64,000 nt of DNA, taken from positions 124,001-188,000 of the forward strand of contig NZ_BBRH01000006.1 in NCBI RefSeq assembly GCF_002090055.1. Direction: 5' to 3'. The notes beneath the pieces were generated by a model. That model was not told the DNA's origin. It searched no databases and worked only from the letters and a program-made list of their open reading frames with translations. This document shows positions 1 through 64,000 of the stretch, piece by piece (the stretch's first letter is position 1; each line of letters starts with the position of its first letter). This stretch comes from Demequina sp. NBRC 110051 (GTDB lineage: Bacteria > Actinomycetota > Actinomycetes > Actinomycetales > Demequinaceae). The translations under genes and the position numbers were made by a program.

Positions 1-1391
1 GAGGTGAACATGAGCGGCACCATGACGACGAGTGCGAGAGCCACGAACGGGATGACCGTGGTGAGAATGCCGGAGGCCCGGGATTGGAGCGCCCATGGCC
101 GGGCAAAACCGGTGAGGACGAAGACGGCACATGCGGCGAGCACGATCGCCACGAAGTTGGTGAGAAAGAGCAGGAAGGCGCCCGCGGCATCGTCCATACG
201 CCCACCGCCCAGTGCGACGCCGACGACGGCGAGCGGCGGGACGAGCGCGACGGCGATCGCGACGCCCGCGATCGACGAGGACACGCGCTTGTCCACCGTG
301 GCGAACGCCCCCGCCGCGCCGGCGGCGATGGCGATCAACATATCCAGGATGGTGGGGCTGGTGCGCGAGACGATTTGGGTGTTGGTGTCGAATGTCACGG
401 CCACCGGTGCCCATGCGGCCAGCCCGTACGCAAGGGTGATCGAGACCGTGACGCCCAGGCCGACCATGACGGCGGAGTCCACCGCGCGCCGTCCCCACCC
501 GTTCACGATGGCGCCCGCCAGCCCCAGGATCGGCATCATCAGTGGGGCGACGAGCATGGCGCCGATCACGACGGCCGTGGAGTCGGCGAGCACGGCGTAG
601 GTGGCGATGGCCACCGACAGCACGAGCATGACCCACCACGACGACCGCTTCGACAGCCGTGCCGGGCTCTCGTAGTACAGCGAGTCCGCCAGCTCGATGC
701 GGCGCTCACGACCAATGTCTGAGCCGACGATCCAATCCCAGAGCACCGCAAGCATGCCGTCGGAGTCGGGGTCCGCCGCCACTGGCGCGGATCCCTCGTC
801 ACGCCGCAGGCCCCAGGTGATGAGGATGAGACCCAGGAGGAGCGCGACCACGGCCGCGCCGGAGATGATCGCGCTCGTCACGGTCTCGGGAGACACGACG
901 GCGAGCACGCCCAGCGCGACGGCCGTGATGCCGCCGGTGATGCGCACGCCTCGATGCGACGAGTCGCGTCGAGCGGTCGCGCGGATCACGAAGGCCAGGC
1001 CGCGGACGACGACATAGAAACCGACCAACAGCACCGTCAGCCTCAGCCCGATCTCCGCCCCGGCGTCGAACGCGAAGGCGGCCACGCCCAACAGCACCGC
1101 AAACGCGATCGACATCAGCCCACGCGTGAGCGACCACACGCGATTGCCGGCGCGACGCACGCGGCGACGGGCGCCGAAGGCGAACGCCACATCGAGCACC
1201 CCGACCAGGGCGAAGGCGATCACCACGACGGCGCTCACGGCGGCGGTGGCGAGGCCGGGCAGGAGCAGCACCGCCCCACCCGCCGAGGCGAGAATAAGCC
1301 CCTTGAGCGACGCGGGGTTGCTCAGCGATGCGGAGGCGTGCCGCAGCCGCGCGCTCCATGAGTCGCTCTCACTGCGCGAGGTGTCACCCAT
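1..1391 (-). CDS. HdeD-like plus DUF389 membrane protein (3' end outside window)
   Basis: The frame stays open from an ATG at 1391, preceded by GGAGAGG, to the left edge, so at least 463 residues are present and the C-terminus is missing. Residues about 25-200 form six or so hydrophobic segments with the short Arg-rich loops of HdeD/DUF308 proteins. After a polar linker, residues about 225-460 carry the DUF389 signature (VIGAMLVAPLMMPILG near residue 280) and further membrane spans. DUF389 proteins are multi-pass membrane proteins of unknown function. The join of an HdeD-like half to a DUF389 half is seen in the sequence; any role in stress or transport would be inference. It is divergent from the sugar transferase to its right. 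Confidence 0.8.
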   Translation of the reverse strand, partial: MGDTSRSESDSWSARLRHASASLSNPASLKGLILASAGGAVLLLPGLATAAVSAVVVIAFALVGVLDVAFAFGARRRVRRAGNRVWSLTRGLMSIAFAVLLGVAAFAFDAGAEIGLRLTVLLVGFYVVVRGLAFVIRATARRDSSHRGVRITGGITAVALGVLAVVSPETVTSAIISGAAVVALLLGLILITWGLRRDEGSAPVAADPDSDGMLAVLWDWIVGSDIGRERRIELADSLYYESPARLSKRSSWWVMLVLSVAIATYAVLADSTAVVIGAMLVAPLMMPILGLAGAIVNGWGRRAVDSAVMVGLGVTVSITLAYGLAAWAPVAVTFDTNTQIVSRTSPTILDMLIAIAAGAAGAFATVDKRVSSSIAGVAIAVALVPPLAVVGVALGGGRMDDAAGAFLLFLTNFVAIVLAACAVFVLTGFARPWALQSRASGILTTVIPFVALALVVMVPLMFT

Positions 1392-1518
1392 CGCCTCTCC
1401 GTTCCCCAGCCCTCCCTTGGCATCGTACGGCGCGGTGGTCGGGACGCGTCGGCCCGCCATTGTCAGAATGCGCCGCTATTGTTGACGCCGTAACAAAAAA
1501 CTCTTGAGGGAGAGTGCA

Positions 1519-3054
1519 GTGGGGGGAGCCACGGTGGCAGAGGCCAAGGAAGCGACCGGCATGCAGCCGGCAGACGTGACCGGCGCCGTGCCGTTGATGC
1601 AGCCCAGCACGCAGCGCATGCATGGCCGGCGAGGCTGGGCCAAGAAGTACGAGCGCCGCCTGGCCTGGTCCGATGCCTTTGTCGTCACCCTTTCGATGGT
1701 CCTCGCGCATGGCGTGAGATTCGGCTGGGAGCCCTTTATCCCGGTGCAGGGGAACAATGCGCCGGCGTATTTTTTGGTGACCATCGCGATTGTGGTGGTC
1801 TGGGTGATTCTCCTGGGCTGGACCAAGTCCCGCGACGCCGCCGTCCTGGGTCACGGCCCGGAGGAGTTCCAGCGCGTCATGCATGCCTCGTGGCTGGTGT
1901 TCGCGGGCATCGCGATCGTGGGCTTCCTCACCCAGTGGCAGATCAGCCGCGGCTACCTGCTCTTCGCCATCCCCTTCGGCACGCTCATGCTGGTGATCTA
2001 CCGCGTGGCGTGGCGCTCGCTGGTGAAGTCGCAGCGCGACGCCGGCTACCTCCAGGCGCAGTGCGTGGTGGTGGGCCCACCCAAGACCGTACGCCAGATG
2101 ATCCGCCGCCTCCACTCCGTGCCGCGCGCCGGCTACGCCATCGTGGGCGCGTGCCTCCCGGGCGAGGGCGCCGCGAAGCACACGACCATCGAGGGCGTGC
2201 CCGTCCTGGGCGGCGCCGACGACGCCGCCGAGCACGCCATTCACGCCAACGCCGAGTACGTGATCTTGGCCGGCACCGACGCCATCTCCCTGCGCGAGAC
2301 CAAGGAATTGGGCTGGGAGCTCGAGGGCACCGGCGTGGGCCTCATCGTGGTGCCGACCATCGTCGACGTCGCCGGCCCCCGCGTGTCCATGAGCCCCGTG
2401 GACGGCTTGCCGCTCATGCACGTGGACGCCCCCCGCTTCGAGGGCGGCCGCTACGCGCTGAAGAACACCATCGACAGGATCTCCGCCTTCCTCGGCCTGG
2501 TCATCCTCGCGATCCCCATGGCGATCGTCGCGCTCGCGATCAGGATCGAGAGCCCCGGCCCGGTGCTCTTCAAGCAGATCCGTGTGGGCGTGGACCACCG
2601 CTTGTTCACCATGTACAAGTTCCGCTCCATGTACACCGACGCCGAGCAGCGCCTGGCCGCCCTCCACGCCGAGCAGGGCGTGGACGCCGGCAACGAGGTC
2701 CTGTTCAAGATGAAGGACGACCCGCGCGTGACCCGCGTGGGCAAGATCCTGCGCCGCTTCTCCATCGACGAGCTCCCACAGCTCATCAACGTCCTCAAGG
2801 GCGACATGTCGCTGGTGGGCCCGCGCCCGCCGCTGCCGCGCGAGGTGGAGCAGTGGGAGGAGAACGTGGGGCGCCGCCAGCTGGTGAAGCCTGGCCTCAC
2901 GGGCCTGTGGCAGGTCTCGGGCCGCTCGGACCTGGACTGGGAGCAGTCCGTCCGCCTCGACCTCTACTACGCGGAGAACTGGTCCATCGCCGGCGACCTG
3001 GTCATCCTGGCCCGCACCGGCTGGGCCATCGTCGCGGGCCGCGGCGCGTACTAA
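1519..3054 (+). CDS. Undecaprenyl-phosphate sugar phosphotransferase (exopolysaccharide initiation)
   Basis: This membrane enzyme transfers a sugar-1-phosphate onto undecaprenyl phosphate, the first step of exopolysaccharide repeat-unit assembly. The N-terminal third has several membrane spans and a CoA-binding-like region (VVVGPPKTVRQM). The C-terminal bacterial sugar transferase domain begins around LKNTIDRISAFLGL and contains MYKFRSM, RRFSIDELPQLINVLKGDMSLVG and KPGLTGLWQVSGRS, all typical of the WbaP/CpsE class. Length, about 511 residues, is normal. Start choice is uncertain: GTG 1519 follows AGGGAG and GTG 1534 follows GGGGGAG; an earlier TTG at 1504 has no good ribosome site. It probably serves the polymer made by the operon at 18-28 kb. 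Confidence 0.93.
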   Translation: MGGATVAEAKEATGMQPADVTGAVPLMQPSTQRMHGRRGWAKKYERRLAWSDAFVVTLSMVLAHGVRFGWEPFIPVQGNNAPAYFLVTIAIVVVWVILLGWTKSRDAAVLGHGPEEFQRVMHASWLVFAGIAIVGFLTQWQISRGYLLFAIPFGTLMLVIYRVAWRSLVKSQRDAGYLQAQCVVVGPPKTVRQMIRRLHSVPRAGYAIVGACLPGEGAAKHTTIEGVPVLGGADDAAEHAIHANAEYVILAGTDAISLRETKELGWELEGTGVGLIVVPTIVDVAGPRVSMSPVDGLPLMHVDAPRFEGGRYALKNTIDRISAFLGLVILAIPMAIVALAIRIESPGPVLFKQIRVGVDHRLFTMYKFRSMYTDAEQRLAALHAEQGVDAGNEVLFKMKDDPRVTRVGKILRRFSIDELPQLINVLKGDMSLVGPRPPLPREVEQWEENVGRRQLVKPGLTGLWQVSGRSDLDWEQSVRLDLYYAENWSIAGDLVILARTGWAIVAGRGAY

Positions 3055-3055
3055 A

Positions 3056-3069
3056 CGGCCCCTCGGCCG
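3056..3069 (+). terminator. Possible short hairpin after the sugar transferase
   Basis: CGGCC (3056-3060), a CCTC loop and GGCCG (3065-3069) form a 5-bp stem two bases after the stop codon. There is no T-tract, so it is only a weak terminator candidate. Confidence 0.35.
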
Positions 3070-3079
3070 GTAGCCACCA

Positions 3080-3099
3080 GTGACATTCGTCACTAGGCT
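3080..3099 (+). promoter_or_regulatory. GTGAC-N4-GTCAC operator abutting a -10 box
   Basis: A perfect palindrome, GTGACATTCGTCAC (3080-3093), is followed directly by TAGGCT (3094-3099), a plausible -10 for the L,D-transpeptidase gene starting at 3143. No good -35 is visible, which fits an activator-dependent promoter. The same palindrome type directly abuts the -10 of the gene starting at 7644 on the other strand, the one with which this transcript converges. The half-site GTGAC/GTCAC matches both MtrA-type (GTCACA) and CRP/GlxR-type (GTGA-N6-TCAC) sites; the sequence alone does not decide. Confidence 0.6.
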
Positions 3100-3142
3100 G
3101 ATGGGGCGTGTCGTGAGGGCGCCACGCTCCTGGAGGCAAAGC

Positions 3143-3955
3143 ATGAACAGGCCGATGCGCGCGCTGGCTTTCGTGGGCGCGTCCGCCCTGATCCTCGCCG
3201 GCTGCAGCGGCAATCCGGAGCCGGTGGTCTCGACGTCGGCGACCTCGGCGCCCGTGCCGAGTATTACTGCGCCGGACGTCGAGACCTCGCCCCAGGGCGG
3301 CGACGTCGATGTCACCGCCGCCAGCTACATCGTCACCGCGCCCAGCGACAGCGTCGACGTCTACGACGAGGTCGACGGCACCGTCACCCAAACCGTCGCC
3401 GCCGAGGATGTCCTCACGGCCCCCGGCCAGACGCCCCTCACCTTCCTGGTGAAGGAGCTGCGCGACGACTGGGCCGAGGTCTACCTGCCCATCCGCCCCA
3501 ACGGCTCCACCGGCTGGATCCCGCTGGCCGACGAGCAGCTCACCGCCACGTCCTACCGGCTCGAGATCTCCCTGACGGACTTCACGCTCAGCCTGTTCCA
3601 GGGCAACGACGAGGTCTTCACCACCGACGTGGGCGTGGGCCGCGACGACCGCCCCACCCCCGGCGGCGTCTATTACATCCGCGAGCTCCTGCAGCCGCCC
3701 AACCCCGAGGGGGTCTACGGCCCCTTCGCCTACGGCCTCTCGGGCTACTCGCCGGTCCTGGACGAGTTCAACGGTGGCGAGGCGATCATCGGCATCCACG
3801 GCACCAACGAGCCCGAGAAGCTCGGCAGCTACGTCTCCTCGGGCTGCATCCGCATGGCCAACGACGCGATCACGGAGCTCGTCACCGAGTTCGGCATCCC
3901 GCTGGGCACCCCGGTCTACATCTCCGACCAGGCCGCGGACCTCACCGCCGCGTAA
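3143..3955 (+). CDS. L,D-transpeptidase (YkuD) lipoprotein
   Basis: The protein has 270 residues. The ATG at 3143 follows TGGAGG at good spacing; earlier in-frame starts lack a ribosome site. A lipoprotein signal ends in LAGC (Cys21), so it should be lipid-anchored outside the membrane. A Ser/Thr/Pro-rich linker leads to an SH3-like region (about 60-135), then a YkuD domain (about 138-265). The catalytic motif is complete: His219 in GIHGT and Cys235 in SSGCIRM. Such enzymes form 3-3 peptidoglycan cross-links or attach proteins to the wall. Its promoter carries the GTGAC operator shared with two other envelope genes, and it converges on the Cys-rich secreted protein through a shared terminator. 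Confidence 0.93.
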   Translation: MNRPMRALAFVGASALILAGCSGNPEPVVSTSATSAPVPSITAPDVETSPQGGDVDVTAASYIVTAPSDSVDVYDEVDGTVTQTVAAEDVLTAPGQTPLTFLVKELRDDWAEVYLPIRPNGSTGWIPLADEQLTATSYRLEISLTDFTLSLFQGNDEVFTTDVGVGRDDRPTPGGVYYIRELLQPPNPEGVYGPFAYGLSGYSPVLDEFNGGEAIIGIHGTNEPEKLGSYVSSGCIRMANDAITELVTEFGIPLGTPVYISDQAADLTAA

Positions 3956-3958
3956 GGC

Positions 3959-3999
3959 GGGCCCCCTCCCGCGAGGCTGAGGCTCGCGGGAGGGGGCCC
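3959..3999. terminator. Bidirectional terminator with a 17-bp perfect stem
   Basis: Left arm 3959-3975 and right arm 3983-3999 are perfectly complementary over 17 bp with a 7-base loop. It sits four bases after the L,D-transpeptidase stop and 27 bases before the stop of the minus-strand giant gene, so it can end both convergent transcripts. Confidence 0.85.
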
Positions 4000-4026
4000 T
4001 CCGGCTGACAGATGCAGGGGTGCGTG

Positions 4027-7000
4027 TCAGCCGGTGTACGTGACGCTCGCGACGCGAACAGCCACGGGCTTGGGGGCGTCGGCGACCTTGGTCGGCGTGG
4101 CCGGCGTGAGCGGCGGGGCGTCGAGCACCACGGTGGTGGTGGTCGGCGGGTTGGCCGAGCACGTCGGGGTGGCCGGCGGGTAGTTCACCGTCACCGTGGT
4201 CTCGGGGTTGACCTGGACCAGGATCTGAACGCCGTCACGCGTCCAACCGAAGTTGTCCTGGGGGTCGTCCACCGGGAGCCACTCGCCGTCCTCGTCTTGG
4301 ACCCAGCCGGGCCAGTCCGTGGCGACGAAGGTGTCACCGTTGGTCGGGTCGATCTGGTCCTCGGTGTAGCCCGCCGCGGGTGCGACGGCCGCTCCGGGCC
4401 AGAGGATCCGGCCTTCGCCCAGCGGGTAGGTGCCCGGCAGGGTGTAGTCTTCGCCGTCGGGGTTGACGAAGGTGATGGTGGCCATCGGCTCCTCACCCTC
4501 CTCGACTCCCTCGAGCGGCTGGTCATCGGGGTTGTTGACCACGATGTTGTAGGACAGCCACGGGGCATCGGCCACACAGGTGCCGCCGATGAAGGACCCG
4601 GTCAGCGTGGGCTCCGCGGGCTCCTCACAGCCGCCGGCGAACATGCCATCCACCCACAGCTGGTCGGTCTCGGAGTTGAACATCGACTCCATGATGGTGA
4701 GGGGAGACCACTCGCCATCCGCCTCGGAGCAGATTTGGATGGGCGTGCACTCCAGGCCGTTGACCCACTCGATGGCGCCCGCGGGGGCCTCGCCGTAGTA
4801 GGTCACCATCTGGGCAGCCCCGTCGGTGTACTCGCAGACCTCGATCACGGGAGGCTCACAGTCGCCCGCGGCGGCGGGGTAGGTGACGCCGGTGATCTCG
4901 GTCTCCGGGTTCAGCTGGACCGTCACGGTCGCGCCGTCACGGGTCCATCCGTAGTTGTCGGTGCCCACGTTCTGCAGCAGGCCGTCGATGTAGTCCCAGC
5001 CGGGCCACGCGGTGGGGTTGCCCTCACCGTCGGTACCGAAGCCGGGCCACGCGATCTGGCCGGACCACAGCGGGTAGTCCGCCAGGTCGATGGCCACGGT
5101 GGTGGACCAGGGCTCGAAGCCCTCCTTCGAGAACGTGATGGTGATCTCGGTGAGGTCGCTCGCCTCGTTGGGCAGCTGGGCGGCCGGGTCGTTGAGGTCG
5201 ACCATCCAGTTGATCAGCGGCGCGCCCTCGGAGCAGATGGCCTCGACGTACGAGCTGTCGATGTCGAAGCAGTCCTCGTCGGGCTCGTCGATGGTGAACT
5301 CGTACGTGAACAGCGCGTAGGGGTTGATCTCGACGAGCGTGGGCTGGGCGAAGCCGGACGCCTGGAACGTCGGGACCGACATTCCTGTGATCCGGTAGGT
5401 GCCCGGCATGAGGTCGGCCTCGCTGATGTCGACCTCATCTTCCGGCATGAACGGACCGTAGGTGCCGATCAGCTCATTGCTGCCCTCGCCCAGCTTGACC
5501 AGGCGGAATGTGATGGGGCTCTGGAAGGAGCCGATCACGGCCTGGTAGTCGAAGCCGCCGAACTCGGGGTTGAGGCAGGTCAGGTCGGTGTGCGTTCCAC
5601 CGGCGCTGGGCGTGACGGGGGTGGCGCAGTCGTTGGCCCAGTACTCGAGCCAGGCCTCCCAGCCGGATTCACCCTCGAACGCCTCGGGCCAGTTCTTGCC
5701 GTCGTAGCTGATGGTGTACCCGTTCTTCTCGACGCTGAACGGCGGGATGATGTCGGCATCATGCGTGCCGTTGTCGGTGCCGTGACCGTTGTCGAAGTCG
5801 AACTCCCACTGCGAGCCGTTGAAGATCGCGTTGAAGGAAATCTCGATGTTGTTGAACGGGTTCTGGTCGGACTCGGTCGCGTGGCAGATCTTCACCTTGT
5901 CGGAGACGTCGAAGCAGTCGCGGGCGTCGCCGGTCCACTCCGTGTACTCCTTGGGGAGGTCCTCCTCGTAGTAGTCCTGGCCGTACCAGCCGCCCTCGCC
6001 CTCTTCACAGATGGTGACCACGGGGCCGCAGTACTTGGCGTCGACCGCAGTGTCGATGGCGGGGTCGCCCTCCCACAGCGTGGCGTACTCGTATCCGCCG
6101 TTGCCGTCGGGGAGGCAGTACTCGTCGTTGGTGAGCTCGCAGCCGGCGGGGACAGGGGCCTGCTCGGAGTAGTTCTCCCACAGGACGTAGTGGTCCCAGT
6201 CCTGGGAGGCAGGGTCGGTCGCGGCGGGCAGCGAAGCGTGGGAAGCCTCACCGGTCTCCGTGTCGAACACGCAGTAGTCCACCGGCGGTGGCTCGCACTC
6301 GCCCGAGTTCTCGATCTTGATGATCCAGTGGACCATCTCGGGGGTCCAGATGGCGTCATCGGCGGGCTTGCCACCGTTGGGCCACGTCAGGAGCTTGGTG
6401 CTGCGCAGGTTGTCGAGGACCCCCTGGTCCGACGTGCCGTCGATCCGGTAGCGGTCCAGCTGGATCCACTGGTCCACGGCACAGACCGGCACTCCACAGT
6501 CGCCGTTGTCCAGTAGGGCCTCCTTGCTGACGCCCTCGGCCAGCCACTTCTGCGGGAAGTTCGCCTGGGTGACGACGGCCTGGTAGCCCTCGACCAGCCT
6601 GTCGACGCCCTGGTCGACCTTCCAGCAGACGTAGACGTAGTAGTAGCAGTCGGTGGTGGAGCCGCGCTTGAACTTCAGCTCGTAGCCCATCTCCTCGATG
6701 GCCGCGATCTCGTTCTCCGTGAAGTTCTCACACACGGGCGGCGGGGGAGTCTCGCACTTCTTCGGGTCGACGGCGGTGTAGCCCACCTCGTCGTCGTACA
6801 CGGAGACCTTCTCGAAGCCGCCGTTGCCGTCGGCCACGCAGATCTTGATCATCTGTGGGGTGCAGTCAGACTCGTCGACCTGGTCGCGAGGAAGGCCGCC
6901 CTCGGCAACCTGGACGATGTCCGCGAAGTCATTTTCGGCGTCCCACTCACACACGTACATGGGGTCGGGTGTGGGCTGGCCGCAGTCGAAGTTAGGCCAG

Positions 7001-7644
7001 ATGTCGAGCTCGTTGACCTGGATGAAGGTGATCCGGAAGTACTCCCAGTTCAGCGTGGCCCACTTCGCGGTGTCCCGGAAGTTCACCGTGTAGGTCTTCT
7101 GCCCGTATCCCGGGGTGTTGACGTCCCAGTGCCAGGAGATGGACTCCTCGGGGCCAAAGGGCTTGCCGTCATCGTCCAGCTGCTGGACCTTGAAGTTGAT
7201 GTGCTGGCCATCGAAGGCGTACGGCCAGGTGGCGGTGATGGTGCCGTCGCAGTAGTACTCGACGGTGGGCTTGCCCTGCGGCACGTAATGCACCATGTAG
7301 TGCGACACGTCCTTGCCGGACGAGTGCGTGATGGTGACCGTCTTGGCCGGCGGGTCGACGTTCTTGATCTCCGGGCCGTACCCATTGTTCACTGACGCGG
7401 ACTTCACGCAGTACTTGTCGATCATCTTGCCGTCGGGAGCGGTGACTTCTACCGACTTCTTGTCACCGCTGACGTCGACCTTCGCCGACCAGCCGTCACC
7501 CGAGACGATGTCCGTACAGACTTTGACCGTGTCGTCCGTCTCGGTGGCGAGCGCCGGCAGTGATGCCGTCGTCAGTCCGATCATCGCGAGCGCGGCCGCC
7601 ACGACGGCCGCCACCCACATGTGGAAATGTGTCCTCAGCTTCAT
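4027..7644 (-). CDS. Giant Cys-rich secreted protein, function unknown
   Basis: The protein has 1205 residues. ATG 7644 follows AGGAGG with 5-base spacing, better than an ATG six codons earlier. A signal peptide (MKLRTHFHMW, then a hydrophobic stretch) ends near ALA33. The mature part is acidic, rich in Trp, Tyr and Pro, and carries many regularly spaced Cys residues in short modules such as CEPPV, YCLPDGNGGYEYATLWEGDP and VCEYTDGAAQM. A KICHATESDQNPF motif with a downstream DIIPPF, known from secreted actinobacterial proteins, lies in the middle. Two related C-terminal modules share a WPGW...FGWTRDG(V/A)...NPET...YP pattern. There is no LPxTG, TM anchor or catalytic motif, so it is probably released or held non-covalently. 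Its promoter has an elaborate GTGAC operator array. Confidence 0.8.
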   Translation of the reverse strand: MKLRTHFHMWVAAVVAAALAMIGLTTASLPALATETDDTVKVCTDIVSGDGWSAKVDVSGDKKSVEVTAPDGKMIDKYCVKSASVNNGYGPEIKNVDPPAKTVTITHSSGKDVSHYMVHYVPQGKPTVEYYCDGTITATWPYAFDGQHINFKVQQLDDDGKPFGPEESISWHWDVNTPGYGQKTYTVNFRDTAKWATLNWEYFRITFIQVNELDIWPNFDCGQPTPDPMYVCEWDAENDFADIVQVAEGGLPRDQVDESDCTPQMIKICVADGNGGFEKVSVYDDEVGYTAVDPKKCETPPPPVCENFTENEIAAIEEMGYELKFKRGSTTDCYYYVYVCWKVDQGVDRLVEGYQAVVTQANFPQKWLAEGVSKEALLDNGDCGVPVCAVDQWIQLDRYRIDGTSDQGVLDNLRSTKLLTWPNGGKPADDAIWTPEMVHWIIKIENSGECEPPPVDYCVFDTETGEASHASLPAATDPASQDWDHYVLWENYSEQAPVPAGCELTNDEYCLPDGNGGYEYATLWEGDPAIDTAVDAKYCGPVVTICEEGEGGWYGQDYYEEDLPKEYTEWTGDARDCFDVSDKVKICHATESDQNPFNNIEISFNAIFNGSQWEFDFDNGHGTDNGTHDADIIPPFSVEKNGYTISYDGKNWPEAFEGESGWEAWLEYWANDCATPVTPSAGGTHTDLTCLNPEFGGFDYQAVIGSFQSPITFRLVKLGEGSNELIGTYGPFMPEDEVDISEADLMPGTYRITGMSVPTFQASGFAQPTLVEINPYALFTYEFTIDEPDEDCFDIDSSYVEAICSEGAPLINWMVDLNDPAAQLPNEASDLTEITITFSKEGFEPWSTTVAIDLADYPLWSGQIAWPGFGTDGEGNPTAWPGWDYIDGLLQNVGTDNYGWTRDGATVTVQLNPETEITGVTYPAAAGDCEPPVIEVCEYTDGAAQMVTYYGEAPAGAIEWVNGLECTPIQICSEADGEWSPLTIMESMFNSETDQLWVDGMFAGGCEEPAEPTLTGSFIGGTCVADAPWLSYNIVVNNPDDQPLEGVEEGEEPMATITFVNPDGEDYTLPGTYPLGEGRILWPGAAVAPAAGYTEDQIDPTNGDTFVATDWPGWVQDEDGEWLPVDDPQDNFGWTRDGVQILVQVNPETTVTVNYPPATPTCSANPPTTTTVVLDAPPLTPATPTKVADAPKPVAVRVASVTYTG

Positions 7645-7694
7645 TGCATCCTCCTTTGCCACGGCTGGCGCCCCCCAGAGCGCCCCTCAGCGCC

Positions 7695-7798
7695 GTGACA
7701 CTTACAGATGACGCTAGTGACATTTGTCACACGGTCAACTTGAGAGCGTGACTGATGTGACTGATGTGACGCCAGAGCGATCGTGTGACAAAAGTCAC
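7695..7798 (-). promoter_or_regulatory. Promoter and GTGAC/GTCAC operator array for the giant secreted protein
   Basis: On the minus strand, TTGACC (plus 7733-7738) and TAGCGT (7711-7716) form a -35/-10 pair with 16-base spacing. The spacer is almost filled by the palindrome GTGACATTTGTCAC (7717-7730). Upstream of the -35 lie three GTGAC sites at 7748, 7757 and 7766 with an exact 9-bp period (GTGACTGAT repeated), and a second palindrome GTGACAAAAGTCAC at 7785-7798. A lone GTGACA is at 7695. Read on the minus strand the triple repeat is GTCACA-N3 three times, the published mycobacterial MtrA box pattern. This explains most of the 7645-8027 gap; the rest of the gap (7799-8027) shows no gene. 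Confidence 0.65.
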
Positions 7799-8027
7799 AT
7801 TGTTATCGGCGCGGAAAGCGCGATGCTCTCAAAACCGGGACCAAGGGCCTACGTCCTGAGACGGTCCCGATCGTCGTCCCCCACCCGACAGCGCGAACCG
7901 GAACGGCCCACGACACGCCGTGAATCGCCCCCGCAGCGCCCCGTGTCCCAGGCCCGCCGGCCCGCGATCCGGTTCAAACCGACGAAGACGCGCCGGAGGA
8001 GCCCAGGCCCAGTGGAACAATGGCGCC

Positions 8028-10904
8028 GTGACGATCGCCCCGGAGAGCACCGACCTGGCCGCACACCTGCGCGCGCGCGTGGACGGGGAGGTCGACGACA
8101 GCCCCCGGCGCCGCGCCGAGTACTCGACCGACGCCTCCAACTACCGCGTCCCGCCCCAGGTGGTCGTCTTCCCGCGCGACGCCGACGACCTCGAGGCCGC
8201 CCTCGCCGCCGCCCGGGACATCAACGCCCCCGTCACCATGCGCGGCGGCGGCACGTCCGTCGCCGGCAACTCCATCGGCCCCGGCGTGGTCATCGACACC
8301 AGCCGCCACATGAACCGGCTGCTCGGTCTCGACCCCGAGGCCCGCACGGCCCGCGTCCAGCCCGGCCTCGTCCTGAGTGAGCTCCAGAAAGAAGCAGCAC
8401 CGCACGGCCTGAGGTTCGGCCCCGACCCCTCCACCACCAACCGCGCCACGCTGGGCGGCCTCATCGGCAACAACGCGTGCGGCCCCCACGCCGTCGCCCA
8501 CGGCAAGACCAGCGACAACGTCCACGAGCTCCAGGTCGTCACCGGCGACGGCCGCCGCCTCACCGCCGGGCGCAAGGGCACCGCCGCGATCGACGGCCTG
8601 GATGAGCTGGTCCGCGCGAACCTCGCGCTGATCCGCACCGAGTTCGGCCGGTTCGAGCGCCAGGTCAGCGGCTACTCGCTCCAGCACCTGCTACCCGAGT
8701 TGGGCGGCGACCTGGCCCGTTTCCTGGTCGGCACCGAGGGCACGCTCGCCACCACGCTCGAGGCCACCGTGCGCCTGGTCCCCATCGCCCCCGTGCGCCT
8801 CACGGTCGCCTTCGGCTACGAGGACATGCCCCAAGCGGCCGATGCCGTGGTTCCCATCATGGCTCACTCGCCTCACGCGGTGGAGGGCTTGGATGCCCGG
8901 CTCATCGCCCGTATCCGGGCCGCCAAGGGCGACCAGGCCATCCCGGCGCTGCCGCCGGGAGCCGGCTGGCTGTTCGTCGAGGTGGGCGCCGACACCGAAG
9001 ACGAGGCGCGCGAGATCCTGGCCAAGATCACGGCCGATGCGGGCACCAGCTCCGTGCGCGTCCTCGAGGACCCCGCCGAGGCCGCACGCCTGTGGGCCAT
9101 CCGCGCCGACGGCGCCGGGCTCGCGGGCCGCAGCGTGGACAACAAGGAGTGCTGGCCCGGCTGGGAGGACGCCGCCGTCCCGCCCGAGAACCTCGGCCGC
9201 TATTTGCGCGAGTTCGACGTACTCATGGACCACCACGGGGTGATGGGACAGCCGTTCGGCCACTTTGGCGACGGCTGCATCCACGTGCGCCTGGACATCC
9301 CGCTCCAGGACGACGGCCGCCCCTTGCGTGCCTTCATGGAGGACGCCGCCGCGCTCGTGGCGCGCCACGGCGGGTCGCTCAGCGGCGAGCACGGCGACGG
9401 CCGCGCCCGCGGCGAGCTGCTCCACACCATGTACAGCCCCGAAGCCATCCAGCTGTTCGGCGACATCAAGCGCCTCTTCGACCCGCAAGGCCACCTCAAC
9501 CCCGGCGTGGTGGTCGACCCCGCCCCGCTTGACCGGGACCTGCGCCGCCCCGCCGCCAAGCCCACCCCCAAGCACACGGGCCTCGCCTTCGCGCACGACC
9601 ACGGCGACCTCACCGAGGCTGTCCACCGCTGCACGGGCGTAGGCAAGTGCCGGGCCGATGCCATCGGCGGCGGCTCCGGCTTCATGTGCCCCAGCTACAC
9701 GGCGACCAAGGACGAGAAGGACGTCACGCGCGGGCGCGCGCGCGTGCTGCAGGACGCGATCAACGGCACGCTCATCGGGGGGCTGAAGGCCCCCGAGGTG
9801 CGCGAGTCGCTCGACCTGTGCCTCAGTTGCAAGGCCTGCTCCTCGGACTGCCCGAGCGGCGTGGACATGGCCGCCTATAAGGCGGAGGTGCTCCACCGCA
9901 CCTACAAGAACCGTCTCCGCCCCGTCGCGCATTACTCCATTGGGTGGCTTCCGCGCTGGCTCAAGGCGATCGGCATCGCGCCCGGCCTCATCAACGCGGC
10001 GCTGAAGCCCCGCTGGATCCAGAAGACCGCGGTGAGCCTCGCCGGCATGGACAGCAGGCGCACCCTTCCGACCTTCTCGACCACGCCGTTTAGGAAGTCC
10101 GCCGTCGCGAAGGCGCACCGCAGCGGTAAGCCGGCCACGGCATCGGCCGCAGGAAATCGGGTGGTCTTGTGGGCGGATAGCTTCACGGACGGCCTGGACG
10201 CGCAGATCCCCGCCGCGATCGTGGCGGTGCTGGAGGACGCCGGGTTCGAGGTCATCGTGCCCCAGGCCAGCGCCTGCTGCGGCGTCACGTGGATCTCGAC
10301 GGGGCAGCTGGACGGGGCCCGCCGTCGCCTCGAGGACCTGCTCCAGGTGCTGGGCCCGTACGCCGTCAACGGCATTCCCATTATTGGCGTCGAGCCCAGC
10401 TGCACCGCGACCCTGCGCGGCGACCTCACGGAATTGCTGCCCGACGACCCTCGCGCTCACGCGGTCGCTCGCGGTACGTTCTCCCTTGCCGAGGTGCTCA
10501 CGGGGAGGGCACCCGCACAGCCACGTGAGGGGTGGAGCGTGCCACGACTGGATGACGTGACCGCGGTGGTACAGCCGCACTGCCATCAGTATTCGGTGAC
10601 CGGCTTTGCCGCTGACCGTGAGCTGCTCAAGGCCGCCGGCGCGAGCGTGAACGAGACCGCCGGATGCTGCGGTCTGGCCGGCAACTGGGGCACGGAGAAG
10701 GGCCACTACGACACGTCGGTCGCAGTCGCCGAGAACTCGCTGCTCCCGACCCTGCGCCAAGCCCCCGAGGACGCGATCTACCTGGCCGACGGCGTCAGCT
10801 GCCGCACCCAGGCCGAGGACCTCGCGGGCACCCGAGGGATGCACCTGGCGGAGCTGCTGGCCGAGCGCATCGGCGCCCGGGTCGACGCCGAGGCCCAGGC
10901 ATGA
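8028..10904 (+). CDS. FAD-linked oxidase / 4Fe-4S dehydrogenase (YdiJ, D-2-hydroxyglutarate dehydrogenase type)
   Basis: The protein has 958 residues from GTG 8028; an in-frame ATG 36 codons earlier would add a low-complexity Arg/Pro tail. The N-terminal half is a PCMH-type FAD domain (RGGGTSVAGNSIGPGVVIDTS, then NRATLGGLIGNNACGPHA) followed by the FAD-oxidase C domain ending at SGEHGDGRARGELL. The C-terminal half has two 4Fe-4S motifs (GVGKCR...FMCPSYTATKDE and CLSCKACSSDCPSG) and CCG-type cysteine clusters (ACCGVTW, GCCGLAGNWG). This GlcD-GlcF fusion oxidises a D-2-hydroxy acid and passes electrons to the respiratory chain. Substrate choice between D-lactate, glycolate and D-2-hydroxyglutarate cannot be settled here. 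No ribosome site is close to the GTG, so a leaderless mRNA is possible. Confidence 0.9.
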   Translation: MTIAPESTDLAAHLRARVDGEVDDSPRRRAEYSTDASNYRVPPQVVVFPRDADDLEAALAAARDINAPVTMRGGGTSVAGNSIGPGVVIDTSRHMNRLLGLDPEARTARVQPGLVLSELQKEAAPHGLRFGPDPSTTNRATLGGLIGNNACGPHAVAHGKTSDNVHELQVVTGDGRRLTAGRKGTAAIDGLDELVRANLALIRTEFGRFERQVSGYSLQHLLPELGGDLARFLVGTEGTLATTLEATVRLVPIAPVRLTVAFGYEDMPQAADAVVPIMAHSPHAVEGLDARLIARIRAAKGDQAIPALPPGAGWLFVEVGADTEDEAREILAKITADAGTSSVRVLEDPAEAARLWAIRADGAGLAGRSVDNKECWPGWEDAAVPPENLGRYLREFDVLMDHHGVMGQPFGHFGDGCIHVRLDIPLQDDGRPLRAFMEDAAALVARHGGSLSGEHGDGRARGELLHTMYSPEAIQLFGDIKRLFDPQGHLNPGVVVDPAPLDRDLRRPAAKPTPKHTGLAFAHDHGDLTEAVHRCTGVGKCRADAIGGGSGFMCPSYTATKDEKDVTRGRARVLQDAINGTLIGGLKAPEVRESLDLCLSCKACSSDCPSGVDMAAYKAEVLHRTYKNRLRPVAHYSIGWLPRWLKAIGIAPGLINAALKPRWIQKTAVSLAGMDSRRTLPTFSTTPFRKSAVAKAHRSGKPATASAAGNRVVLWADSFTDGLDAQIPAAIVAVLEDAGFEVIVPQASACCGVTWISTGQLDGARRRLEDLLQVLGPYAVNGIPIIGVEPSCTATLRGDLTELLPDDPRAHAVARGTFSLAEVLTGRAPAQPREGWSVPRLDDVTAVVQPHCHQYSVTGFAADRELLKAAGASVNETAGCCGLAGNWGTEKGHYDTSVAVAENSLLPTLRQAPEDAIYLADGVSCRTQAEDLAGTRGMHLAELLAERIGARVDAEAQA

Positions 10905-11461
10905 CCCTCAAGCGCCTGGTAGGCTGGATCTTCTGGCTCGCGCTCTTGGCGGCCGTCATCGCCGCGGCCGGCTGGAAGGTCTACGTCACCCCCGACGTGG
11001 ACGCGGCCCCCGAGCAGTCGGACGTCGCCTACGTGATCGGCCCGCCCACGGACGCGCGCATGCAGGTCGCGCTCGAGCTGCTCCAATCCGGCAGCGCCGA
11101 CTCCCTCATGGTGTCGCTGGACCCCGACGAGACCGAGTGGTCGCTGGCCCAGGCCGCGTGCGCCGGGGCTGGCGACTTTGCCCGCTACCGGGTGCTGTGC
11201 GATATGCCCGACCCGTTCACCACGCGCGGCGAGGCGCAGTGGCTCGAGTCCGAGGTCACGGCCCACGAGTGGGACAGCGCCTCCGTCATCACCTTCACCC
11301 CGCACATCGAGCGCGCCCAGATGTACATGGAGCGCTGCTTTGACGGCGAGCTGTCGATGATCGACTCGGGCGAGGACCTTGCGCTGTGGGACTGGGCCTA
11401 CCAGTACGCGTATCAAACCGGCGCATTCATGAAGGCCGGGCTCACCTACGAGCAGTGCTGA
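10901..11461 (+). CDS. Small membrane-anchored DUF218/YdcF-like protein
   Basis: The protein has 186 residues; its ATG overlaps the upstream stop (ATGA), so it is translationally coupled to the dehydrogenase gene. One N-terminal membrane span (residues about 8-25) is followed by an extracellular domain. The layout (VAYVIGPPTDARMQVALELL near residue 45, VITFTPHIERAQMYMERCF later) resembles DUF218/YdcF proteins, which have an alpha/beta fold. Family assignment is by eye and uncertain; no catalytic residues can be named. Confidence 0.65.
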   Translation: MTLKRLVGWIFWLALLAAVIAAAGWKVYVTPDVDAAPEQSDVAYVIGPPTDARMQVALELLQSGSADSLMVSLDPDETEWSLAQAACAGAGDFARYRVLCDMPDPFTTRGEAQWLESEVTAHEWDSASVITFTPHIERAQMYMERCFDGELSMIDSGEDLALWDWAYQYAYQTGAFMKAGLTYEQC

Positions 11462-11505
11462 CCGGCGGGCACCGCCCCGCCACGCGCGCCCCGTACCCTA
11501 GGGGC

Positions 11506-12003
11506 GTGTTCCGCCGCCTCGCCATCGCGCCCGTCGCCGCCCTGACGCTGGCCCTCGCCGCCTGCGCGCCCTCCTCCGAGGCCGTCGACCTCCCGGACGC
11601 CACGGCCTTCGAGAACCAGATCCTCGAGCAGGTGAACGTGCTGCGCTTCGACCAAAACGTGGACCGCCTGGACGTGAGCGAGTGCCTCGCCGACCACGCG
11701 CGCGAGCGTGCCGTGGGTCTCCTGGGCGCCGTGGAGGCCCCCACCGAGGACCTGCCGGCCGACTGCGGCGACTACGACTACGCGGGCGAGAACGTCTCCC
11801 GCTCGGACCAGACCGCGACCGAGGTGGTCGACACCTGGGCCGCCGAGGCTACCCAGGCCCCCAACCTGGTCGACGAGCAGTTCGAGATCGCTGGCGTGGG
11901 CTGCGTGCCCGTCGCGGCCGCGGACAACACCCGCGTGGCCGAGGACGGCGAGGGCGTGGCCGGCATGGCCTGTTCCATCATCTTCCAGGGGTATAGCGAG
12001 TGA
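11506..12003 (+). CDS. CAP-domain (SCP/PR1) lipoprotein, copy 1
   Basis: The protein has 165 residues. GTG 11506 lies six bases after TACCCT (11494-11499), which looks like a -10 box feeding a leaderless message; there is no ribosome site. A lipoprotein signal ends in LAAC. The CAP domain shows NQILEQVNVLRFDQNVDRLDVSECLADHARERA, GENVSRS and VAGVGCVPV-like segments. The His residues expected for Zn-binding CAP proteins are mostly lacking, so it may be non-catalytic. It is the first of a tandem pair. Confidence 0.82.
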   Translation: MFRRLAIAPVAALTLALAACAPSSEAVDLPDATAFENQILEQVNVLRFDQNVDRLDVSECLADHARERAVGLLGAVEAPTEDLPADCGDYDYAGENVSRSDQTATEVVDTWAAEATQAPNLVDEQFEIAGVGCVPVAAADNTRVAEDGEGVAGMACSIIFQGYSE

Positions 12004-12479
12004 GGCCTGTGCGGCGGCTGGCGCCCGTACTCGGGCTCGCCCTGGCAACGGCAGCCCTCGCGGGCTGCAGTGCTGACGCACCGGTCGACCTTCCGGATCC
12101 GGACACCTACGCGCAGGCGCTGTTCGATGAGACCAATGTGGTGCGCGCCGAGAACGATCTGGAGCCCTTGGTCTGGGACGACTGCCTGGCGTCCGAGGCC
12201 ACCGAGCGTGCCGACGCGGTCAAGGACGACGAGAAGTTGACCCACGCGACGCTCACCGCGCAATGCACCGACGGGGAGCTGGCGGGGGAGAACCTCATCC
12301 GCATGGACGTCGAGCCTGACGCGGCGGTCGCAGCGTGGATGGACTCGCCCAGCCACGCGGCCAACATCCTCACGCCCGGCTATCACTATCTCGGCGTGGG
12401 CTGCGTACCGGCCGCCGAGGCGCTCGCGTGCTCGTGGGTGGCCGAGGGCGACCCCGGCGAAGGTTCCGCGATCTCCTAG
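12000..12479 (+). CDS. CAP-domain (SCP/PR1) lipoprotein, copy 2
   Basis: The protein has 159 residues from GTG 12000, overlapping the stop of copy 1 (GTGA). The lipobox is LAGC. The domain reads DPDTYAQALFDETNVVRAENDLEPLVWDDCLASEATERA, with GENLIRM, WMDSPSHAANILTPGYHYLGVGCV and a final Cys-containing strand. This copy keeps the SPSHAANIL core typical of bacterial YkwD-like CAP proteins, which copy 1 has lost. It shares the sequence VDLPD right after the lipobox with copy 1, so the two arose by duplication. Confidence 0.85.
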   Translation: MRPVRRLAPVLGLALATAALAGCSADAPVDLPDPDTYAQALFDETNVVRAENDLEPLVWDDCLASEATERADAVKDDEKLTHATLTAQCTDGELAGENLIRMDVEPDAAVAAWMDSPSHAANILTPGYHYLGVGCVPAAEALACSWVAEGDPGEGSAIS

Positions 12480-12501
12480 CCCCCTTTTCTTGGGGAGACT
12501 C

Positions 12502-13038
12502 CTAGCCCCTGATCCACGCGGCGATGGCCTTGACGCCGGCCTCGACGATAGAGAACGACTCGTCGTAGGCGGCTTGGTCGCGCCGGTACGGGTCGGGCAC
12601 GTCGGCGATCGCCATGCCGGCCAGCTCGGGCCGGAAGGCGGCGATCGCGGCGGGCATGTCCGCGAGCCGCTCGGCGGGCGTATCGCCCTCTAGCTCGGCG
12701 CCGGCACGAGCGGCATGCACCAGCTCGTCGAACAGCAGCGTGCGCCGGAGCGCCCCCGGGTTCTCCTGGACAATCTCGCGCCGGTGCTCGTGCGTCATCG
12801 CGACGATGACGTCGGCGGAGGTCAACTCCGCCGTGAGCTGCCGGGCCTGGTGCCCGCGCCCGTCGATCCCCGCGCCGTCCAGGCAGATCAGCATCTCTGC
12901 CGGGATGCCGTGCGCCACCATGGCGCTCACGCCGGCGCTGCCCACGGTCGCGAGATCGCCCAGGTACTCTTTCAGCAGCAATTCCGCGGCAGGGGAGCGG
13001 CAGATGTTGCCGGTGCACACGGTCAGGATGCTTGTCAT
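12502..13038 (-). CDS. Low-molecular-weight protein tyrosine phosphatase (Wzb/EpsP type)
   Basis: The protein has 178 residues; ATG 13038 follows GAGGGG. The P-loop is CTGNICRS (residues 8-15, the CX5R phosphatase signature) and the general acid sits in DVPDPYRR (residues about 145-152). These enzymes dephosphorylate the Tyr-rich tail of BY-kinases and so control polymer export and length. The cognate kinase is probably the Wzz/BY-kinase at 16.1-17.5 kb. It converges with the second CAP gene. Confidence 0.92.
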   Translation of the reverse strand: MTSILTVCTGNICRSPAAELLLKEYLGDLATVGSAGVSAMVAHGIPAEMLICLDGAGIDGRGHQARQLTAELTSADVIVAMTHEHRREIVQENPGALRRTLLFDELVHAARAGAELEGDTPAERLADMPAAIAAFRPELAGMAIADVPDPYRRDQAAYDESFSIVEAGVKAIAAWIRG

Positions 13039-13098
13039 GTCTGGTCCCCTCAGTCCCGTCCGCGCCCCCGACTCTCAACGCGTAGGAGCGAGCGAACA

Positions 13099-14871
13099 GT
13101 GCCCACCGTAGCGGCCCATGCCGGCACCAAGCCAGCACCCCGTTGGCCCTGGTTGGTCCTCACGCTCGTCGTGTTGGCCCTGGTACCCGTGGGGCTCTTC
13201 GCGTGGGACGGGTACAAGCTGCTCACTTCCGTCGACGAGCTCGAGTCCTCTGCAGCAGCCGCGCAGCAGGCCGTCACCGATCGCGACGCGACGGCGCTCA
13301 CCGCCGAGGTCGCGGATCTGCAGGTGGCGGCGTCCACCTTCGCCGCACATTCGTCAGGCTGGCACTGGGTTCTCGCCGCGCACATGCCGTGGGTGAGCGA
13401 CCAGACCGTGCCGCTCCAGCAGGTGGGCGCCTCGATCAGCGTGATCGCTGACGACGCCCTGGGCCCCCTCGCGGACATGGGTAACCTCTCCGCGCTGGAG
13501 GCGCCCCCCATCCAGGATGGCCGCATCAATCCGTACTTCTTGGAGGAGTTCCGCGCGCCCCTCGCGCAGGCCTCTCAGGTCCTCGACGAGCAGACCGCAG
13601 CGCTCGAGTCCGTCGACATGACCGGCACCATCTCGCAGATCGCCGGACCCTACGAGGGCATGCAGGACGACCTCGGCCAGATGGGCGGGCTGGTCTACTC
13701 GGCCCACGTGGCTGCGGAGCTGCTCCCCACGATGCTCGGAGGCGAGGAGCCTCGTACCTACGCCCTGATGGTCCAGAACAACGCCGAGCCCCGAGCCTCC
13801 GGGGGCATCCCCGGCGCCGTGCTCGAGCTCACGGTGGATGACGGCCGCATTAGTCTCGGGCAGTACATCGCCGCCTCGGCGATGAGTGATCCCCAGAACC
13901 CCGTCGCGCCACTGACTGAGGACGAGGAGCGCATCTACTCCATCAAGATGGCGCAGTATGCCCAGAACGTGAACTTCACCCCCGCGTACCCGCGCGCGGC
14001 GCAGGTCATGTCGGCTTTCTGGGAGCGCGAGACCGGCGAGACCGTGGATGGCGTGCTGTCTATCGACCCCGTCGCGATGGGCTTCATGCTGGAAGGGATG
14101 GAGCCGGTGACCATCGACGATGTGGAGATCACGAGCGACAACCTCGCCCAGGTGCTTCTTTCGGACGTGTACTGGAAGTACCCGGACCCGCAGCAGTCGG
14201 ACGCGTTCTTTGCGCTCGCGGCCCGCGAACTCTTCGGCCAGCTTCTCGGTGGCGGCACGGACGTGATGGGCGGCGTGGAGGCCGCTATTGACCAGCGCCG
14301 ATTCCTGGCGTGGTCGGCCGATGCCTCGGAGCAGCAACTCCTCGCCACCGTCCCCCTCGCGGGAAACCTGGTGAGCGACGGCGACGTGATGGGTGTCTAT
14401 CTCAACGACGCCAACGGGGCCAAGATTGGCTACTACCTCGACCAGTCCATCGCGGTCACCAACGTGTGCACCAATGGTCAGGTGGCGGGCCAGACGCTCG
14501 CGTTCACCTTCACGCATACCTACGACGGTGATATTGAGGAATTGCCAGACTACGTTTCCGGCGGCGGCAATTTCGTCGAAGAAGGACAATTCGTCGCGAA
14601 TGCGCACTTTTATCCACCGGCCGGCTCCGCCGTGACTGGCGTGGAGCAGGACGGCGAGGCCGCCCTGTATAGCCCCGACACCCACGACGGGCGCGCCATG
14701 CTGACGCTCCGGGTCGATCTCGGCCCTGGTGAAAGCACTACTGTGAAGTTCGAGACCGCGCTCGCCGAGCCTCAGCCGGACGCGCCTGAGGTCGCCTGGA
14801 CGCCGTTGTCTCGAGTGGCGAATGTTACAGATGTGAAAACTTTGAGCGGGGGTACCACAAATCCCTGCTAG
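13099..14871 (+). CDS. DUF4012 membrane-anchored protein
   Basis: The protein has 590 residues. GTG 13099 is preceded by GGAG at about 10 bases; the open frame extends upstream but overlaps the divergent phosphatase gene. An N-terminal membrane span (WPWLVLTLVVLALVPVGLF) is followed by a helical region and then the DUF4012 domain (YALMVQNNAEPRASGGIPGA, VDGVLSIDPVAMGFMLEGM). DUF4012 proteins are common in actinobacterial exopolysaccharide loci; their biochemical role is not established. The location between the Wzb phosphatase and the Wzz kinase supports an envelope-polymer job. Confidence 0.85.
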   Translation: MPTVAAHAGTKPAPRWPWLVLTLVVLALVPVGLFAWDGYKLLTSVDELESSAAAAQQAVTDRDATALTAEVADLQVAASTFAAHSSGWHWVLAAHMPWVSDQTVPLQQVGASISVIADDALGPLADMGNLSALEAPPIQDGRINPYFLEEFRAPLAQASQVLDEQTAALESVDMTGTISQIAGPYEGMQDDLGQMGGLVYSAHVAAELLPTMLGGEEPRTYALMVQNNAEPRASGGIPGAVLELTVDDGRISLGQYIAASAMSDPQNPVAPLTEDEERIYSIKMAQYAQNVNFTPAYPRAAQVMSAFWERETGETVDGVLSIDPVAMGFMLEGMEPVTIDDVEITSDNLAQVLLSDVYWKYPDPQQSDAFFALAARELFGQLLGGGTDVMGGVEAAIDQRRFLAWSADASEQQLLATVPLAGNLVSDGDVMGVYLNDANGAKIGYYLDQSIAVTNVCTNGQVAGQTLAFTFTHTYDGDIEELPDYVSGGGNFVEEGQFVANAHFYPPAGSAVTGVEQDGEAALYSPDTHDGRAMLTLRVDLGPGESTTVKFETALAEPQPDAPEVAWTPLSRVANVTDVKTLSGGTTNPC

Positions 14872-14917
14872 CCTGTCCGTGACTTTAAACCTGAACCATG
14901 TCTCACTGGGGGACCTC
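14869..14917 (+). promoter_or_regulatory. Likely promoter of the LPGTG protein gene
   Basis: TAGCCT at 14869-14874 (overlapping the upstream stop codon) is a good -10; no clear -35 stands at normal spacing. GTTAC (14824) and GTGAA (14833) nearby are 9 bp apart and may be a degenerate relative of the GTGAC direct repeats elsewhere in the window. Confidence 0.4.
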
Positions 14918-15439
14918 ATGATTCGCAAGACCGCTGCCGCGCTCATCGCCGGTGTCGCCCTCGCCCTCGCGCCGACCGCCGCGATGGCGTACGTGCCCAC
15001 CCCGACTGGTGGCTCGACCGCCACGCTCGCCCCCGGCGGAAGTGCTGTGTTCTCGTTCAACGGCTTCGAGCCCGGTGAGAACGTGCTGTTCACGCTCGAG
15101 GGCGAGGGCGTTGGCCCCGGCAACCTGGCCGGCACCACCTCGGTGACCAAGGAGGCCGACGCCGATGGCGCCGCAGCCGCGACCGTGACGCTGCCTGAGG
15201 ACGCCACTGGCACCTATGTGCTCTCGGCCGAGGGTGAGGCCAGTGGCGACGCTGGCGACATCACCATCGACTCGGGCGTCTCGGCCTCCGCCGGTGGCAC
15301 CGGTTCGTCCGCCTCGGGTGGCGCGCTTCCCGGCACCGGTCCTGCCGACAACACCGCGCTCGTCGCGGGCGCCGCGGTCCTGCTCGTTGCGGGTGCCGGC
15401 GCAGTGGTCGTCGCCTCGCGCCGCCGCACGGACGCCTAA
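14918..15439 (+). CDS. Small LPxTG-anchored cell-wall protein
   Basis: The protein has 173 residues; ATG 14918 follows GGGGGA. A signal peptide ends at AMA|Y. The mature part is one beta-rich, Ig-like region (about 25-130) with no Cys. A Gly/Ser linker leads to LPGTG, a hydrophobic span and a final RRR tail, a complete class-A/E style sorting signal. It should be covalently linked to peptidoglycan by sortase. No sortase gene is in the window. It stands just before a related gene with a similar plan. Confidence 0.85.
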   Translation: MIRKTAAALIAGVALALAPTAAMAYVPTPTGGSTATLAPGGSAVFSFNGFEPGENVLFTLEGEGVGPGNLAGTTSVTKEADADGAAAATVTLPEDATGTYVLSAEGEASGDAGDITIDSGVSASAGGTGSSASGGALPGTGPADNTALVAGAAVLLVAGAGAVVVASRRRTDA

Positions 15440-15456
15440 GTTCTCCAGCGTTTTCC

Positions 15457-15494
15457 ACGACGGGCCTCGCACCTCATGGTGCGGGGCCCGTCGT
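15457..15494 (+). terminator. Intrinsic terminator after the LPGTG gene
   Basis: Arms 15457-15473 and 15478-15494 pair over 17 bp with one G-T wobble and a TCAT loop, 18 bases after the stop codon. Confidence 0.8.
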
Positions 15495-15606
15495 CGCTTG
15501 TGCGCAGACATTGTCACAGCGGCGCCCTGGGATTGGGATTCGGCGCAATCCGGATGTTAAGGTCACGCGGGCGCGGGACCTTCTCGCCGCCAGTCTGGAG
15601 CACCCG

Positions 15607-16122
15607 TTGATCCGTCGTTCCCTCGCCACCTGCGCCCTCACAGCGACGCTCGTCGCGACACCCGCAGCAGCGATGGCCTCTGGTTCCTACCCTCCCTCTG
15701 AGGACGCGCTGACGGTCACCTCACAGCAGGTCGCACCCGGTGGAACCGTGCAGGTGTCGGTGGGTGGGCCCGCGGGTAGCGAAGCCCAGGTTCAAGTGAC
15801 CAGTTCGGGCGAGGACGCCAGTATTGCCGGGACGGTGACGTCCGCAGTTAAGGTGATTGAAGCGGACACCACGCCCGCGCAGTTCACCGTCACGGTCCCG
15901 ACTGCGAGCGGCACCATTGGCGTCACGGCCCTGCTCGACGGCATAGCCGTCGACACCGCGACCATCACCGTGGTGACAGAGGCGGCAGCACAGCAGGCGG
16001 AGGATGACGCGCTGAGCCTCACAGGCCCCGAGGTCGCCGGTATTGCCGTGGCGGCCGTTGCGCTCCTCGGGGGCGGTGCTGCGATCGCGATCGTCGCACG
16101 GCGCCGCCGCGAGGACGACTGA
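15607..16122 (+). CDS. Wall-protein-like secreted protein with degenerate LSLTG sorting motif
   Basis: The protein has 171 residues from TTG 15607, preceded by GGAG at 6-base spacing. The signal peptide (LIRRSLATCALTATLVATPAAAMA) is followed by a beta-rich domain of about 100 residues (TVTSQQVAPGGTVQVSV). The end is DALSLTGPEVAGIAV, a hydrophobic span and RRRRED, the layout of a sortase substrate but with LSLTG in place of LPxTG. It may be cleaved by a relaxed sortase or simply stay membrane-anchored. A single GTCACAGCG at 15513 lies upstream, beyond a weak TTGGGA-N18-TTAAGG promoter. It converges with the kinase gene one base away. Confidence 0.75.
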   Translation: MIRRSLATCALTATLVATPAAAMASGSYPPSEDALTVTSQQVAPGGTVQVSVGGPAGSEAQVQVTSSGEDASIAGTVTSAVKVIEADTTPAQFTVTVPTASGTIGVTALLDGIAVDTATITVVTEAAAQQAEDDALSLTGPEVAGIAVAAVALLGGGAAIAIVARRRREDD

Positions 16123-16123
16123 C

Positions 16124-17503
16124 CTACTTCGCGGCCTTCTCCCCGTAGGTGGAGGAGGCGTAGCCGTAGCGGCCGTAGCCGTAGGCGTCGGGCCCCTTGG
16201 TCGGCAGCATGGTGAGCACGAACCCGGAGACAGGTGCGGCGACGTTAGCGAGGGCGTCGAGGGCACCCTCGACCTGGTGTGTGCGGGTCTTCCCTGCGGC
16301 CACCACGACGACGGAGCCACCGACCAGGCGCGACAGCACGGCGGCGTCGGTCACGGGGAGCAGTGGCGGGGCGTCGTAGAGCACCACATCGAACTCGCTG
16401 TTGAGGCGCTCGATGAGTTCCGACATCGCGGTCGAGCCCAAGAGTTCAGACGGATTGGGCGGGATCGCTCCTGCGGGCAGGAGGTGCAGCGACGTGCGTC
16501 CCCAGCGTTGAACGGCATCGTGGAACGCCACGCGGCCGATGAGGACGTCTGAGAGGCCCACACCGCCCTCGACACCCATGTATTCGGCCATCTTGGGTTT
16601 GCGCATGTCCGATCCGACGAGCAGCACTCGCGCGCCCGCATCGGACAGGGAAATCGCGAGGTTTGCGGCGGTGGTGGACTTGCCCTCGCCTGGAAGGGCC
16701 GAGGTCACCACGAATGCGCGCTCGCGTCCGGCGTCCAGGAACTGCAGGTTGGTACGGAGCGTTCGGAAGGACTCGGCACGGGGGCTGCGCGGGTCGGCGT
16801 GAATGACTAGTGGGCGCTCGGCGGCCTTGGGGTCAAAGACGATGCCGCCGATGACGGGAGTGTCTGTGAGCAGTTCCAGGTCGCGTTCACCACGGATGTG
16901 CGTGTCGAGGGCGTGGCGGAGCAGCGCGATGGCAAGGCCCGCCGCAAGGCCCAGGAGCAGGCCCAGGGCGGTGTTGAGGGGCTTGTTGGGGCTGACGGGA
17001 GCCTGCGGGATCTCGGCCTCCTGTACCAGCGTGAGCTGGACGGGGGAGGCACCGTCTGCGGCGTCGGTCGTCTCGATGCCCTCGACCACCTCGATCAGTG
17101 CGTTGGCGGTCCCCGTGGCGAGCGACGCTGCGTAGACCGGGTCCGTGTTCGTCGCGGTCACGTCGATGACGGATGTGTTCGTGGGAGCCGATGCCGAGAT
17201 CATGCCGCGCAGGCCACTAGCCGCGATGTCGAGGCCCAAATTCTCAATGGTGGGCTGTAGGACCGAGGCGGTGCTCACCAGGTCGGCGTAAGTCTGCACG
17301 CGCTGCACGGTGAAAGTGTTGCCTTGTTGAAGTTCCGATACGTCGTCCGCGCCGGTGGTCGACACGAATACTTTGGCCGATGTGGTGTAGCTCGGCGTAG
17401 CAAGCATGGAATACGCCACACCGGCCCCAGTTCCGAGCACTGCCAGCAGCACAATCGTGAGCCAGTTCTTACGCAGTACCAGAAGATAATCCTGCAGTTC
17501 CAC
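16124..17503 (-). CDS. Wzz chain-length regulator fused to BY-type tyrosine kinase
   Basis: The protein has 459 residues. GTG 17503 follows GGGGAG at ideal spacing and gives the family-typical start (V/M)ELQDYLLVLRKNW; an ATG four codons earlier overlaps that ribosome site. The N-terminal Wzz domain is bounded by two membrane spans (about 14-34 and 178-196). The kinase domain has Walker A (ALPGEGKST, about 269-277), Walker A' (VLLVGSDMRKP, about 293-303; the first Asp of the usual hhhDxDxR is Gly here) and Walker B (VVLYDAPPLLPVTD). The tail YGYGRYGYASSTYG is the Tyr cluster for autophosphorylation. It controls chain length and export of the exopolysaccharide, with the Wzb-type phosphatase at 12.5 kb as counterpart. 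Confidence 0.93.
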   Translation of the reverse strand: MELQDYLLVLRKNWLTIVLLAVLGTGAGVAYSMLATPSYTTSAKVFVSTTGADDVSELQQGNTFTVQRVQTYADLVSTASVLQPTIENLGLDIAASGLRGMISASAPTNTSVIDVTATNTDPVYAASLATGTANALIEVVEGIETTDAADGASPVQLTLVQEAEIPQAPVSPNKPLNTALGLLLGLAAGLAIALLRHALDTHIRGERDLELLTDTPVIGGIVFDPKAAERPLVIHADPRSPRAESFRTLRTNLQFLDAGRERAFVVTSALPGEGKSTTAANLAISLSDAGARVLLVGSDMRKPKMAEYMGVEGGVGLSDVLIGRVAFHDAVQRWGRTSLHLLPAGAIPPNPSELLGSTAMSELIERLNSEFDVVLYDAPPLLPVTDAAVLSRLVGGSVVVVAAGKTRTHQVEGALDALANVAAPVSGFVLTMLPTKGPDAYGYGRYGYASSTYGEKAAK

Positions 17504-18056
17504 GTTTCTCCCCATCAGCAGCGGTCAAACTGCGGACATTCTGCCATGCCGCGCTCCGATCGCCATCATCACGGACCATGGCAGTTGTCTGCGAACCATT
17601 GCAGGTGTTCGGGTCGCTGCGGGGGGTCGAGTCGGTCTTGCCGGCTCGAGGGTTCTCCGAGCCCTTGCCGAGCGTCATCTTGCGCGGTGATGTCCCAAAG
17701 TGCCATACCGTTGCGAGTCGACATTCTCCCAATCTCCGCATGACACACACGTCTGCCGACGCGCGGTTGATGCGGTTCCACGTCGTCAGCAATGGCAATT
17801 GCGGCGGCAGCGCCTTCCTGTTCGAGACCCGCGCGGGAGATTCGCGCAACTGGCCAACGTTTCGCTTTTCGAGTCTTCGTTTGGCTGCCTGTGCACTCCG
17901 CGGTTCGTCGTCACATCGGCAATCGAGGGAGCTGGGGTCTGCGCCAGCCAATTTGTCCGCGTTCGGCGTCCCTGTAGCATGTGGCGGGGCGCTGGGAAGT
18001 CATGGGGCGGAGCCCCGGTGTTCCCGTACCCTATTGCGGGGAAAAGGAGATTCGTC
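17504..18056. other. Long divergent intergenic region before the exopolysaccharide operon
   Basis: These 553 bases separate the kinase gene from the leader ORF. Open frames on both strands have atypical composition and no recognisable domain, so I call no gene. A small hairpin GGGGC-GGA-GCCCC lies at about 18003-18015, and TACCCT near 18027-18032 could be a -10 for the operon. Base composition is visibly less GC-rich than in the flanking housekeeping genes. Confidence 0.5.
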
Positions 18057-18119
18057 ATGGATGCTCTCGTCGTCGCGAAAGCGGCGTGGGTTGTGGTGGC
18101 GGCGAACGTCACTGGATGA
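18057..18119 (+). CDS. 20-residue leader peptide coupled to wzy
   Basis: ATG 18057 is preceded by AAGGAG with 7-base spacing, the best ribosome site at this end of the operon. The ORF encodes 20 residues, hydrophobic after MDALVVAKAAW, and ends in TGA 18117-18119, which overlaps the wzy ATG 18116 (ATGA). The wzy start itself has no ribosome site, so wzy is probably translated by ribosomes that finish this ORF. The peptide may have no function beyond coupling, or may be a regulatory leader. It is too short for homology evidence. Confidence 0.6.
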   Translation: MDALVVAKAAWVVVAANVTG

Positions 18120-19657
18120 TGCGCATGCAGATGGTGAACCCGAAATCCGCGCGGCGTGTCCACTTGCGCGGGGTGCGCGCGCGGATGCGCGTCACGCTAA
18201 TCGCGCTTGGGATCGGCGGAGCCACCGTAATCGCGGCTGTCGCCATCACGACGCCCGAGTACCAGAGCCTTATGGTTGTCGCCGTAATCGCAGCGCTCGG
18301 AGCGATACTTGCCGTGCTCCATCCAGGAACCGCACTCCCCGTCGCAGTCGTGTTCGGGCTATCGGCGGGCATCACTCGACGAATCCTTCAGTACTTCCTA
18401 GTGGGCGATGAACTCATTAGTTATCTCGTCCTGGTGCCGGCGCTCATGATCGTGATCGCCGGCGTATCTCTCAGAGACGACGGCCCCACCGCGCCTCAAA
18501 ATGCAACGAGAGTTCATGCGCCCGCGTTCTTCCTAATGTTCGTAGCGGTGTTCGTCCTTGCCGGCGTCAATCCCGCCGGAGCCGGGATCGTGAACAACCT
18601 ACTCACCAGCGCTCTCTACCTTGCGGGCATGTCAGTGTTCATGCCGTACTTCCGAGGACAGGTCGTGCTGAAGCCCTTGCTCACTGCGGTGTTGGTGACA
18701 GCTGCGTTGAACAGTGCTTACTTGATTTGGCATGAGGTCATGGGTGTCCCTGCGTGGGACCTCGCGTGGGCTGAACAGGGTGGATACGCTTCGCTGTACC
18801 TCGGACCCGGTCTGATCCGGCCGCTTGGAATAGCCAGTAGCGTGGCGGAGAGCGCCACGCTGGCCGGCATCGGTACCATCATTGCCTTCTGGCGTTTGAA
18901 GAATCGGCGCGGTTTGGTGCATCTCGTCCTCGGGCTGCTTTGCGCCTACGGGCTGCTCGTCACCGGGATCAGGACGACGACGATCATGCTGCTAATTGCA
19001 GCGATTGCGCTGATGGCGGCAGGTCGGCGTCACCCACTCTTCTTTGCTGCGGCCAGCGGGCTCTTAGTTGCACCAGTCGTCTACCTCGCTGCGGGGCACT
19101 TTTCTGCGACCTCGGATGCGGCGGGTGTCGCTCGTATCACCACCACATTGAGCGGGCAGGAATCGGCTGAGACGAGCACGCTCCCCATTCACCTGGAACT
19201 AATGTGGAGCAGTCTCGCCTCGGGAGCCAGAAGCGTGGTTGGCACAGGATCTGGCCAGATCGGGCTCTTGGCCTCCGACGGGCTCGGGAGTGCCGACACG
19301 GACCTGGGGAACGCTGCTTTAGTCGGTGGGGTACTGGGCGTCGTGGCGCTCCTTGTGGCATGGTGGACCTGCGCGCGCGGATTTAGCGCAGTCTTTGCCG
19401 ATGGCGGCGACGGGGCGATAGCACTTCTCGTGCTCATCGTCACCTTCACCCAGTGGATCACGCCGAACCAGTACGGCACGGTTCCCATCATTTGGGCATG
19501 TTTGGGGGTATTTGCGCGGTCAATTGTTCAAATGCGGTCGGACGCGAGTGCGGCGGTCGAGCAGCGCGGTCGGCTCGTGCGTAGCCATGTAGGCTCCTCG
19601 CGACAACAGGCGCGCGTCAGGTCGTTGCGCGCTTATAGGGGCAGGGGGAACATTTGA
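18116..19657 (+). CDS. Wzy-like polysaccharide polymerase
   Basis: The protein has 513 residues with about a dozen membrane spans (first at residues about 28-48). A large extracellular loop lies around FSATSDAAGVARITTTLSGQESAETSTLPIHLELMWSS, followed by SVVGTGSGQIG, the layout of O-antigen polymerases/ligases. The enzyme would join lipid-linked repeat units on the outer face of the membrane. Start at ATG 18116 is chosen because it overlaps the leader ORF stop. It opens an operon in which all gene junctions overlap. Polymerase rather than ligase is inferred from the adjacent Wzx, GTs and Wzz/kinase. Confidence 0.8.
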   Translation: MMRMQMVNPKSARRVHLRGVRARMRVTLIALGIGGATVIAAVAITTPEYQSLMVVAVIAALGAILAVLHPGTALPVAVVFGLSAGITRRILQYFLVGDELISYLVLVPALMIVIAGVSLRDDGPTAPQNATRVHAPAFFLMFVAVFVLAGVNPAGAGIVNNLLTSALYLAGMSVFMPYFRGQVVLKPLLTAVLVTAALNSAYLIWHEVMGVPAWDLAWAEQGGYASLYLGPGLIRPLGIASSVAESATLAGIGTIIAFWRLKNRRGLVHLVLGLLCAYGLLVTGIRTTTIMLLIAAIALMAAGRRHPLFFAAASGLLVAPVVYLAAGHFSATSDAAGVARITTTLSGQESAETSTLPIHLELMWSSLASGARSVVGTGSGQIGLLASDGLGSADTDLGNAALVGGVLGVVALLVAWWTCARGFSAVFADGGDGAIALLVLIVTFTQWITPNQYGTVPIIWACLGVFARSIVQMRSDASAAVEQRGRLVRSHVGSSRQQARVRSLRAYRGRGNI

Positions 19658-20778
19658 GTTGGACCGTAGTGGGAAAGGACGACCCGTCCGTCGTCCACGG
19701 CGGACTGAACACCTACGTAGCGGGGCTCGTGTCTGGGCTGCGAGAGCGAGGTGCCGCTGTCGCCTGGTTGGTCTCGGGTGAGGTGAGCGCGGCGAGCGTG
19801 GTCTCGGCGGCACGCGGCACCACGCTCATGCGCGCTGCCCAGTTCTTCGCCAAAGGCTTCGTGTGCAGCGACAACATTGTCAACACCCACTTCCCGCTCT
19901 ACGGGGTGCCATTTCTCCTCGGAGTCAGAGCACGCGACGTTGTCAGCGCTCGCTCGTGGCGCGGCGCGAGCCCGCAAAGAATCGTCCACTTCCACGGGCC
20001 CTGGGGCGAGGAGAGCGCAGTTGCACAGGGCCGGCGGTCGTTCAGCTCGATGGTTAAGTCCGCGATGGATAGGCTGCACCTGAAAATGGGAGGCCATGTT
20101 GTCGTACTCAGCCGCACCTTCCGATCTCGCGCGATCGAACTCGGAGCGCTTCCCGAGCGCGTGAACGTTATCCCACCAGGTGTGGCGCCTGTGTGGTTCG
20201 ACGGAAATGGCGAACGACCATGTGAGCGTGGCAGCGGAACTGTACGCCTCGTGTGTGTGCGGCGCCTCACCCGGCGAATGGGGCACGTCGGATTGCTTTC
20301 CGCACTCGACGACCTTTCGTTCCGGGCGGGAGGGCGCGACATTTCGATCGATATCGTTGGCACCGGTGACCTCGAGCCCGAGCTTCGCCAGTGGGTCGAG
20401 GACCATGACGCCTCAGCGAGGGTTGTGATACACGGCGCCCTAAACCAGGTCGATCTCGTCGCATTGGTTGCGGGGGCGCATGCATCAGTGGTGCCGACCA
20501 CTGAACTTGAAGGCTTCGGACTTGTGGTGATCGAATCAATGGCGACAAGTGTGCCCGTGATTAGCACGGGCCAAGGCGGACTGGGCGAGGCGATGGGCCC
20601 GTGGGCGCGAGAGCCCTTCGTGTTCGACATTGCGGATACCAAGAGTCTCGAGCGAGCCATCGTTGCGGCGGTCGACTTGGATTCGAGGCAGCTCGGGGAG
20701 ATGCGGGACTACGCTCGTTCTCACGCGTGGCCCGCGGTGGCTGAATCGATCAAGGCCCTAACTCGGGTGGTCGCGTGA
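19654..20778 (+). CDS. GT4 glycosyltransferase, exopolysaccharide operon
   Basis: The protein has 374 residues from TTG 19654, which overlaps the wzy stop (TTGA) and follows AGGGGG. The N-terminal half begins SWTVVGKDDPSVVHGGLNTYVAGL, the acceptor-binding Rossmann domain. The C-terminal half has VNVIPPGV, the EX7E motif in ELEGFGLVVIESMA and a following TSVPVISTGQGG loop, typical of retaining GT-B family 4 enzymes. It adds one sugar to the lipid-linked repeat unit on the cytoplasmic face; donor and linkage are unknown. Confidence 0.88.
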   Translation: MSWTVVGKDDPSVVHGGLNTYVAGLVSGLRERGAAVAWLVSGEVSAASVVSAARGTTLMRAAQFFAKGFVCSDNIVNTHFPLYGVPFLLGVRARDVVSARSWRGASPQRIVHFHGPWGEESAVAQGRRSFSSMVKSAMDRLHLKMGGHVVVLSRTFRSRAIELGALPERVNVIPPGVAPVWFDGNGERPCERGSGTVRLVCVRRLTRRMGHVGLLSALDDLSFRAGGRDISIDIVGTGDLEPELRQWVEDHDASARVVIHGALNQVDLVALVAGAHASVVPTTELEGFGLVVIESMATSVPVISTGQGGLGEAMGPWAREPFVFDIADTKSLERAIVAAVDLDSRQLGEMRDYARSHAWPAVAESIKALTRVVA

Positions 20779-21875
20779 AGGTTGCTGTTTACACCCATAG
20801 CGCAGCACTCTCGGGCGCTGAGCTCGCGGCACCCGCTCTCGCGACGGAATTAGGCGCAGAGCTCTGGCTCCCAAAAGGCGGGCCTACGGTTTCCGTGGAT
20901 GGCAGGCGTCCCGAGGCTGTAGTTCAGTTTCCCCGGACAGCCGATCGAAAGCCCCGCTCTATTGGAGGGCTGATCCGCGTCGCCCGCGATCTAGTAGCCG
21001 TCCAGGTGCGGGTGTGGAAGATGCTTGGCGTGCGGCGCCCTGACGTGGTGGTCGCGAATACCGTACAGTCCCTCCTGCACCTCTCGGTACCGTGCCGGCT
21101 GCGTCGCATCTCGCTGGTTTCTGTAGTGCGGGATCTCGGAGAGGGAGGCAACCGCAGCAAGGCCGCCGTCACCATGTACCGACTACTTGTCCGTATGTTT
21201 GCGCGAGCCGTGGTCTTCAACAGCGAGATGACTAGGCTCTCGTGGAAGATCTCGGTCCCTTCGCGCGTGATTCGCACGGCTGTACCGGACCCGTACTTTT
21301 CGGCGACTTGGGTAGCTCCCCCGGTATCGACGTTCGTGATGGTAGGCCGCATTGCTCCGTGGAAGGGGCAGGATGATGTCGTCGAAGCCATCTCGGCGAT
21401 GCGAGCGGAGGGCGAAGAGGTAGAGCTCATTCTCGTGGGCGCCGAGACCTTTGGTGAGACCGAGCGCGGGTCCGACACCCGTCCCTACGTACACCAGACC
21501 GGTTTCGTGTCTAGCCCCTGGACTTATATGAGCAATGCCACCGCCGTGATCCATGCCAGTCGCACGCCCGAGCCGCTTGGGCAGGTGGTCTGTCAGGCCG
21601 CGGCCGTCGGCGCTCCCGTAGTCTGTGCAGACAAGGGCGGACAGATGGAGTGGCTGCACGACGGAGAGACTTGCCTCACCTTTGAAGCAGGTAATGTCGA
21701 TTCGCTCGTGAGGGCGCTACGAAAAGCGATGCGGCATCCAATGGAAACCGCGGCGATGGCGCATCGCGCGCACGACGCGGCACAGGATTTCAGGACTGAA
21801 CGGGCGTACATGGGCCTTAGGGAATGGGTCCTAGTGCATGGAGTGGGAAGAGAACAGAACCTTGACGTCGGTTGA
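20775..21875 (+). CDS. GT4-like glycosyltransferase with altered EX7E motif
   Basis: The protein has 366 residues from GTG 20775, overlapping the previous stop (GTGA). It has a GT-B layout: MKVAVYTHSAALSGAEL at the N-terminus and VMVGRIAPWKGQDDVVEAI in the donor domain. The usual EX7E is EPLGQVVCQ, with Gln in place of the second Glu, a position that contacts the nucleotide sugar. It may still be active or act with a partner. Function as an exopolysaccharide transferase is inferred from context. Confidence 0.85.
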   Translation: MKVAVYTHSAALSGAELAAPALATELGAELWLPKGGPTVSVDGRRPEAVVQFPRTADRKPRSIGGLIRVARDLVAVQVRVWKMLGVRRPDVVVANTVQSLLHLSVPCRLRRISLVSVVRDLGEGGNRSKAAVTMYRLLVRMFARAVVFNSEMTRLSWKISVPSRVIRTAVPDPYFSATWVAPPVSTFVMVGRIAPWKGQDDVVEAISAMRAEGEEVELILVGAETFGETERGSDTRPYVHQTGFVSSPWTYMSNATAVIHASRTPEPLGQVVCQAAAVGAPVVCADKGGQMEWLHDGETCLTFEAGNVDSLVRALRKAMRHPMETAAMAHRAHDAAQDFRTERAYMGLREWVLVHGVGREQNLDVG

Positions 21876-22791
21876 CCTGGTAATCCCGAGCATCGGGCGC
21901 CCGGAACAACTCGCACGTGCGTTGGCTGCCGCCGCGGAGCGTGCGCCTGCTCTCAATAAAACAATTGTGGTGCACCGGGCCGGTGACCATGCGACGAAGT
22001 CCGTCGCCATCGCGCACGGTGCGTTCGCTGTTGAGGTGCGGCGTGCGGGTCTCGCGCATGCAATGCGCGCGGGGGCAGAGGCATCGATCGCGGACGTAGT
22101 CGCTTTTTCAGACGACGATGCGGAAGTTTCCGCCGAGTGGCTTCCGGCGATCGAGCGCGCCTTTGACGCATCTATCGACATCGTGGCGGTGGGCGGTCGC
22201 GATGCTCAGCCTGGTGGTGGGGACTTGTCACGCACGGAGCAGCGTGACGTAGGCACGATCGACCGCTGGGGGCGGGTGCGTGGAGGCCACCACCGCGCAG
22301 AAGGAATGGCACGCGACGTGGCTCACCTCAAGGGCGTCAACATGAGCTTTCGGCGCGAGGCGTACCTCTCGGTGCCGGCGGCTGACCTCATTCTTGGTGA
22401 GGGCGCGCAAAATCGGAACGAGCTCGTCGTCTGCTTGCCGCTCGCAGCCGCGGGATACCGACTGCGGTTCGTGCCGGCGGCGTGGGTAGCTCATTACCCT
22501 GCAATGCGTGCCTCGGGCGACGAGCGTCTCGCCTCGCCGAACAAGAGCTACGAGACGGCGTTCAACGAGTCTCTCGCATTCTGGTTGGCGCGCCATCCAC
22601 TGCGGAGACGGAATCTGGCGATGCTGATCCTAGTCGGATATCAACACGCACCGGGCCTTTTGCGCCTCGCCCGAGGCCGCGGATGGCGGTCCGTGGCCGC
22701 AACCGTGCGAGGAGTGATCCGAGGCGCATGCACTGGTGCTGGAGCGAACGTCCATGTCGCGGTGCGCAAGTCCTCGGGGAACACCGTATGA
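21838..22791 (+). CDS. GT2 family glycosyltransferase
   Basis: The protein has 317 residues from ATG 21838, overlapping the preceding gene by 38 bases. A TTG at 21862 (LTSVDLVIPSIGRP) with GGGAAGAG upstream is an alternative start and would still overlap. The GT-A fold starts with VDLVIPSIGRPEQLARAL and carries the acidic metal-binding motif FSDDDAEVS (near residue 95). The region GVNMSFRREAYLSV followed by AHYPAMR is typical of family 2. Sugar specificity is unknown. Confidence 0.85.
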   Translation: MEWEENRTLTSVDLVIPSIGRPEQLARALAAAAERAPALNKTIVVHRAGDHATKSVAIAHGAFAVEVRRAGLAHAMRAGAEASIADVVAFSDDDAEVSAEWLPAIERAFDASIDIVAVGGRDAQPGGGDLSRTEQRDVGTIDRWGRVRGGHHRAEGMARDVAHLKGVNMSFRREAYLSVPAADLILGEGAQNRNELVVCLPLAAAGYRLRFVPAAWVAHYPAMRASGDERLASPNKSYETAFNESLAFWLARHPLRRRNLAMLILVGYQHAPGLLRLARGRGWRSVAATVRGVIRGACTGAGANVHVAVRKSSGNTV

Positions 22792-23903
22792 GTCAGAGTG
22801 GATTGGAGCCCGCAGGCGTCGTATTCGTCGTCGCCGCGGGTGAGGGCAGTGGCGACCATCGGCGCTGCGTGGCGATCGCGAGCTCGCTTCCGGGCCGTCA
22901 TGAGTTCGTCTTTCGCGATCGGCGCGCGAACACCATCTCGGAAGTCTCGCGTATCGCCAAACTGTTGGCTCAGGCCGAAGGCCTGATCTTTGTCGAAGGA
23001 ACGGGTATCGCAACCGGGCTAGCAGCAATGCTCGCCGCGCGCCGGCGTTCCTCAGGTGCTCGCTATGTGGTGAGTTCGGGCGATGCGGTATCGACTTTTC
23101 TTCGGAATCGTTATGGGCGTGTGGTGGGCGGTCTCGGAAAGCTCTATGAGCGGGCTCTCTACAAGCGCTCATGGGCGTTTGTGGGATGGACTCCCTATTT
23201 GGTGGGGCGTGCAATCGAGATGGGGGCGCCACGAGGATTGACTGTGGAGGGGTTCGCCCCGGCGGGCTTCGACGCCAATGGCCCGGATATGCGCAAGACA
23301 CTTGGCATCGCACCCACGGATCTCGTTCTGGGTGTATCCGGCAGTCTGAATTGGTCGAAGCGTCAGCAATACTGCTACGGCCTTGAACTCGTCAAGGCTT
23401 CGGCGCACACCAAGCGCGCCGACGTGCGCTTCCTTGTTGTCGGAGACGGCAGTGGCCTTGACCGCTTACGCGAACTGGCTGGAACGGACCCCAGGTTTGT
23501 CTTTACCGGGCGCGTTCCTTTCGAGGACATGCCCGCGTACCTCCGGACAATGGATCTCGCGGTGATCAGCCAGACGCCTGACGTCCTGGGGCTCTGTCGG
23601 CTCACCACCAAGATGCCGGAGTATCTTGCTTGCGGGATCCCTGTTGCCATGACGGCGTCACCAGGATTCCACGACTACGTTGGTCGCGCCGGAATGGCGC
23701 TTCCGCTACTCCATCCAGCCTCAGACGCATTCGCGAAAGAGCTCGCGAGCGTGTTCGAAAAACTCGATCCCGCGGACCTCGCCCATCGGGCGAGAATCGC
23801 GAGCGAGACTGCGGCAGCTCGCTTCGACCGCAGCGAACTGTCCGCAAGGTTCGCCAGCCTAGTCGAAACAACTCCGGCTTCCGATACGGCGGCTTCACGG
23901 TGA
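22788..23903 (+). CDS. GT4-like glycosyltransferase
   Basis: The protein has 371 residues from ATG 22788 (ATGA overlap with the previous gene). The donor domain contains VLGVSGSLNWSKRQQYC, FLVVGDGSGLDRL and RFVFTGRVPFEDMPAYL. The later LTTKMPEYLACGIPVAM replaces the standard EX7E motif, as in a subset of GT-B enzymes. It is placed in the exopolysaccharide operon between a GT2 and the flippase. The N-terminal segment FVVAAGEGSGDHRRCVAIAS is unusually divergent. Confidence 0.8.
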   Translation: MSQSGLEPAGVVFVVAAGEGSGDHRRCVAIASSLPGRHEFVFRDRRANTISEVSRIAKLLAQAEGLIFVEGTGIATGLAAMLAARRRSSGARYVVSSGDAVSTFLRNRYGRVVGGLGKLYERALYKRSWAFVGWTPYLVGRAIEMGAPRGLTVEGFAPAGFDANGPDMRKTLGIAPTDLVLGVSGSLNWSKRQQYCYGLELVKASAHTKRADVRFLVVGDGSGLDRLRELAGTDPRFVFTGRVPFEDMPAYLRTMDLAVISQTPDVLGLCRLTTKMPEYLACGIPVAMTASPGFHDYVGRAGMALPLLHPASDAFAKELASVFEKLDPADLAHRARIASETAAARFDRSELSARFASLVETTPASDTAASR

Positions 23904-25183
23904 TGCGTCGCGTTGTTGTTGCAGTGCGCACCCGGTCGGACGGGGCCGTCTCCACTGCTTTGTTCACCTATGCGGGTTACGGCCTGAGTATCATTTCCGC
24001 GCCGATGATCGCGCAGGCGTTGGGCGCCGAGGGGCGAGGCGCACTCGCTGCAGCAGTATTGCCCGTTCAGGTTTTGAGCTGGATAGCTTTCCTCGGTGTC
24101 CCTCGTGGTCTCGCTGTCGCCGCGCGCGATACCGCAGGCCTGGCGGTGCGGAGCGTTCTGGTGCTGTCGATGCTTGGCATGATTGCGGCGGCCGGGGTTT
24201 GGTGGGCAGCGCCAGTGCTGGTCAGTGATATGAATGGCCAGGTAATCGGATTTATCCGCGTGCTTGGCCTGACTCTGGTTCTCACCGGCGTGAGCCATCT
24301 CGGCTCTGACCTCTTGCTCGCAGCAGGGCGTATGTTTCCATGGAACGCGATCCGTGCGTTCGCGATCATCGTGCCCTCGGTTCTTCAGATTGTTCTTTTC
24401 CTTCTAGGGCGGTTGACGCTCGGCACTGCGTTCGCAGTGCAACTTACATGTTCTGTTTTTGCGGTGCTGCTCGGTTCGGCTTTTGCGTTCGGCCATGTCA
24501 AGCGTCAGGGTGCCCGTATCCCCTGGCGGTTCAGTATCGCGTTCTGGGGGGCGTCGACAGTCGATTCCGTGGCTGTGCGCGTCGATCAGCTGTTGCTTGC
24601 CGCGCTTCTCCCTCTCGAGGAGTTGGGCGTGTACGCGGTCGCAGTTACTTGTGCGTCGGCGGCCGGGGCTGCGACCCAGGCGCTGGCTGACACGAGTTTT
24701 GCCAAGTTCGTCGAGCGCAGCGGAGGTGATTCACGTGACGCTCTGCGGGCACGTGCCCGCGCGGGCTTGGTGACGTCGGCTGTTACCTCGCTCGGCATGG
24801 TGGCCCTGGTGGCTCTGTTTGGAGACACCCTCTTCGGAGAGGGATACGAGGGTTTGTTGCCGCTCGTCGCCGTGCTACTGGTCTACCAAACACTCGGCGA
24901 CCAGTGGCGTTTCCGGACCTACCACGACAGTGCGCAAGGTCAGAGCCGGGACCTTCTGTTGTCTTCCGTGGTCGGCCTGGGTGTGCTTGTCGCTCTGGTG
25001 TCAGTGATCGCGGTCTTGGGGCACCTCTCGGGAGTCGCTGTCGCCATCTCTATGGTCGTCATGGCCACCGTGCGGCTCCTTGCCCGCCGTGTGCTTGCGC
25101 GACGGTCCACGCAGCACACCGCTTCAACGACAGTTGAACGGCACATGAGAGAAGCGAATGACCAGACGGAGTTATCGTCGTGA
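23903..25183 (+). CDS. Wzx-type polysaccharide flippase
   Basis: The protein has about 426 residues. GTG 23900 and ATG 23903 both overlap the previous stop; the ATG is used here. The protein is almost wholly hydrophobic with about 12 membrane spans and opens like MOP-superfamily exporters (FTYAGYGLSIISAPMIAQALGAEGRGALAAA). It would flip the undecaprenyl-linked repeat unit across the membrane for Wzy. The polar tail (STQHTASTTVERHMREAND) is cytoplasmic. Confidence 0.85.
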   Translation: MRRVVVAVRTRSDGAVSTALFTYAGYGLSIISAPMIAQALGAEGRGALAAAVLPVQVLSWIAFLGVPRGLAVAARDTAGLAVRSVLVLSMLGMIAAAGVWWAAPVLVSDMNGQVIGFIRVLGLTLVLTGVSHLGSDLLLAAGRMFPWNAIRAFAIIVPSVLQIVLFLLGRLTLGTAFAVQLTCSVFAVLLGSAFAFGHVKRQGARIPWRFSIAFWGASTVDSVAVRVDQLLLAALLPLEELGVYAVAVTCASAAGAATQALADTSFAKFVERSGGDSRDALRARARAGLVTSAVTSLGMVALVALFGDTLFGEGYEGLLPLVAVLLVYQTLGDQWRFRTYHDSAQGQSRDLLLSSVVGLGVLVALVSVIAVLGHLSGVAVAISMVVMATVRLLARRVLARRSTQHTASTTVERHMREANDQTELSS

Positions 25184-26319
25184 CAGGGCTTATCGTCCAC
25201 GAGTGGTTCGAGCATCACGGAGGTGCTGAGAAGGTACTGAAGGCAATGGCGGACACGTTCCCTCAGGCGGCCGTCCGAGTGCTTTGGAGTGATGTAGAAG
25301 CTCCTCTCGGTCCGCGTCTGGTCTCCGAGTCATGGATCGCGCGCACTGCGCTCCGCCGGTCGAAGGTGGCAGCGTTGCCCTTCATGCCTATTACTTGGCG
25401 GGCGAGAGATTATTCGCAGGGCCATGATTGGATGCTGGTGAGCTCGCACCTCTTCGCTCACCATGCCCGGAGCCGAGGCATTCCCAAATACGTGTACGCG
25501 CACACTCCCGCTCGGTACATCTGGGAGCCGTCAGGGGACGGCCGGGGGAACAGCGCAGCCGCGCGTGCCGCGTCCGCCTTGCTGCGGCCGCTTGACAGAC
25601 AGCGCGCACGCGAAGCGATTGCAATTGCCGCGAACAGCGAATACGTCCGACAACGCATCCGTCGAACGTGGGGTAGGGATGCGACGGTCATCTACCCGCC
25701 CGTTGCAGTGGAACGGCTGCAAGTTGGCACGCCCTGGCGGGACAAGGTCGCGCCGCTTGAGCGCGCGAGACTCTCTACGCTCGCGCCCGAGTTCATATTT
25801 GGGGCATCACGATTCGTGCCGTACAAGCGCCTTGACGCGGTCATTGCAGCAGGCGAAGAGCTCGGAATGCCGGTTGTGCTTGCTGGCCGGGGCCCCGACG
25901 AGGCGCGACTACGTTCGATTGCGGTATCCGCGCGTGTACCGGTGGAGTTTGTAGTGGCGCCATCGGACGAAATGCTCTTTGCGCTGTTCGAGGCTGCTGC
26001 GGTTTTCGTATTCCCTCCGACAGAGGACTTCGGGATCGTGCCTGTTGAGGCGATGGCACTCGGCACTCCTGTGATCGCCTCGAAGTTCGGTGGGGCTGGC
26101 GAGAGTGTGCTCCGGTGCGACGGCGGTGCGCTCGTTGATCCCGACGTCGAAGGCGAGTGGACTCGCGCGTGGCGGGAAGTCCAGGAGGTGGATCGGATCG
26201 CTATGCAGGATGCCGCACGTTACTTCGATGACGCACGGTTCAGTGCGGAACTCGCTGAGTGGATCGGCGCACCGACGTTTGAGGACGGGGTGCCGACCGA
26301 ATCTAAGGACCAAGGATGA
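25180..26319 (+). CDS. GT4 glycosyltransferase
   Basis: The protein has 379 residues from GTG 25180 (GTGA overlap with wzx). It starts MTGLIVHEWFEHHGGAEKVL, with a Gly-rich acceptor loop, and has YAHTPARYIWEPS as in many mannosyl/rhamnosyl transferases of family 4. The EX7E motif is intact: TEDFGIVPVEAMALGTPVIA. Part of the repeat-unit assembly line. Confidence 0.88.
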   Translation: MTGLIVHEWFEHHGGAEKVLKAMADTFPQAAVRVLWSDVEAPLGPRLVSESWIARTALRRSKVAALPFMPITWRARDYSQGHDWMLVSSHLFAHHARSRGIPKYVYAHTPARYIWEPSGDGRGNSAAARAASALLRPLDRQRAREAIAIAANSEYVRQRIRRTWGRDATVIYPPVAVERLQVGTPWRDKVAPLERARLSTLAPEFIFGASRFVPYKRLDAVIAAGEELGMPVVLAGRGPDEARLRSIAVSARVPVEFVVAPSDEMLFALFEAAAVFVFPPTEDFGIVPVEAMALGTPVIASKFGGAGESVLRCDGGALVDPDVEGEWTRAWREVQEVDRIAMQDAARYFDDARFSAELAEWIGAPTFEDGVPTESKDQG

Positions 26320-27404
26320 ACAACGCGAAGTTGATTCCCGGACATGACTCAAACGACCGTCTACGCGTAGTGCTCCTAAGCGTTGGCTGGCCAGGCCGGG
26401 GTGAAGTTGGCGGTGCGGCACGATACGGGTTCCGACTCGCCGAGTCACTCGCCACACGTGTTGATTTGACAGTGGTCACCACGGACGGCGGAACTCCTGT
26501 TCCGGGGGCATCGATGGTTTACCTCAAGGAATGGTCTACAAGAGTGGGCCATTACTACGGGTTCCCGTGGCATGCGCGGCGCGCGATACGGCGACTTGAG
26601 CCCGATGTTGTCCATGCTTTCGGCGATGACTGGGCTTTACCACGTCACATACCCGTCGTACGCACGTTCCATGGGTCTTCGTTCGAGGAAGCCCGTGCCT
26701 CCACGGGCATGCGCAGGCTTAACCACTATCTGCTGGGCGCGCTCGAACGGTGGTCGCGGCACCGTGCTGCGATTGCGATTGCGATCGCGCCGCCCACGAT
26801 GGCTGAGTTCCACGCTGATCACCTCATGCCGCCTGTGAGCCACATCGCTCTTCGACCTGCTATACCTAAGACCGCGCAACCTTCGGTTGTGTTCCTTGGG
26901 GGCTGGCGTGGGCGCAAGCGCGGAGAGCGCGCATACCGCGCTGTGCAGCAGGCATCATCGCAGCTTGGCAGGGACATCACCATGACGGTCATCGGAAACC
27001 AGGCCGATGCTGCCAACTGGCCGGCCGATGTGCGATTCCGGTCTGGGCTGACGGACGCCGAGGTCCTCGATGTCATCGCGGAGAGCTGGCTGCTTCTTGC
27101 ACCGTCTTCCTACGAGGGCTTCGGAATTCCGGTGTTCGAGAGTCTCGCGCTTGGTGTGCCTGCGGTTGCGACCTCGAACCCGGGATCCGACTACCTCCGC
27201 CGCGAGGTTGCGGGCGATGATGCCGCGTTGCGCATCGTTGACGACGAAGACTTGCCAGCTGCCGTTTGCGCAGCTATCGAATACAATGCGCGGGTCCCAG
27301 CCGACGTCCAAGCCCGGGTCAGCGCCCGCGTCGCTGAGGTTACGAAGCGATCGTCGGCGGACTACCTCGTTTCTGAAGTCTATCGATCGCTCTTTGCGGG
27401 ATGA
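26316..27404 (+). CDS. GT4 glycosyltransferase
   Basis: The protein has 362 residues from ATG 26316 (ATGA overlap). The acceptor domain has VVLLSVGWPGRGEVGGAARYGFRLAE and VVRTFHGSSFEEA; the donor domain has VVFLGGWRGRKRGERAY and an intact EX7E in YEGFGIPVFESLALGVPAVA. Part of the same coupled operon. Confidence 0.88.
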   Translation: MNNAKLIPGHDSNDRLRVVLLSVGWPGRGEVGGAARYGFRLAESLATRVDLTVVTTDGGTPVPGASMVYLKEWSTRVGHYYGFPWHARRAIRRLEPDVVHAFGDDWALPRHIPVVRTFHGSSFEEARASTGMRRLNHYLLGALERWSRHRAAIAIAIAPPTMAEFHADHLMPPVSHIALRPAIPKTAQPSVVFLGGWRGRKRGERAYRAVQQASSQLGRDITMTVIGNQADAANWPADVRFRSGLTDAEVLDVIAESWLLLAPSSYEGFGIPVFESLALGVPAVATSNPGSDYLRREVAGDDAALRIVDDEDLPAAVCAAIEYNARVPADVQARVSARVAEVTKRSSADYLVSEVYRSLFAG

Positions 27405-28294
27405 GAAACAGCCCCTACTACTCGCACGGAGGTGACCAGTTGTTGTCCCAGCGCGACCTGGATGATGGCCTGACTGTTTGCATCTGCACGCGCAACCGGC
27501 CCGACGAACTGGCGAAGGCACTGGAGTCGCTGCACTCTGGCACACGCACGCCCGATCAGGTGATTGTGAGCGACGACGGGGTCGGTGCAGGCGACCTTTC
27601 GCGGCTTTTCCCAGGCGTCGAGTTCTATGAGGGTCCAAAGCGCGGCCTGGGCCCCAATCGAAACGCATGCCTATCGCGCGCGAGGTTCTCAAGGGTCGCG
27701 TTCATCGATGACGACGTCGTAGTCGCAAAGGACTTCGTCGAACGCGCGTATCGCTGTCCCGACGACCGCGTGACGACAGGATGGGAACTGAACTTCTCGT
27801 CTGACCCGCCACGGCGTGTTGAGTCAAGCAACGCGACCTTCCTCGGGCACCAGGCTCGTGCTGTGACCATCCAACCGCGTGTCTCGATTGTTATCAACGC
27901 GACAGTGTTCCCCGCTTCACTCTTTTCAACCGCGCGTTTCAACGAGCACGTCCGATACGGGTACGAAGAGCTGGATATGGCCCGCCAGGCGGTGGTCGGG
28001 GGATTCCAAATCGCGTTCGACCCGGAACTCTGGGTGGAGCACTACCCGTCGTTGAACAGTCGCGACGACTATTTGGCGCAGTTAGAGACCTCACGAATCT
28101 ACCTAACCCATCGCGCGTATGCCGTCTATGAGCACAGGCCCGTCAAGGGCATGTTCTATGTTGCATCCGCGTCGGTACACGCTGTCGCCGTTGGCCTAAA
28201 GCGGCAAAACCTTGCTGCGACGTGGCGAGCGGTTGCCGACGCGATCCGTCTCATCCGACGTGACCGGCACGACACTGCGGCACCTCCCCGCTAG
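27401..28294 (+). CDS. GT2 family glycosyltransferase, last gene of the operon
   Basis: The ORF has 297 residues from ATG 27401 (ATGA overlap). A TTG at 27440 preceded by GGAGGTGA is a strong alternative start, giving a protein that begins shortly before LTVCICTRNRP, the usual family-2 opening. The metal-binding motif is FIDDDVVVAKDF. A GYEELDMARQAVVGGFQIAFDPELWVEHYPS segment is typical of GT2 acceptor regions. It converges with the SGNH hydrolase gene 20 bases downstream. Confidence 0.85.
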   Translation: MRNSPYYSHGGDQLLSQRDLDDGLTVCICTRNRPDELAKALESLHSGTRTPDQVIVSDDGVGAGDLSRLFPGVEFYEGPKRGLGPNRNACLSRARFSRVAFIDDDVVVAKDFVERAYRCPDDRVTTGWELNFSSDPPRRVESSNATFLGHQARAVTIQPRVSIVINATVFPASLFSTARFNEHVRYGYEELDMARQAVVGGFQIAFDPELWVEHYPSLNSRDDYLAQLETSRIYLTHRAYAVYEHRPVKGMFYVASASVHAVAVGLKRQNLAATWRAVADAIRLIRRDRHDTAAPPR

Positions 28295-28314
28295 GTGTTG
28301 GCGGTGCGTACGTG

Positions 28315-29031
28315 CTAAGCCCGCATTTGCGGCAGCGTTTCGAGAATCAGCGCCGCGATCTTTGCGTGCCCAAGCGCTGACGGGTGGAACTGATCTGCCA
28401 GGTAGTCCGCGCCAGGGGCTAGGTGCTGAGCGATCTCAACGTATGTCGCGCCCATCTCGTGCGCGACTAGCCGAGAAGTGTCCGCGTAGGCCTGCAACTG
28501 TGGGTTTGACCCCGGGAAGTATCGCTCAGAGATCCGCGGCGGGCCAATGACTAGGACCTTGGTCGTAGGCGTAACTAAGCCCTCAACGAGATTGCGAAGA
28601 TGATACTCGTAGGCGGGCCTTGTCATGAGTTGTTCCCCACCGTCTCGGCGGATCAGAAAGTTCTTTGCCCGCCATCGAACTGCAGACTCAAGCCGCTGGC
28701 CAGCGGACTTCCACCAACGTCGTGAATAATACGGCCGAGGATCCATCCACCCCAGTCTGCGCCACCTCGCAGGCATGCCACGTAGGTGGGCCGCACTTGG
28801 ACGCACCATCGCTTCGGTAATGCCGTGCGCGACGAGCGCGAGGACCACGTTCAGGTTCCCGAGGCTCTCTTGCGCGAGCATGGAGGACTGCGAGACTGGC
28901 TGCGCGCTTCCCGAAAAATCGAGCAGCTTCGCGTCGAGTGAAGCGGCGACCACCTCGCCGTACCTGCGTGGTCCAACTCCGAGTCCGTTGGCCACCGAGT
29001 CCCCAAAGAGGGCAATGTACGTATGTCGCAT
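28315..29031 (-). CDS. SGNH/GDSL-family hydrolase
   Basis: The protein has 238 residues from ATG 29031 (a TTG one codon earlier is less likely). Block I is ALFGDSVANGLG (nucleophile Ser in GDS), and the His/Asp block is DQFHPSALGHAKIA near the C-terminus. There is no signal peptide, so it is probably cytoplasmic. At the edge of a polysaccharide locus it may act as a sugar O-acyl esterase; this is inference. It was probably once nearer the acyltransferase at 32.1 kb, before the insertion elements arrived. Confidence 0.8.
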   Translation of the reverse strand: MRHTYIALFGDSVANGLGVGPRRYGEVVAASLDAKLLDFSGSAQPVSQSSMLAQESLGNLNVVLALVAHGITEAMVRPSAAHLRGMPARWRRLGWMDPRPYYSRRWWKSAGQRLESAVRWRAKNFLIRRDGGEQLMTRPAYEYHLRNLVEGLVTPTTKVLVIGPPRISERYFPGSNPQLQAYADTSRLVAHEMGATYVEIAQHLAPGADYLADQFHPSALGHAKIAALILETLPQMRA

Positions 29032-29197
29032 CAAGCCATTCTTCCATCAGTATCGGCCAGCACCTTGGCGCTGGAATGTGTGGTGCGTACCGTCCGTGGT
29101 GCTTGTGTTGCTATTCACCGATGAGGCTGTCCGGGTCGTTTGGGGGTGAGTGGTCGGGGGTAGGGGCCGAGGTCCCCCAGGATGGAAGTTCTCACAC

Positions 29198-29213
29198 TGA
29201 ACCGTCCCCGGTT
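29198..29213 (+). repeat. IS3 terminal inverted repeat, left
   Basis: TGAACCGTCCCCGGTT; identical to the complement of 31976-31991. Confidence 0.88.
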
Positions 29214-29224
29214 ATCTGCCGCTT

Positions 29225-29548
29225 CTATGCGGGTTCCAGCACCGGGTGGGCTGGCGTGTTGAGGTTAGCGTAGAAAGCGGCCTCGTACTCCTCGGGCGGG
29301 ACGTAGTTCAGGCTCGAGTGCAGGCGTCGCTGGTTGTACCCGTCGACCCAGGCGAGCGTGACCCAGTCGACGTCGTCGAGGGTGCGTAGCGGTCCGTCGC
29401 GGAACGGTGAGCTGTCGCGGATCGCTTCGTTCTTGTACAGCCCGATTGTGCTCTCTGCCAGGGCATTGTCATATGCATCACCGACGGACCCAATCGACGC
29501 CGCGATGCCCTCGAGCGCGAGGGTCTCGGCGAACGAGATCGACGTGAA
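29225..29548 (-). pseudogene. IS3 transposase OrfB, 3' part
   Basis: This segment encodes the C-terminal piece of OrfB, from FTSISFAETLALEGIAASIGS through NALAESTIGLYKNEAI to the stop at 29225. It holds the catalytic Glu of the DDE triad (the E in LAEST). The two Asp residues lie in the 5' part at 31006-31626. The cut falls between SDAGSQ and FTSIS, exactly at the IS30 insertion. Confidence 0.88.
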
Positions 29549-29551
29549 CTG

Positions 29552-31002
29552 ACCGGGTTCAACCGGTCGACGCAACACCGGCTTGTGGGAGCAACAGTAG
29601 TTGCTCGTTGAAGGCTTCGGCGGGGGTCTTCCAGCCGAGGGTCTTGCGGGGTCTGGTGTTGAGGGCGTGGGCGACGGCGGCGAGTTCCTCGGCTGACCAG
29701 CGGGATAGGTCGGTGCCCTTGGGGAAGTACTGGCGCAGCAGGCCGTTGGTGTTCTCATTTGTGCCGCGCTGCCACGGTGACTGCGGGTCGGCGAAGTACA
29801 CCGGGATGCCTGTGGCGACCCTGAACTGCGCGTGGGCGGACATCTCCTTGCCGCGATCCCAGGTCAGCGACCGCGCCAGCTCGGTGGGCAGCGTCGACAT
29901 GGTGTTCGTCAGCGCCTTCGCCATCGTGACCGCGCCGTAGCCGGCCAGTGCGGGCCCGTTCTTCGGCGTCTCCTTGTGCCGGTAGCCCTCCTCACGGGGA
30001 AGGTGCACGAGCATCGTGTAGCGAGTCGTACGGTCCACGACGGTGCGGATCGCGGACCGCTCGAGTCCGATCAGCAAGTCGCCTTCCCAGTGGCCGGGCA
30101 CGGCCCGGTCGTCGGCCTCGGCGGGGCGTTCGCTGATCAGCGTCTCGGGGGTGACGTGGGCCCACGTCTTGCGGCGCGACCGCTCGCGTGGCACCCGCAG
30201 CGCACGCCCCGTGCGGAGGCACCACACCAGTTCGCGCTTGAGCGCACCACGCCCTTCGATGAAGAGAGACTGGTAGATCGCCTCGTGGCTGATACGCATG
30301 GACTCATCATCGGGGAAGTCGATCGGCAGCCGGTTCGAGATCTGCTCGGGGCTCCATGCCTGCGTCCACGCCCGATCCTTGCGGTGCGGCTTGCCCCGCC
30401 CGGTGAAGCGCGGTGGTGTCGGGCCGGGCACGATCGTGCCGTCCGCCAAGCAGATCCGCCCCGTCAGGCGCTCCTCAACGTAGGCCCGCAAGCGCGGGTT
30501 GGCGACGAGCTTGGCGACCTTGGGACGCTTGGCGGCCATGTCGGCCTTCCACTGCGCCACCGACGCCCGATAGCCACTCGAGTTGGAGCGGGTGGCAGCG
30601 TTGCGGCGCAGCTCCCGCGACACGGTCCCTGGGTCGCGTCCGATGGTGCGGGCGATCTCGCGCACACCCCGGCCCTGGACGTGCAGCAACGCGATCTCCT
30701 CGCGCTCAGTGAACGACAGATACCTGCCCGAATGCTGCTGTTTGATGTCGAATGGCGGCATGCCGCCAGCCTTGTGGAACCACCGCGCACCGACCGCCTG
30801 CGCCACGCCGACGACCGCCGCGGCTTCCTCCGCAAGCAGACCCTTTGCGATCTGCTCCCAGAACGCGACCTCGACGTGACGTTGGAACTTTGGATGCCCC
30901 GGCGACCGGAGCTTCGGCCTGATCGCCCGATCCGCATCCTGCTGACGACGTGCCATCACACACCTCCCACTCGAGGTGTTGCGACGACCAGTTGAATCCG
31001 CC
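29552..31002 (-). mobile_element. IS30-family element inserted in the IS3 orfB
   Basis: The ends are imperfect inverted repeats of about 25 bp: from 29555 GGGTTCAACCGGTCGACGCA and, read from the other end, GGATTCAACTGGTCGTCGCA. CTG (29549-29551 and 31003-31005) flanks both sides, extendable to CTGAC (29549-29553 and 31003-31007), so the target duplication is 3-5 bp and the exact left end is uncertain by two bases. The transposase reading frame is intact and runs the same way as the host IS3 orfs, so this element may still be active. Confidence 0.88.
29559..30956 (-). CDS. IS30-family transposase, intact
   Basis: The protein has 465 residues from ATG 30956, preceded by GGGAGGTG; the longer open frame upstream only runs into the host IS3 sequence. 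It has an N-terminal helix-turn-helix (LSFTEREEIALLHVQGRGVREIARTIGRDPGTVSREL read in parts) and a DDE nuclease: Asp in VPGHWEGDLLIG, Asp in LTWDRGKEMSAH and Glu in RGTNENTNGLLRQYFPKG. The stop codon lies within the left inverted repeat, normal for compact IS elements. Confidence 0.93.
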   Translation of the reverse strand: MARRQQDADRAIRPKLRSPGHPKFQRHVEVAFWEQIAKGLLAEEAAAVVGVAQAVGARWFHKAGGMPPFDIKQQHSGRYLSFTEREEIALLHVQGRGVREIARTIGRDPGTVSRELRRNAATRSNSSGYRASVAQWKADMAAKRPKVAKLVANPRLRAYVEERLTGRICLADGTIVPGPTPPRFTGRGKPHRKDRAWTQAWSPEQISNRLPIDFPDDESMRISHEAIYQSLFIEGRGALKRELVWCLRTGRALRVPRERSRRKTWAHVTPETLISERPAEADDRAVPGHWEGDLLIGLERSAIRTVVDRTTRYTMLVHLPREEGYRHKETPKNGPALAGYGAVTMAKALTNTMSTLPTELARSLTWDRGKEMSAHAQFRVATGIPVYFADPQSPWQRGTNENTNGLLRQYFPKGTDLSRWSAEELAAVAHALNTRPRKTLGWKTPAEAFNEQLLLLPQAGVASTG

Positions 31003-31005
31003 CTG

Positions 31006-31626
31006 ACTGCCGGCATCCGAGTGGTGAATGAGGCCCTTCCCGGCGGGGGTGCCGGCGCGGTCTCGGCGCCACAGCGCCATCCGTAGTGCCGTGATGACCA
31101 GCGGGGTGGTCTTCGACATGGAGACATGCCAGCCGACGATCGTGCGCGAGTAGCAGTCGATGACGAACGACACGTACGCGAAGCCCGCCCAGGTGCGTAC
31201 GTACGTGAAATCCGCGACCCAGCGCAGGTTCGGGGCAGGTGCAGTGAAGTCCCGATCCAGCAGGTCCGGGGCCCGCTCGGCCGACGGGTCCGGGACGGTG
31301 GTGCGGACCTTCTTGCCCCGCACCAAGCCGTTCATGCCTTGCTGGCGCATCAGACGGTCCACGCGCCGCTTGGACACGTCCAACCCGCTCCGGCGCAGGT
31401 GGACCACCATCTTGCGGCGCCCGTAGAGACCCTCAGGTGCGTCGACGGTCTTCATCAGCTCGTTGACGACGATCGCGTCCTCGAGGTAGCGATCCGAGAT
31501 GGCGCGTTGCTTCATGTCGCGGTAGGTCCGTGCGGCGATCTGTACGCCCTGCTTACGCAGGACGGCACAGACCGACTCGACCGCACGGCCCGTGGCGCGC
31601 TGAGCGTCGATGAAGTCGACGATCAG
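31006..31626 (-). pseudogene. IS3 transposase OrfB, 5' part
   Basis: This frame overlaps the end of orfA in the -1 frame, as needed for an OrfAB fusion by programmed frameshift (run of C around 31636). It encodes the HTH_21-like region, then NLRWVADFTYVRTWAGFAYVSFVIDCYSRTIVGW with the first two catalytic Asp residues, and breaks off after SDAGSQ at the IS30 insertion. The remainder is at 29225-29548. Confidence 0.88.
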
Positions 31627-31934
31627 CGGCGTCGGGGGTCGAGTTCCCCAGCGAAGAAAACCGCTGCGTCCCGCAAGATCGCGTTGGCTTCCTTCAGCTC
31701 ACGGTTCTCCTTACGAAGCCGTCGCATCTCGTCGCTATCAGCGGTCGTCATGCCGTCACGGGCGCCGGCGTCGACTTGGGCCTGGCGCACCCACCGGCGC
31801 AACGACTCCGCACCGACGCCGACACGGTCAGCCACGATTTGGCACGCCGCGGTCAAGCTCGAGTACTCCTCCAGATGGTCAAGAACCATCCGTACCGCAC
31901 GGGCACGGACGTCCTCGGGGATCTTCTTGGGCAT
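31623..31934 (-). CDS. IS3 transposase OrfA
   Basis: The protein has 103 residues from ATG 31934. MPKKIPEDVRARAVRMVLDH and SLTAACQIVADRVGVGAESLRRWVRQ are the helix-turn-helix of IS3 OrfA; RRLRKENRELKEANAILRDA is its leucine-zipper. It is intact but has no working OrfB partner here. Confidence 0.9.
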   Translation of the reverse strand: MPKKIPEDVRARAVRMVLDHLEEYSSLTAACQIVADRVGVGAESLRRWVRQAQVDAGARDGMTTADSDEMRRLRKENRELKEANAILRDAAVFFAGELDPRRR

Positions 31935-31975
31935 GGGCTCTATCTTCCTTCCAGACTCGAAAGGAAGCGGCATCA

Positions 31976-31991
31976 AACCGGGGACGGTTCA
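31976..31991 (-). repeat. IS3 terminal inverted repeat, right
   Basis: Complement of the repeat at 29198-29213, perfect over 16 bp. Confidence 0.88.
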
Positions 31992-32050
31992 GCCTCCTCG
32001 AGACCGGTGGCTTCAGGCCACAACTACAGCCTCATCTGTGAAGAGCCGGC

Positions 32051-33166
32051 TTAGCGACCTCGGAACTCGAACCACTGCGGTCGGTCATAGAGATACTTCA
32101 ACGCACCGGCGCCAGCCCATCTGTGAAGGACGAGAGCCACAGCGGTCACGATGATCGCGGCGACGATGGGGGCCAGCGTACCTACCACATTCGAGTGCCA
32201 CGAGAAGCCAAATGCGGTGAGCAGCAGAGCCAGGACGATGAGAAGCGGAACGTGCGCTACGTAAACCTGCAAAGTGTTTCCTCCCAGGTTGTTCAAGGGC
32301 CTCCACTTTGCCAGGAGAAGGCCTATCCCAATGCCCGCGCACATGCCGAAAAAATCGAGGACGAAAGGAAAAGCCGGCAGTACTCTCCATCCGGCTTGAG
32401 TGGCGAGCACAGTCACGGCCAGCCACGCAACGAGGACGATCAAGGCGCCCATCTGCCCTACTTTCGCAACGCTCGTGGCTATGAGATTCCGACATAGAAG
32501 GCCGAAAGCGAAGAAGAAATAGAGGTGGACCACACTGAGGATGCCAATCCCCAGGATCGACGCCATGTCAGGCGAGATCCTCTGCACAGCGAAGTATTCC
32601 CAGGCGACGGAGACCAGGCCGGCGACTACGAGATGCCACCACGTTGGGACGCGACTGAGCAGTTTCGCCGCCACGAAGTAGATGGCAAGAGCCCACAGGA
32701 ACCACGTCTCGCCGTTGGGTCGAAGGGGGGAGACAGCCATTCGTAGGGCTTGCGCAGCGAGCGACGTGTGGTCCTGGCCGTCCATAAATATGCCCGCAGC
32801 GTATTTCGCAACGAAGAACAGTGGCTGCCAGATCAGGTAGACCCAGATCAGCAGAGAGAGCTTCCCTGAGAACAATCGACGCCAGCTTGAGTCAACCCAC
32901 TTGCTCGCAAAAAACCCCGCCATGCACATAAACAGCGGCATGCGCAGGTCGCCGAAAATTCCGTTGAAGAGCGCGAGTCCTTGTGAGACTGGCCCTAAGT
33001 CGCGGAGCCACGAGGTCGCATGAACAAGCACCACGAGGAAGATTGACACGCCCTTCGCAGAGTCAACCCACGTCAATCGGACGTTGCGCTTGACTAACGG
33101 CTCCACCGAGGTTGTTTGTTCTCCGGTCAAAAGAGGGCCTTCCGCATAGGTGCCACCTTGGAACAT
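32051..33166 (-). CDS. Membrane acyltransferase (acyltransferase_3/OafA family)
   Basis: The protein has 371 residues with about 10 membrane spans. The family opening RLTWVDSAKGVSIFLVVLVHATSW contains the conserved His used in catalysis. FLWALAIYFVAAKLL and YVAHVPLLIVLA fit the family. These enzymes O-acetylate or succinylate cell-surface glycans. It likely modifies the exopolysaccharide made by the operon to the left, from which it is now separated by insertion elements. The extended polar N-terminus (about 30 residues) makes the exact start uncertain. Confidence 0.85.
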   Translation of the reverse strand: MFQGGTYAEGPLLTGEQTTSVEPLVKRNVRLTWVDSAKGVSIFLVVLVHATSWLRDLGPVSQGLALFNGIFGDLRMPLFMCMAGFFASKWVDSSWRRLFSGKLSLLIWVYLIWQPLFFVAKYAAGIFMDGQDHTSLAAQALRMAVSPLRPNGETWFLWALAIYFVAAKLLSRVPTWWHLVVAGLVSVAWEYFAVQRISPDMASILGIGILSVVHLYFFFAFGLLCRNLIATSVAKVGQMGALIVLVAWLAVTVLATQAGWRVLPAFPFVLDFFGMCAGIGIGLLLAKWRPLNNLGGNTLQVYVAHVPLLIVLALLLTAFGFSWHSNVVGTLAPIVAAIIVTAVALVLHRWAGAGALKYLYDRPQWFEFRGR

Positions 33167-33540
33167 TTAGACTTCGGGGGTCAGCGTAGTACGCGGCACC
33201 CGCGGCAACACTGCGCGAGCATGAGCCGTGGTGCTAACACCCGCCACGGTCGCGTTCAGGGTACAGCGCGGTTCAGTCGACAATGTTTGGACGCGTGCCG
33301 CGACACGGATCTTGTGGCCGTCGCAACCGCCCGACCGAGTGCCGCGAGCGCGACCCTGGCGCCGCGAAGGGCAAGGTCAGGCACGCCCGCGTATTCACAG
33401 CCGCAACCGCCTGCCCGCCCGGGCCTGGATCGACGTAGGTTTGGATCCCCGCGACATGGGGCACCTCGGGAGTTTGGAGCATACCCACACTGTGTTGTAT
33501 CGACCTTTGCGTGGGTGCCCGCCTCGGCGAGCTGTCACGC
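33167..33540. other. 374-base gap between acyltransferase and metX
   Basis: No coding sequence, RNA or repeat could be recognised. Short open frames on both strands are low-complexity and unsupported. Since both neighbours run leftward, it should hold the acyltransferase promoter and the metX 3' end signals, but I could not place them. Confidence 0.5.
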
Positions 33541-34740
33541 CTACTGCAACTCTCGCTCGAAATCAGCAATGAATGCGTTCAGCTGGCCGGACTCCACCAG
33601 GAACCCGTCGTGCCCCACGGGGGAGTGGACCACCTTCACTCCGGCTGAACCCGCGAACCCCCGATCCAGCTGAATCGAGTTCTTGAGCGGATAGAGTCGG
33701 TCCGAGTCCACCGCCACCACGAGTGCCGGCCCGGTATAGCGCGCCAGCGCCGTCTCGACGCCGCCGCGTCCGCGGCCCACATCATGGGACTGGATCGCCT
33801 GAGACAGCCGCACATACGTATTGGCGTCAAAGCGTCGCGCGAGTTTGCGAGCGTGATGCTGCAGGTAGGACTGGATAGCGAATAGCCCGCCCTTGCCCAA
33901 CGGGTCCGAGTCGCCCTGGTAGCGGCGTCCAAACCGGTCGGCGAGCTCGCCCTCGCTGCGGTAGTTGGTGTGCGCGATCATGCGGGCGATTCCAATACCG
34001 ACATGCGGGCCGTCGCCGTCGGCCGCGCCGTAGTAATTGCCATCTCGGAACTTGGGGTCGGCCTTGATGGCGGCCAGCTGTGCCGTGGACCACGCAATCT
34101 GGTCGGCGGTCACGGCCGCGGTCGAACCCACGGGGGCGATGGCACCCACACGCTCGGGGACAGTCACGGCCCACTCGATCGCGCGCATGCCGCCCATCGA
34201 CGGCCCCGCGACGAGGCGCCAGCGGTCAATCCCAAGATGATCGGCCAGGCGGATCTCGGCGGCGACCATGTCGCGCATCGTCACATATGGGAAGCGGCCT
34301 CCCCACGGCTGGCCGTCCTCGGGGTGCGGCGAGGCCGGGCCGGTGGTGCCCTGGCAGCCACCGATGACGTTGGCCGAGACGATGAAGTGGCGCTCGGGGT
34401 CGATCGGCTTGCCCGGTCCTACGAAGGCATGCCACCAGCCGCCGGTGTGGTGGCCGGGCTCGGCGGGGCCGAATACGTGGGAGTCGCCCGTGAGGGCGTG
34501 CGCGATGTAGACGGCGTTGTCCTTGGCGGCGTTGAGCTCGCCCCAGGTCTCGTAGGCCATGGTGACGTTCGGTAGTACGCCCATGGGGTCGGCCTCGAGG
34601 GGCAGGTCGCCCAGCGTGAAGAACTGGCGGTGGCCGGGGTGGTCGCCCTCGCGCCACGCGGCCGAGGCGGGGATGGGCGCGCCCTCGCCGGGGCCCTGGT
34701 CCGCAGCGTACGCGTCCGACTCGATGCCGTCGTCATCCAT
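33541..34740 (-). CDS. metX: Homoserine O-acetyltransferase
   Basis: The protein has 399 residues. ATG 34740 lies 7 bases after TATCGT (minus strand), suggesting a leaderless message; an in-frame GTG at 34749 would overlap that box. The alpha/beta hydrolase fold carries the nucleophile Ser in AGPSMGGMRA, and the C-terminal Asp/His in VVAVDSDRLYPL and PVGHDGFLVE. SANVIGGCQGTTGPASP is a family signature. It makes O-acetylhomoserine for methionine synthesis. The usual partner metY is not next to it. Confidence 0.95.
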   Translation of the reverse strand: MDDDGIESDAYAADQGPGEGAPIPASAAWREGDHPGHRQFFTLGDLPLEADPMGVLPNVTMAYETWGELNAAKDNAVYIAHALTGDSHVFGPAEPGHHTGGWWHAFVGPGKPIDPERHFIVSANVIGGCQGTTGPASPHPEDGQPWGGRFPYVTMRDMVAAEIRLADHLGIDRWRLVAGPSMGGMRAIEWAVTVPERVGAIAPVGSTAAVTADQIAWSTAQLAAIKADPKFRDGNYYGAADGDGPHVGIGIARMIAHTNYRSEGELADRFGRRYQGDSDPLGKGGLFAIQSYLQHHARKLARRFDANTYVRLSQAIQSHDVGRGRGGVETALARYTGPALVVAVDSDRLYPLKNSIQLDRGFAGSAGVKVVHSPVGHDGFLVESGQLNAFIADFERELQ

Positions 34741-34812
34741 GCTCGCCACGATAGGGCACCGCGCGCCCTGCGCGACGCGCCCGGAGTCCTACGGGCACGT
34801 GCCGTCGACCTC

Positions 34813-34895
34813 GTCACAAGGGGTTGTGACCCCGTGGGGCGCATGTTTATAGTGTGAGTCATTGCTTCGCATGTGACACATGTGACAACTGTGAC
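34813..34895 (+). promoter_or_regulatory. Promoter and GTCAC/GTGAC operators of the NlpC/P60 gene
   Basis: TTGTGA (34824-34829) and TATAGT (34848-34853) form a -35/-10 pair with 18-base spacing. The -35 lies inside an inverted repeat, GTCACAA (34813-34819) and TTGTGAC (34824-34830). Downstream, within the predicted leader, TGTGAC recurs at 34872, 34881 and 34890: three copies with an exact 9-bp period. On the other strand these read GTCACA-N3, the mycobacterial MtrA box. The triple repeat sits after the start point here but upstream of the -35 at 7.7 kb, so the effect may be opposite (repression here). Confidence 0.65.
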
Positions 34896-34938
34896 GTTTC
34901 GCGCGGGGAAGCCCCACGCACCGAGGGAAGCGAGAACG

Positions 34939-36450
34939 ATGGCCCGCTCTGCCGCCGTGCGCCGCCGTATCGAACGTATTGCCGTGCCGTTCGCTGTGGT
35001 GGGTATTACTGTGACGGCGCTGGCCGCGGGCCCCTCGGGGATTGCCGTCGCCGACGACTACCCGGGCGAGGACCAGATCGCGGCTGCTCGTGAGGCCGCC
35101 AACGGCGCCGCCGCATCGGTCAACTCCCTCGACGCCGCCATTGCGTCGCTCGAGTCGGCGCTCCAGGACGCTGAGGTTGCCGCGATGATCGCGGCCGAGG
35201 ACTACCACGTGGCCCTCGACGACTCGGATGCCGCCCAGGCGGAGCTCGAGGACGCGAACCAGCGCGCCGACGACGCCGAGGCCGCGCTCGCGCTGGCCCG
35301 TCGCGGCCTGGCTGGCGCCGCCATGCAGTCGTACAAGAACGCGGGCTCGATGGGCTCGCTCGAGGCCATCACGCAGGCCGACGGGTTCGACCAGGTGATC
35401 CAGCGCTCCGAGGCGATCGACCGGGCGTCGGCCGAGGCCGACGTGACCGTGCAGGAGGTCTCGGCCGCCGAGCTGGTCGCGACCACCACGCGCGCGTACG
35501 CCGAGGAGGCCGCGGTCAAGGCCGAAGAGGCCCAGGCCGCCGCTGAGGAGGCGCTGGCGACCGCGGAGGCGAGTCGTGCATCGGCCACCCAGGCGGTGGC
35601 CGACGCGGAGGTGGCGCGCAGCGCCGCCGTGACCAAGCTCGCCGAGCTGCGGGGTGTGACCGAGGAGCTCGAGCTGGAGCGCCAGCAGGGCCTGGCCGCC
35701 GAGCGCGCCGCCCGCGAGCAGGCCGCGTTCCAGGCCGAGCAGGAGCGCATCGCCGCGGAGCAGGAGGCCCAGCAGGTCTCCAACCCCGTGGGCGGAGGAG
35801 CGTCCAGCTCGGGCGGGTCGACGTCGACGCCCACGTCCTCGCCCAAGCCGACGACCACCTCGACACCCAAGCCTTCGGCGACCTCGACTCCCAAGCCGAC
35901 GTCCACGCCCAAACCCGCCGAGACATCGGCCCCCGAGCCCACGCAGACCTCGGAGCCGGATCCGACGCAGACATCGGCCCCCGAGCCCACCCAGACGTCT
36001 GAGCCGGAGCCGACGCAGACATCGGCCCCCGAGCCCACCAAGGAGCCCGAGAAGCCCACCACCTCGTGGAGTTCGACCGCGGCGGAGGGCAAGGCCGCGG
36101 CCGCGTGGGCGGTGTCTAAGACGGGCGCCCCGTACCAGTACGCGGGCAACGGGCCGGCGTACGACTGCTCGGGTCTGACCTCGGGCGCGTGGAGCTCCGC
36201 GGGGCACTACATCACCCGCTCGTCGCGCTCGCAGTACTCGTACCTCAACCACCTGTCGTACTCCGAGTTGCGCCCTGGCGACCTGGTGTTCTACAGCTCC
36301 AACGGGTCCGTCTCGTCGATCTATCACGTGGCGATGTACATCGGTAATGGTCAGGTCATGGAGGCGACGACGCCGGGCAACAACGCCAAGGTGCGGTCTC
36401 TGTACGGGTGGGGCACCGCGCACCTGATGCCTTACATCGGGCGGCCGTAG
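34939..36450 (+). CDS. NlpC/P60 peptidoglycan endopeptidase with coiled coil (RipA-like plan)
   Basis: The protein has 503 residues. ATG 34939 follows GGGAAG; earlier ATG 34873 would lie inside the operator repeats. A signal sequence (about 1-38) leads to a long Ala/Glu-rich coiled coil (about 40-270), a Ser/Thr/Pro linker with repeated ETSAPEPTQTSEP units (about 280-375), and a C-terminal NlpC/P60 domain with Cys410 (YDCSGLT) and His463 (IYHVAMYIG). It would cut the gamma-D-Glu to diamino-acid bond in peptidoglycan during division. The coiled coil may hold the catalytic domain inactive, as in RipA/CwlO-type proteins. A 3' fragment of a second such gene stands at 38.7 kb. Confidence 0.93.
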   Translation: MARSAAVRRRIERIAVPFAVVGITVTALAAGPSGIAVADDYPGEDQIAAAREAANGAAASVNSLDAAIASLESALQDAEVAAMIAAEDYHVALDDSDAAQAELEDANQRADDAEAALALARRGLAGAAMQSYKNAGSMGSLEAITQADGFDQVIQRSEAIDRASAEADVTVQEVSAAELVATTTRAYAEEAAVKAEEAQAAAEEALATAEASRASATQAVADAEVARSAAVTKLAELRGVTEELELERQQGLAAERAAREQAAFQAEQERIAAEQEAQQVSNPVGGGASSSGGSTSTPTSSPKPTTTSTPKPSATSTPKPTSTPKPAETSAPEPTQTSEPDPTQTSAPEPTQTSEPEPTQTSAPEPTKEPEKPTTSWSSTAAEGKAAAAWAVSKTGAPYQYAGNGPAYDCSGLTSGAWSSAGHYITRSSRSQYSYLNHLSYSELRPGDLVFYSSNGSVSSIYHVAMYIGNGQVMEATTPGNNAKVRSLYGWGTAHLMPYIGRP

Positions 36451-36460
36451 CGGTCTACAC

Positions 36461-36495
36461 GGGCAACGCGCCTCCTCCGGTGGGCGGGGTTGCCC
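36461..36495 (+). terminator. Terminator of the NlpC/P60 gene
   Basis: GGGCAAC (36461-36467) pairs with GTTGCCC (36489-36495), with partial pairing inside, 10 bases after the stop. Confidence 0.6.
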
Positions 36496-36652
36496 AGTGT
36501 TGGAATGGTGGCGTGGTGCGTTGCTGTGACGGTGCTTTGAACGGAGTACTTCGTGATTGGGGCCGGATGACCTACCCTCCGAACATCGGCGGCCAGCGGC
36601 GTCACATACTGGGGCGGTTGGGGATGCTTGCGTGCGTCGGTAGGGTGACGTC

Positions 36653-37213
36653 ATGTCGCTGAGGTCACGTATCACCCGGGAGGCTCGCGCGATGCGCGCC
36701 CTCATCGTCCTTCGCGCCGCGGGGGTCCGCGGCGGTAACCGCTGCACGATGGAGGACCAGCGTGTAGCGGTCCGCAACGCGGGCGGCACGATCACGCTTG
36801 GAGACCGCGGCAACTTCGCAGCGCCCGAGGCCCGGGTCATGCTGCGCGCGGTCGCCCCGGCAAGCCTCTCGATCGGCTCCCGCTTCTACATCAACGCGGG
36901 CGCGAGCATCACCGCGTACTCGAGCGTCACCATCGGCGACGACTTCAAGATGGGTCCGTTCGCATCGATCGCCGACACTGCTGGCCACGAGATCACCGCG
37001 GGCGAGGGCGCGCGCATCGCGCCGGTCGTGATCGGCAACAACGTGTGGCTCGGCCGAGGCGTGGCAGTCATGCCTGGCGTCACCATCGGCGACAACGCGA
37101 TCATCGGCGCGAACAGTGTCGTCACGAAGGACGTGCCCGCCGACACAGTGGTCGCCGGGACGCCAGCTCGCCCGATCCGCTCGCTCGCGCACTCGTCTAC
37201 CCCTCGCCGCTAG
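36653..37213 (+). CDS. Hexapeptide-repeat (LbH) acyltransferase
   Basis: The protein has 186 residues. ATG 36653 lies six bases after TAGGGT (36641-36646), suggesting a leaderless message. Hexapeptide turns ([60 protein letters not shown]) form a left-handed beta helix, closing with [12 protein letters not shown] as in WbbJ/LacA-type sugar O-acetyltransferases. It probably acetylates a sugar of the surface polymer. It stands between an NlpC/P60 gene and a phage-like fragment and may have come in with the latter. Confidence 0.88.
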
Positions 37214-38625
37214 CCGACCGCAACCGCTCGAGACGTCTCGATCCAGTACGAGTCATTGCGTCGGAACGTGACGGACGTGATGCGCGACGCCGTCGCGTCA
37301 GACGGAGCCGCGCCGCCAGCGAACTTGCAGTCCGTCGGCCACACATAGGTCCGCCCGCCGGTCGCGTCCTGGGCATACGAAAGGGTCAGCACCTGCCCAG
37401 GCGAGGGGTTGCTCATCGTCGTCGCAGTCACGTTGGCCGCAAGCTTGACCACGAAGTCCGACGAGCGTGTCGTGTCGAGAGTGATCGCGGACGCGGCGGC
37501 AACCGCTACGTCGACCGCGACACCGCGCACGAAGGTCCCCGCCCCGACGACCAGGCCACCGGCGGCGGAGGCTGGAACACTCGGATACGTGGACCCATGG
37601 ACGAGTGCTCCGTCGGAGTAGTTGCCTGCAAGGAACCCGAGGAACCCAGGTGGGTTCTGCGTGGAGTCGTTCGGGCGAGCCTTGATGGCTCCGTAGGTAT
37701 GGGTGGCGAACTTGCATCCGAACGCGACGATGCTTCCGCCCGCAGACGTGTCGATCGCATATCCGACGAGGTTCCCGCGGTGGAACTCGCACCCAAGCAT
37801 GGACACGGAGGAGTTGCCCTCGAAGTACGCCTGGGCGTTGCCGGCGTTCACGTTGCCATCCCAGTGGGACGAGAAGAACGCTGCGGTGATCGCGAACCCA
37901 CGGAAGCCAGAGCCCTGGTTGCGCTGGAACCAGCAGTTGATGAACGAGACGTCCTCGCTGGTACCATTGGGCAGGTAGCAGCCATGAGCTCCGTTGCCGT
38001 CGAACTGGCAGTTGACGGCAACGAGGGTCTGGACGCGATCACTGTAGAACCCGTAGGAGCCGTTCTTGACTGCCCGAACGTCGTCCATGCGGAAGAACCA
38101 CGACCATCCAGTGCCGACCACGATCCCTCGGCCCGTGCAGGACGCGACAGTGACGTTCTTCAGCCGAGCAAGCGGGGTCTTGATCGCGAGGCCGTCGCCC
38201 ATGACTCCGGTGATGGCGAGATCTTCGACGACAAACGGAACCCAGTTCGGCGTGGCGTCCGAGTCGTATGCACCAGGGAGCGCGCCGATGATCGAGCACG
38301 ATGTCGTGAGGCGCGTGGCGTGACGGCCAGGCGACGGCTCGGGGTTCGTCTCCGAGGTCCCAGCCGACGGGTCGTGGCCCGTCCCGCGTCCACGAATACG
38401 AATCCAGTTCGGAGTAGAGGCGTGGTCGGCGGGCGCGATGGTGAAGCCTGCAAAGTCGCCGTATCCCACCTCGATCGTGCCGCCGCGAGCAGGCAGGGTT
38501 GCCACAGCGGCGTTGATCGTCGCCTTCGCGCTACCCCAGGAGGCGCCGTCGTTCGCGTCATCGCCGTCCGTGATGACGTAGAGCGTGGCGGTGTGCTCGA
38601 GCGGCGTCCCGAACCGAGCAAATTG
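37210..38625 (-). pseudogene. Tail-spike-like beta-helix protein, probably 5' truncated
   Basis: The frame is open from just after a TAG at 38626-38628 to the stop at 37210. The only usable start is GTG 38505 (431 residues), but recognisable sequence (TLYVITDGDDANDGASWGSA) continues upstream of it, so the true N-terminus seems lost. The body is a right-handed beta helix of short repeats (NVTVASCTGRGIVVGTG, VQTLVAVNCQFDGNGAHG, DVSFINCWFQRNQGSG). The C-terminus (ASRITSVTFRRNDSYWIETSRAVAV) is typical of phage tail fibres/spikes, which bind or degrade surface polysaccharides. There are no other phage genes nearby. It overlaps the acyltransferase 3' end by 4 bases. It might still be expressed from the GTG. 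Confidence 0.65.
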
Positions 38626-38708
38626 CTATGGGGCCCGAAAGGGCCATCTAGGACCTCGCGGTTCGCCTACGCGGTGTCGCGACTCTAAGAGTTGAGCTAT
38701 CGGCAGAA

Positions 38709-38843
38709 TCGATCTTTCACGTGGCGATGTACATCGGCAACGGCCAGGTCATGGAGGCCACCACGCCGGGGAACAAGGCCAAGACGCATTCGCTCTACGG
38801 CTGGGGCACCGCGCACCTGATGCCATACATCGGGCGGCCGTAG
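38709..38843 (+). pseudogene. 3' fragment of a second NlpC/P60 gene
   Basis: The 44 in-frame codons from 38712 to TAG 38841-38843 match the last 43 residues of the NlpC/P60 gene ending at 36450 in all but about four positions (HVAMYIGNGQVMEATTPGN... YGWGTAHLMPYIGRP). Many synonymous differences show it is a diverged paralogue, not a recent copy. The catalytic Cys region and everything before are missing. Sequence similarity stops at about 38709, where unrelated DNA carrying the phage-like fragment begins. Confidence 0.85.
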
Positions 38844-38885
38844 GGCTCGCCTCGGGCTCTCGCTGGCGCTGCTAGGTTGAGCGCC

Positions 38886-39863
38886 ATGTCCTCGACCCCC
38901 CCGGCTCCGGCGCCGGGTGAGCCGTTCGGGGGGCGCGTACCGGTGTTTGTGGGTGGGTGCCTCCGCAGCGGTACAACCTTGATGGCGGGCCTGCTGGGCG
39001 CCGCTCCGGGCGCCAGTTCACTCACGGGTACGGGTGTGCCTAAGGACGAGGGGCAATACTTGCAGACTGTCATGCCCTACGGGCAACGCGGCGGCACCAC
39101 TCGCGCGGGCTCGTGGCCACAGACTTTTATGGATGAGCGCGATGCTGTGGGCCGTGAGGGTGAGGTGCGCGCGCATCTGTGGGAGGCGTGGTCGCCGTTT
39201 TGGGATCCGCAGGCGCGGTGGCTGGTGGAGAAGACTCCCAGCAACCTCTCCCGGGTGCGGTTCCTGCGCGCGGTCCTTCCGGACAGTCGGTTCGTGATCC
39301 TGATGCGCCACCCGATCGCGCAGGCGCTCGCGGTCCAGAAGTGGTCCGCGTCCGTCGCTGGCCGCTACCTGCAGACCGACCTCGAGCGGACGGTGGAGAA
39401 TTGGTTCCGACTCATGGACCATTTCACGGACAGCGCCGCAGGGCTCGACGGGCTCCAGGTGGTGCATTACGAGCACCTGGTCGCGGATCCCGGCACGGTG
39501 GTGGAATCGGTGATGCGGGGGCTCGGGATGGACGGAGCCGTGCCGTCGGTCGAGGCGGTCCGCGGAGGTGACACCGGGCCGTATGCCGAGAGGTGGGCGG
39601 CGCTGGCCGCCCACACGCGTGCGGCGTCGCGGGCCAACCGCACCATCGCGTGGAACGAGGGATCGGCTGAGGGGCTGGCGCGGGTCGCCAAGCGCGCGGC
39701 CCGGGCCGCGATGATCGACTCGCGGCTGCACGTCGCCGTGGACAGGTGGGTGCTGCCGCGGGTGCGCGCGCGGATCGTCGCACGCTTTGGGGAGCGTGCC
39801 GCGGCGTACGGTTACGACATCGAGGATCTCAACGGCTGCGCCACGCCGCCGCCAGACGCCTGA
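38886..39863 (+). CDS. PAPS-dependent sulfotransferase
   Basis: The protein has 325 residues. ATG 38886 lies 7 bases after TAGGTT (38873-38878), again a leaderless-type start. The 5'-phosphosulfate loop is VFVGGCLRSGTTLMAGLL (Arg27-Ser28-Gly29-Thr30-Thr31), and the 3'-phosphate site is RFVILMRHPIAQALAVQKWS. There is no signal peptide. It would move sulfate from PAPS to a hydroxyl on a sugar or lipid acceptor. Neighbouring GTs and a ligase suggest a surface glycan as acceptor, and the genes for making PAPS lie 16-21 kb to the right. Its 3' end overlaps the convergent GT2 gene by 35 bases. Confidence 0.9.
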   Translation: MSSTPPAPAPGEPFGGRVPVFVGGCLRSGTTLMAGLLGAAPGASSLTGTGVPKDEGQYLQTVMPYGQRGGTTRAGSWPQTFMDERDAVGREGEVRAHLWEAWSPFWDPQARWLVEKTPSNLSRVRFLRAVLPDSRFVILMRHPIAQALAVQKWSASVAGRYLQTDLERTVENWFRLMDHFTDSAAGLDGLQVVHYEHLVADPGTVVESVMRGLGMDGAVPSVEAVRGGDTGPYAERWAALAAHTRAASRANRTIAWNEGSAEGLARVAKRAARAAMIDSRLHVAVDRWVLPRVRARIVARFGERAAAYGYDIEDLNGCATPPPDA

Positions 39864-40683
39864 GCTGATGGCGGGTGACGAAGAAGAGCATCACCGCACC
39901 GGCGCGAGCCTTCTCGGCGGGGGAGTCGGCGAGCCTCCAGCGCGCGTGGGCGACCTTGAAACGGTAGTACCGGCGGGTGCGACGCAGCATGACGGGCGCG
40001 TAGCGGGCGAGCAGGCGCTGGGACGCCTCGAGCTGCTGGTGTGCCGAGGTCGAGAGACGCACGTCGCCGTGCGAACGCTGCACCACGGCGACGGCATTGA
40101 TGGCCGCGTAGCGCCGCCCGTCCAGCAGGAGGCTCGCGACGAGGTCGACATCCTCGCCCGAGGGCAGCGTCGCGTCGAAACCCGGGCCCTCCGCCCAGAC
40201 GGTTGCCCGGACGGCGATGTTGCCGCCGCGGGGAAATTCGAACGCCCCCTGGTCGAGGTAGGCGGCAGCGTCGAGGCCGGGGCGTACGGTCAGCCACCTG
40301 CTCCGGCCCTGGTCCTGCATGGCGGTGAGGGCGAAGTCCACCGCTTGATCGTCAAAGGCGTGCGCGAGCGCGGCGGCCATGCCGGGCTCCCAGAGGTCAT
40401 CGTCGTCGAGGAACGTGATCGCGCCGCCCTCCGCGAGCTCTGTACCGGCATTGCGCGAGGCGGAGACGCCGGGCGACCCGTCCAGGCGCTCCAGGTAGGT
40501 GACGGCGATGCCGTTCTGTCCGTCCCGTGCGAGGGCCTGGCTGCGTGCGTCAGGGTCGGGGATGTCGGACACCACGACGATCTGGGCCACGTGGCCGCCG
40601 GCCTGGCTCACGATGGAGTCGAGACACTCGCCCAGCATCGCGGCGCGGCCGTGGGTGGGGACCACCACGGTCAGGCTGGTCAC
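39829..40683 (-). CDS. GT2 family glycosyltransferase
   Basis: The protein has 284 residues from GTG 40683, which overlaps the stop of the WecG-like gene (GTGA). It opens SLTVVVPTHGRAAMLGECLDSI and has the metal motif AITFLDDDDLWEPGM. It has no membrane span, so acts on the cytoplasmic face. It is the third gene of a minus-strand operon (ligase-like, WecG/TagA, GT2). Confidence 0.88.
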   Translation of the reverse strand: MTSLTVVVPTHGRAAMLGECLDSIVSQAGGHVAQIVVVSDIPDPDARSQALARDGQNGIAVTYLERLDGSPGVSASRNAGTELAEGGAITFLDDDDLWEPGMAAALAHAFDDQAVDFALTAMQDQGRSRWLTVRPGLDAAAYLDQGAFEFPRGGNIAVRATVWAEGPGFDATLPSGEDVDLVASLLLDGRRYAAINAVAVVQRSHGDVRLSTSAHQQLEASQRLLARYAPVMLRRTRRYYRFKVAHARWRLADSPAEKARAGAVMLFFVTRHQLRRLAAAWRSR

Positions 40684-41477
40684 GGACGCGCGGCGGGCAC
40701 TGGAGCGGGGGAGCGACGCTTGCGGCGCACCAACAAGACCGCGAGCTTCCACGGTTCCACCAGGTAGCGGTGCCACAGCCGCGCGGGGTTGCGTGCCAGG
40801 CGGTATGCCCACTCCAATCCAATGCGCCCCAGCCATCGCGGCGCCCGCGACTGGGTGCCGGCGTAGTAGTCGAAGGTGCCGCCCACGTTCGCGACAGAGG
40901 TGAAGGCGGGCAGCGAGTCCAGCCGCTCCAGGATCCACTCCTCCTGGGCGGGCATGCCCAGACCCACAAGCACCAGGTCCGCCGCAGCGAGGGCATCGTC
41001 CAACGAGGCGTACTCCTCGCCGCCCTGCCAGGCGAATTCAAAGCCGTCGTAGGACGTCCACACGAGTCGGCGGCTGCGCTCGCCCATCTTGGCGGCGCAC
41101 CGGCGGGCGGACTCGGGAGAACCGCCCAGGGCGACCACGCGGATGGCCGGATCGGTGGTGAGCAAGGTGTCGAGCCAATCCGAGCTCCCCAGGCGGGTGC
41201 CGCCGCCGATCGCGCGCCGGTGGCGCAGCCGCGCGAGCGCCCACACGGGCCAACCGTCGGTGAGGACCACATCGGCGCTCGCGAGCCACTGCTGCATCGA
41301 CGCTTCGCCCGCATGGGTGAGGTAGGCCGAATGCAGGTTGTGGTTGGCGATCCTCCACCCCTCGCGTGCGGTGATGGCCGCCACAATGGTCGCCGCATCC
41401 ACGGGTGCGACCTCAAGGTCGAGCACCGGCACGTGGAGCCGGGTGCGGCGTTGCACCCGCACGGGCAGCGCGGTCAT
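40680..41477 (-). CDS. WecG/TagA/CpsF family glycosyltransferase (GT26)
   Basis: The protein has 265 residues from ATG 41477, overlapping the upstream ligase-like gene. Family features: NHNLHSAYLTHAGE (usually TPNxxxxxxA), ADVVLTDGWPVWAL, VVALGGSPESARRCA and LVLVGLGMPAQEEWI. Members transfer N-acetylmannosamine (uronic acid) to lipid-linked GlcNAc in teichoic acid, ECA or capsule synthesis. Specific donor is unknown. It suggests a second surface glycan, separate from the 18-28 kb operon or joined to it. Confidence 0.9.
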   Translation of the reverse strand: MTALPVRVQRRTRLHVPVLDLEVAPVDAATIVAAITAREGWRIANHNLHSAYLTHAGEASMQQWLASADVVLTDGWPVWALARLRHRRAIGGGTRLGSSDWLDTLLTTDPAIRVVALGGSPESARRCAAKMGERSRRLVWTSYDGFEFAWQGGEEYASLDDALAAADLVLVGLGMPAQEEWILERLDSLPAFTSVANVGGTFDYYAGTQSRAPRWLGRIGLEWAYRLARNPARLWHRYLVEPWKLAVLLVRRKRRSPAPVPAARP

Positions 41478-42811
41478 CGGGCACTCCTCGGGGGACGGGG
41501 CGATGCGAGTGGCACCAGGGCGAAAACGGCCACGGTGTACAGCGGAAGCAGGTGACCGGGATCATAGTCCTGGAACGCGAGGGGCACCAACGGAAAGGTC
41601 GCCATGGCCGCGACAGCGGCCGAGCGGTGGCGCAGTGCGTGCACCACGGGTCCCAGCAGGAACACCGCGAGGGCTCCCACCGCGAGGAGGCCGCCGCGGT
41701 AGTAGATCCCCACATATGTGCTGTGCGTCGCGATATTGATCTCGGAGCCCTCCCTGGTGGCCTTGATGCCGTAGCCCAACAGCGGAAACGGATGGGTGCG
41801 CATGAGCGCAAGGGTGTCCGCGTAGATGGACTCTCGGGTCTGAGACGAGCCAGGGCGGTTCTCGTCGAGCGAGGCGAGGAGCGAGGCCACATGGTCGCGC
41901 AGCGCATACGCCGTCACGGCGACTCCCACGGCCAGCAAGCCGGTGAAGAGCCAGACGCCTGGCATGCGCTGGCTGAGCGCCACGACGAGCCAGACGGCCA
42001 GCGCGACGGCGAGCCCCATCCACACCACACGGGAGTACGACACGTAGACGCCAAAGGCCGCGGTAGCAATCTGCGCGACCAGCACCCAGCGCCGTGCGAT
42101 GTCGCGGCGCTGCCACAGCGCGATGGCGAGCAACAGCGACGCGGCGGAGACCGCTCCCTGCCAGGTGGGGTACGCCATCATGCCGGCCGAGCGCACCACG
42201 GGTCCGCCAAACCACGCCTGCTCCGCGAGGAGGTTGTCGAGCCACACCCTGGCCGGCTCCGGCGCGGAGTATTGCAGGCCGTGAAGCAGGGGCAAGGGAG
42301 AGGCGTGCGAGCCCAGCAGCCACCCGATCACTGCGGCGCTGCTGTTCGCGAGCCCCACCCAGACCAGAGCCCGCAGGAAGTCGTCTCCCATGCCTCGCGA
42401 CGCCACCGCGGCGATGATGCCGGCGACCGCGACCCACACGGAGATATTGGTGGCCGCACCGAGCACGCGTGCCGGGCTGCCGAGCCCCGCGGCGACCCCC
42501 ACCACCACCGAAAGGGCGAGTGCGCCCGCCATGAGGAGCGCGGTCGCGGCGGGCCATGGCAGGCGGCGGCGCAGCGAACCGACGCTCAGGAGGGCGGCGA
42601 CGGGCCAGAACACGAATGCGAGGCCCACGGCCCAGGTGAGTGGGAAGTACCCCACCCACCGCACCATGAGGCGCTCGCGCCACGTGCGGGGGGAGGCGGC
42701 GCGCTCGCGGCGGCGCGGAGCGGCCGCGGCGAGCGGCGGTGGAGCAGCCGCCAGCGACAGAGGCACCGCGCTCTCCGGCGCGTCCTCCGTCACCGGCGCA
42801 CTCACATCCAT
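41474..42811 (-). CDS. O-antigen ligase/polymerase-like membrane protein
   Basis: The protein has 445 residues from ATG 42811 and about 11 membrane spans. The large extracellular loop carries SLDENRPGSSQTRESIYADTLALMRTHPFPLLGYGIKATREG and a downstream ATHSTYVGIYYRGGLLAVGA, the Wzy_C (WaaL-like) pattern including the conserved Arg and His positions. The N-terminal 50 residues are Ala/Pro/Arg-rich and cytoplasmic. It joins or polymerises lipid-linked sugars outside the cell, probably those assembled by the two transferases downstream. Confidence 0.85.
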   Translation of the reverse strand: MDVSAPVTEDAPESAVPLSLAAAPPPLAAAAPRRRERAASPRTWRERLMVRWVGYFPLTWAVGLAFVFWPVAALLSVGSLRRRLPWPAATALLMAGALALSVVVGVAAGLGSPARVLGAATNISVWVAVAGIIAAVASRGMGDDFLRALVWVGLANSSAAVIGWLLGSHASPLPLLHGLQYSAPEPARVWLDNLLAEQAWFGGPVVRSAGMMAYPTWQGAVSAASLLLAIALWQRRDIARRWVLVAQIATAAFGVYVSYSRVVWMGLAVALAVWLVVALSQRMPGVWLFTGLLAVGVAVTAYALRDHVASLLASLDENRPGSSQTRESIYADTLALMRTHPFPLLGYGIKATREGSEINIATHSTYVGIYYRGGLLAVGALAVFLLGPVVHALRHRSAAVAAMATFPLVPLAFQDYDPGHLLPLYTVAVFALVPLASPRPPRSAR

Positions 42812-42834
42812 CCCGCCCCCCAGCGTTACGAGAA

Positions 42835-42854
42835 GGGGCGCGTCGTCGCGCCCC
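42835..42854 (-). terminator. Terminator of ppa
   Basis: GGGGCGCG (42835-42842), TCGT loop, CGCGCCCC (42847-42854): a perfect 8-bp stem between the ppa stop and the next minus-strand gene. Confidence 0.7.
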
Positions 42855-42860
42855 CAACAG

Positions 42861-43385
42861 CTAGTGCCCCGGCGGCGGCACCAGCGGGTTCATGTGCGCA
42901 AAGGACGTGCCCTTGGCGCGCTCGATCGAGGCCTTGATCTCCGCCTCGGCCTCCTCGCGGCTCACCCAGTGGGCGCCCTCGACGGACTTGCCGGGCTCGA
43001 GGTCCTTGTAGACCTCGAAGAAGTGCTGGACCTCCAGGCGGTGGAAGTCGGAGACGTCGTTGAGCTCGCGGCGCCAGGTCTGACGCTGGTCGCCCGCGGG
43101 CACCGCGAGGACCTTGTCGTCACCGCCGGCCTCGTCGCGCATGCGGAACATACCCAGCGCGCGGCAGCGGATCTGGCAGCCGGGGAACGTGGGCTCCTCG
43201 AGCAGCACCAGCACGTCCAGCGGGTCCCCGTCCTCGCCCAGCGTGCCGTCGATGAACCCGTAGTCGTCCGGGTAGCGGGTCGAGGTGAACAGCATGCGGT
43301 CCAGGCGGATGCGCCCGGTCTCGTGGTCCACCTCATACTTATTGCGCGATCCCTTGGGGATCTCGATCGTGACGTCGAATTCCAT
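42861..43385 (-). CDS. ppa: Inorganic pyrophosphatase
   Basis: The protein has 174 residues, the normal size for a type I enzyme. [20 protein letters not shown], the metal-binding [22 protein letters not shown] and [20 protein letters not shown] are diagnostic. It hydrolyses pyrophosphate, including that released by ATP sulfurylase (cysDN, 56-58 kb) and by nucleotide-sugar synthesis. Divergent from dacB, as is usual in actinobacteria. Confidence 0.96.
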
Positions 43386-43451
43386 AACAAAGTCCTATGC
43401 GTCGTCGATGGCAGTGATGGCACTAGTGTGGCCCACGAAAAGAGGTGACGC

Positions 43452-44855
43452 GTGCGCGCAAGGGTAGCAGTCGGGGCTGTGTTGGTCCTGGCAACCGGCG
43501 CCGGCTACCTGGCCCTGGATGCGGCCGATGCCGTCCCCGGCTTCGTGACCTCCTCACCTCTCCCTGTCGAGCCTGCGCCCTTTCTGACGGCCGATGCCGT
43601 GGTCGCCTCTCCCCCCGGCCGCGTCGCCGTCCGCGGGGTCACCGACTCTCCGGCGCTGCCTGCGGCAGCGCACGTCCAGGAGCTGGCCGAGGCGGTGAGA
43701 GCGGACACGCGTACGGGCGACTCGACCAACGTGTCCGTCGTGGACCTGCTGACGGGCGAGGTGCTGGGGGACGTGTCCGCTTCCGATCCTCAGGTGCCGG
43801 CGTCCTCGACCAAGCTGCTGACCTCGGTGTCCGCGGTCGCGGACCTGGGGGCGGACTATCGGATGACCACGTCTGTCGCGTGGGACGCGTCGTCGCGCAC
43901 GTTCACGCTCGTGGCCGGCGGCGACATGCTGCTCGCCGCGGACGAGGGGCATGGCGGCGACGGTTCTGACGCGAACGGCTGGGCCGGGCTGGGGGATCTT
44001 GCCGCCGCCGTGATGGAGGCCGTGCCCGCGCTCGCCGAGGGTGCCGTCACCGTCGCGGTCGACGACACGCCTTTTGAGGCCGATCCGGTGAACCCCGACT
44101 GGCCCGAATACGCGCTTACGTCGGGCTACATCGCCCCCGCCTCGGGACTGGCTGTGGACGCCGCCCGCATGACCGATGCCCACTACGCGCCCCGCTACGA
44201 CGACCCCTCGGTCGCCGCGGGAGAAACGTTCGCCGCTCGGCTGTCCGAGCGTGGGGTGAGCGTCGACGGGGAGGTGACCCATGCACCGGCCGCCGGAAAT
44301 GTGGTCGCGTCCGTTCAGGGCGCGCCGCTGAGCGAGGTCGCGGCGCTCACGCTGTACGAATCGGACAACACCATCGCCGAGATCACCTCCCTGGTGCACG
44401 CCATGGAGACCGGTCGGCCCACCACGGTGGAGGGCGCGGCGGCGGCGACGAAGGCGGGGCTTCAGGAATTGGGCGTGGACGTGAGTGGGCTCGAGCTCTT
44501 CGACGGAGCGGGGTTCTCCGAGAACAACCGCATCGCGCCCGCGCAGCTCACCGCGACGCTGGTGGGTGGGTACGCGACTCCCGCGACCGCCGATCTGCTG
44601 GACTGGCTGCCCGTGGGTGCGCTCGAGGGCACCGTGGTGAACCGGTACGTCGACACCGCCGCGGCGGGCCAGATGCGCGCGAAAACCGGGTCTCTCACCG
44701 GAGTCTCGGCGCTCGCGGGCGTGGTGCAGACCGCCGAGGGGAGGTGGCTCGCCTTCGCGGCCATGGCCGACGGGATGGAGTACAACCCCAGCGGACCGCG
44801 GCAGGCTTTCGACGAGATGGTCGTCGCTTTGGCAGAATGTGGCTGTGAGGGATAA
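43452..44855 (+). CDS. dacB: D-alanyl-D-alanine carboxypeptidase/endopeptidase (PBP4, S13)
   Basis: The protein has 467 residues from GTG 43452, preceded by GGTGA. A signal/anchor at residues 5-22 exports it. All three penicillin-binding motifs are present: SSTK (Ser118-Lys121), SDN in LYESDNTIAE, and KTG in MRAKTGSLTGVSAL. It trims or opens peptidoglycan peptides. The order dacB-tilS-hpt is conserved in actinobacteria. Confidence 0.94.
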   Translation: MRARVAVGAVLVLATGAGYLALDAADAVPGFVTSSPLPVEPAPFLTADAVVASPPGRVAVRGVTDSPALPAAAHVQELAEAVRADTRTGDSTNVSVVDLLTGEVLGDVSASDPQVPASSTKLLTSVSAVADLGADYRMTTSVAWDASSRTFTLVAGGDMLLAADEGHGGDGSDANGWAGLGDLAAAVMEAVPALAEGAVTVAVDDTPFEADPVNPDWPEYALTSGYIAPASGLAVDAARMTDAHYAPRYDDPSVAAGETFAARLSERGVSVDGEVTHAPAAGNVVASVQGAPLSEVAALTLYESDNTIAEITSLVHAMETGRPTTVEGAAAATKAGLQELGVDVSGLELFDGAGFSENNRIAPAQLTATLVGGYATPATADLLDWLPVGALEGTVVNRYVDTAAAGQMRAKTGSLTGVSALAGVVQTAEGRWLAFAAMADGMEYNPSGPRQAFDEMVVALAECGCEG

Positions 44856-44858
44856 CGC

Positions 44859-45863
44859 GTGACCGGACCACACCCGTCCGTCGCCGCCGTGCGCAACGCG
44901 GTGCGGGAATCCCTCGACGGTTGCGACATCGGCACCCGCGTGTGGGTCGCCTGCTCGGGCGGACCCGATTCGCTCGCGCTCGCGGCCGCCACCGGCTGGG
45001 TGGGCCGCAAGGAGGGCTACCTCACGGGCGCGATCATCGTGGACCACGGGCTGCAGCCGGACTCCGCTGTGGTGGCCGAACGCGCCGCGGCCGAGGTCCG
45101 CAAGGCCGGCATTCATCATGTGTTTGTGGAGCGCGTGACCGTGGGGCGCGACGGCGGGCTCGAGGCCGCCGCCCGCAACGCCCGGTACGCGGCGCTCAAT
45201 GCGCGCATCGACGAGGTGGGCGGGCATCATCCTCATTTGCTCACGGGCCACACCATGGACGACCAGGCCGAGACCGTCCTGCTGGCCCTGGCGCGGGGGA
45301 GCGGGGCGCGTGCCTTGGCTGGGATTCCGGCACGGCGTGGGCGGATCGTGCGCCCGCTGCTGTCGCTGCGTCGCAAGGACACCATCGCGGCCTGCCAGGC
45401 CTTGGGGCTGGACCCGTGGCACGACCCCACCAATACGGCGACGGACGGCCCGCGGCGCTCGGCGCTGCGCACCCAGGTGATGCCGGCGCTCGTCGAGGTG
45501 CTGGGGCCCGGTGTGGTGTCCGGGCTGGCGCGCTCCGCTGCCTTGTTGCAGGCCGACGCCGACGAGCTGGACCGTCAGGCGCGCGCCACCTTGGGCTCTG
45601 CCCCGCAGTCGCCCGACGAGCAGTGGCGCTGCGACATGCTCGCGGCCCTGCCCGACGCGATCCGCTCGCGCATGATCAAGATGCTCGCCGAGCATCGCGG
45701 CGCCGGTGCGCTCACCGCGGCGCATGTGAACGCCGTCGACCAGCTGGTGATCGGCTACCGCGGCCAGGGCGCCGTCTCGTTGCCGGGAGGCTACGAGGCC
45801 AGGCGCGAATATGGCAGGCTGGTCATCTCCCACCCCACCCGAGAAACAGGCGACCGGTCCTAG
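44859..45863 (+). CDS. tilS: tRNA(Ile)-lysidine synthase
   Basis: The protein has 334 residues from GTG 44859, three bases after the dacB stop. The PP-loop ATPase motif is ACSGGPDSLALAAA; LEAAARNARYAAL and LLTGHTMDDQAETVLLALARGSGARALAGI complete the N-terminal domain. A short C-terminal substrate-binding region follows, as in other actinobacterial TilS. It converts the wobble C34 of tRNA-Ile(CAU) to lysidine. Confidence 0.95.
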   Translation: MTGPHPSVAAVRNAVRESLDGCDIGTRVWVACSGGPDSLALAAATGWVGRKEGYLTGAIIVDHGLQPDSAVVAERAAAEVRKAGIHHVFVERVTVGRDGGLEAAARNARYAALNARIDEVGGHHPHLLTGHTMDDQAETVLLALARGSGARALAGIPARRGRIVRPLLSLRRKDTIAACQALGLDPWHDPTNTATDGPRRSALRTQVMPALVEVLGPGVVSGLARSAALLQADADELDRQARATLGSAPQSPDEQWRCDMLAALPDAIRSRMIKMLAEHRGAGALTAAHVNAVDQLVIGYRGQGAVSLPGGYEARREYGRLVISHPTRETGDRS

Positions 45864-45901
45864 CGGGCCGTGACGCATCGGATATCCCCGGAAGGATCCC
45901 C

Positions 45902-46459
45902 GTGGACCCCCAGTACGACATGGACGACTTCACCAAGATCATCGTCACGGAGAACGAGATCCGCCGGAAGCTCGACGAAATTGCGGCGCGGGTGCGCGAG
46001 GACTACGCGGGCGAGGAGCTGCTGCTGGTGGGCGTGCTGAAGGGCGCGGTCATGGTGATGGCCGACCTCGCGCGGCGCCTGCCGCCGCAGGTGCAGATGG
46101 ACTGGATGGCGGTCTCGTCGTACGGCTCGGGCACCAAGTCGTCCGGCGTGGTGCGGATCCTCAAGGACCTCGACGCCGACCTCACCGGCCGCCACGTGCT
46201 GATCGTCGAGGACATTATTGACTCGGGCATCACGCTGCACTGGCTGCTGGGGAACCTCAAGTCGCGCGGTGCGGCCTCGGTCGAGGTCGCCGCGCTGTTG
46301 CGCAAGCCCGACGCCACCCAGGTCGACATTCCCGTGCGCTACCTGGGCTTCGACATCCCGAACGAGTTCGTGGTGGGCTACGGGCTCGACTACGCGGAGC
46401 ACTACCGCACGCTGCCCTTCGTCGCGATCCTCAAGCCCGAGGTCTACGGGGACAACTGA
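45902..46459 (+). CDS. hpt: Hypoxanthine phosphoribosyltransferase
   Basis: The protein has 185 residues. GTG 45902 follows GGAAGGA; ATG 45920 (MDDFTKIIV) is a possible alternative. The PRPP-binding motif is VLIVEDIIDSGITLHWLL; LLVGVLKGAVMVMADLARRL and VSSYGSGTKSSGVVRILKDL are family-typical, and PVRYLGFDIPNEFVVGYGLDYAEHYRTLP closes the domain. It salvages hypoxanthine/guanine. ftsH, its usual neighbour, is 15 kb away here. Confidence 0.96.
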   Translation: MDPQYDMDDFTKIIVTENEIRRKLDEIAARVREDYAGEELLLVGVLKGAVMVMADLARRLPPQVQMDWMAVSSYGSGTKSSGVVRILKDLDADLTGRHVLIVEDIIDSGITLHWLLGNLKSRGAASVEVAALLRKPDATQVDIPVRYLGFDIPNEFVVGYGLDYAEHYRTLPFVAILKPEVYGDN

Positions 46460-46464
46460 CGCGG

Positions 46465-48375
46465 ATGGCGACTTCGAGGGGGAGTCGCCGGACCGCACGG
46501 TCACAGGCTCAGCAGACGCGGACTTCGAAGTCCCGGGCCGTGGCCGCTCCGGCGCGAGATGCGTGGGCCACGCGCGCGCTGTGGCTGATCCCGCTGGCGA
46601 CGGTGGTGTTCCTGCCGGGCGGCTCCAGCCGATGGGTGCTGCCCAAGTTGTTGGTGGCGGTGGTCGCGGTGGGCTGTGCGCTGCTGGCTCCGGCCGCGGG
46701 GAGGCTGCCGCGCTGGTGGCTGTGGTGTCTGGGCCTTGGCTCGGCGGTGCTGCTGGTGGCCTCTTTGGCGTCGGAGTCGCCCGTGGCGGCAGTGGTGGGT
46801 CGATGGCCCCGCTACGAGGGACTCGTGGCCGTGCCGGTCTATGCGGCTCTGGTGTGGGCGGGGGCTCGCCTGCTAGGGCCCGGAGTTGATCGGCGGCTTG
46901 TCATGGCGCGGCGTGGTGTGTTTGTCCGCGCCATCGCCTGGTGCGCGGTGGCGCTCGGGTTCGTGGCCGCGCTCGAGGCTGCCGGGTTGCGCCCCATTTC
47001 TTCCGACGCCCTCCGTCCCGGGAGCCTGACCGGCTCTGCCACCGACCAGGCGCTCCTGGGGGTTACCTTCGCGGCGGTGCTGGTGGGGGCGCTGTCGGCG
47101 CGCGCCTCCCTCGACGGCTGGTCGCCTCGGGACAGCCGCACGCTGGTGCTGTGGGTGGGTCTGCTCGGCGCGCTCGCGGCCGTGGTGCTGTCGGCATCCC
47201 GTGCGGGCCTGGCGGCGTTGGCGATCGCGATGGTGGTGCTGGCGGCTGTGGGCGTGCTGGGCCGGTCCGGTCCCCGTTCGTGGCTGTTGCCTGCGCTCGT
47301 GGTTGGGGTGGGAGCGGTGGCGGCGTTGCTCGTGCCCTTGACGCGAGGGCGCGTGCTGGGCACCGCCGACCTTCAGGCCGGGCTCTCCGATCGCCCGCTC
47401 ATCTGGGGGGACGTGTGGGCCGTCTTGCGTGAGCAATGGTGGCTGGGGTGGGGGCCCAGCGGTCTCGCCGATGCGGTCGGCTCCGCGCATTCGCAGGAGT
47501 GGTACGACGAGGTCGGCCCCTTCATGGCCCTGGACTCGCCGCACAACGTGGTGCTGCAGGTGTGGGGCGCGGGTGGTGTGGCGCTGGTGGTGCTGGCGCT
47601 GGTGGCTGTCGGTCTTGCTGCGCGCGCCGGATGGAGGGTATGGCGCGAGGCTGATGCCGACGGCCGCGCGTGGGTGACCGCTGCGGGCGCAGCCGTGGTC
47701 GCGGTCGTTGCCGGGCTCATGGTGAGCGTGACGAGTCCCGCGGTGCTGGCCATTCCGCTCGTGCTCGCCGGAGCACTCATCGCCGCGCCGCCTGCCCACG
47801 CTGACCGGCTCGCCTCGGACTCCGCCGAGACTCCCACGCGTGCGTGGCTGCGGCCCGCGGCGTGGGCCAGCGTCGCCGTGTGGGCCTTTGTCCTCGCCAC
47901 GGCCACGGCGGCGGAGTTGCCCTTTGCTCGCGGCGAGCAGGGCGGCGACGTCGCGGCGCTCGAGACCGCTCAGACGTTGCGCCCGTGGGACAGTGACACC
48001 ACCGGCAACGCCGCTCAGGTCCTCGCCGGCGTGACCGACGCCGGAGGCCCGGGTGCGGCGACCGCTGGCGCCACTGCGGTCACCTGGGCCGACGCCGCTT
48101 TGTCCCGGACGCCCGGTTCGGTGGAGCATGCCAAGGCGCGCGCCGTCGCACTGGATGCCACGGATCCCGTGGCCGCCGCCGCGAACTGGGAAACCATGGC
48201 CGAGTGGCTCCCGCGGGACTGGTGGGTCGCGCAGCGCCACGCGCTGGCCCTCGCCACCGTGGGCGAAACCGACGGTGCACTCTTGGAGGCCGAGCGTGCC
48301 GTGGCCCTCGCGCCCGACAACGCCGATCTCGCCGACCTAGTCGCCGCGCTTGAGGCGCGGTCCGCCGTTTCCTGA
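46465..48375 (+). CDS. O-antigen ligase-like membrane protein with TPR-like tail
   Basis: The protein has 636 residues. A basic Ser/Arg-rich N-terminus is followed by 11-12 membrane spans. The Wzy_C-type loop has GLSDRPLIWGDVWAVLREQWWLGWGPSGLADAV and ALDSPHNVVLQVWGAGGVALV, with the conserved His in SPHN. The last 150 residues are Ala-rich paired helices like TPR repeats (GDVAALETAQTLRPWDSDTT ... DGALLEAERAVALAPDNADL). It may be a glycan or glycoprotein ligase. It is the first gene of the block separating hpt from ftsH, and sits just before a giant secreted protein that could be its target (inference). Confidence 0.8.
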   Translation: MATSRGSRRTARSQAQQTRTSKSRAVAAPARDAWATRALWLIPLATVVFLPGGSSRWVLPKLLVAVVAVGCALLAPAAGRLPRWWLWCLGLGSAVLLVASLASESPVAAVVGRWPRYEGLVAVPVYAALVWAGARLLGPGVDRRLVMARRGVFVRAIAWCAVALGFVAALEAAGLRPISSDALRPGSLTGSATDQALLGVTFAAVLVGALSARASLDGWSPRDSRTLVLWVGLLGALAAVVLSASRAGLAALAIAMVVLAAVGVLGRSGPRSWLLPALVVGVGAVAALLVPLTRGRVLGTADLQAGLSDRPLIWGDVWAVLREQWWLGWGPSGLADAVGSAHSQEWYDEVGPFMALDSPHNVVLQVWGAGGVALVVLALVAVGLAARAGWRVWREADADGRAWVTAAGAAVVAVVAGLMVSVTSPAVLAIPLVLAGALIAAPPAHADRLASDSAETPTRAWLRPAAWASVAVWAFVLATATAAELPFARGEQGGDVAALETAQTLRPWDSDTTGNAAQVLAGVTDAGGPGAATAGATAVTWADAALSRTPGSVEHAKARAVALDATDPVAAAANWETMAEWLPRDWWVAQRHALALATVGETDGALLEAERAVALAPDNADLADLVAALEARSAVS

Positions 48376-48460
48376 ATTTTTCCATTCTGAACTGTCCCTG
48401 AACGGTCAGAAAGACATTTCGGACATTTCTGCGGTGTGCGGCAAATGGCCTCTGTTCCGA

Positions 48461-48489
48461 TTGACGGGGTGCAAATGCGCCGCTAGATT
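48461..48489 (+). promoter_or_regulatory. Strong promoter of the giant repeat protein
   Basis: TTGACG (48461-48466), 17-base spacer, TAGATT (48484-48489): the best sigma-A-type promoter in the window. The start codon is 55 bases downstream. Confidence 0.8.
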
Positions 48490-48543
48490 CGGGCCATCGT
48501 GCGGCGCCGTGCTGAGGGGCCGTTTCATTCCTGAGGGGGGATC

Positions 48544-51500
48544 TTGCGTTCTTACGCGTCCATTCCGCTGTCCCGTTACGCCGGTCGTATCGCTGCTCTG
48601 ATCATCACGGCTCTGCTGCTGTCGCTGATGAATCCCGTGGGGGCACAGGCCGCCACGGGGACTGCCACCGTTACTGGTGCGGTTACCGTCGACGGCGAGT
48701 ACGCCACCGAGGGCTGCCTCACGGTCTACCGGGCCTCGGACGAGAGCATCATCGCCGAAGAGTGCGACCTGAGCGCTGACTACAGCCTCGAGGTTCCCGC
48801 CGGCGAGGCCTTTGTGCTGCTCGTCAGCGGCGTGGCTGGATTCGAGGACTGGTGGGACGAGGCGGGCGAGGTCACTCTCGGTGAGGGTGAGACCTACGTC
48901 GCCGACTTCGCCTATGAGACCCCGGTGACGGGTGCACTTGCGGGCACCGTGACGGTGGGCGGCGAGGCCGCCGTCGACGGCTGCATCGAGCTCTATGACC
49001 TCGACGAGAACTGGGTCGACAGCACCTGTGTGGACCAAAACGGCGAGTACCTGTTCGAGGGCGTGGACGCCCAAGAGTTGTACGTGGACGTCTGGGGTTT
49101 CGCCAATGCCTCGAACGGGCGCCTGGACACGACCGCGACGGTCCTGGCCGGCGAGACCACCACGTTCGACATTGACTTGGCTGCGGCGACGACTCTGTCC
49201 GGCGTGGTGACGATTGAGGGCGGCGACATTGCGGTCAACGGTTGCGTTAGCGCCTACGACGCCGCCTCGGGTGACTTCCTCGACTCGTCCTGTGTCGACG
49301 AGTTCGGTGCCTACGCGTTCGCCGATCTCTCGGCCGAGAGCGTGAAGCTGAACCTCTTCAACTTCGACAACGCCGTGGGCGCGTGGTTCGACGGCGCCCA
49401 GTCCCGGACCGCGGCGACGCCTGTCTCGCTCGAGGCTGGCTCTGCGAATGTCCAGGATGTGGTGCTCGCGCCCGCCGGCACGCTCTCAGGTTCGGTGACC
49501 CTCACCAACGGTGAGGTCGCGCTCGAGGGGTGCGTCACCGCGTTCGACGCCGACGGCGACTGGTTGGGCGAGGGCTGCGTAGACGACCAGGGCCACTACG
49601 AGATCCTCGGTCTGCCCGCGGGCGACGTGTACCTGTACATGCAGGCCTTCGACTGGGGCCAGGACGAGTACCTGGGTGCTGTCGAGATCCGCGAGGACGC
49701 CACATCCACCACCGTGGTCGCGAGCGTGAACACCACGCTCGACATCCAGGTGTCCCTTGCCTCGGTCCTGACAGGAACCATCTCTGTCGAGGAGCTGGGT
49801 CTTGCGGCCAATGGCAACGTGTCTGTCTACGACGACCGCGGCGACTGGCAAGGCTCGGCCTCGATTAGTGAGGACGGCACCTTCCGAGTGGAGGGACTGC
49901 CGGACGGCAACCTCTACGCGCGGGTCACGGACGTCGACTGGGCGCTTGACCGCTGGTACGGCGACGTCGAGGACGAGGCGTACGCCACGCCCATCGTCGC
50001 CATCGCAGGCGAGGAGCAGTCGATCGACATGACGTTGCCCGGCGCCGGCGCGCTCACGGTGACGTTCCCGCAGGAACTTGCCGACCTCGACGCCGACGTG
50101 TGCGTCACGCTGTACGACCTGGACTACAACTGGGTCGACAATGATTGCGGGTCGGAATCCATCACGCTCACGGGCGTGCCCGGTGGCGACGTCACTCTGG
50201 AAGCGCGCATCAGCGGCGGACCCGCGTTGGGGTTCCTCGGTGCAGTGACCGACTTCTACTCCGCCTCGTTTGTCGCCGTTGAGGTTGGTCAGACGACGAC
50301 CGCGGCGTTCGAGCCCGCGGTCGAGATCGGCACGGGAATCGTCTCCGGCACCGTGACGATGCCCGGTGGCGAGCCTGCGATGTACGGCAATGTCTCCGCC
50401 TACACGCCCGATGGTTTCCGCATCTCTCAAACCTCTCCGGACGAGAACGGCCACTATTCGCTGGGTTATCTCCCCGCGGGCGACGTGACCTTGAAGTTCG
50501 AGTACTTCGAAGGGGTCTCGACCATGTGGCTCGGCGGCGTGACCCGGCGTGCGGACGCCACCTACGTGACACTCGCCGAGGGCGAGCAGGTCACACAGGA
50601 CGTCGAACTGCTGGACGGCGGCACCATCGCCATCACGATCGATGGCACCAGCGCGAACGGCTGCATCTGGGTGCAGCCCACGGACCCCGATGTCGATGTG
50701 TATGCGTCGGAGTGTGGACACGGGTCCGGTACGTACCTGCTGACCGGCTTGCCGGCGGGCGAGTACACCGTTGAGGTGTCCTTCGACGACGCTCTCACCG
50801 AGTATTACGGTGGCGGCCGCTACTGGGAGGATGCGGCCCCCGTCGAGGTGGTGGTGGGCGAGACCACTGAGATCTCGATGACGCTGACCCGGGCCTCCAC
50901 GGTCGAGGGCTACGTGAGCCTCGACGGCGCCCCAGCTCTAGGTGGGTATGTCCAGGCGACCGATGCCGACGGAAACTGGCTCGGTTCCGACCAGGTGTCT
51001 GGATCTGGCTTCTTCAGCATCGACAAGCTGCCTGACGGCCAGGTCTTCCTCCAGCTGACCGACTTCGACGGTGCACCGTCGCAGTGGTACGACGCTGTGT
51101 ACAACGTGTACGACGCGACGCCCGTGACTCTCCCGTACGGTGGCACGACCAATGTTGGCACCATTGCCCTTGCTTTGGGTGGTTCCATCTCCGGCACCGT
51201 GACCGTGGGCGGCGAGATCTCCACCGGTGGATGCGTCACCGCATGGGACCTCGACCAGTGGGAAGAGCTTGGTACCGCATGCGTCGATGAGAACGGCCAC
51301 TACACCATCGACGGACTCGCCGGCGGCGACATCTACCTCGAGTTCACGGGCTTCGACGGCGCCTCCGACGCTTGGTACGGCGGTGGCGTGGAGTACGACT
51401 CGACCCCGGTTCAGGTGGGCGACACCGCCGACATGGACCTGCAGGCCGCGCAGATGCTGTCGGGGCAGGTCACCGTCACCGGAGGGGCCGCCGCACTTGA

Positions 51501-54500
51501 TGGCCTCATCACTGCATATGACCTGAATTACGAGCTTCTCGACTCCACGTGGGTTGACGAGAACGGCGCCTACACGCTCCAGGTTCCCGCGGGTGACGTC
51601 AAGCTTCGCCTGCGCTACTTCAGCAATGGTGCGTCGGGCTGGTACGACGGTGTCGAGTATTTCGACGACGCCACGGTGGTCAACGTGCCGCAGGGCGGGA
51701 CGTCCCTCGACATCGAGCTTGAGCAGACCGGCAGTATTTCGGGCAACGTCACCCTCGCCAACGGGGAAGCGGCCAGGAACGGTTCCGTATCCGCGTACGA
51801 CGAGGATGAGAACTACGTTGCCGACGGCTGGGCCGACGAGAATGGCGACTTCGTCATCAACGGCCTGCCGGCTGGCTCGTACCGACTGTTGTTCGAGAAC
51901 TTCGACAACGCCGCACGTACGTGGCACGGCGGCAGCTCCTTTGGAGACGCGGCGTCGGTGAGCGTGGTGGGAGGCGAGACGACCACCGTGGACCCGGTGC
52001 TCCCCGTCCCCGTCGTCCTGCAGGGCCAGGTCACTGTTGCGGGCGGCGAGCCGGCCACGGGCGGCTACATCGACGCCTACGACCTCGACTACAACGAGGT
52101 CGCCTTCGCCTGGGTCGACGACGAGGGCTACTACTCCCTGCAGATGAACCCGGGAGACGTCAAGCTGTACGCGAGCGGCTACGACAATGCCGCGCGCGGG
52201 TGGTTCGACGGCGTGGGTTCCTTCTACGACGCCACCACAGTGACGGTGCCCAACGAGGGTCTGACGCTCGACATTCAGTTGCAGCAGACCGGCTCTATCG
52301 CCGGAGCGTTGACGGTCCCCGGGGGCGAGCCCGCCACCAACGGCTGGGTCTATGCGTACGACGGCACGTGGGACTGGGTGGGTGAGGGCTGGGCCGATGA
52401 CGAGGGCAACTTCTTCATCGACGGCCTCCCCGCCGGCTCCTACCGGCTCTGGTTCGAAGGCTTCGAGAACGCCGCGAAGGGTTGGTACGGCGGTGCATCC
52501 TTCGATGAGGCGACCCTCGTCACGGTTGCGGGCGGCGAAACGACCACGGTCGACGCCGAGCTCGGCGCTGCGGCGACACTGACCGGAACGGTCACCATGG
52601 AAGGTGGCGGATTCGCAGGCTACGGCTGCGTCGAGGTCTTTGACGCCAATCAGGACTGGCTCGGCAGCACGTGTGTCGAAGAGGACGGGACGTTCTCGCT
52701 CGGCGGGCTGTCGACCGGCAACGTCTACGCCTCCTTCTACGGATTCGACGGCGCCGACGAGTGGTACCAGGACGCGTCCAGCTTCGGTGGTGCGACGCCG
52801 ATCGATCTCGTTGCGGGCGAAAGCACGGACATCTCGGCAGAGCTCGCCGTGCCTGGCACCCTCGAGGTGACGATGTCCGTTCCTGCCGAGAATGCTCCCG
52901 CAGGCGACCGGTACTGCGTCACCGCACGCACTACCGACGGCTCTTACCTCGCGTCGGCGTGTGGCGAGGGCTCTGTCGGCGACGGCGAGGTCCTCGAACT
53001 CACCGGACTGGGTACAGGCGCGGTCGTGCTGAGCTTCTCGGCAATGTCGTACGAGGGGTGGTCGCCTTCCACGGTCCAGTATCACTCGAATGCCTTGAAC
53101 GCGGCCGATGCCTTGGCCGTCAACGCGGTCTCGGGTGAGACGGTCGCGGTGACGTTCCCGGTCCAGCCCGTGGGAGGGATCTCCGGAACGGTCACGCGGT
53201 CGGATGACTCGCTCGCCGAGGCGCCGACGGCGCGCCGCGAGGTGGTGGTCTACTCCCAGACCGGTGCCGGTGACTGGGAGCCGGTCGAGTGCAGCGAGTG
53301 CGGCGGCGAATCGCCCACGGCGCTGGGCTACACCGACGCTGCGGGTGACTATCTCATCGACGACTTGCCCGCGGGCGAGTACAAGGTGGGCTTCCGCGAC
53401 CACTCGTCCAACACGGCCTTCCTGGAGGAGCAGCCGGGCGAGCCTGGTACGTACTTCGCCGGGGCATCGTCCCTCGACGATGCCTCGGTGGTGACGGTCA
53501 CCGCAGGTTCCGTCACCGACGGCGTCGACGGCATCCTGGCCACCGAGCAGGTAGCCACGACCGCGTCGTTCTCCGGTCGCATCACGGGCCTGGGTGACAA
53601 CGGGGCGGCCGATGCCGTCCTCACCCTGATCTCCGGGCTCGGATCCGTGGAGGTCACCACCGACCCGGACGGCTACTACTCCGCTGATATCGAGGTCGAT
53701 CCCGGCGACGTGGTGCAGGCCAAGCTCGAAGGACTCGGCGTGTTCAAGTGGACCGGAGTCAATCCCGGCGATGTGCACACACGCGACCTGGCGCTGCCGT
53801 CGCTCGCGCAGTACACCGCGGTGTCGTCCACTGTCGACTTCACCGGTGACGGCGAGGGCGACGGGCTGTGGCAGAAGCAGGCAGCCAACCAGTACCGCCA
53901 GTGGATCGTGGTCGACGGAGTGACCGGTGAGCACCTCACCGCCGCCGCCGGATGGGGCACTGCCGGGATGACGTGGGTTGAGGACTACGACGGGAACGGC
54001 GCCGCCGACCTCTCGGTGGTGCTCGAGAACACCGGCCGCAGGTCCGAGATCTGGGTTTGGAGCCCCAGCACAGACTCCGTCGAGTACGTCTCGAACCTGG
54101 GCTGGGACACCGGCAGCGTGTGGGACCGCATGGACGTGGACGGTGACGGCGATCGCGAGATCGTGGCCATCCGACCCAACGCGATCACCAACACCTTCGC
54201 GTGGGTGTGGGATGACGAAGACGGTGCAGGCACCGTCGACGTGCGCACCCCCACGACCGGCGAGGTCACGTGGGAAGAGGTCGACGGCACTCCCGGCGCC
54301 GAACTGGTCCTGTCTGGATCCTGGGCCGACCGCATGAATGTCGTGGCCGTGGTCGACCTTGCGGATCGCACCAGCAAGGTCGCCAAGATGGGTTACAGCA
54401 CCGATTCGGAGCTCACCACCTGGGACCGTGACGGCGACGGCACCGTCGAGTTCGAGGTGATTCGCCAGCGGGCAGACAAGAAGTCGGAGATCTGGCGCTG

Positions 54501-54999
54501 GGACGGCATGACCGCAACTCCCGCCTACTTCACCACCGGTTGGGGCGTGGGCAACACGATCCTTCGCGGCGACGTGAACGGCGACGACGTGGAGGACACG
54601 GTCATCGGGCGCAACCGCACCGGCCAGGCCCAGGAATGGTGGGTCCTCGACGGCGTCACCGGCGCGTTCGTGTACACCACGGGCAACTGGGACGACGGCG
54701 TGGAGTCCTCGCTCGACGACGTGACCGGTGACGGCATCGCGGACATCGTGACCTTCAAGGCACGCCCCGGCAAGGTGGCGCAGTTCGCGGTCATCTCGTG
54801 GACCGGTACCGGCTACACGACCGTGTGGCACAACCTGGGCTGGGACGCGACGTCGTACCGCACCGCGGACGTGACGGAGGACGGTACCTCCGAGCTCCTG
54901 TCGTACCGCGACAACGGCGAGAGCTGGCGCTGGGCCGTGAAGGACCTCACGACCGCACAGTCGTGGACGGTCGACACTGCCGCAGGCATGCTGCCCTAA
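48544..54999 (+). CDS. Giant secreted protein: about 18 beta-sandwich repeats plus a beta-propeller
   Basis: The protein has 2151 residues from TTG 48544, preceded by GAGGGGGG. A signal peptide ends at AQA|ATG. From residue about 40 to 1750 come roughly 18 repeats of 75-100 residues with the pattern (L/I)SGTVTV-GGE-A--GCV-AYD-D--WL-S-CVDENG-Y-I-GLPAG-VYL---GFD--A--WY-GA----DATPV-V-GE, a carboxypeptidase-regulatory/Cna_B-like fold. In several repeats a Cys pair (GC...TC) is present, in others both Cys are lost together, so the pair probably forms a disulfide. Residues about 1755-2140 are FG-GAP/VCBS-like propeller repeats (DFTGDGEGDGLW, DYDGNGAADLSV, DVDGDGDREIVA, DVNGDDVEDTVI, DVTGDGIADIVT) with calcium-loop-like Asp patterns. 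There is no anchor. It is probably an adhesin or matrix protein. Confidence 0.85.
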   Translation: MRSYASIPLSRYAGRIAALIITALLLSLMNPVGAQAATGTATVTGAVTVDGEYATEGCLTVYRASDESIIAEECDLSADYSLEVPAGEAFVLLVSGVAGFEDWWDEAGEVTLGEGETYVADFAYETPVTGALAGTVTVGGEAAVDGCIELYDLDENWVDSTCVDQNGEYLFEGVDAQELYVDVWGFANASNGRLDTTATVLAGETTTFDIDLAAATTLSGVVTIEGGDIAVNGCVSAYDAASGDFLDSSCVDEFGAYAFADLSAESVKLNLFNFDNAVGAWFDGAQSRTAATPVSLEAGSANVQDVVLAPAGTLSGSVTLTNGEVALEGCVTAFDADGDWLGEGCVDDQGHYEILGLPAGDVYLYMQAFDWGQDEYLGAVEIREDATSTTVVASVNTTLDIQVSLASVLTGTISVEELGLAANGNVSVYDDRGDWQGSASISEDGTFRVEGLPDGNLYARVTDVDWALDRWYGDVEDEAYATPIVAIAGEEQSIDMTLPGAGALTVTFPQELADLDADVCVTLYDLDYNWVDNDCGSESITLTGVPGGDVTLEARISGGPALGFLGAVTDFYSASFVAVEVGQTTTAAFEPAVEIGTGIVSGTVTMPGGEPAMYGNVSAYTPDGFRISQTSPDENGHYSLGYLPAGDVTLKFEYFEGVSTMWLGGVTRRADATYVTLAEGEQVTQDVELLDGGTIAITIDGTSANGCIWVQPTDPDVDVYASECGHGSGTYLLTGLPAGEYTVEVSFDDALTEYYGGGRYWEDAAPVEVVVGETTEISMTLTRASTVEGYVSLDGAPALGGYVQATDADGNWLGSDQVSGSGFFSIDKLPDGQVFLQLTDFDGAPSQWYDAVYNVYDATPVTLPYGGTTNVGTIALALGGSISGTVTVGGEISTGGCVTAWDLDQWEELGTACVDENGHYTIDGLAGGDIYLEFTGFDGASDAWYGGGVEYDSTPVQVGDTADMDLQAAQMLSGQVTVTGGAAALDGLITAYDLNYELLDSTWVDENGAYTLQVPAGDVKLRLRYFSNGASGWYDGVEYFDDATVVNVPQGGTSLDIELEQTGSISGNVTLANGEAARNGSVSAYDEDENYVADGWADENGDFVINGLPAGSYRLLFENFDNAARTWHGGSSFGDAASVSVVGGETTTVDPVLPVPVVLQGQVTVAGGEPATGGYIDAYDLDYNEVAFAWVDDEGYYSLQMNPGDVKLYASGYDNAARGWFDGVGSFYDATTVTVPNEGLTLDIQLQQTGSIAGALTVPGGEPATNGWVYAYDGTWDWVGEGWADDEGNFFIDGLPAGSYRLWFEGFENAAKGWYGGASFDEATLVTVAGGETTTVDAELGAAATLTGTVTMEGGGFAGYGCVEVFDANQDWLGSTCVEEDGTFSLGGLSTGNVYASFYGFDGADEWYQDASSFGGATPIDLVAGESTDISAELAVPGTLEVTMSVPAENAPAGDRYCVTARTTDGSYLASACGEGSVGDGEVLELTGLGTGAVVLSFSAMSYEGWSPSTVQYHSNALNAADALAVNAVSGETVAVTFPVQPVGGISGTVTRSDDSLAEAPTARREVVVYSQTGAGDWEPVECSECGGESPTALGYTDAAGDYLIDDLPAGEYKVGFRDHSSNTAFLEEQPGEPGTYFAGASSLDDASVVTVTAGSVTDGVDGILATEQVATTASFSGRITGLGDNGAADAVLTLISGLGSVEVTTDPDGYYSADIEVDPGDVVQAKLEGLGVFKWTGVNPGDVHTRDLALPSLAQYTAVSSTVDFTGDGEGDGLWQKQAANQYRQWIVVDGVTGEHLTAAAGWGTAGMTWVEDYDGNGAADLSVVLENTGRRSEIWVWSPSTDSVEYVSNLGWDTGSVWDRMDVDGDGDREIVAIRPNAITNTFAWVWDDEDGAGTVDVRTPTTGEVTWEEVDGTPGAELVLSGSWADRMNVVAVVDLADRTSKVAKMGYSTDSELTTWDRDGDGTVEFEVIRQRADKKSEIWRWDGMTATPAYFTTGWGVGNTILRGDVNGDDVEDTVIGRNRTGQAQEWWVLDGVTGAFVYTTGNWDDGVESSLDDVTGDGIADIVTFKARPGKVAQFAVISWTGTGYTTVWHNLGWDATSYRTADVTEDGTSELLSYRDNGESWRWAVKDLTTAQSWTVDTAAGMLP

Positions 55000-55009
55000 T
55001 GCTCATCGC

Positions 55010-55046
55010 CTTGGGGGCGGATCGACTCAGTCGGTTCGCCCCCGAG
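55010..55046 (+). terminator. Terminator after the giant repeat protein
   Basis: CTTGGGGGCG (55010-55019) pairs with CGCCCCCGAG (55037-55046) over 10 bp with one wobble, 11 bases after the stop. Confidence 0.7.
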
Positions 55047-55119
55047 GTATGTGGTGGACCTCTGGCTCTCCAGTGCGTGACACGCCTACTGAAACGGTAG
55101 GGTTCTGAAACGACCACCG

Positions 55120-55935
55120 TTGGGGGAGATCACACTGACTGCTGTAGACGCCGCAGCCGCGGCTGAGATCGCGCGCGAGGCCGGCGAGGTGCTGCTCGAG
55201 GTGCGCGCCGGGTTCTCCGAGGACTTCGACGGCAAGGCCCGCGGCAAGGCCGGTGACGCGAAGGCGCAGGAGCGCATCGCGGCCCTGCTCGCCTCACGTT
55301 TTCCTGCCGATGCCGTGCTGTCAGAGGAGGCGCGGGACTCCGCCGAGCGCCTCACGGCCGACCGCGTGTGGATCATTGACCCCCTCGACGGCACCCGCGA
55401 GTACTCCGAGGGACGCGCCGACTGGGCCGTCCACGTCGCCTTGTGGACCCGGGGTGCCAAGCCAAGTGACGCGTCGGCCGCTGGAAGTTACCCCGGCGAG
55501 CTGACGGCGGCAGCCGTCGCCATCCCGGGCGAAGACCTGGTGCTCGACACGGAAACTGTGGACGGCATCGGCCCCCGAGACGGACGGATCCGCCTCGCCG
55601 TGTCGCGTTCGCGGCCGCCGGCCATCACGGAGCCTGTGCGCGAAGCCCTCGATGCCGAGCTGATTCCCATGGGCTCCGCGGGCGTGAAGATCGCCGCCGT
55701 GGTGCGCGGCCAGGTCGACGCCTACGTGCACGCGGGCGGCCAGTACCAGTGGGACTCGGCCGCGCCCATCGCCATTGCCCGTGCCGCGGGGCTGTTCTGC
55801 TCCCGGATCGACGGAACGCCCCTTGTCTACAATGAGGCCGATCCCTACCTGCCCGACCTGGTCGTGTGCCGCCCCGAGCTTGCCGAGCGCATCCTCGAGG
55901 CCATCGCCGCCGCAACGTCTGGAGAAGAAGCATGA
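55120..55935 (+). CDS. cysQ: 3'(2'),5'-bisphosphate nucleotidase (PAP phosphatase)
   Basis: The protein has about 266-271 residues. There is no ATG or GTG near the start. TTG 55120 lies soon after TAGGGT (55098-55103) without a ribosome site; CTG 55135 lies 6 bases after GGGGGAG and may be the real start. The inositol-monophosphatase fold has VLSEEARDS, IDPLDGTREYSEG (metal site) and GGQYQWDSAAPIAIARAAG. CysQ removes the 3'-phosphate of PAP, the product left by sulfotransferases or by PAPS reduction. It heads an operon with cysD, cysN and cysC. Confidence 0.92.
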   Translation: MGEITLTAVDAAAAAEIAREAGEVLLEVRAGFSEDFDGKARGKAGDAKAQERIAALLASRFPADAVLSEEARDSAERLTADRVWIIDPLDGTREYSEGRADWAVHVALWTRGAKPSDASAAGSYPGELTAAAVAIPGEDLVLDTETVDGIGPRDGRIRLAVSRSRPPAITEPVREALDAELIPMGSAGVKIAAVVRGQVDAYVHAGGQYQWDSAAPIAIARAAGLFCSRIDGTPLVYNEADPYLPDLVVCRPELAERILEAIAAATSGEEA

Positions 55936-56843
55936 CCCAACCCGCGTCCCACGCGTTGAGCCAGCTCGACGCGCTCGAGGCGGAGGCCATCCACATCATT
56001 CGCGAGGTTGTCGCGCAGATGGAGAGGCCCGCCCTGCTGTTCTCGGGAGGCAAGGACTCGATCTGTCTGCTGCACCTCGCGATCAAGGCGTTCGCCCCGG
56101 CCCCCGTGCCCATGCCCGTGGTGCACATCGACACCGGCCAGAACTTCCCCGAGGTCATCGAGTACCGCGACCGCGTGGTCGAGCAGTACGGCCTGAAGCT
56201 GGTGGTGGGCTCCGTGCAGGAGGCCATCGACGCGGGCAAGGTGCGCGAGGCGCCCGACGGCTCGCGCAACCGCATTCAGACGCCGGTGCTGCTCGAAACC
56301 ATCGAGGACAACCGCTTCGACGCCTGCATGGGCGGCGCCCGCCGCGACGAGGAGAAGGCCCGCGCCAAGGAGCGTGTGTTCTCCTTCCGCGACGAGTTTG
56401 GCCAGTGGGACCCCCGCAACCAGCGCCCCGAGCTGTGGAACCTCTACAACGGCAAGGTGCACCCCGGCGAGTCCATCCGCGTGTTCCCGCTGTCCAACTG
56501 GACCGAGCTGGACATCTGGGACTACATCCGCTCGCGCGAGATCGAGGTGCCCTCGATCTATTACGCGCACGAGCGCGAGGTGTTTGTCCGCGACGGCATG
56601 TGGATGGCCGCCAACGAGTTCGCGGTGCCGCCGGAGGGCGTGCCGACCGAGGTCCGCATGGTGCGTTACCGCACCGTGGGCGACGCGACGCTGACCGCGG
56701 CCGTCGAGTCCCAGGCGGACACCATCGACAAGATCATCGAGGAGACGGCGGCTACCCGCCTGACCGAGCGCGGTGCCACCCGCGGCGACGACCGAGTGTC
56801 CGAGGCCGCCATGGAGGACCGCAAGAAGGAGGGGTACTTCTAA
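55932..56843 (+). CDS. cysD: Sulfate adenylyltransferase subunit 2
   Basis: The protein has 303 residues from ATG 55932 (ATGA overlap with cysQ; GGAG upstream). The PP-loop is FSGGKDSICLLHLA (residues 37-50). HIDTGQNFPEVIEYRD, FDACMGGARRDEEKARAKERVFSFRD in parts and NWTELDIWDYI are diagnostic. It adenylates sulfate to APS, driven by the GTPase CysN. Confidence 0.97.
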   Translation: MTQPASHALSQLDALEAEAIHIIREVVAQMERPALLFSGGKDSICLLHLAIKAFAPAPVPMPVVHIDTGQNFPEVIEYRDRVVEQYGLKLVVGSVQEAIDAGKVREAPDGSRNRIQTPVLLETIEDNRFDACMGGARRDEEKARAKERVFSFRDEFGQWDPRNQRPELWNLYNGKVHPGESIRVFPLSNWTELDIWDYIRSREIEVPSIYYAHEREVFVRDGMWMAANEFAVPPEGVPTEVRMVRYRTVGDATLTAAVESQADTIDKIIEETAATRLTERGATRGDDRVSEAAMEDRKKEGYF

Positions 56844-58087
56844 TGGACCTTCTGCGTTTCGCTACCGCCGGCTCCGTCGACGACGGCAAGTCCACCCTCA
56901 TCGGCCGTCTGCTGTACGACTCCAAGTCGATCTTCGAGGACCAGCTTGAGTCCATCGAGCTCGCGTCCAAGAACCGTGGCGCCGAGACCACCGACCTGGC
57001 GCTCCTCACCGACGGCCTGCGCGCCGAGCGTGAGCAGGGCATCACGATCGACGTGGCTTACCGGTACTTTGCGACCCCCAAGCGCAAGTTCATCATCGCG
57101 GACACTCCTGGTCATCAGCAGTACACGCGCAACATGGTGACCGGCGCCTCGACGGCGGACCTGGCGATCATCCTGGTGGACGCCCGCAAGGGTCTGACCG
57201 AGCAGTCGCGCCGCCACGCCACCATCTCCTCGCTGCTGCGCGTGCCCCACGTGGTGCTCGCGGTCAACAAGATGGACCTGGTGGACTGGTCCGAGGAGCG
57301 CTTCGACGAGATCTACCGCGAGTTCACGGAGTTTGCCTCGAAGCTCGATATCCCCGACCTCACCGCCATCCCGGTGTCGGCCCTGCTGGGCGACAACATC
57401 GTGGACCGTTCCGCCAACATGGACTGGTACGGCGGCACGTCGCTGCTCTATCACTTGGAGAACGTGCACATCGGCTCCGACCGGAACCTGCAGGACGTGC
57501 GCTTCCCGATCCAGTTCGTAGTGCGCCCGCAGACCGCCGAGCATCCGGATTATCGGGGCTTCGCGGGCCAGGTGGCATCCGGCATCCTGAAGGTGGGCGA
57601 CGAGGTCATGGCGCTGCCCTCGGGTCTGTCGACCCGTGTGGCCGCGATCGACGGGCCGAATGGTCCCGTCGACGCCGCGTACCCGCCCATGTCGGTGACC
57701 GTGCGCCTCGAGGACGAGATTGACCTGTCCCGTGGCGACATTCTGTGCCGCAAGGGTAACCACCCGGAGCCCACGCAGGACGTCGAGGCGACGGTGTGCT
57801 GGATGGACGCGTCCGCGCTGAAGGTGCGTGACAAGGTGTCGATCCTCCACACCTCGCGCATGGCGCGCGCCATGGTCAAGGACATCGCCTACGAGCTCAA
57901 CGTGAACACCCTTCACCGCGACCAGGAGGCGACCGAACTGGGTCTCAACAGCATCGGCCGTGTGTCGCTCCGTGTGACGTCGCCGCTCCTGGTGGACGAC
58001 TATGCCGAGAACCGCATCACGGGCTCCTTCATCCTGATCGACGAGGCGACCAACCGCACCGTCGGCGCCGGAGTGATCCGCAACTAA
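56843..58087 (+). CDS. cysN: Sulfate adenylyltransferase subunit 1 (GTPase)
   Basis: The protein has 414 residues from ATG 56843 (TAATG overlap with cysD; AAGGAGG upstream). GTPase motifs: GSVDDGKS (10-17), ADTPGHQQYTRNM and NKMDLVDW. It is the stand-alone form, ending after the two beta-barrel domains with no fused APS kinase. It couples GTP hydrolysis to APS formation by CysD. Confidence 0.97.
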   Translation: MDLLRFATAGSVDDGKSTLIGRLLYDSKSIFEDQLESIELASKNRGAETTDLALLTDGLRAEREQGITIDVAYRYFATPKRKFIIADTPGHQQYTRNMVTGASTADLAIILVDARKGLTEQSRRHATISSLLRVPHVVLAVNKMDLVDWSEERFDEIYREFTEFASKLDIPDLTAIPVSALLGDNIVDRSANMDWYGGTSLLYHLENVHIGSDRNLQDVRFPIQFVVRPQTAEHPDYRGFAGQVASGILKVGDEVMALPSGLSTRVAAIDGPNGPVDAAYPPMSVTVRLEDEIDLSRGDILCRKGNHPEPTQDVEATVCWMDASALKVRDKVSILHTSRMARAMVKDIAYELNVNTLHRDQEATELGLNSIGRVSLRVTSPLLVDDYAENRITGSFILIDEATNRTVGAGVIRN

Positions 58088-58089
58088 CG

Positions 58090-59130
58090 ATGGAGATTGC
58101 CCTCCTCGTCCTCGCGGCGCTCGGCATCGGCGTGGTCGTCGGGCTGACGGGCATGGGCGGCGGCGCCCTGATGACGCCGACGCTCGTGTTCTTCTTTGGC
58201 ATCCCGCCGGTGACCGCCGTGTCCTCCGACGTGGTGGCGTCCGCGTTCATGAAGCCCGCGGGCTCGTGGGTGCATATTCGGAACAAGACCGTGAACTGGC
58301 AGCTAGTGCGGTTGTTGGTGTACGGGTCGGTGCCGTCCGCGTTTTTGGGCGTGGTGGCGGCGCACTTCCTGATCGATCCCGAGGCGCTGCAGAGCTTTGT
58401 GAAGCACGCGCTGGGCGTGGTGCTAGTGATCGCTGCGGGCGGCTTGGCCGTGCGCGCGTATCTGCGACTGCGCGAGCGGGCGATGGTGCGCGACGGGCGG
58501 GCGACGGCGCTGCCGTTCGACAAGCCTGTGGTGGTGCCGCGTCCGGTGCCGACCATCCTGGTGGGCGTGTTCGGCGGGCTCATGGTGGGGCTAACCTCCG
58601 TGGGCTCTGGCTCGCTGATCATCATTGCTCTGATGGCGCTGTACCCGGCGCTGAAGGCGAACCAGCTGGTGGGAACCGACCTGGTGCAGGCGGTGCCGCT
58701 GGTGGTCGCTGCCTCGGTAGCGCACCTCGCGTTTGGTGACGTGGACTGGTCGGTGACGCTGCCGGTGATTGTTGGCTCGATCCCCGGCACGTACCTGGGA
58801 GCGCAGCTGTCCTCGCGGGTCTCCGGCGGGATCGTGCGCCGCGCGCTGGTCTTTGTGCTGACGCTGTCGGGCCTCAAGATGATGGGCCTGTCGAACACCA
58901 TCGCGTTCTCCGTGGTGGGCGCCCAGATGGTGCTCGGCACGCTCGCGTGGGGCTGGATCCGTCACCGCCTGGGCTTCGCCTTCTTTACGTTCCAGGAGAA
59001 GGGCGGGGCGGCGACGGAGTTGTCGGCTGATTCGTCTTCGTCTGGTTCGTCGTTGTCCTCGTCTTCGTCCTCGTCTTCGGACGAGCTGTCTTCGCCCGCG
59101 TCCCCGGCCGACCCCCACCAGGAGAAGTGA
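58090..59130 (+). CDS. TauE/SafE (TSUP) family permease
   Basis: The protein has 346 residues from ATG 58090, two bases after the cysN stop. Eight or so membrane spans carry the family motifs GLTGMGGGALMTPTLVFFFG (near residue 18) and GLTSVGSGSLIIIALM (near 175). The C-terminal 45 residues are a Ser-rich low-complexity tail (SSSSSSDELSSPASPA). Family members export sulfite or sulfoacetate or import sulfate-like anions. Within a PAPS operon it probably moves sulfate or sulfite. Confidence 0.88.
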   Translation: MEIALLVLAALGIGVVVGLTGMGGGALMTPTLVFFFGIPPVTAVSSDVVASAFMKPAGSWVHIRNKTVNWQLVRLLVYGSVPSAFLGVVAAHFLIDPEALQSFVKHALGVVLVIAAGGLAVRAYLRLRERAMVRDGRATALPFDKPVVVPRPVPTILVGVFGGLMVGLTSVGSGSLIIIALMALYPALKANQLVGTDLVQAVPLVVAASVAHLAFGDVDWSVTLPVIVGSIPGTYLGAQLSSRVSGGIVRRALVFVLTLSGLKMMGLSNTIAFSVVGAQMVLGTLAWGWIRHRLGFAFFTFQEKGGAATELSADSSSSGSSLSSSSSSSSDELSSPASPADPHQEK

Positions 59131-60290
59131 TGCACGGCGTTCGCCTGAGCCCACTGCAGCTCAATGAACTCGAGTTGTTGCGCATCGGCGCCTACGGCCC
59201 GACCCCTCGATACTCGCTGCCGGCCGCTGGGGCGACCCAGGCATCGGCCGCCGTCAGTGCCTCCCTGGTAGCGGGCGCGCATATCGCGACGCTGCGAATC
59301 CCGGACATGGCACCCGGGCGGACGGTGACCCTGCTCGACACCGAGGCGACGCCGATCGCGACGGTCGAGGTTTCGGACAGGCGGACCTCGGCCGCGGGCA
59401 CGTGGATCGCTGGGCCGGTGACGATGCTGCGCGAGCCGTCACTGCCGGTACTGGCTGAACTGCGCCCCGGCGCGTTCGACGACCTCGCGGAGGACGCGAC
59501 CCTGGTGATGGGACGGTTTACCGGCGGGTTGTCCGGGACCGTGATCGTGCTCGATGAGGGGGAGCCCTCGGCGCTGTCGGCGTCGGTGCGGTCATTGAAG
59601 CGTGACGGACTGGACGTGCGGGTGCTGCCGCGCCCGGCGGCCGAGCATGTGTCGGGCGACGCCTCAGTCGAGCTGCTCGAGCACCTCGCCTCCGTGGTGT
59701 GTGCCTCCAACGTGGTGGTGCAGCGCGGGTCCACGCGCGCGCCGGGCGATGGCGCGGTGGTGCTGTTCACCGGGCTGTCCGGATCCGGCAAGTCGACCAT
59801 CGCGCGTCAGGTCACTCGCCGCCTGCGCGCCGAGGGTTCGCAGCGCGTGACGCTCCTGGACGGCGACGAGGTGCGGGCGATGCTGTCCTCCGGCCTGGGT
59901 TTCTCGCGTTCCGACCGGGAACTGAACGTGCGCCGCATTGGCTGGGTGGGGTCGCTGGTGTCGTCGCATGGAGGCATGGCGATCTGCGCTCCCATCGCGC
60001 CCTACGAGTCGATGCGCGCCGAGATGCGCGCCATGGCCGAGCGCGTGGGCCGCTTTGTGCTGGTGCACGTGGCGACTCCGTTGGAGGTCTGTGAGGAGCG
60101 GGACCGCAAGGGGCTGTACGCGGCCGCGCGGCGCGGGGAGATTGCGGAGTTCACCGGCATCTCCGACCCGTATGAGACGCCCACTGATGCGGACGTGGTG
60201 GTCGGCGCCAACGGTGAGTCGGTCGAGGAGTGCGCTGCGGCGGTGGTGCGCTACCTGACGGCTTCCGCGGGCGGCGACTACACCATCTGA
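59130..60290 (+). CDS. cysC: APS kinase with a degenerate N-terminal extension
   Basis: The protein has 386 residues. ATG 59130 follows AGGAG; GTG 59127 is too close to it. The C-terminal 180 residues are a full APS kinase: Walker A FTGLSGSGKSTIAR (GLSGSGKS at 215-222), LLDGDEVRAMLSSGLGFSRSDRELNVRRIGWV in parts, and IAPYESMRAEMR. The N-terminal 200 residues (LSPLQLNELELLRIGAYGP...) resemble a decayed PUA/ATP-sulfurylase-like region without clear catalytic motifs. It phosphorylates APS to PAPS, the donor for sulfotransferases. No PAPS/APS reductase or sulfite reductase gene follows in the operon. Confidence 0.9.
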   Translation: MHGVRLSPLQLNELELLRIGAYGPTPRYSLPAAGATQASAAVSASLVAGAHIATLRIPDMAPGRTVTLLDTEATPIATVEVSDRRTSAAGTWIAGPVTMLREPSLPVLAELRPGAFDDLAEDATLVMGRFTGGLSGTVIVLDEGEPSALSASVRSLKRDGLDVRVLPRPAAEHVSGDASVELLEHLASVVCASNVVVQRGSTRAPGDGAVVLFTGLSGSGKSTIARQVTRRLRAEGSQRVTLLDGDEVRAMLSSGLGFSRSDRELNVRRIGWVGSLVSSHGGMAICAPIAPYESMRAEMRAMAERVGRFVLVHVATPLEVCEERDRKGLYAAARRGEIAEFTGISDPYETPTDADVVVGANGESVEECAAAVVRYLTASAGGDYTI

Positions 60291-60311
60291 CCGGGCTCCC
60301 GCCTGCCCCGC

Positions 60312-60415
60312 GTACCGCTCAACACACAGCTGGTGCGCGTGGGGCGCATGTGGCCCGTGTGCATGCACACCAGCCCTGCACGCCCCATCAGCCCCAAGTG
60401 TGTGTTGAGCGGTAC
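60312..60415. repeat. 104-bp palindromic element, copy 1
   Basis: Perfect 16-bp arms GTACCGCTCAACACAC (60312-60327) and GTGTGTTGAGCGGTAC (60400-60415). The 72-base interior starts with a GCTGGTGCGCGTGGGGC segment conserved in copy 2 and ends with ATCAGCCCCA, also conserved; the centre differs. An inner stem is possible (GGGGC with GCCCC, GCTG with CAGC). It follows cysC by 21 bases. Confidence 0.9.
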
Positions 60416-60546
60416 GGGGGACGCCGACAGCGGGACCGGGCAGCGCGATGCCCAGGCGCCGTCCACAGGCGTGCGGTTCCGGGTCGTTCTCCCCAGACAC
60501 GCGGGTGCCAGCCCCCTTCATGGCGCGGGTCGCGCACGGTGGGGCG

Positions 60547-61389
60547 ATGGACCCGGTGCGCGCCGTCATGAGGCTCGGCGGCGCCGCGCGCCGCGGCACA
60601 CTCCTTGCGCAAGGGGTCTCGAGGCGCGCGATCGATGCCGCCGTGCGTGACGGCGCCCTGTCACGGCCGCTGACCGGAGTGCTCACTCTGCCGCATACCT
60701 ACGCCTATGCGGCTCACGCCTGCTACTTCGACGCGCGGGTGACGTGTGTCAGCGCGGCGCGGGAGCACGGGCTTCGGTTGCTCGATGCCCCAGAAGGGCT
60801 TCACTTGGAGATCGCGGCGGGGCGCGGCGGCACGGCGAGTGACTCGAAGGCGCGTGAGGGGGTGTTGCTCCACAGGACGCGCACCCACACACCCGGGAAC
60901 CGTGTGGTGTCCGTAGGACGAGCGCTCGACATGATGAGTCACTGCGTGAGCCCCCTCGCTCAGTTGGTCGCCATCGACCACGCGCTCGCGCTAGGTGCCC
61001 TGCGGCGCTCCCAGATCGCAGACTTCACCGTGACGCCGCTCGCCAGAAGGCGCTGGCTAGAATGTGCGGCGGATCCCGGTGCGGGGTCAGTGCCGGAGAC
61101 ATGCGCGCGAGTGGCCATGCGCGCAGCAGGCCTGCATGTGGTGGTCCAGGCTCCACTCGGCAACGGCAAGCGCGCGGACTTCCTCGTCGAGGGCATTCTG
61201 TACGTCGAGATCGACGGCAAGAGCTACCACAGCGACCCTGGCCAGTTCACTCAAGACCGGCGGCGCGATCGCGGGATCGTCGCCGAGCGGGGGAGCGTCA
61301 TCCGCTTCGCCTATGCGGATGCCGTGTATCACCCGGACCGCCTCGTGGCAGATGTCGTGGCCTGTCTGGAAGCCATCCGGGCCCGGTGA
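60547..61389 (+). CDS. DUF559/Vsr-like nuclease-fold protein with AbiEi-like N-terminus
   Basis: The protein has 280 residues from ATG 60547 (other in-frame starts lie upstream but inside low-complexity sequence). Residues about 1-75 (RRGTLLAQGVSRRAIDAAVRDGALSRPLTGVLTLP) look like the winged-helix N-terminus of AbiEi-type proteins. The C-terminal domain has RADFLVEGILYVEIDGKSYH, followed by a QFTQDRRRDRGIVAERGSVIRF helix: the D-x(n)-E-x-D-G-K pattern of DUF559/very-short-patch-repair (PD-(D/E)XK) nucleases. No methylase or antitoxin partner is adjacent. It is bracketed by two 104-bp palindromes. A DNA-cutting defence or selfish role is inference. Confidence 0.8.
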   Translation: MDPVRAVMRLGGAARRGTLLAQGVSRRAIDAAVRDGALSRPLTGVLTLPHTYAYAAHACYFDARVTCVSAAREHGLRLLDAPEGLHLEIAAGRGGTASDSKAREGVLLHRTRTHTPGNRVVSVGRALDMMSHCVSPLAQLVAIDHALALGALRRSQIADFTVTPLARRRWLECAADPGAGSVPETCARVAMRAAGLHVVVQAPLGNGKRADFLVEGILYVEIDGKSYHSDPGQFTQDRRRDRGIVAERGSVIRFAYADAVYHPDRLVADVVACLEAIRAR

Positions 61390-61402
61390 GGTCACCGCCC
61401 CC

Positions 61403-61506
61403 GTACCGCTCAACACACGGCTGGTGCGCGTGGGGCCTCTGCGTGTGGTGTGAATCCTCATGCGTCCCACGGGCCACATCAGCCCCAGGTGTGTGTTGAG
61501 CGGTAC
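61403..61506. repeat. 104-bp palindromic element, copy 2
   Basis: Identical 16-bp arms to copy 1 (61403-61418 and 61491-61506) and identical total length. The interior shares 17 bases at its left end and most of the last 15 with copy 1, while the central 36 bases are unrelated. It lies 13 bases after the nuclease stop and 90 bases before ftsH. Confidence 0.9.
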
Positions 61507-61596
61507 GCGGGCGAGATGCGGCGCGGCGACCGGGAAGAACGCCCACAGCGAAACCCTTCACAGCCACCCCGTGGCCTCGCGTAGTCTCGTAGCACC

Positions 61597-63648
61597 ATGA
61601 AGAATGCCTTCAGTCTGCGCCGCATCATTCCGCTGATCATCCTGGCAGTTGTGCTGGGCTGGCTCGTCTCCGGGCTGTTTGCGCCGCGCGTGCAGCAGAT
61701 CGACACCTCGCAGGGCATGGCGCTGCTGGAGGCCAACCTGGTGGACCAGGCCAAGATGGTCGACGGGGACCAGCGCGTGGAGCTGGTGCTGATCGAGGAC
61801 TTCGCGGATAACCTGCCCGAGGACGCTCCCGCCGAGTGGGCCGACTACCAGGACCGTGTCGAGTTCTTCTACGTCGCGCCGCAGGGCGAGCAGGTCGTCG
61901 ACGCGATCACCGCGGCCGACCCCGCCGGCGGCTACGACTCGGAGGTCCCGCAGACCTCGATCTGGACCACCATCCTCTTCACGTTCCTGCCGATCCTGCT
62001 GCTGGTGGGCCTCTTCTGGTTCCTCATGTCCTCGATGCAGGGCGGCGGCGGCCGTCTCATGCAGTTCGGCAAGTCCAAGGCCTCGCTGGTGACGCCCGAC
62101 ACCCCCACGGTGAAGTTTGACGACGTCGCCGGTGTGGACGAGGCCGTCGACGAGCTGCGCGAGATCCAGGAGTTCCTTGAGGCCCCCGCGAAATTCCAGG
62201 CCGTGGGCGCCAAGATCCCCAAGGGTGTGCTGCTGTACGGGCCTCCCGGCACCGGTAAGACGCTGCTCGCGCGCGCCGTCGCGGGCGAGGCAGGCGTGCC
62301 GTTCTTCCACATTTCTGGTTCGGACTTCGTCGAGATGTTCGTCGGTGTGGGTGCGAGCCGTGTGCGCGACCTGTTCGAGCAGGCCAAGAAGAACGCCCCC
62401 GCCATCATCTTCGTCGACGAGATCGACGCCGTCGGCCGCCACCGCGGCGCCGGCATGGGCGGCGGTCACGACGAGCGCGAGCAGACGCTCAACCAGATGC
62501 TCGTCGAGATGGACGGCTTTGGCGCCACCACCAACGTCATCATCATCGCGGCGACCAACCGCCCCGACATCCTCGACCCCGCGCTGCTGCGCCCGGGCCG
62601 CTTTGACCGCCAGGTGGGCGTCGACGGCCCCGACCTCAAGGGCCGCCTCAAGGTCCTCGAGGTGCACTCGAAGGGCAAGCCGATGGCGCCCGAGGTTGAC
62701 CTCGAGGTCATCGCCCGTCGCACGCCCGGATTTACCGGCGCCGACCTCGCGAACGTCCTCAACGAGGCCGCGCTGCTCACCGCCCGCAAGGATGGCCAAC
62801 TCATTGGCCCGGTGGAGCTGGATGAGGCCATCGACCGCGTCATCGCCGGCCCCCAGAAGCGCACGCGCGTGATGAACGACCACGACAAGACCGTCACCGC
62901 GTACCACGAGGGCGGCCACGCCCTCGTGGCGGCCGCGATGAACCACACGGACCCCGTCACCAAGGTCACGATTCTCCCGCGCGGCCGTGCGCTGGGCTAC
63001 ACGATGGTCATGCCGCAGGAGGACCGCTACTCCAAGACGCGTAACCAGCTGCTCGACAACCTCGCCTACGCGATGGGCGGACGCATTGCCGAGGAGCTCG
63101 TGTTCGGCGACCCGTCCACCGGTGCCAGCAACGACATCTCGCAGGCCACCGACATCGCCCGCCAAATGGTGACCGAGTACGGCATGTCCACGGACATCGG
63201 CTCGGTGCGCCTGGCCGGCAGCTCGGGCGAGGTCTTCATGGGCCGCGACATGGGCCACGGCCGCGACTACTCGGAGCAGAACGCCGCGATCGTCGACCGC
63301 GAGGTCCGCGCGCTCATGGACAACGCGATGGCCGAGGCCACCAAGGCCCTCCAGGGGAACCGCGCCCTGCTCGACCGCCTCGCCGAGGAGCTCCTCGAGA
63401 AGGAGACCCTCAACGAGACCGAGCTCGCGGAGATCTTCGCCGACGTCAAGAAGGTCGCCAAGCGCAAGCACTGGGTCAGCGGCGAGTGGGCGCCCAAGAC
63501 CGCGCCCCGCAAGAAGCCCGTCACCGCCCCCGCGCCGCCGCTCGAGGAGCCCAAGGACACCGTGGGCGAGGAGCCGGCCGATGCCGCGGCTGAGCCCCGT
63601 ACCGACGCACCGACCGACGTTCCGCAAGACGGAACCGACCAGGCATGA
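61597..63648 (+). CDS. ftsH: ATP-dependent zinc metalloprotease
   Basis: The protein has 683 residues. Two membrane spans (about 9-28 and 122-145) flank the extracellular domain. AAA+ motifs: Walker A GPPGTGKT (215-222), Walker B IIFVDEID (270-277), and a second-region-of-homology [20 protein letters not shown]. The protease site is HEGGH (437-441) with Asp513 in SNDISQATD as third zinc ligand. The C-terminal 45 residues are Pro/Ala/Glu-rich. It degrades membrane and short-lived proteins. TAGTCT at 61582-61587 is a likely -10; the message has little or no leader. Confidence 0.97.
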
Positions 63649-64000
63649 CGGTCGACCACGCGCGCGCCGAGGCCGCCGTACGTGAGCTACTGCTCGCGAT
63701 CGGCGAGGACCCCGAACGCGACGGGCTGAAGGACACCCCCGGCCGCGTCGCGCGCGCCTACGACGAGTTCTTCGCGGGCCTGCACCAGGATCCGGGCGAC
63801 ATCCTCAGCACCGTCTTCGAGCTGGGCCATGAGGAGATGATCCTCGTCAAGGACATCGAGCTGTACTCGATGTGCGAGCACCACCTGGTGCCGTTCCACG
63901 GCGTGGCTCACGTGGCCTACATCCCGGGCGAGGACGGCCGCATCACGGGATTAAGTAAGTTGGCTCGCTTAGTTGAGATGTATGCGCGACGCCCGCAGGT
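63645..64000 (+). CDS. folE: GTP cyclohydrolase I (3' end outside window)
   Basis: ATG 63645 overlaps the ftsH stop (ATGA). The first 118 residues are present: [36 protein letters not shown] and the zinc site [20 protein letters not shown] are diagnostic. It starts folate/pterin synthesis. The ftsH-folE pair is the usual actinobacterial order. Confidence 0.95.

Follow-up and report, generated by a model that had tools for sequence, protein, structure and literature searches.

What does a single nuclease gene do between two long palindromes of exactly the same length, and do the gene and the palindromes form one unit? This arrangement is found in the stretch of DNA analysed here (the window, 64 kb in length), which belongs to a genome of the genus Demequina (G000). 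The arm GTACCGCTCAACACAC and its reverse complement match exactly at positions 60312/60400 and 61403/61491, defining two 104-bp quasi-palindromes on the plus strand, both with the arms GTACCGCTCAACACAC and GTGTGTTGAGCGGTAC; the equal lengths and perfect 16-bp arms reported in the preliminary description of the locus are thus exact. The upstream element (60312..60415) ends 134 bp before the start codon of the nuclease gene, while the downstream one (61403..61506) begins 13 bp past its stop codon, and the four perfect arm copies around the gene alternate in orientation. As had also been reported, only one gene lies between the palindromes, that of the nuclease (60550..61389, plus strand; 280 codons, 279 amino acids and a stop). 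An alternative in-frame ATG at 60448 gives a longer open reading frame, but the coding sequence 60550-61389 is preferred since its start, MDPV, is common to the homologues. The unit is neighbored on the same strand by genes for a CysC-domain protein (adenylylsulphate kinase; 59127..60290) and the protease FtsH (61597..63648).

Four matches to GTACCGCTCAACACAC were reached in only 2 of 100 shuffled windows, and no further copy is present in the 64-kb window with up to three mismatches allowed. A chance origin of the palindromes is ruled out by this comparison together with the flank-word and four-arm tests described below. The inner part of the upstream element (60328..60399, with no strand assigned; counterpart at 61419-61490) consists of TGNGRCNNN repeats with a period of 9 nt that converge on the dyad. 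The two centres had been called unrelated, which does not hold: 50 of their 72 bases agree where a shuffled centre would give about 20, and an alignment of both elements spans 114 nt at 79% identity.

The AlphaFold2 model of the nuclease (mean pLDDT 92.5) was matched by Foldseek to AbiEi (6y8q) and, in its C-terminal domain, to the catalytic domain of the homing endonuclease I-Bth0305I (3r3p, target TM 0.71) and to 3hrl, with a weaker match to Vsr; 3hrl was also found in a profile search. These results confirm the AbiEi-like N-terminus and the Vsr-like nuclease fold proposed earlier. The nuclease domain is of the EDxHD/Vsr type (PF18741/DUF559-like), the family of the Vsr-type restriction endonuclease MTES_1575 (PF18741) and the DUF559 proteins, although its Pfam match to MTES_1575 falls under the gathering score. 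Residues E184, D211, D223, H228, and D237 are invariant among 29 homologues, and E221 nearly so. The protein shares with the EDxHD homing endonucleases the Vsr-like catalytic fold and the pattern of E, D, H, and D residues, and the target on which I-Bth0305I is known to dimerise is exceptionally long, at nearly 60 bp (PMC3943268). Contrary to these enzymes, the gene in the window is not located in an intron, an intein, or its own target, but is flanked by two intact palindromes as the presumed target, and contrary to I-Bth0305I its product has an AbiEi-like N-terminus. The N-terminal fold (6y8q) is that of the AbiEi antitoxin and the regulators of type IV toxin-antitoxin systems. However, no AbiEii nucleotidyltransferase is adjacent, the neighbors being the CysC-domain protein and FtsH, and the nuclease domain is fused to the AbiEi-like region, which separates this protein from the AbiE toxin-antitoxin systems.

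The nuclease is under purifying selection (dN/dS 0.04-0.25), and it evolves faster than its neighbors, with 86% identity to the sister species (G039) against 93% for the CysC-domain protein and 99% for FtsH. Of 297 genomes of the order, 159 have profile matches to this DUF559/MTES_1575-type nuclease family. One possible role for such a protein would be defense, with the nuclease attacking foreign DNA and the palindromes acting as self marks, as decoys, or as a restraint on the enzyme. The description of Vsr-type nuclease and wHTH domains in conflict systems (PMC3710099), the weak AbiEi matches in PADLOC, and the rapid evolution of both protein and arms would agree with this role. It is nevertheless improbable, given that no partner toxin, methylase, or defense gene is found between the palindromes of the window, that NCBIfam gives no match for the nuclease and PADLOC none above the level of AbiEi, and that the dispersal of the palindromes to gene ends has no obvious defensive role.

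This dispersal is seen first in G000 itself, where eight additional places carry the GTACCGCTCAACACAC arm, every one of them as a 104-bp pair, together with about 14 copies of a sister type of 104-106 bp with the arm SRTCGGTTTGGCCCAC (covariance model of ten copies). The covariance model also matches palindromes with other arms in congeners, such as GTGCAGTTCTGCACGC in G004 and GATCGGTTTGACACAA in G010. Dispersed copies lie mostly close to the 3' ends of genes, and many of them between convergent genes. The earlier expectation of many copies, usually beside DUF559 genes, holds for the existence of dispersed copies but not for their surroundings: among the contexts examined, the nuclease is present only in the three pairs at the ftsH loci of G000, G004, and G010. 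A simple association of dispersed palindromes with an adjacent DUF559 gene is therefore rejected, and for the 106-bp type of arm no nuclease was found in G000. When one contig was scanned de novo for palindromes, 21 were obtained against 17 in the mirror control (23 against 11 in the sister species), a result not far above that control, so that short generic palindromes on this contig carry no weight.

The ten aligned 104-bp copies contain no indels, their arms are nearly invariant, and their centres have diverged. Inner positions that are conserved follow a TGNGRC-type motif with a 9-nt period that converges on the dyad, spacings of 9, 18, and 27 nt being dominant. Base-pair covariation over the ten copies does not exceed that of column shuffles, with no compensatory changes, and on this pattern a double-stranded protein-binding array would fit better than an RNA. 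Transcription terminators or structured RNAs are accordingly a scarcely credible explanation of the elements: their predicted folding is well below that of shuffles (z -5.3 to -8.2), with strong hairpins on both strands, and they are located at gene ends, but besides the missing covariation no run of T follows either copy in the window, Rfam gives no match within it, and the arms are coupled to the nuclease lineage. One branch has GTCACA-N3 boxes arrayed head to head in the inner part, and this array resembles the direct repeats to which the response regulator MtrA binds (PMC4285127). The resemblance serves as a lead only; it raises the possibility that a host regulator docks on the element as well. 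A weaker palindrome of 82 bp, GTGACATTTGTCAC...GTGACAAAAGTCAC, is found between two divergent genes at 7717-7798 of the window; it contains TGACTGATGTGACTGATGTGAC at a 9-nt period and could be a genuine site for a regulator similar to MtrA.

Nuclease homologues are encoded in all 44 Demequina genomes (44/44), and many of them are bracketed in the same way. In the flank-word test, an exact word of at least 13 nt common to both 350-bp flanks of one gene was found for 50 of 84 distinct homologues from the 44 genomes and for 16 of 416 mismatched flank pairs, although this test, the four-arm test, and their thresholds were chosen mid-analysis, after the first cases had been seen, and the counts are given without phylogenetic correction, the relatedness of the genomes weakening counts of co-occurrence. 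Other genes tested with their own flanks shared such a word in 37 of 556 cases. With words of at least 17 nt, the result was 22 of 84 nucleases against 3 of 556 other genes, one of these three being the window nuclease itself. Palindromes with the same arm lie on both sides of 36 of the 84 nucleases (4 of 167 mismatched pairs), and at least three of four arm copies are exact around 25 nucleases and around none of the mismatched pairs. Bracketing extends outside Demequina, to 15 of 27 nucleases against 8 of 206 mismatched pairs. About 40% of the homologues have no flank word in common at the sensitivity used. A set of distant Demequina AbiEi-DUF559 proteins (L317-L336) had been meant as a negative control, and flank words were found in 8 of these 20, the longest at L322 (28 nt), L332 (25 nt), and L319 (21 nt), suggesting that the phenomenon may extend to a wider superfamily.

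The arms are private to the nucleases. Members of a single nuclease family are bracketed by at least about 20 arms, which differ between nuclease lineages. Arms and proteins coevolve: in a comparison of 28 nucleases having palindrome pairs, the length of the longest palindrome word that two of them share rises with the identity of their proteins (Mantel r 0.62, a value as high being reached in 0 of 2000 permutations). The arms, which had been suggested to be under selection for recognition, indeed look selected as recognition sequences. In several cases, the arm of a dispersed family is that of the resident nuclease. Among the 44 genomes searched, the CAAGTCACAC arm occurs only in G028 (10 copies) and G035 (6), and the CTATCCACAC arm only in G028 (1) and G032 (3); in each case the nuclease of both genomes carries that arm. 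The word TAGCCGCACTTG is found in 9 copies in G191, a genome of another family, two of them flanking its nuclease, and in none of 20 congeners. Palindromes with CTCAACACAC are present in G000, G039, and G041, whose nuclease carries this arm, and also in G019, G038, G040, and G048, where none of the nucleases put through the flank tests was detected with it. The palindrome of G079 exists in exactly two copies, identical and 69 bp long, which both lie at the nuclease of this genome; such a state would fit a recent arrival. What ties nuclease and palindromes is thus a cognate arm sequence and not adjacency. Widespread palindromes with no link to DUF559 genes had been named as the outcome that would speak against a joint unit; the palindromes are widespread, but their cognate arms provide the link.

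The same data bear on whether the palindromes could be ordinary MITE- or REP-like repeats moved by an unrelated transposase, the nuclease gene being only passively associated with them. Their length of about 60-120 bp and their dispersal in intergenic positions do resemble those of REPs and of MITEs such as RUP, NEMIS, and ERIC (PMC3733652). Contrary to MITEs, however, a parent insertion sequence was not found, a nuclease gene lies between copies, and the centres of the aligned 104-bp copies have diverged without indels. This origin is very improbable, as about 20 or more arms each bracket a member of one nuclease family and the arm type tracks nuclease relatedness. In addition, a search of ten genomes that covered the Y1 class of transposases (PF01797) only, and was positive in control genomes, found none, and Y1_Tnp is absent from the Pfam scan of the window nuclease. 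An integron attC identity was likewise rejected: the pattern RYYYAAC..GTTRRRY fits only the GCTCAAC..GTTGAGC arm, and the other arm families of the same class fail.

The precedent for such a tie between a palindromic repeat family and the gene it brackets is the REP/RAYT system, the mechanism of which is still a model. In REP/RAYT (REPtron) and TIR/TIRYT, as in Demequina, the gene is flanked on either side by a private palindrome with further copies dispersed in the genome, protein and repeat coevolve, and copies are located mainly downstream of genes or between convergent ones (PMC2817692, PMC3733652); the gene, moreover, evolves faster than its neighbors, as reported for RAYTs (PMC2817692). 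The differences concern the components. The Demequina enzyme combines an AbiEi-like region with an EDxHD/Vsr-type nuclease, whereas RAYTs are Y1 HUH transposases similar to those of IS200/IS605; the palindromes are longer (about 60-120 bp) than REPs (20-40 bp) and number from about ten to a few tens, where REPs number hundreds; and the GTAG/CGTC tag of REPs was not seen in the elements inspected.

The window probably holds, with moderate confidence on our part, one REPtron-like unit, whose nuclease, which is not a transposase, would recognize its own palindromes and would also have spread them. The anatomy of the unit is a palindrome, about 90-220 bp (134 here), the gene of the AbiEi-fold and EDxHD/Vsr-type nuclease, about 0-70 bp, and a second palindrome. 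The palindrome family, of roughly 60-120 bp with private arms of about 10-16 bp and a patterned inner part, is specific to the nuclease lineage, and several lineages have further copies dispersed in the genome, mostly at the 3' ends of genes. As a mechanism, we propose that a dimer would read both arms as double-stranded DNA through its AbiEi-like domain and that the nuclease domain would nick or cut inside or beside the palindrome. Repair would then copy the palindrome, and occasionally the whole unit, to other permissive intergenic sites. Selection for binding would keep the arms, while central positions that are not read would drift. The computations establish the bracketing, the coupling and coevolution of arm and nuclease, the spread of cognate arms through genomes, the conservation of the nuclease's catalytic residues, and its purifying selection. 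Binding and cutting by the nuclease, the copying step, mobility, the direction of cause, and the role of the nuclease rather than another enzyme in spreading the palindromes are what we infer from these patterns. For the broader proposal, belief and doubt are evenly balanced: that these are widespread actinobacterial selfish units in which an AbiEi-EDxHD nuclease takes the place of a transposase, generating and maintaining a dispersed family of double-stranded palindromes of its own, and that the branch with the GTCACA-N3 array might also dock a host regulator.

Inheritance is mostly vertical and turnover slow. G000 and its sister species G039 are about 86% identical in nucleotides over the compared region, and 10 of the 13 G000 elements on the compared contig are found at orthologous places in G039, with arms mostly retained and whole-element identities from 57% to 98%, and with ordinary sequence divergence. 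Of the other three, one is a remnant in G039, the second is missing there, with other DNA inserted and a different palindrome in its place, and the third lies in a region without a match on its left side. The unit of the window is itself at the orthologous place in G039, and in G004 and G010 a nuclease-palindrome unit likewise precedes a gene with the size of ftsH; a recent mobile cassette at this locus is thereby ruled out. Of the selfish unit first suggested, the specific tie of the nuclease family to its flanking palindromes stands, as a candidate, and the recent insertion of the window cassette does not. The empty sites anticipated in sister strains did not appear either: none that is clean, with defined ends or junction, was found between the sister species, and no target-site duplication was seen. 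With most elements on the compared contig orthologous in the sister species, movement is old or rare. At C7:187787-188014 of G000 (L054), the two arm types occur side by side, in a 106-bp and a 104-bp element separated by 18 bp; of these, G039 has the 104-bp element alone, and no clear junction marks the absence of the other. A plasmid origin was rejected, with no plasmid match and one weak phage match.

Vertical inheritance, together with strong purifying selection, the AbiEi-like fold, and the conserved spacing of the upstream palindrome, is also what a domesticated regulator would show. According to this main rival explanation, in which nothing moves, the protein would be an AbiEi-like repressor with the palindromes as operators, autoregulating at the upstream copy and serving elsewhere a regulon or a chromosome-organizing set, and its nuclease domain would be used in defense or repair. 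We consider such a role unlikely, though worth keeping in view, because the downstream copy is no less regular than the upstream one, the dispersed copies are mainly at gene 3' ends or between convergent genes and not at promoters, and arm type and copy number vary between species and with the nuclease lineage.

If the REPtron-like reading is true, this would be a second system with the REP/RAYT layout built on an unrelated enzyme, indicating that the arrangement evolves repeatedly, and it would provide a candidate function for a large actinobacterial family of DUF559/MTES_1575-type nucleases. Since the RAYT enzyme and the AbiEii partner are absent and the presumed target is unoccupied, the unit belongs to none of the known families. 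What is new is the class of enzyme and the type of palindrome, not the overall layout, which works like a REPtron. Within the open-access journal papers searched, no description of such a nuclease-palindrome system was found, nor any paper connecting DUF559 or MTES_1575 proteins with comparable inverted or palindromic repeats. The many natural pairs of enzyme and target, with long and differing recognition sequences, would be useful for reading DNA specificity, and testing is direct because the predicted target accompanies each enzyme.

Some further palindromes were observed along the way. G006 (L082-L088) has several dispersed palindromes with an arm resembling ATTCCCAATGACA; the same arm word is common to both nuclease flanks in G027 (L156) and G037 (L177), but did not turn up at those G006 nucleases that were examined. 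A nearly perfect 66-bp inverted repeat, GCGTCCTGTGAGGAGG..., at G000:C6:217637-217702 (L213) has no relation to the palindrome families. Finally, a CTCAACACAC palindrome lies behind a gene at G041:C4:4052 (L186), and the counterpart region around G000:C17:90006 (L053) shows a GACAGTTCGAACCGGA-type arm instead, together with about 2.3 kb of additional DNA ahead of its own 104-bp element, so that one and the same 3' end seems to carry palindromes of different types depending on the species.
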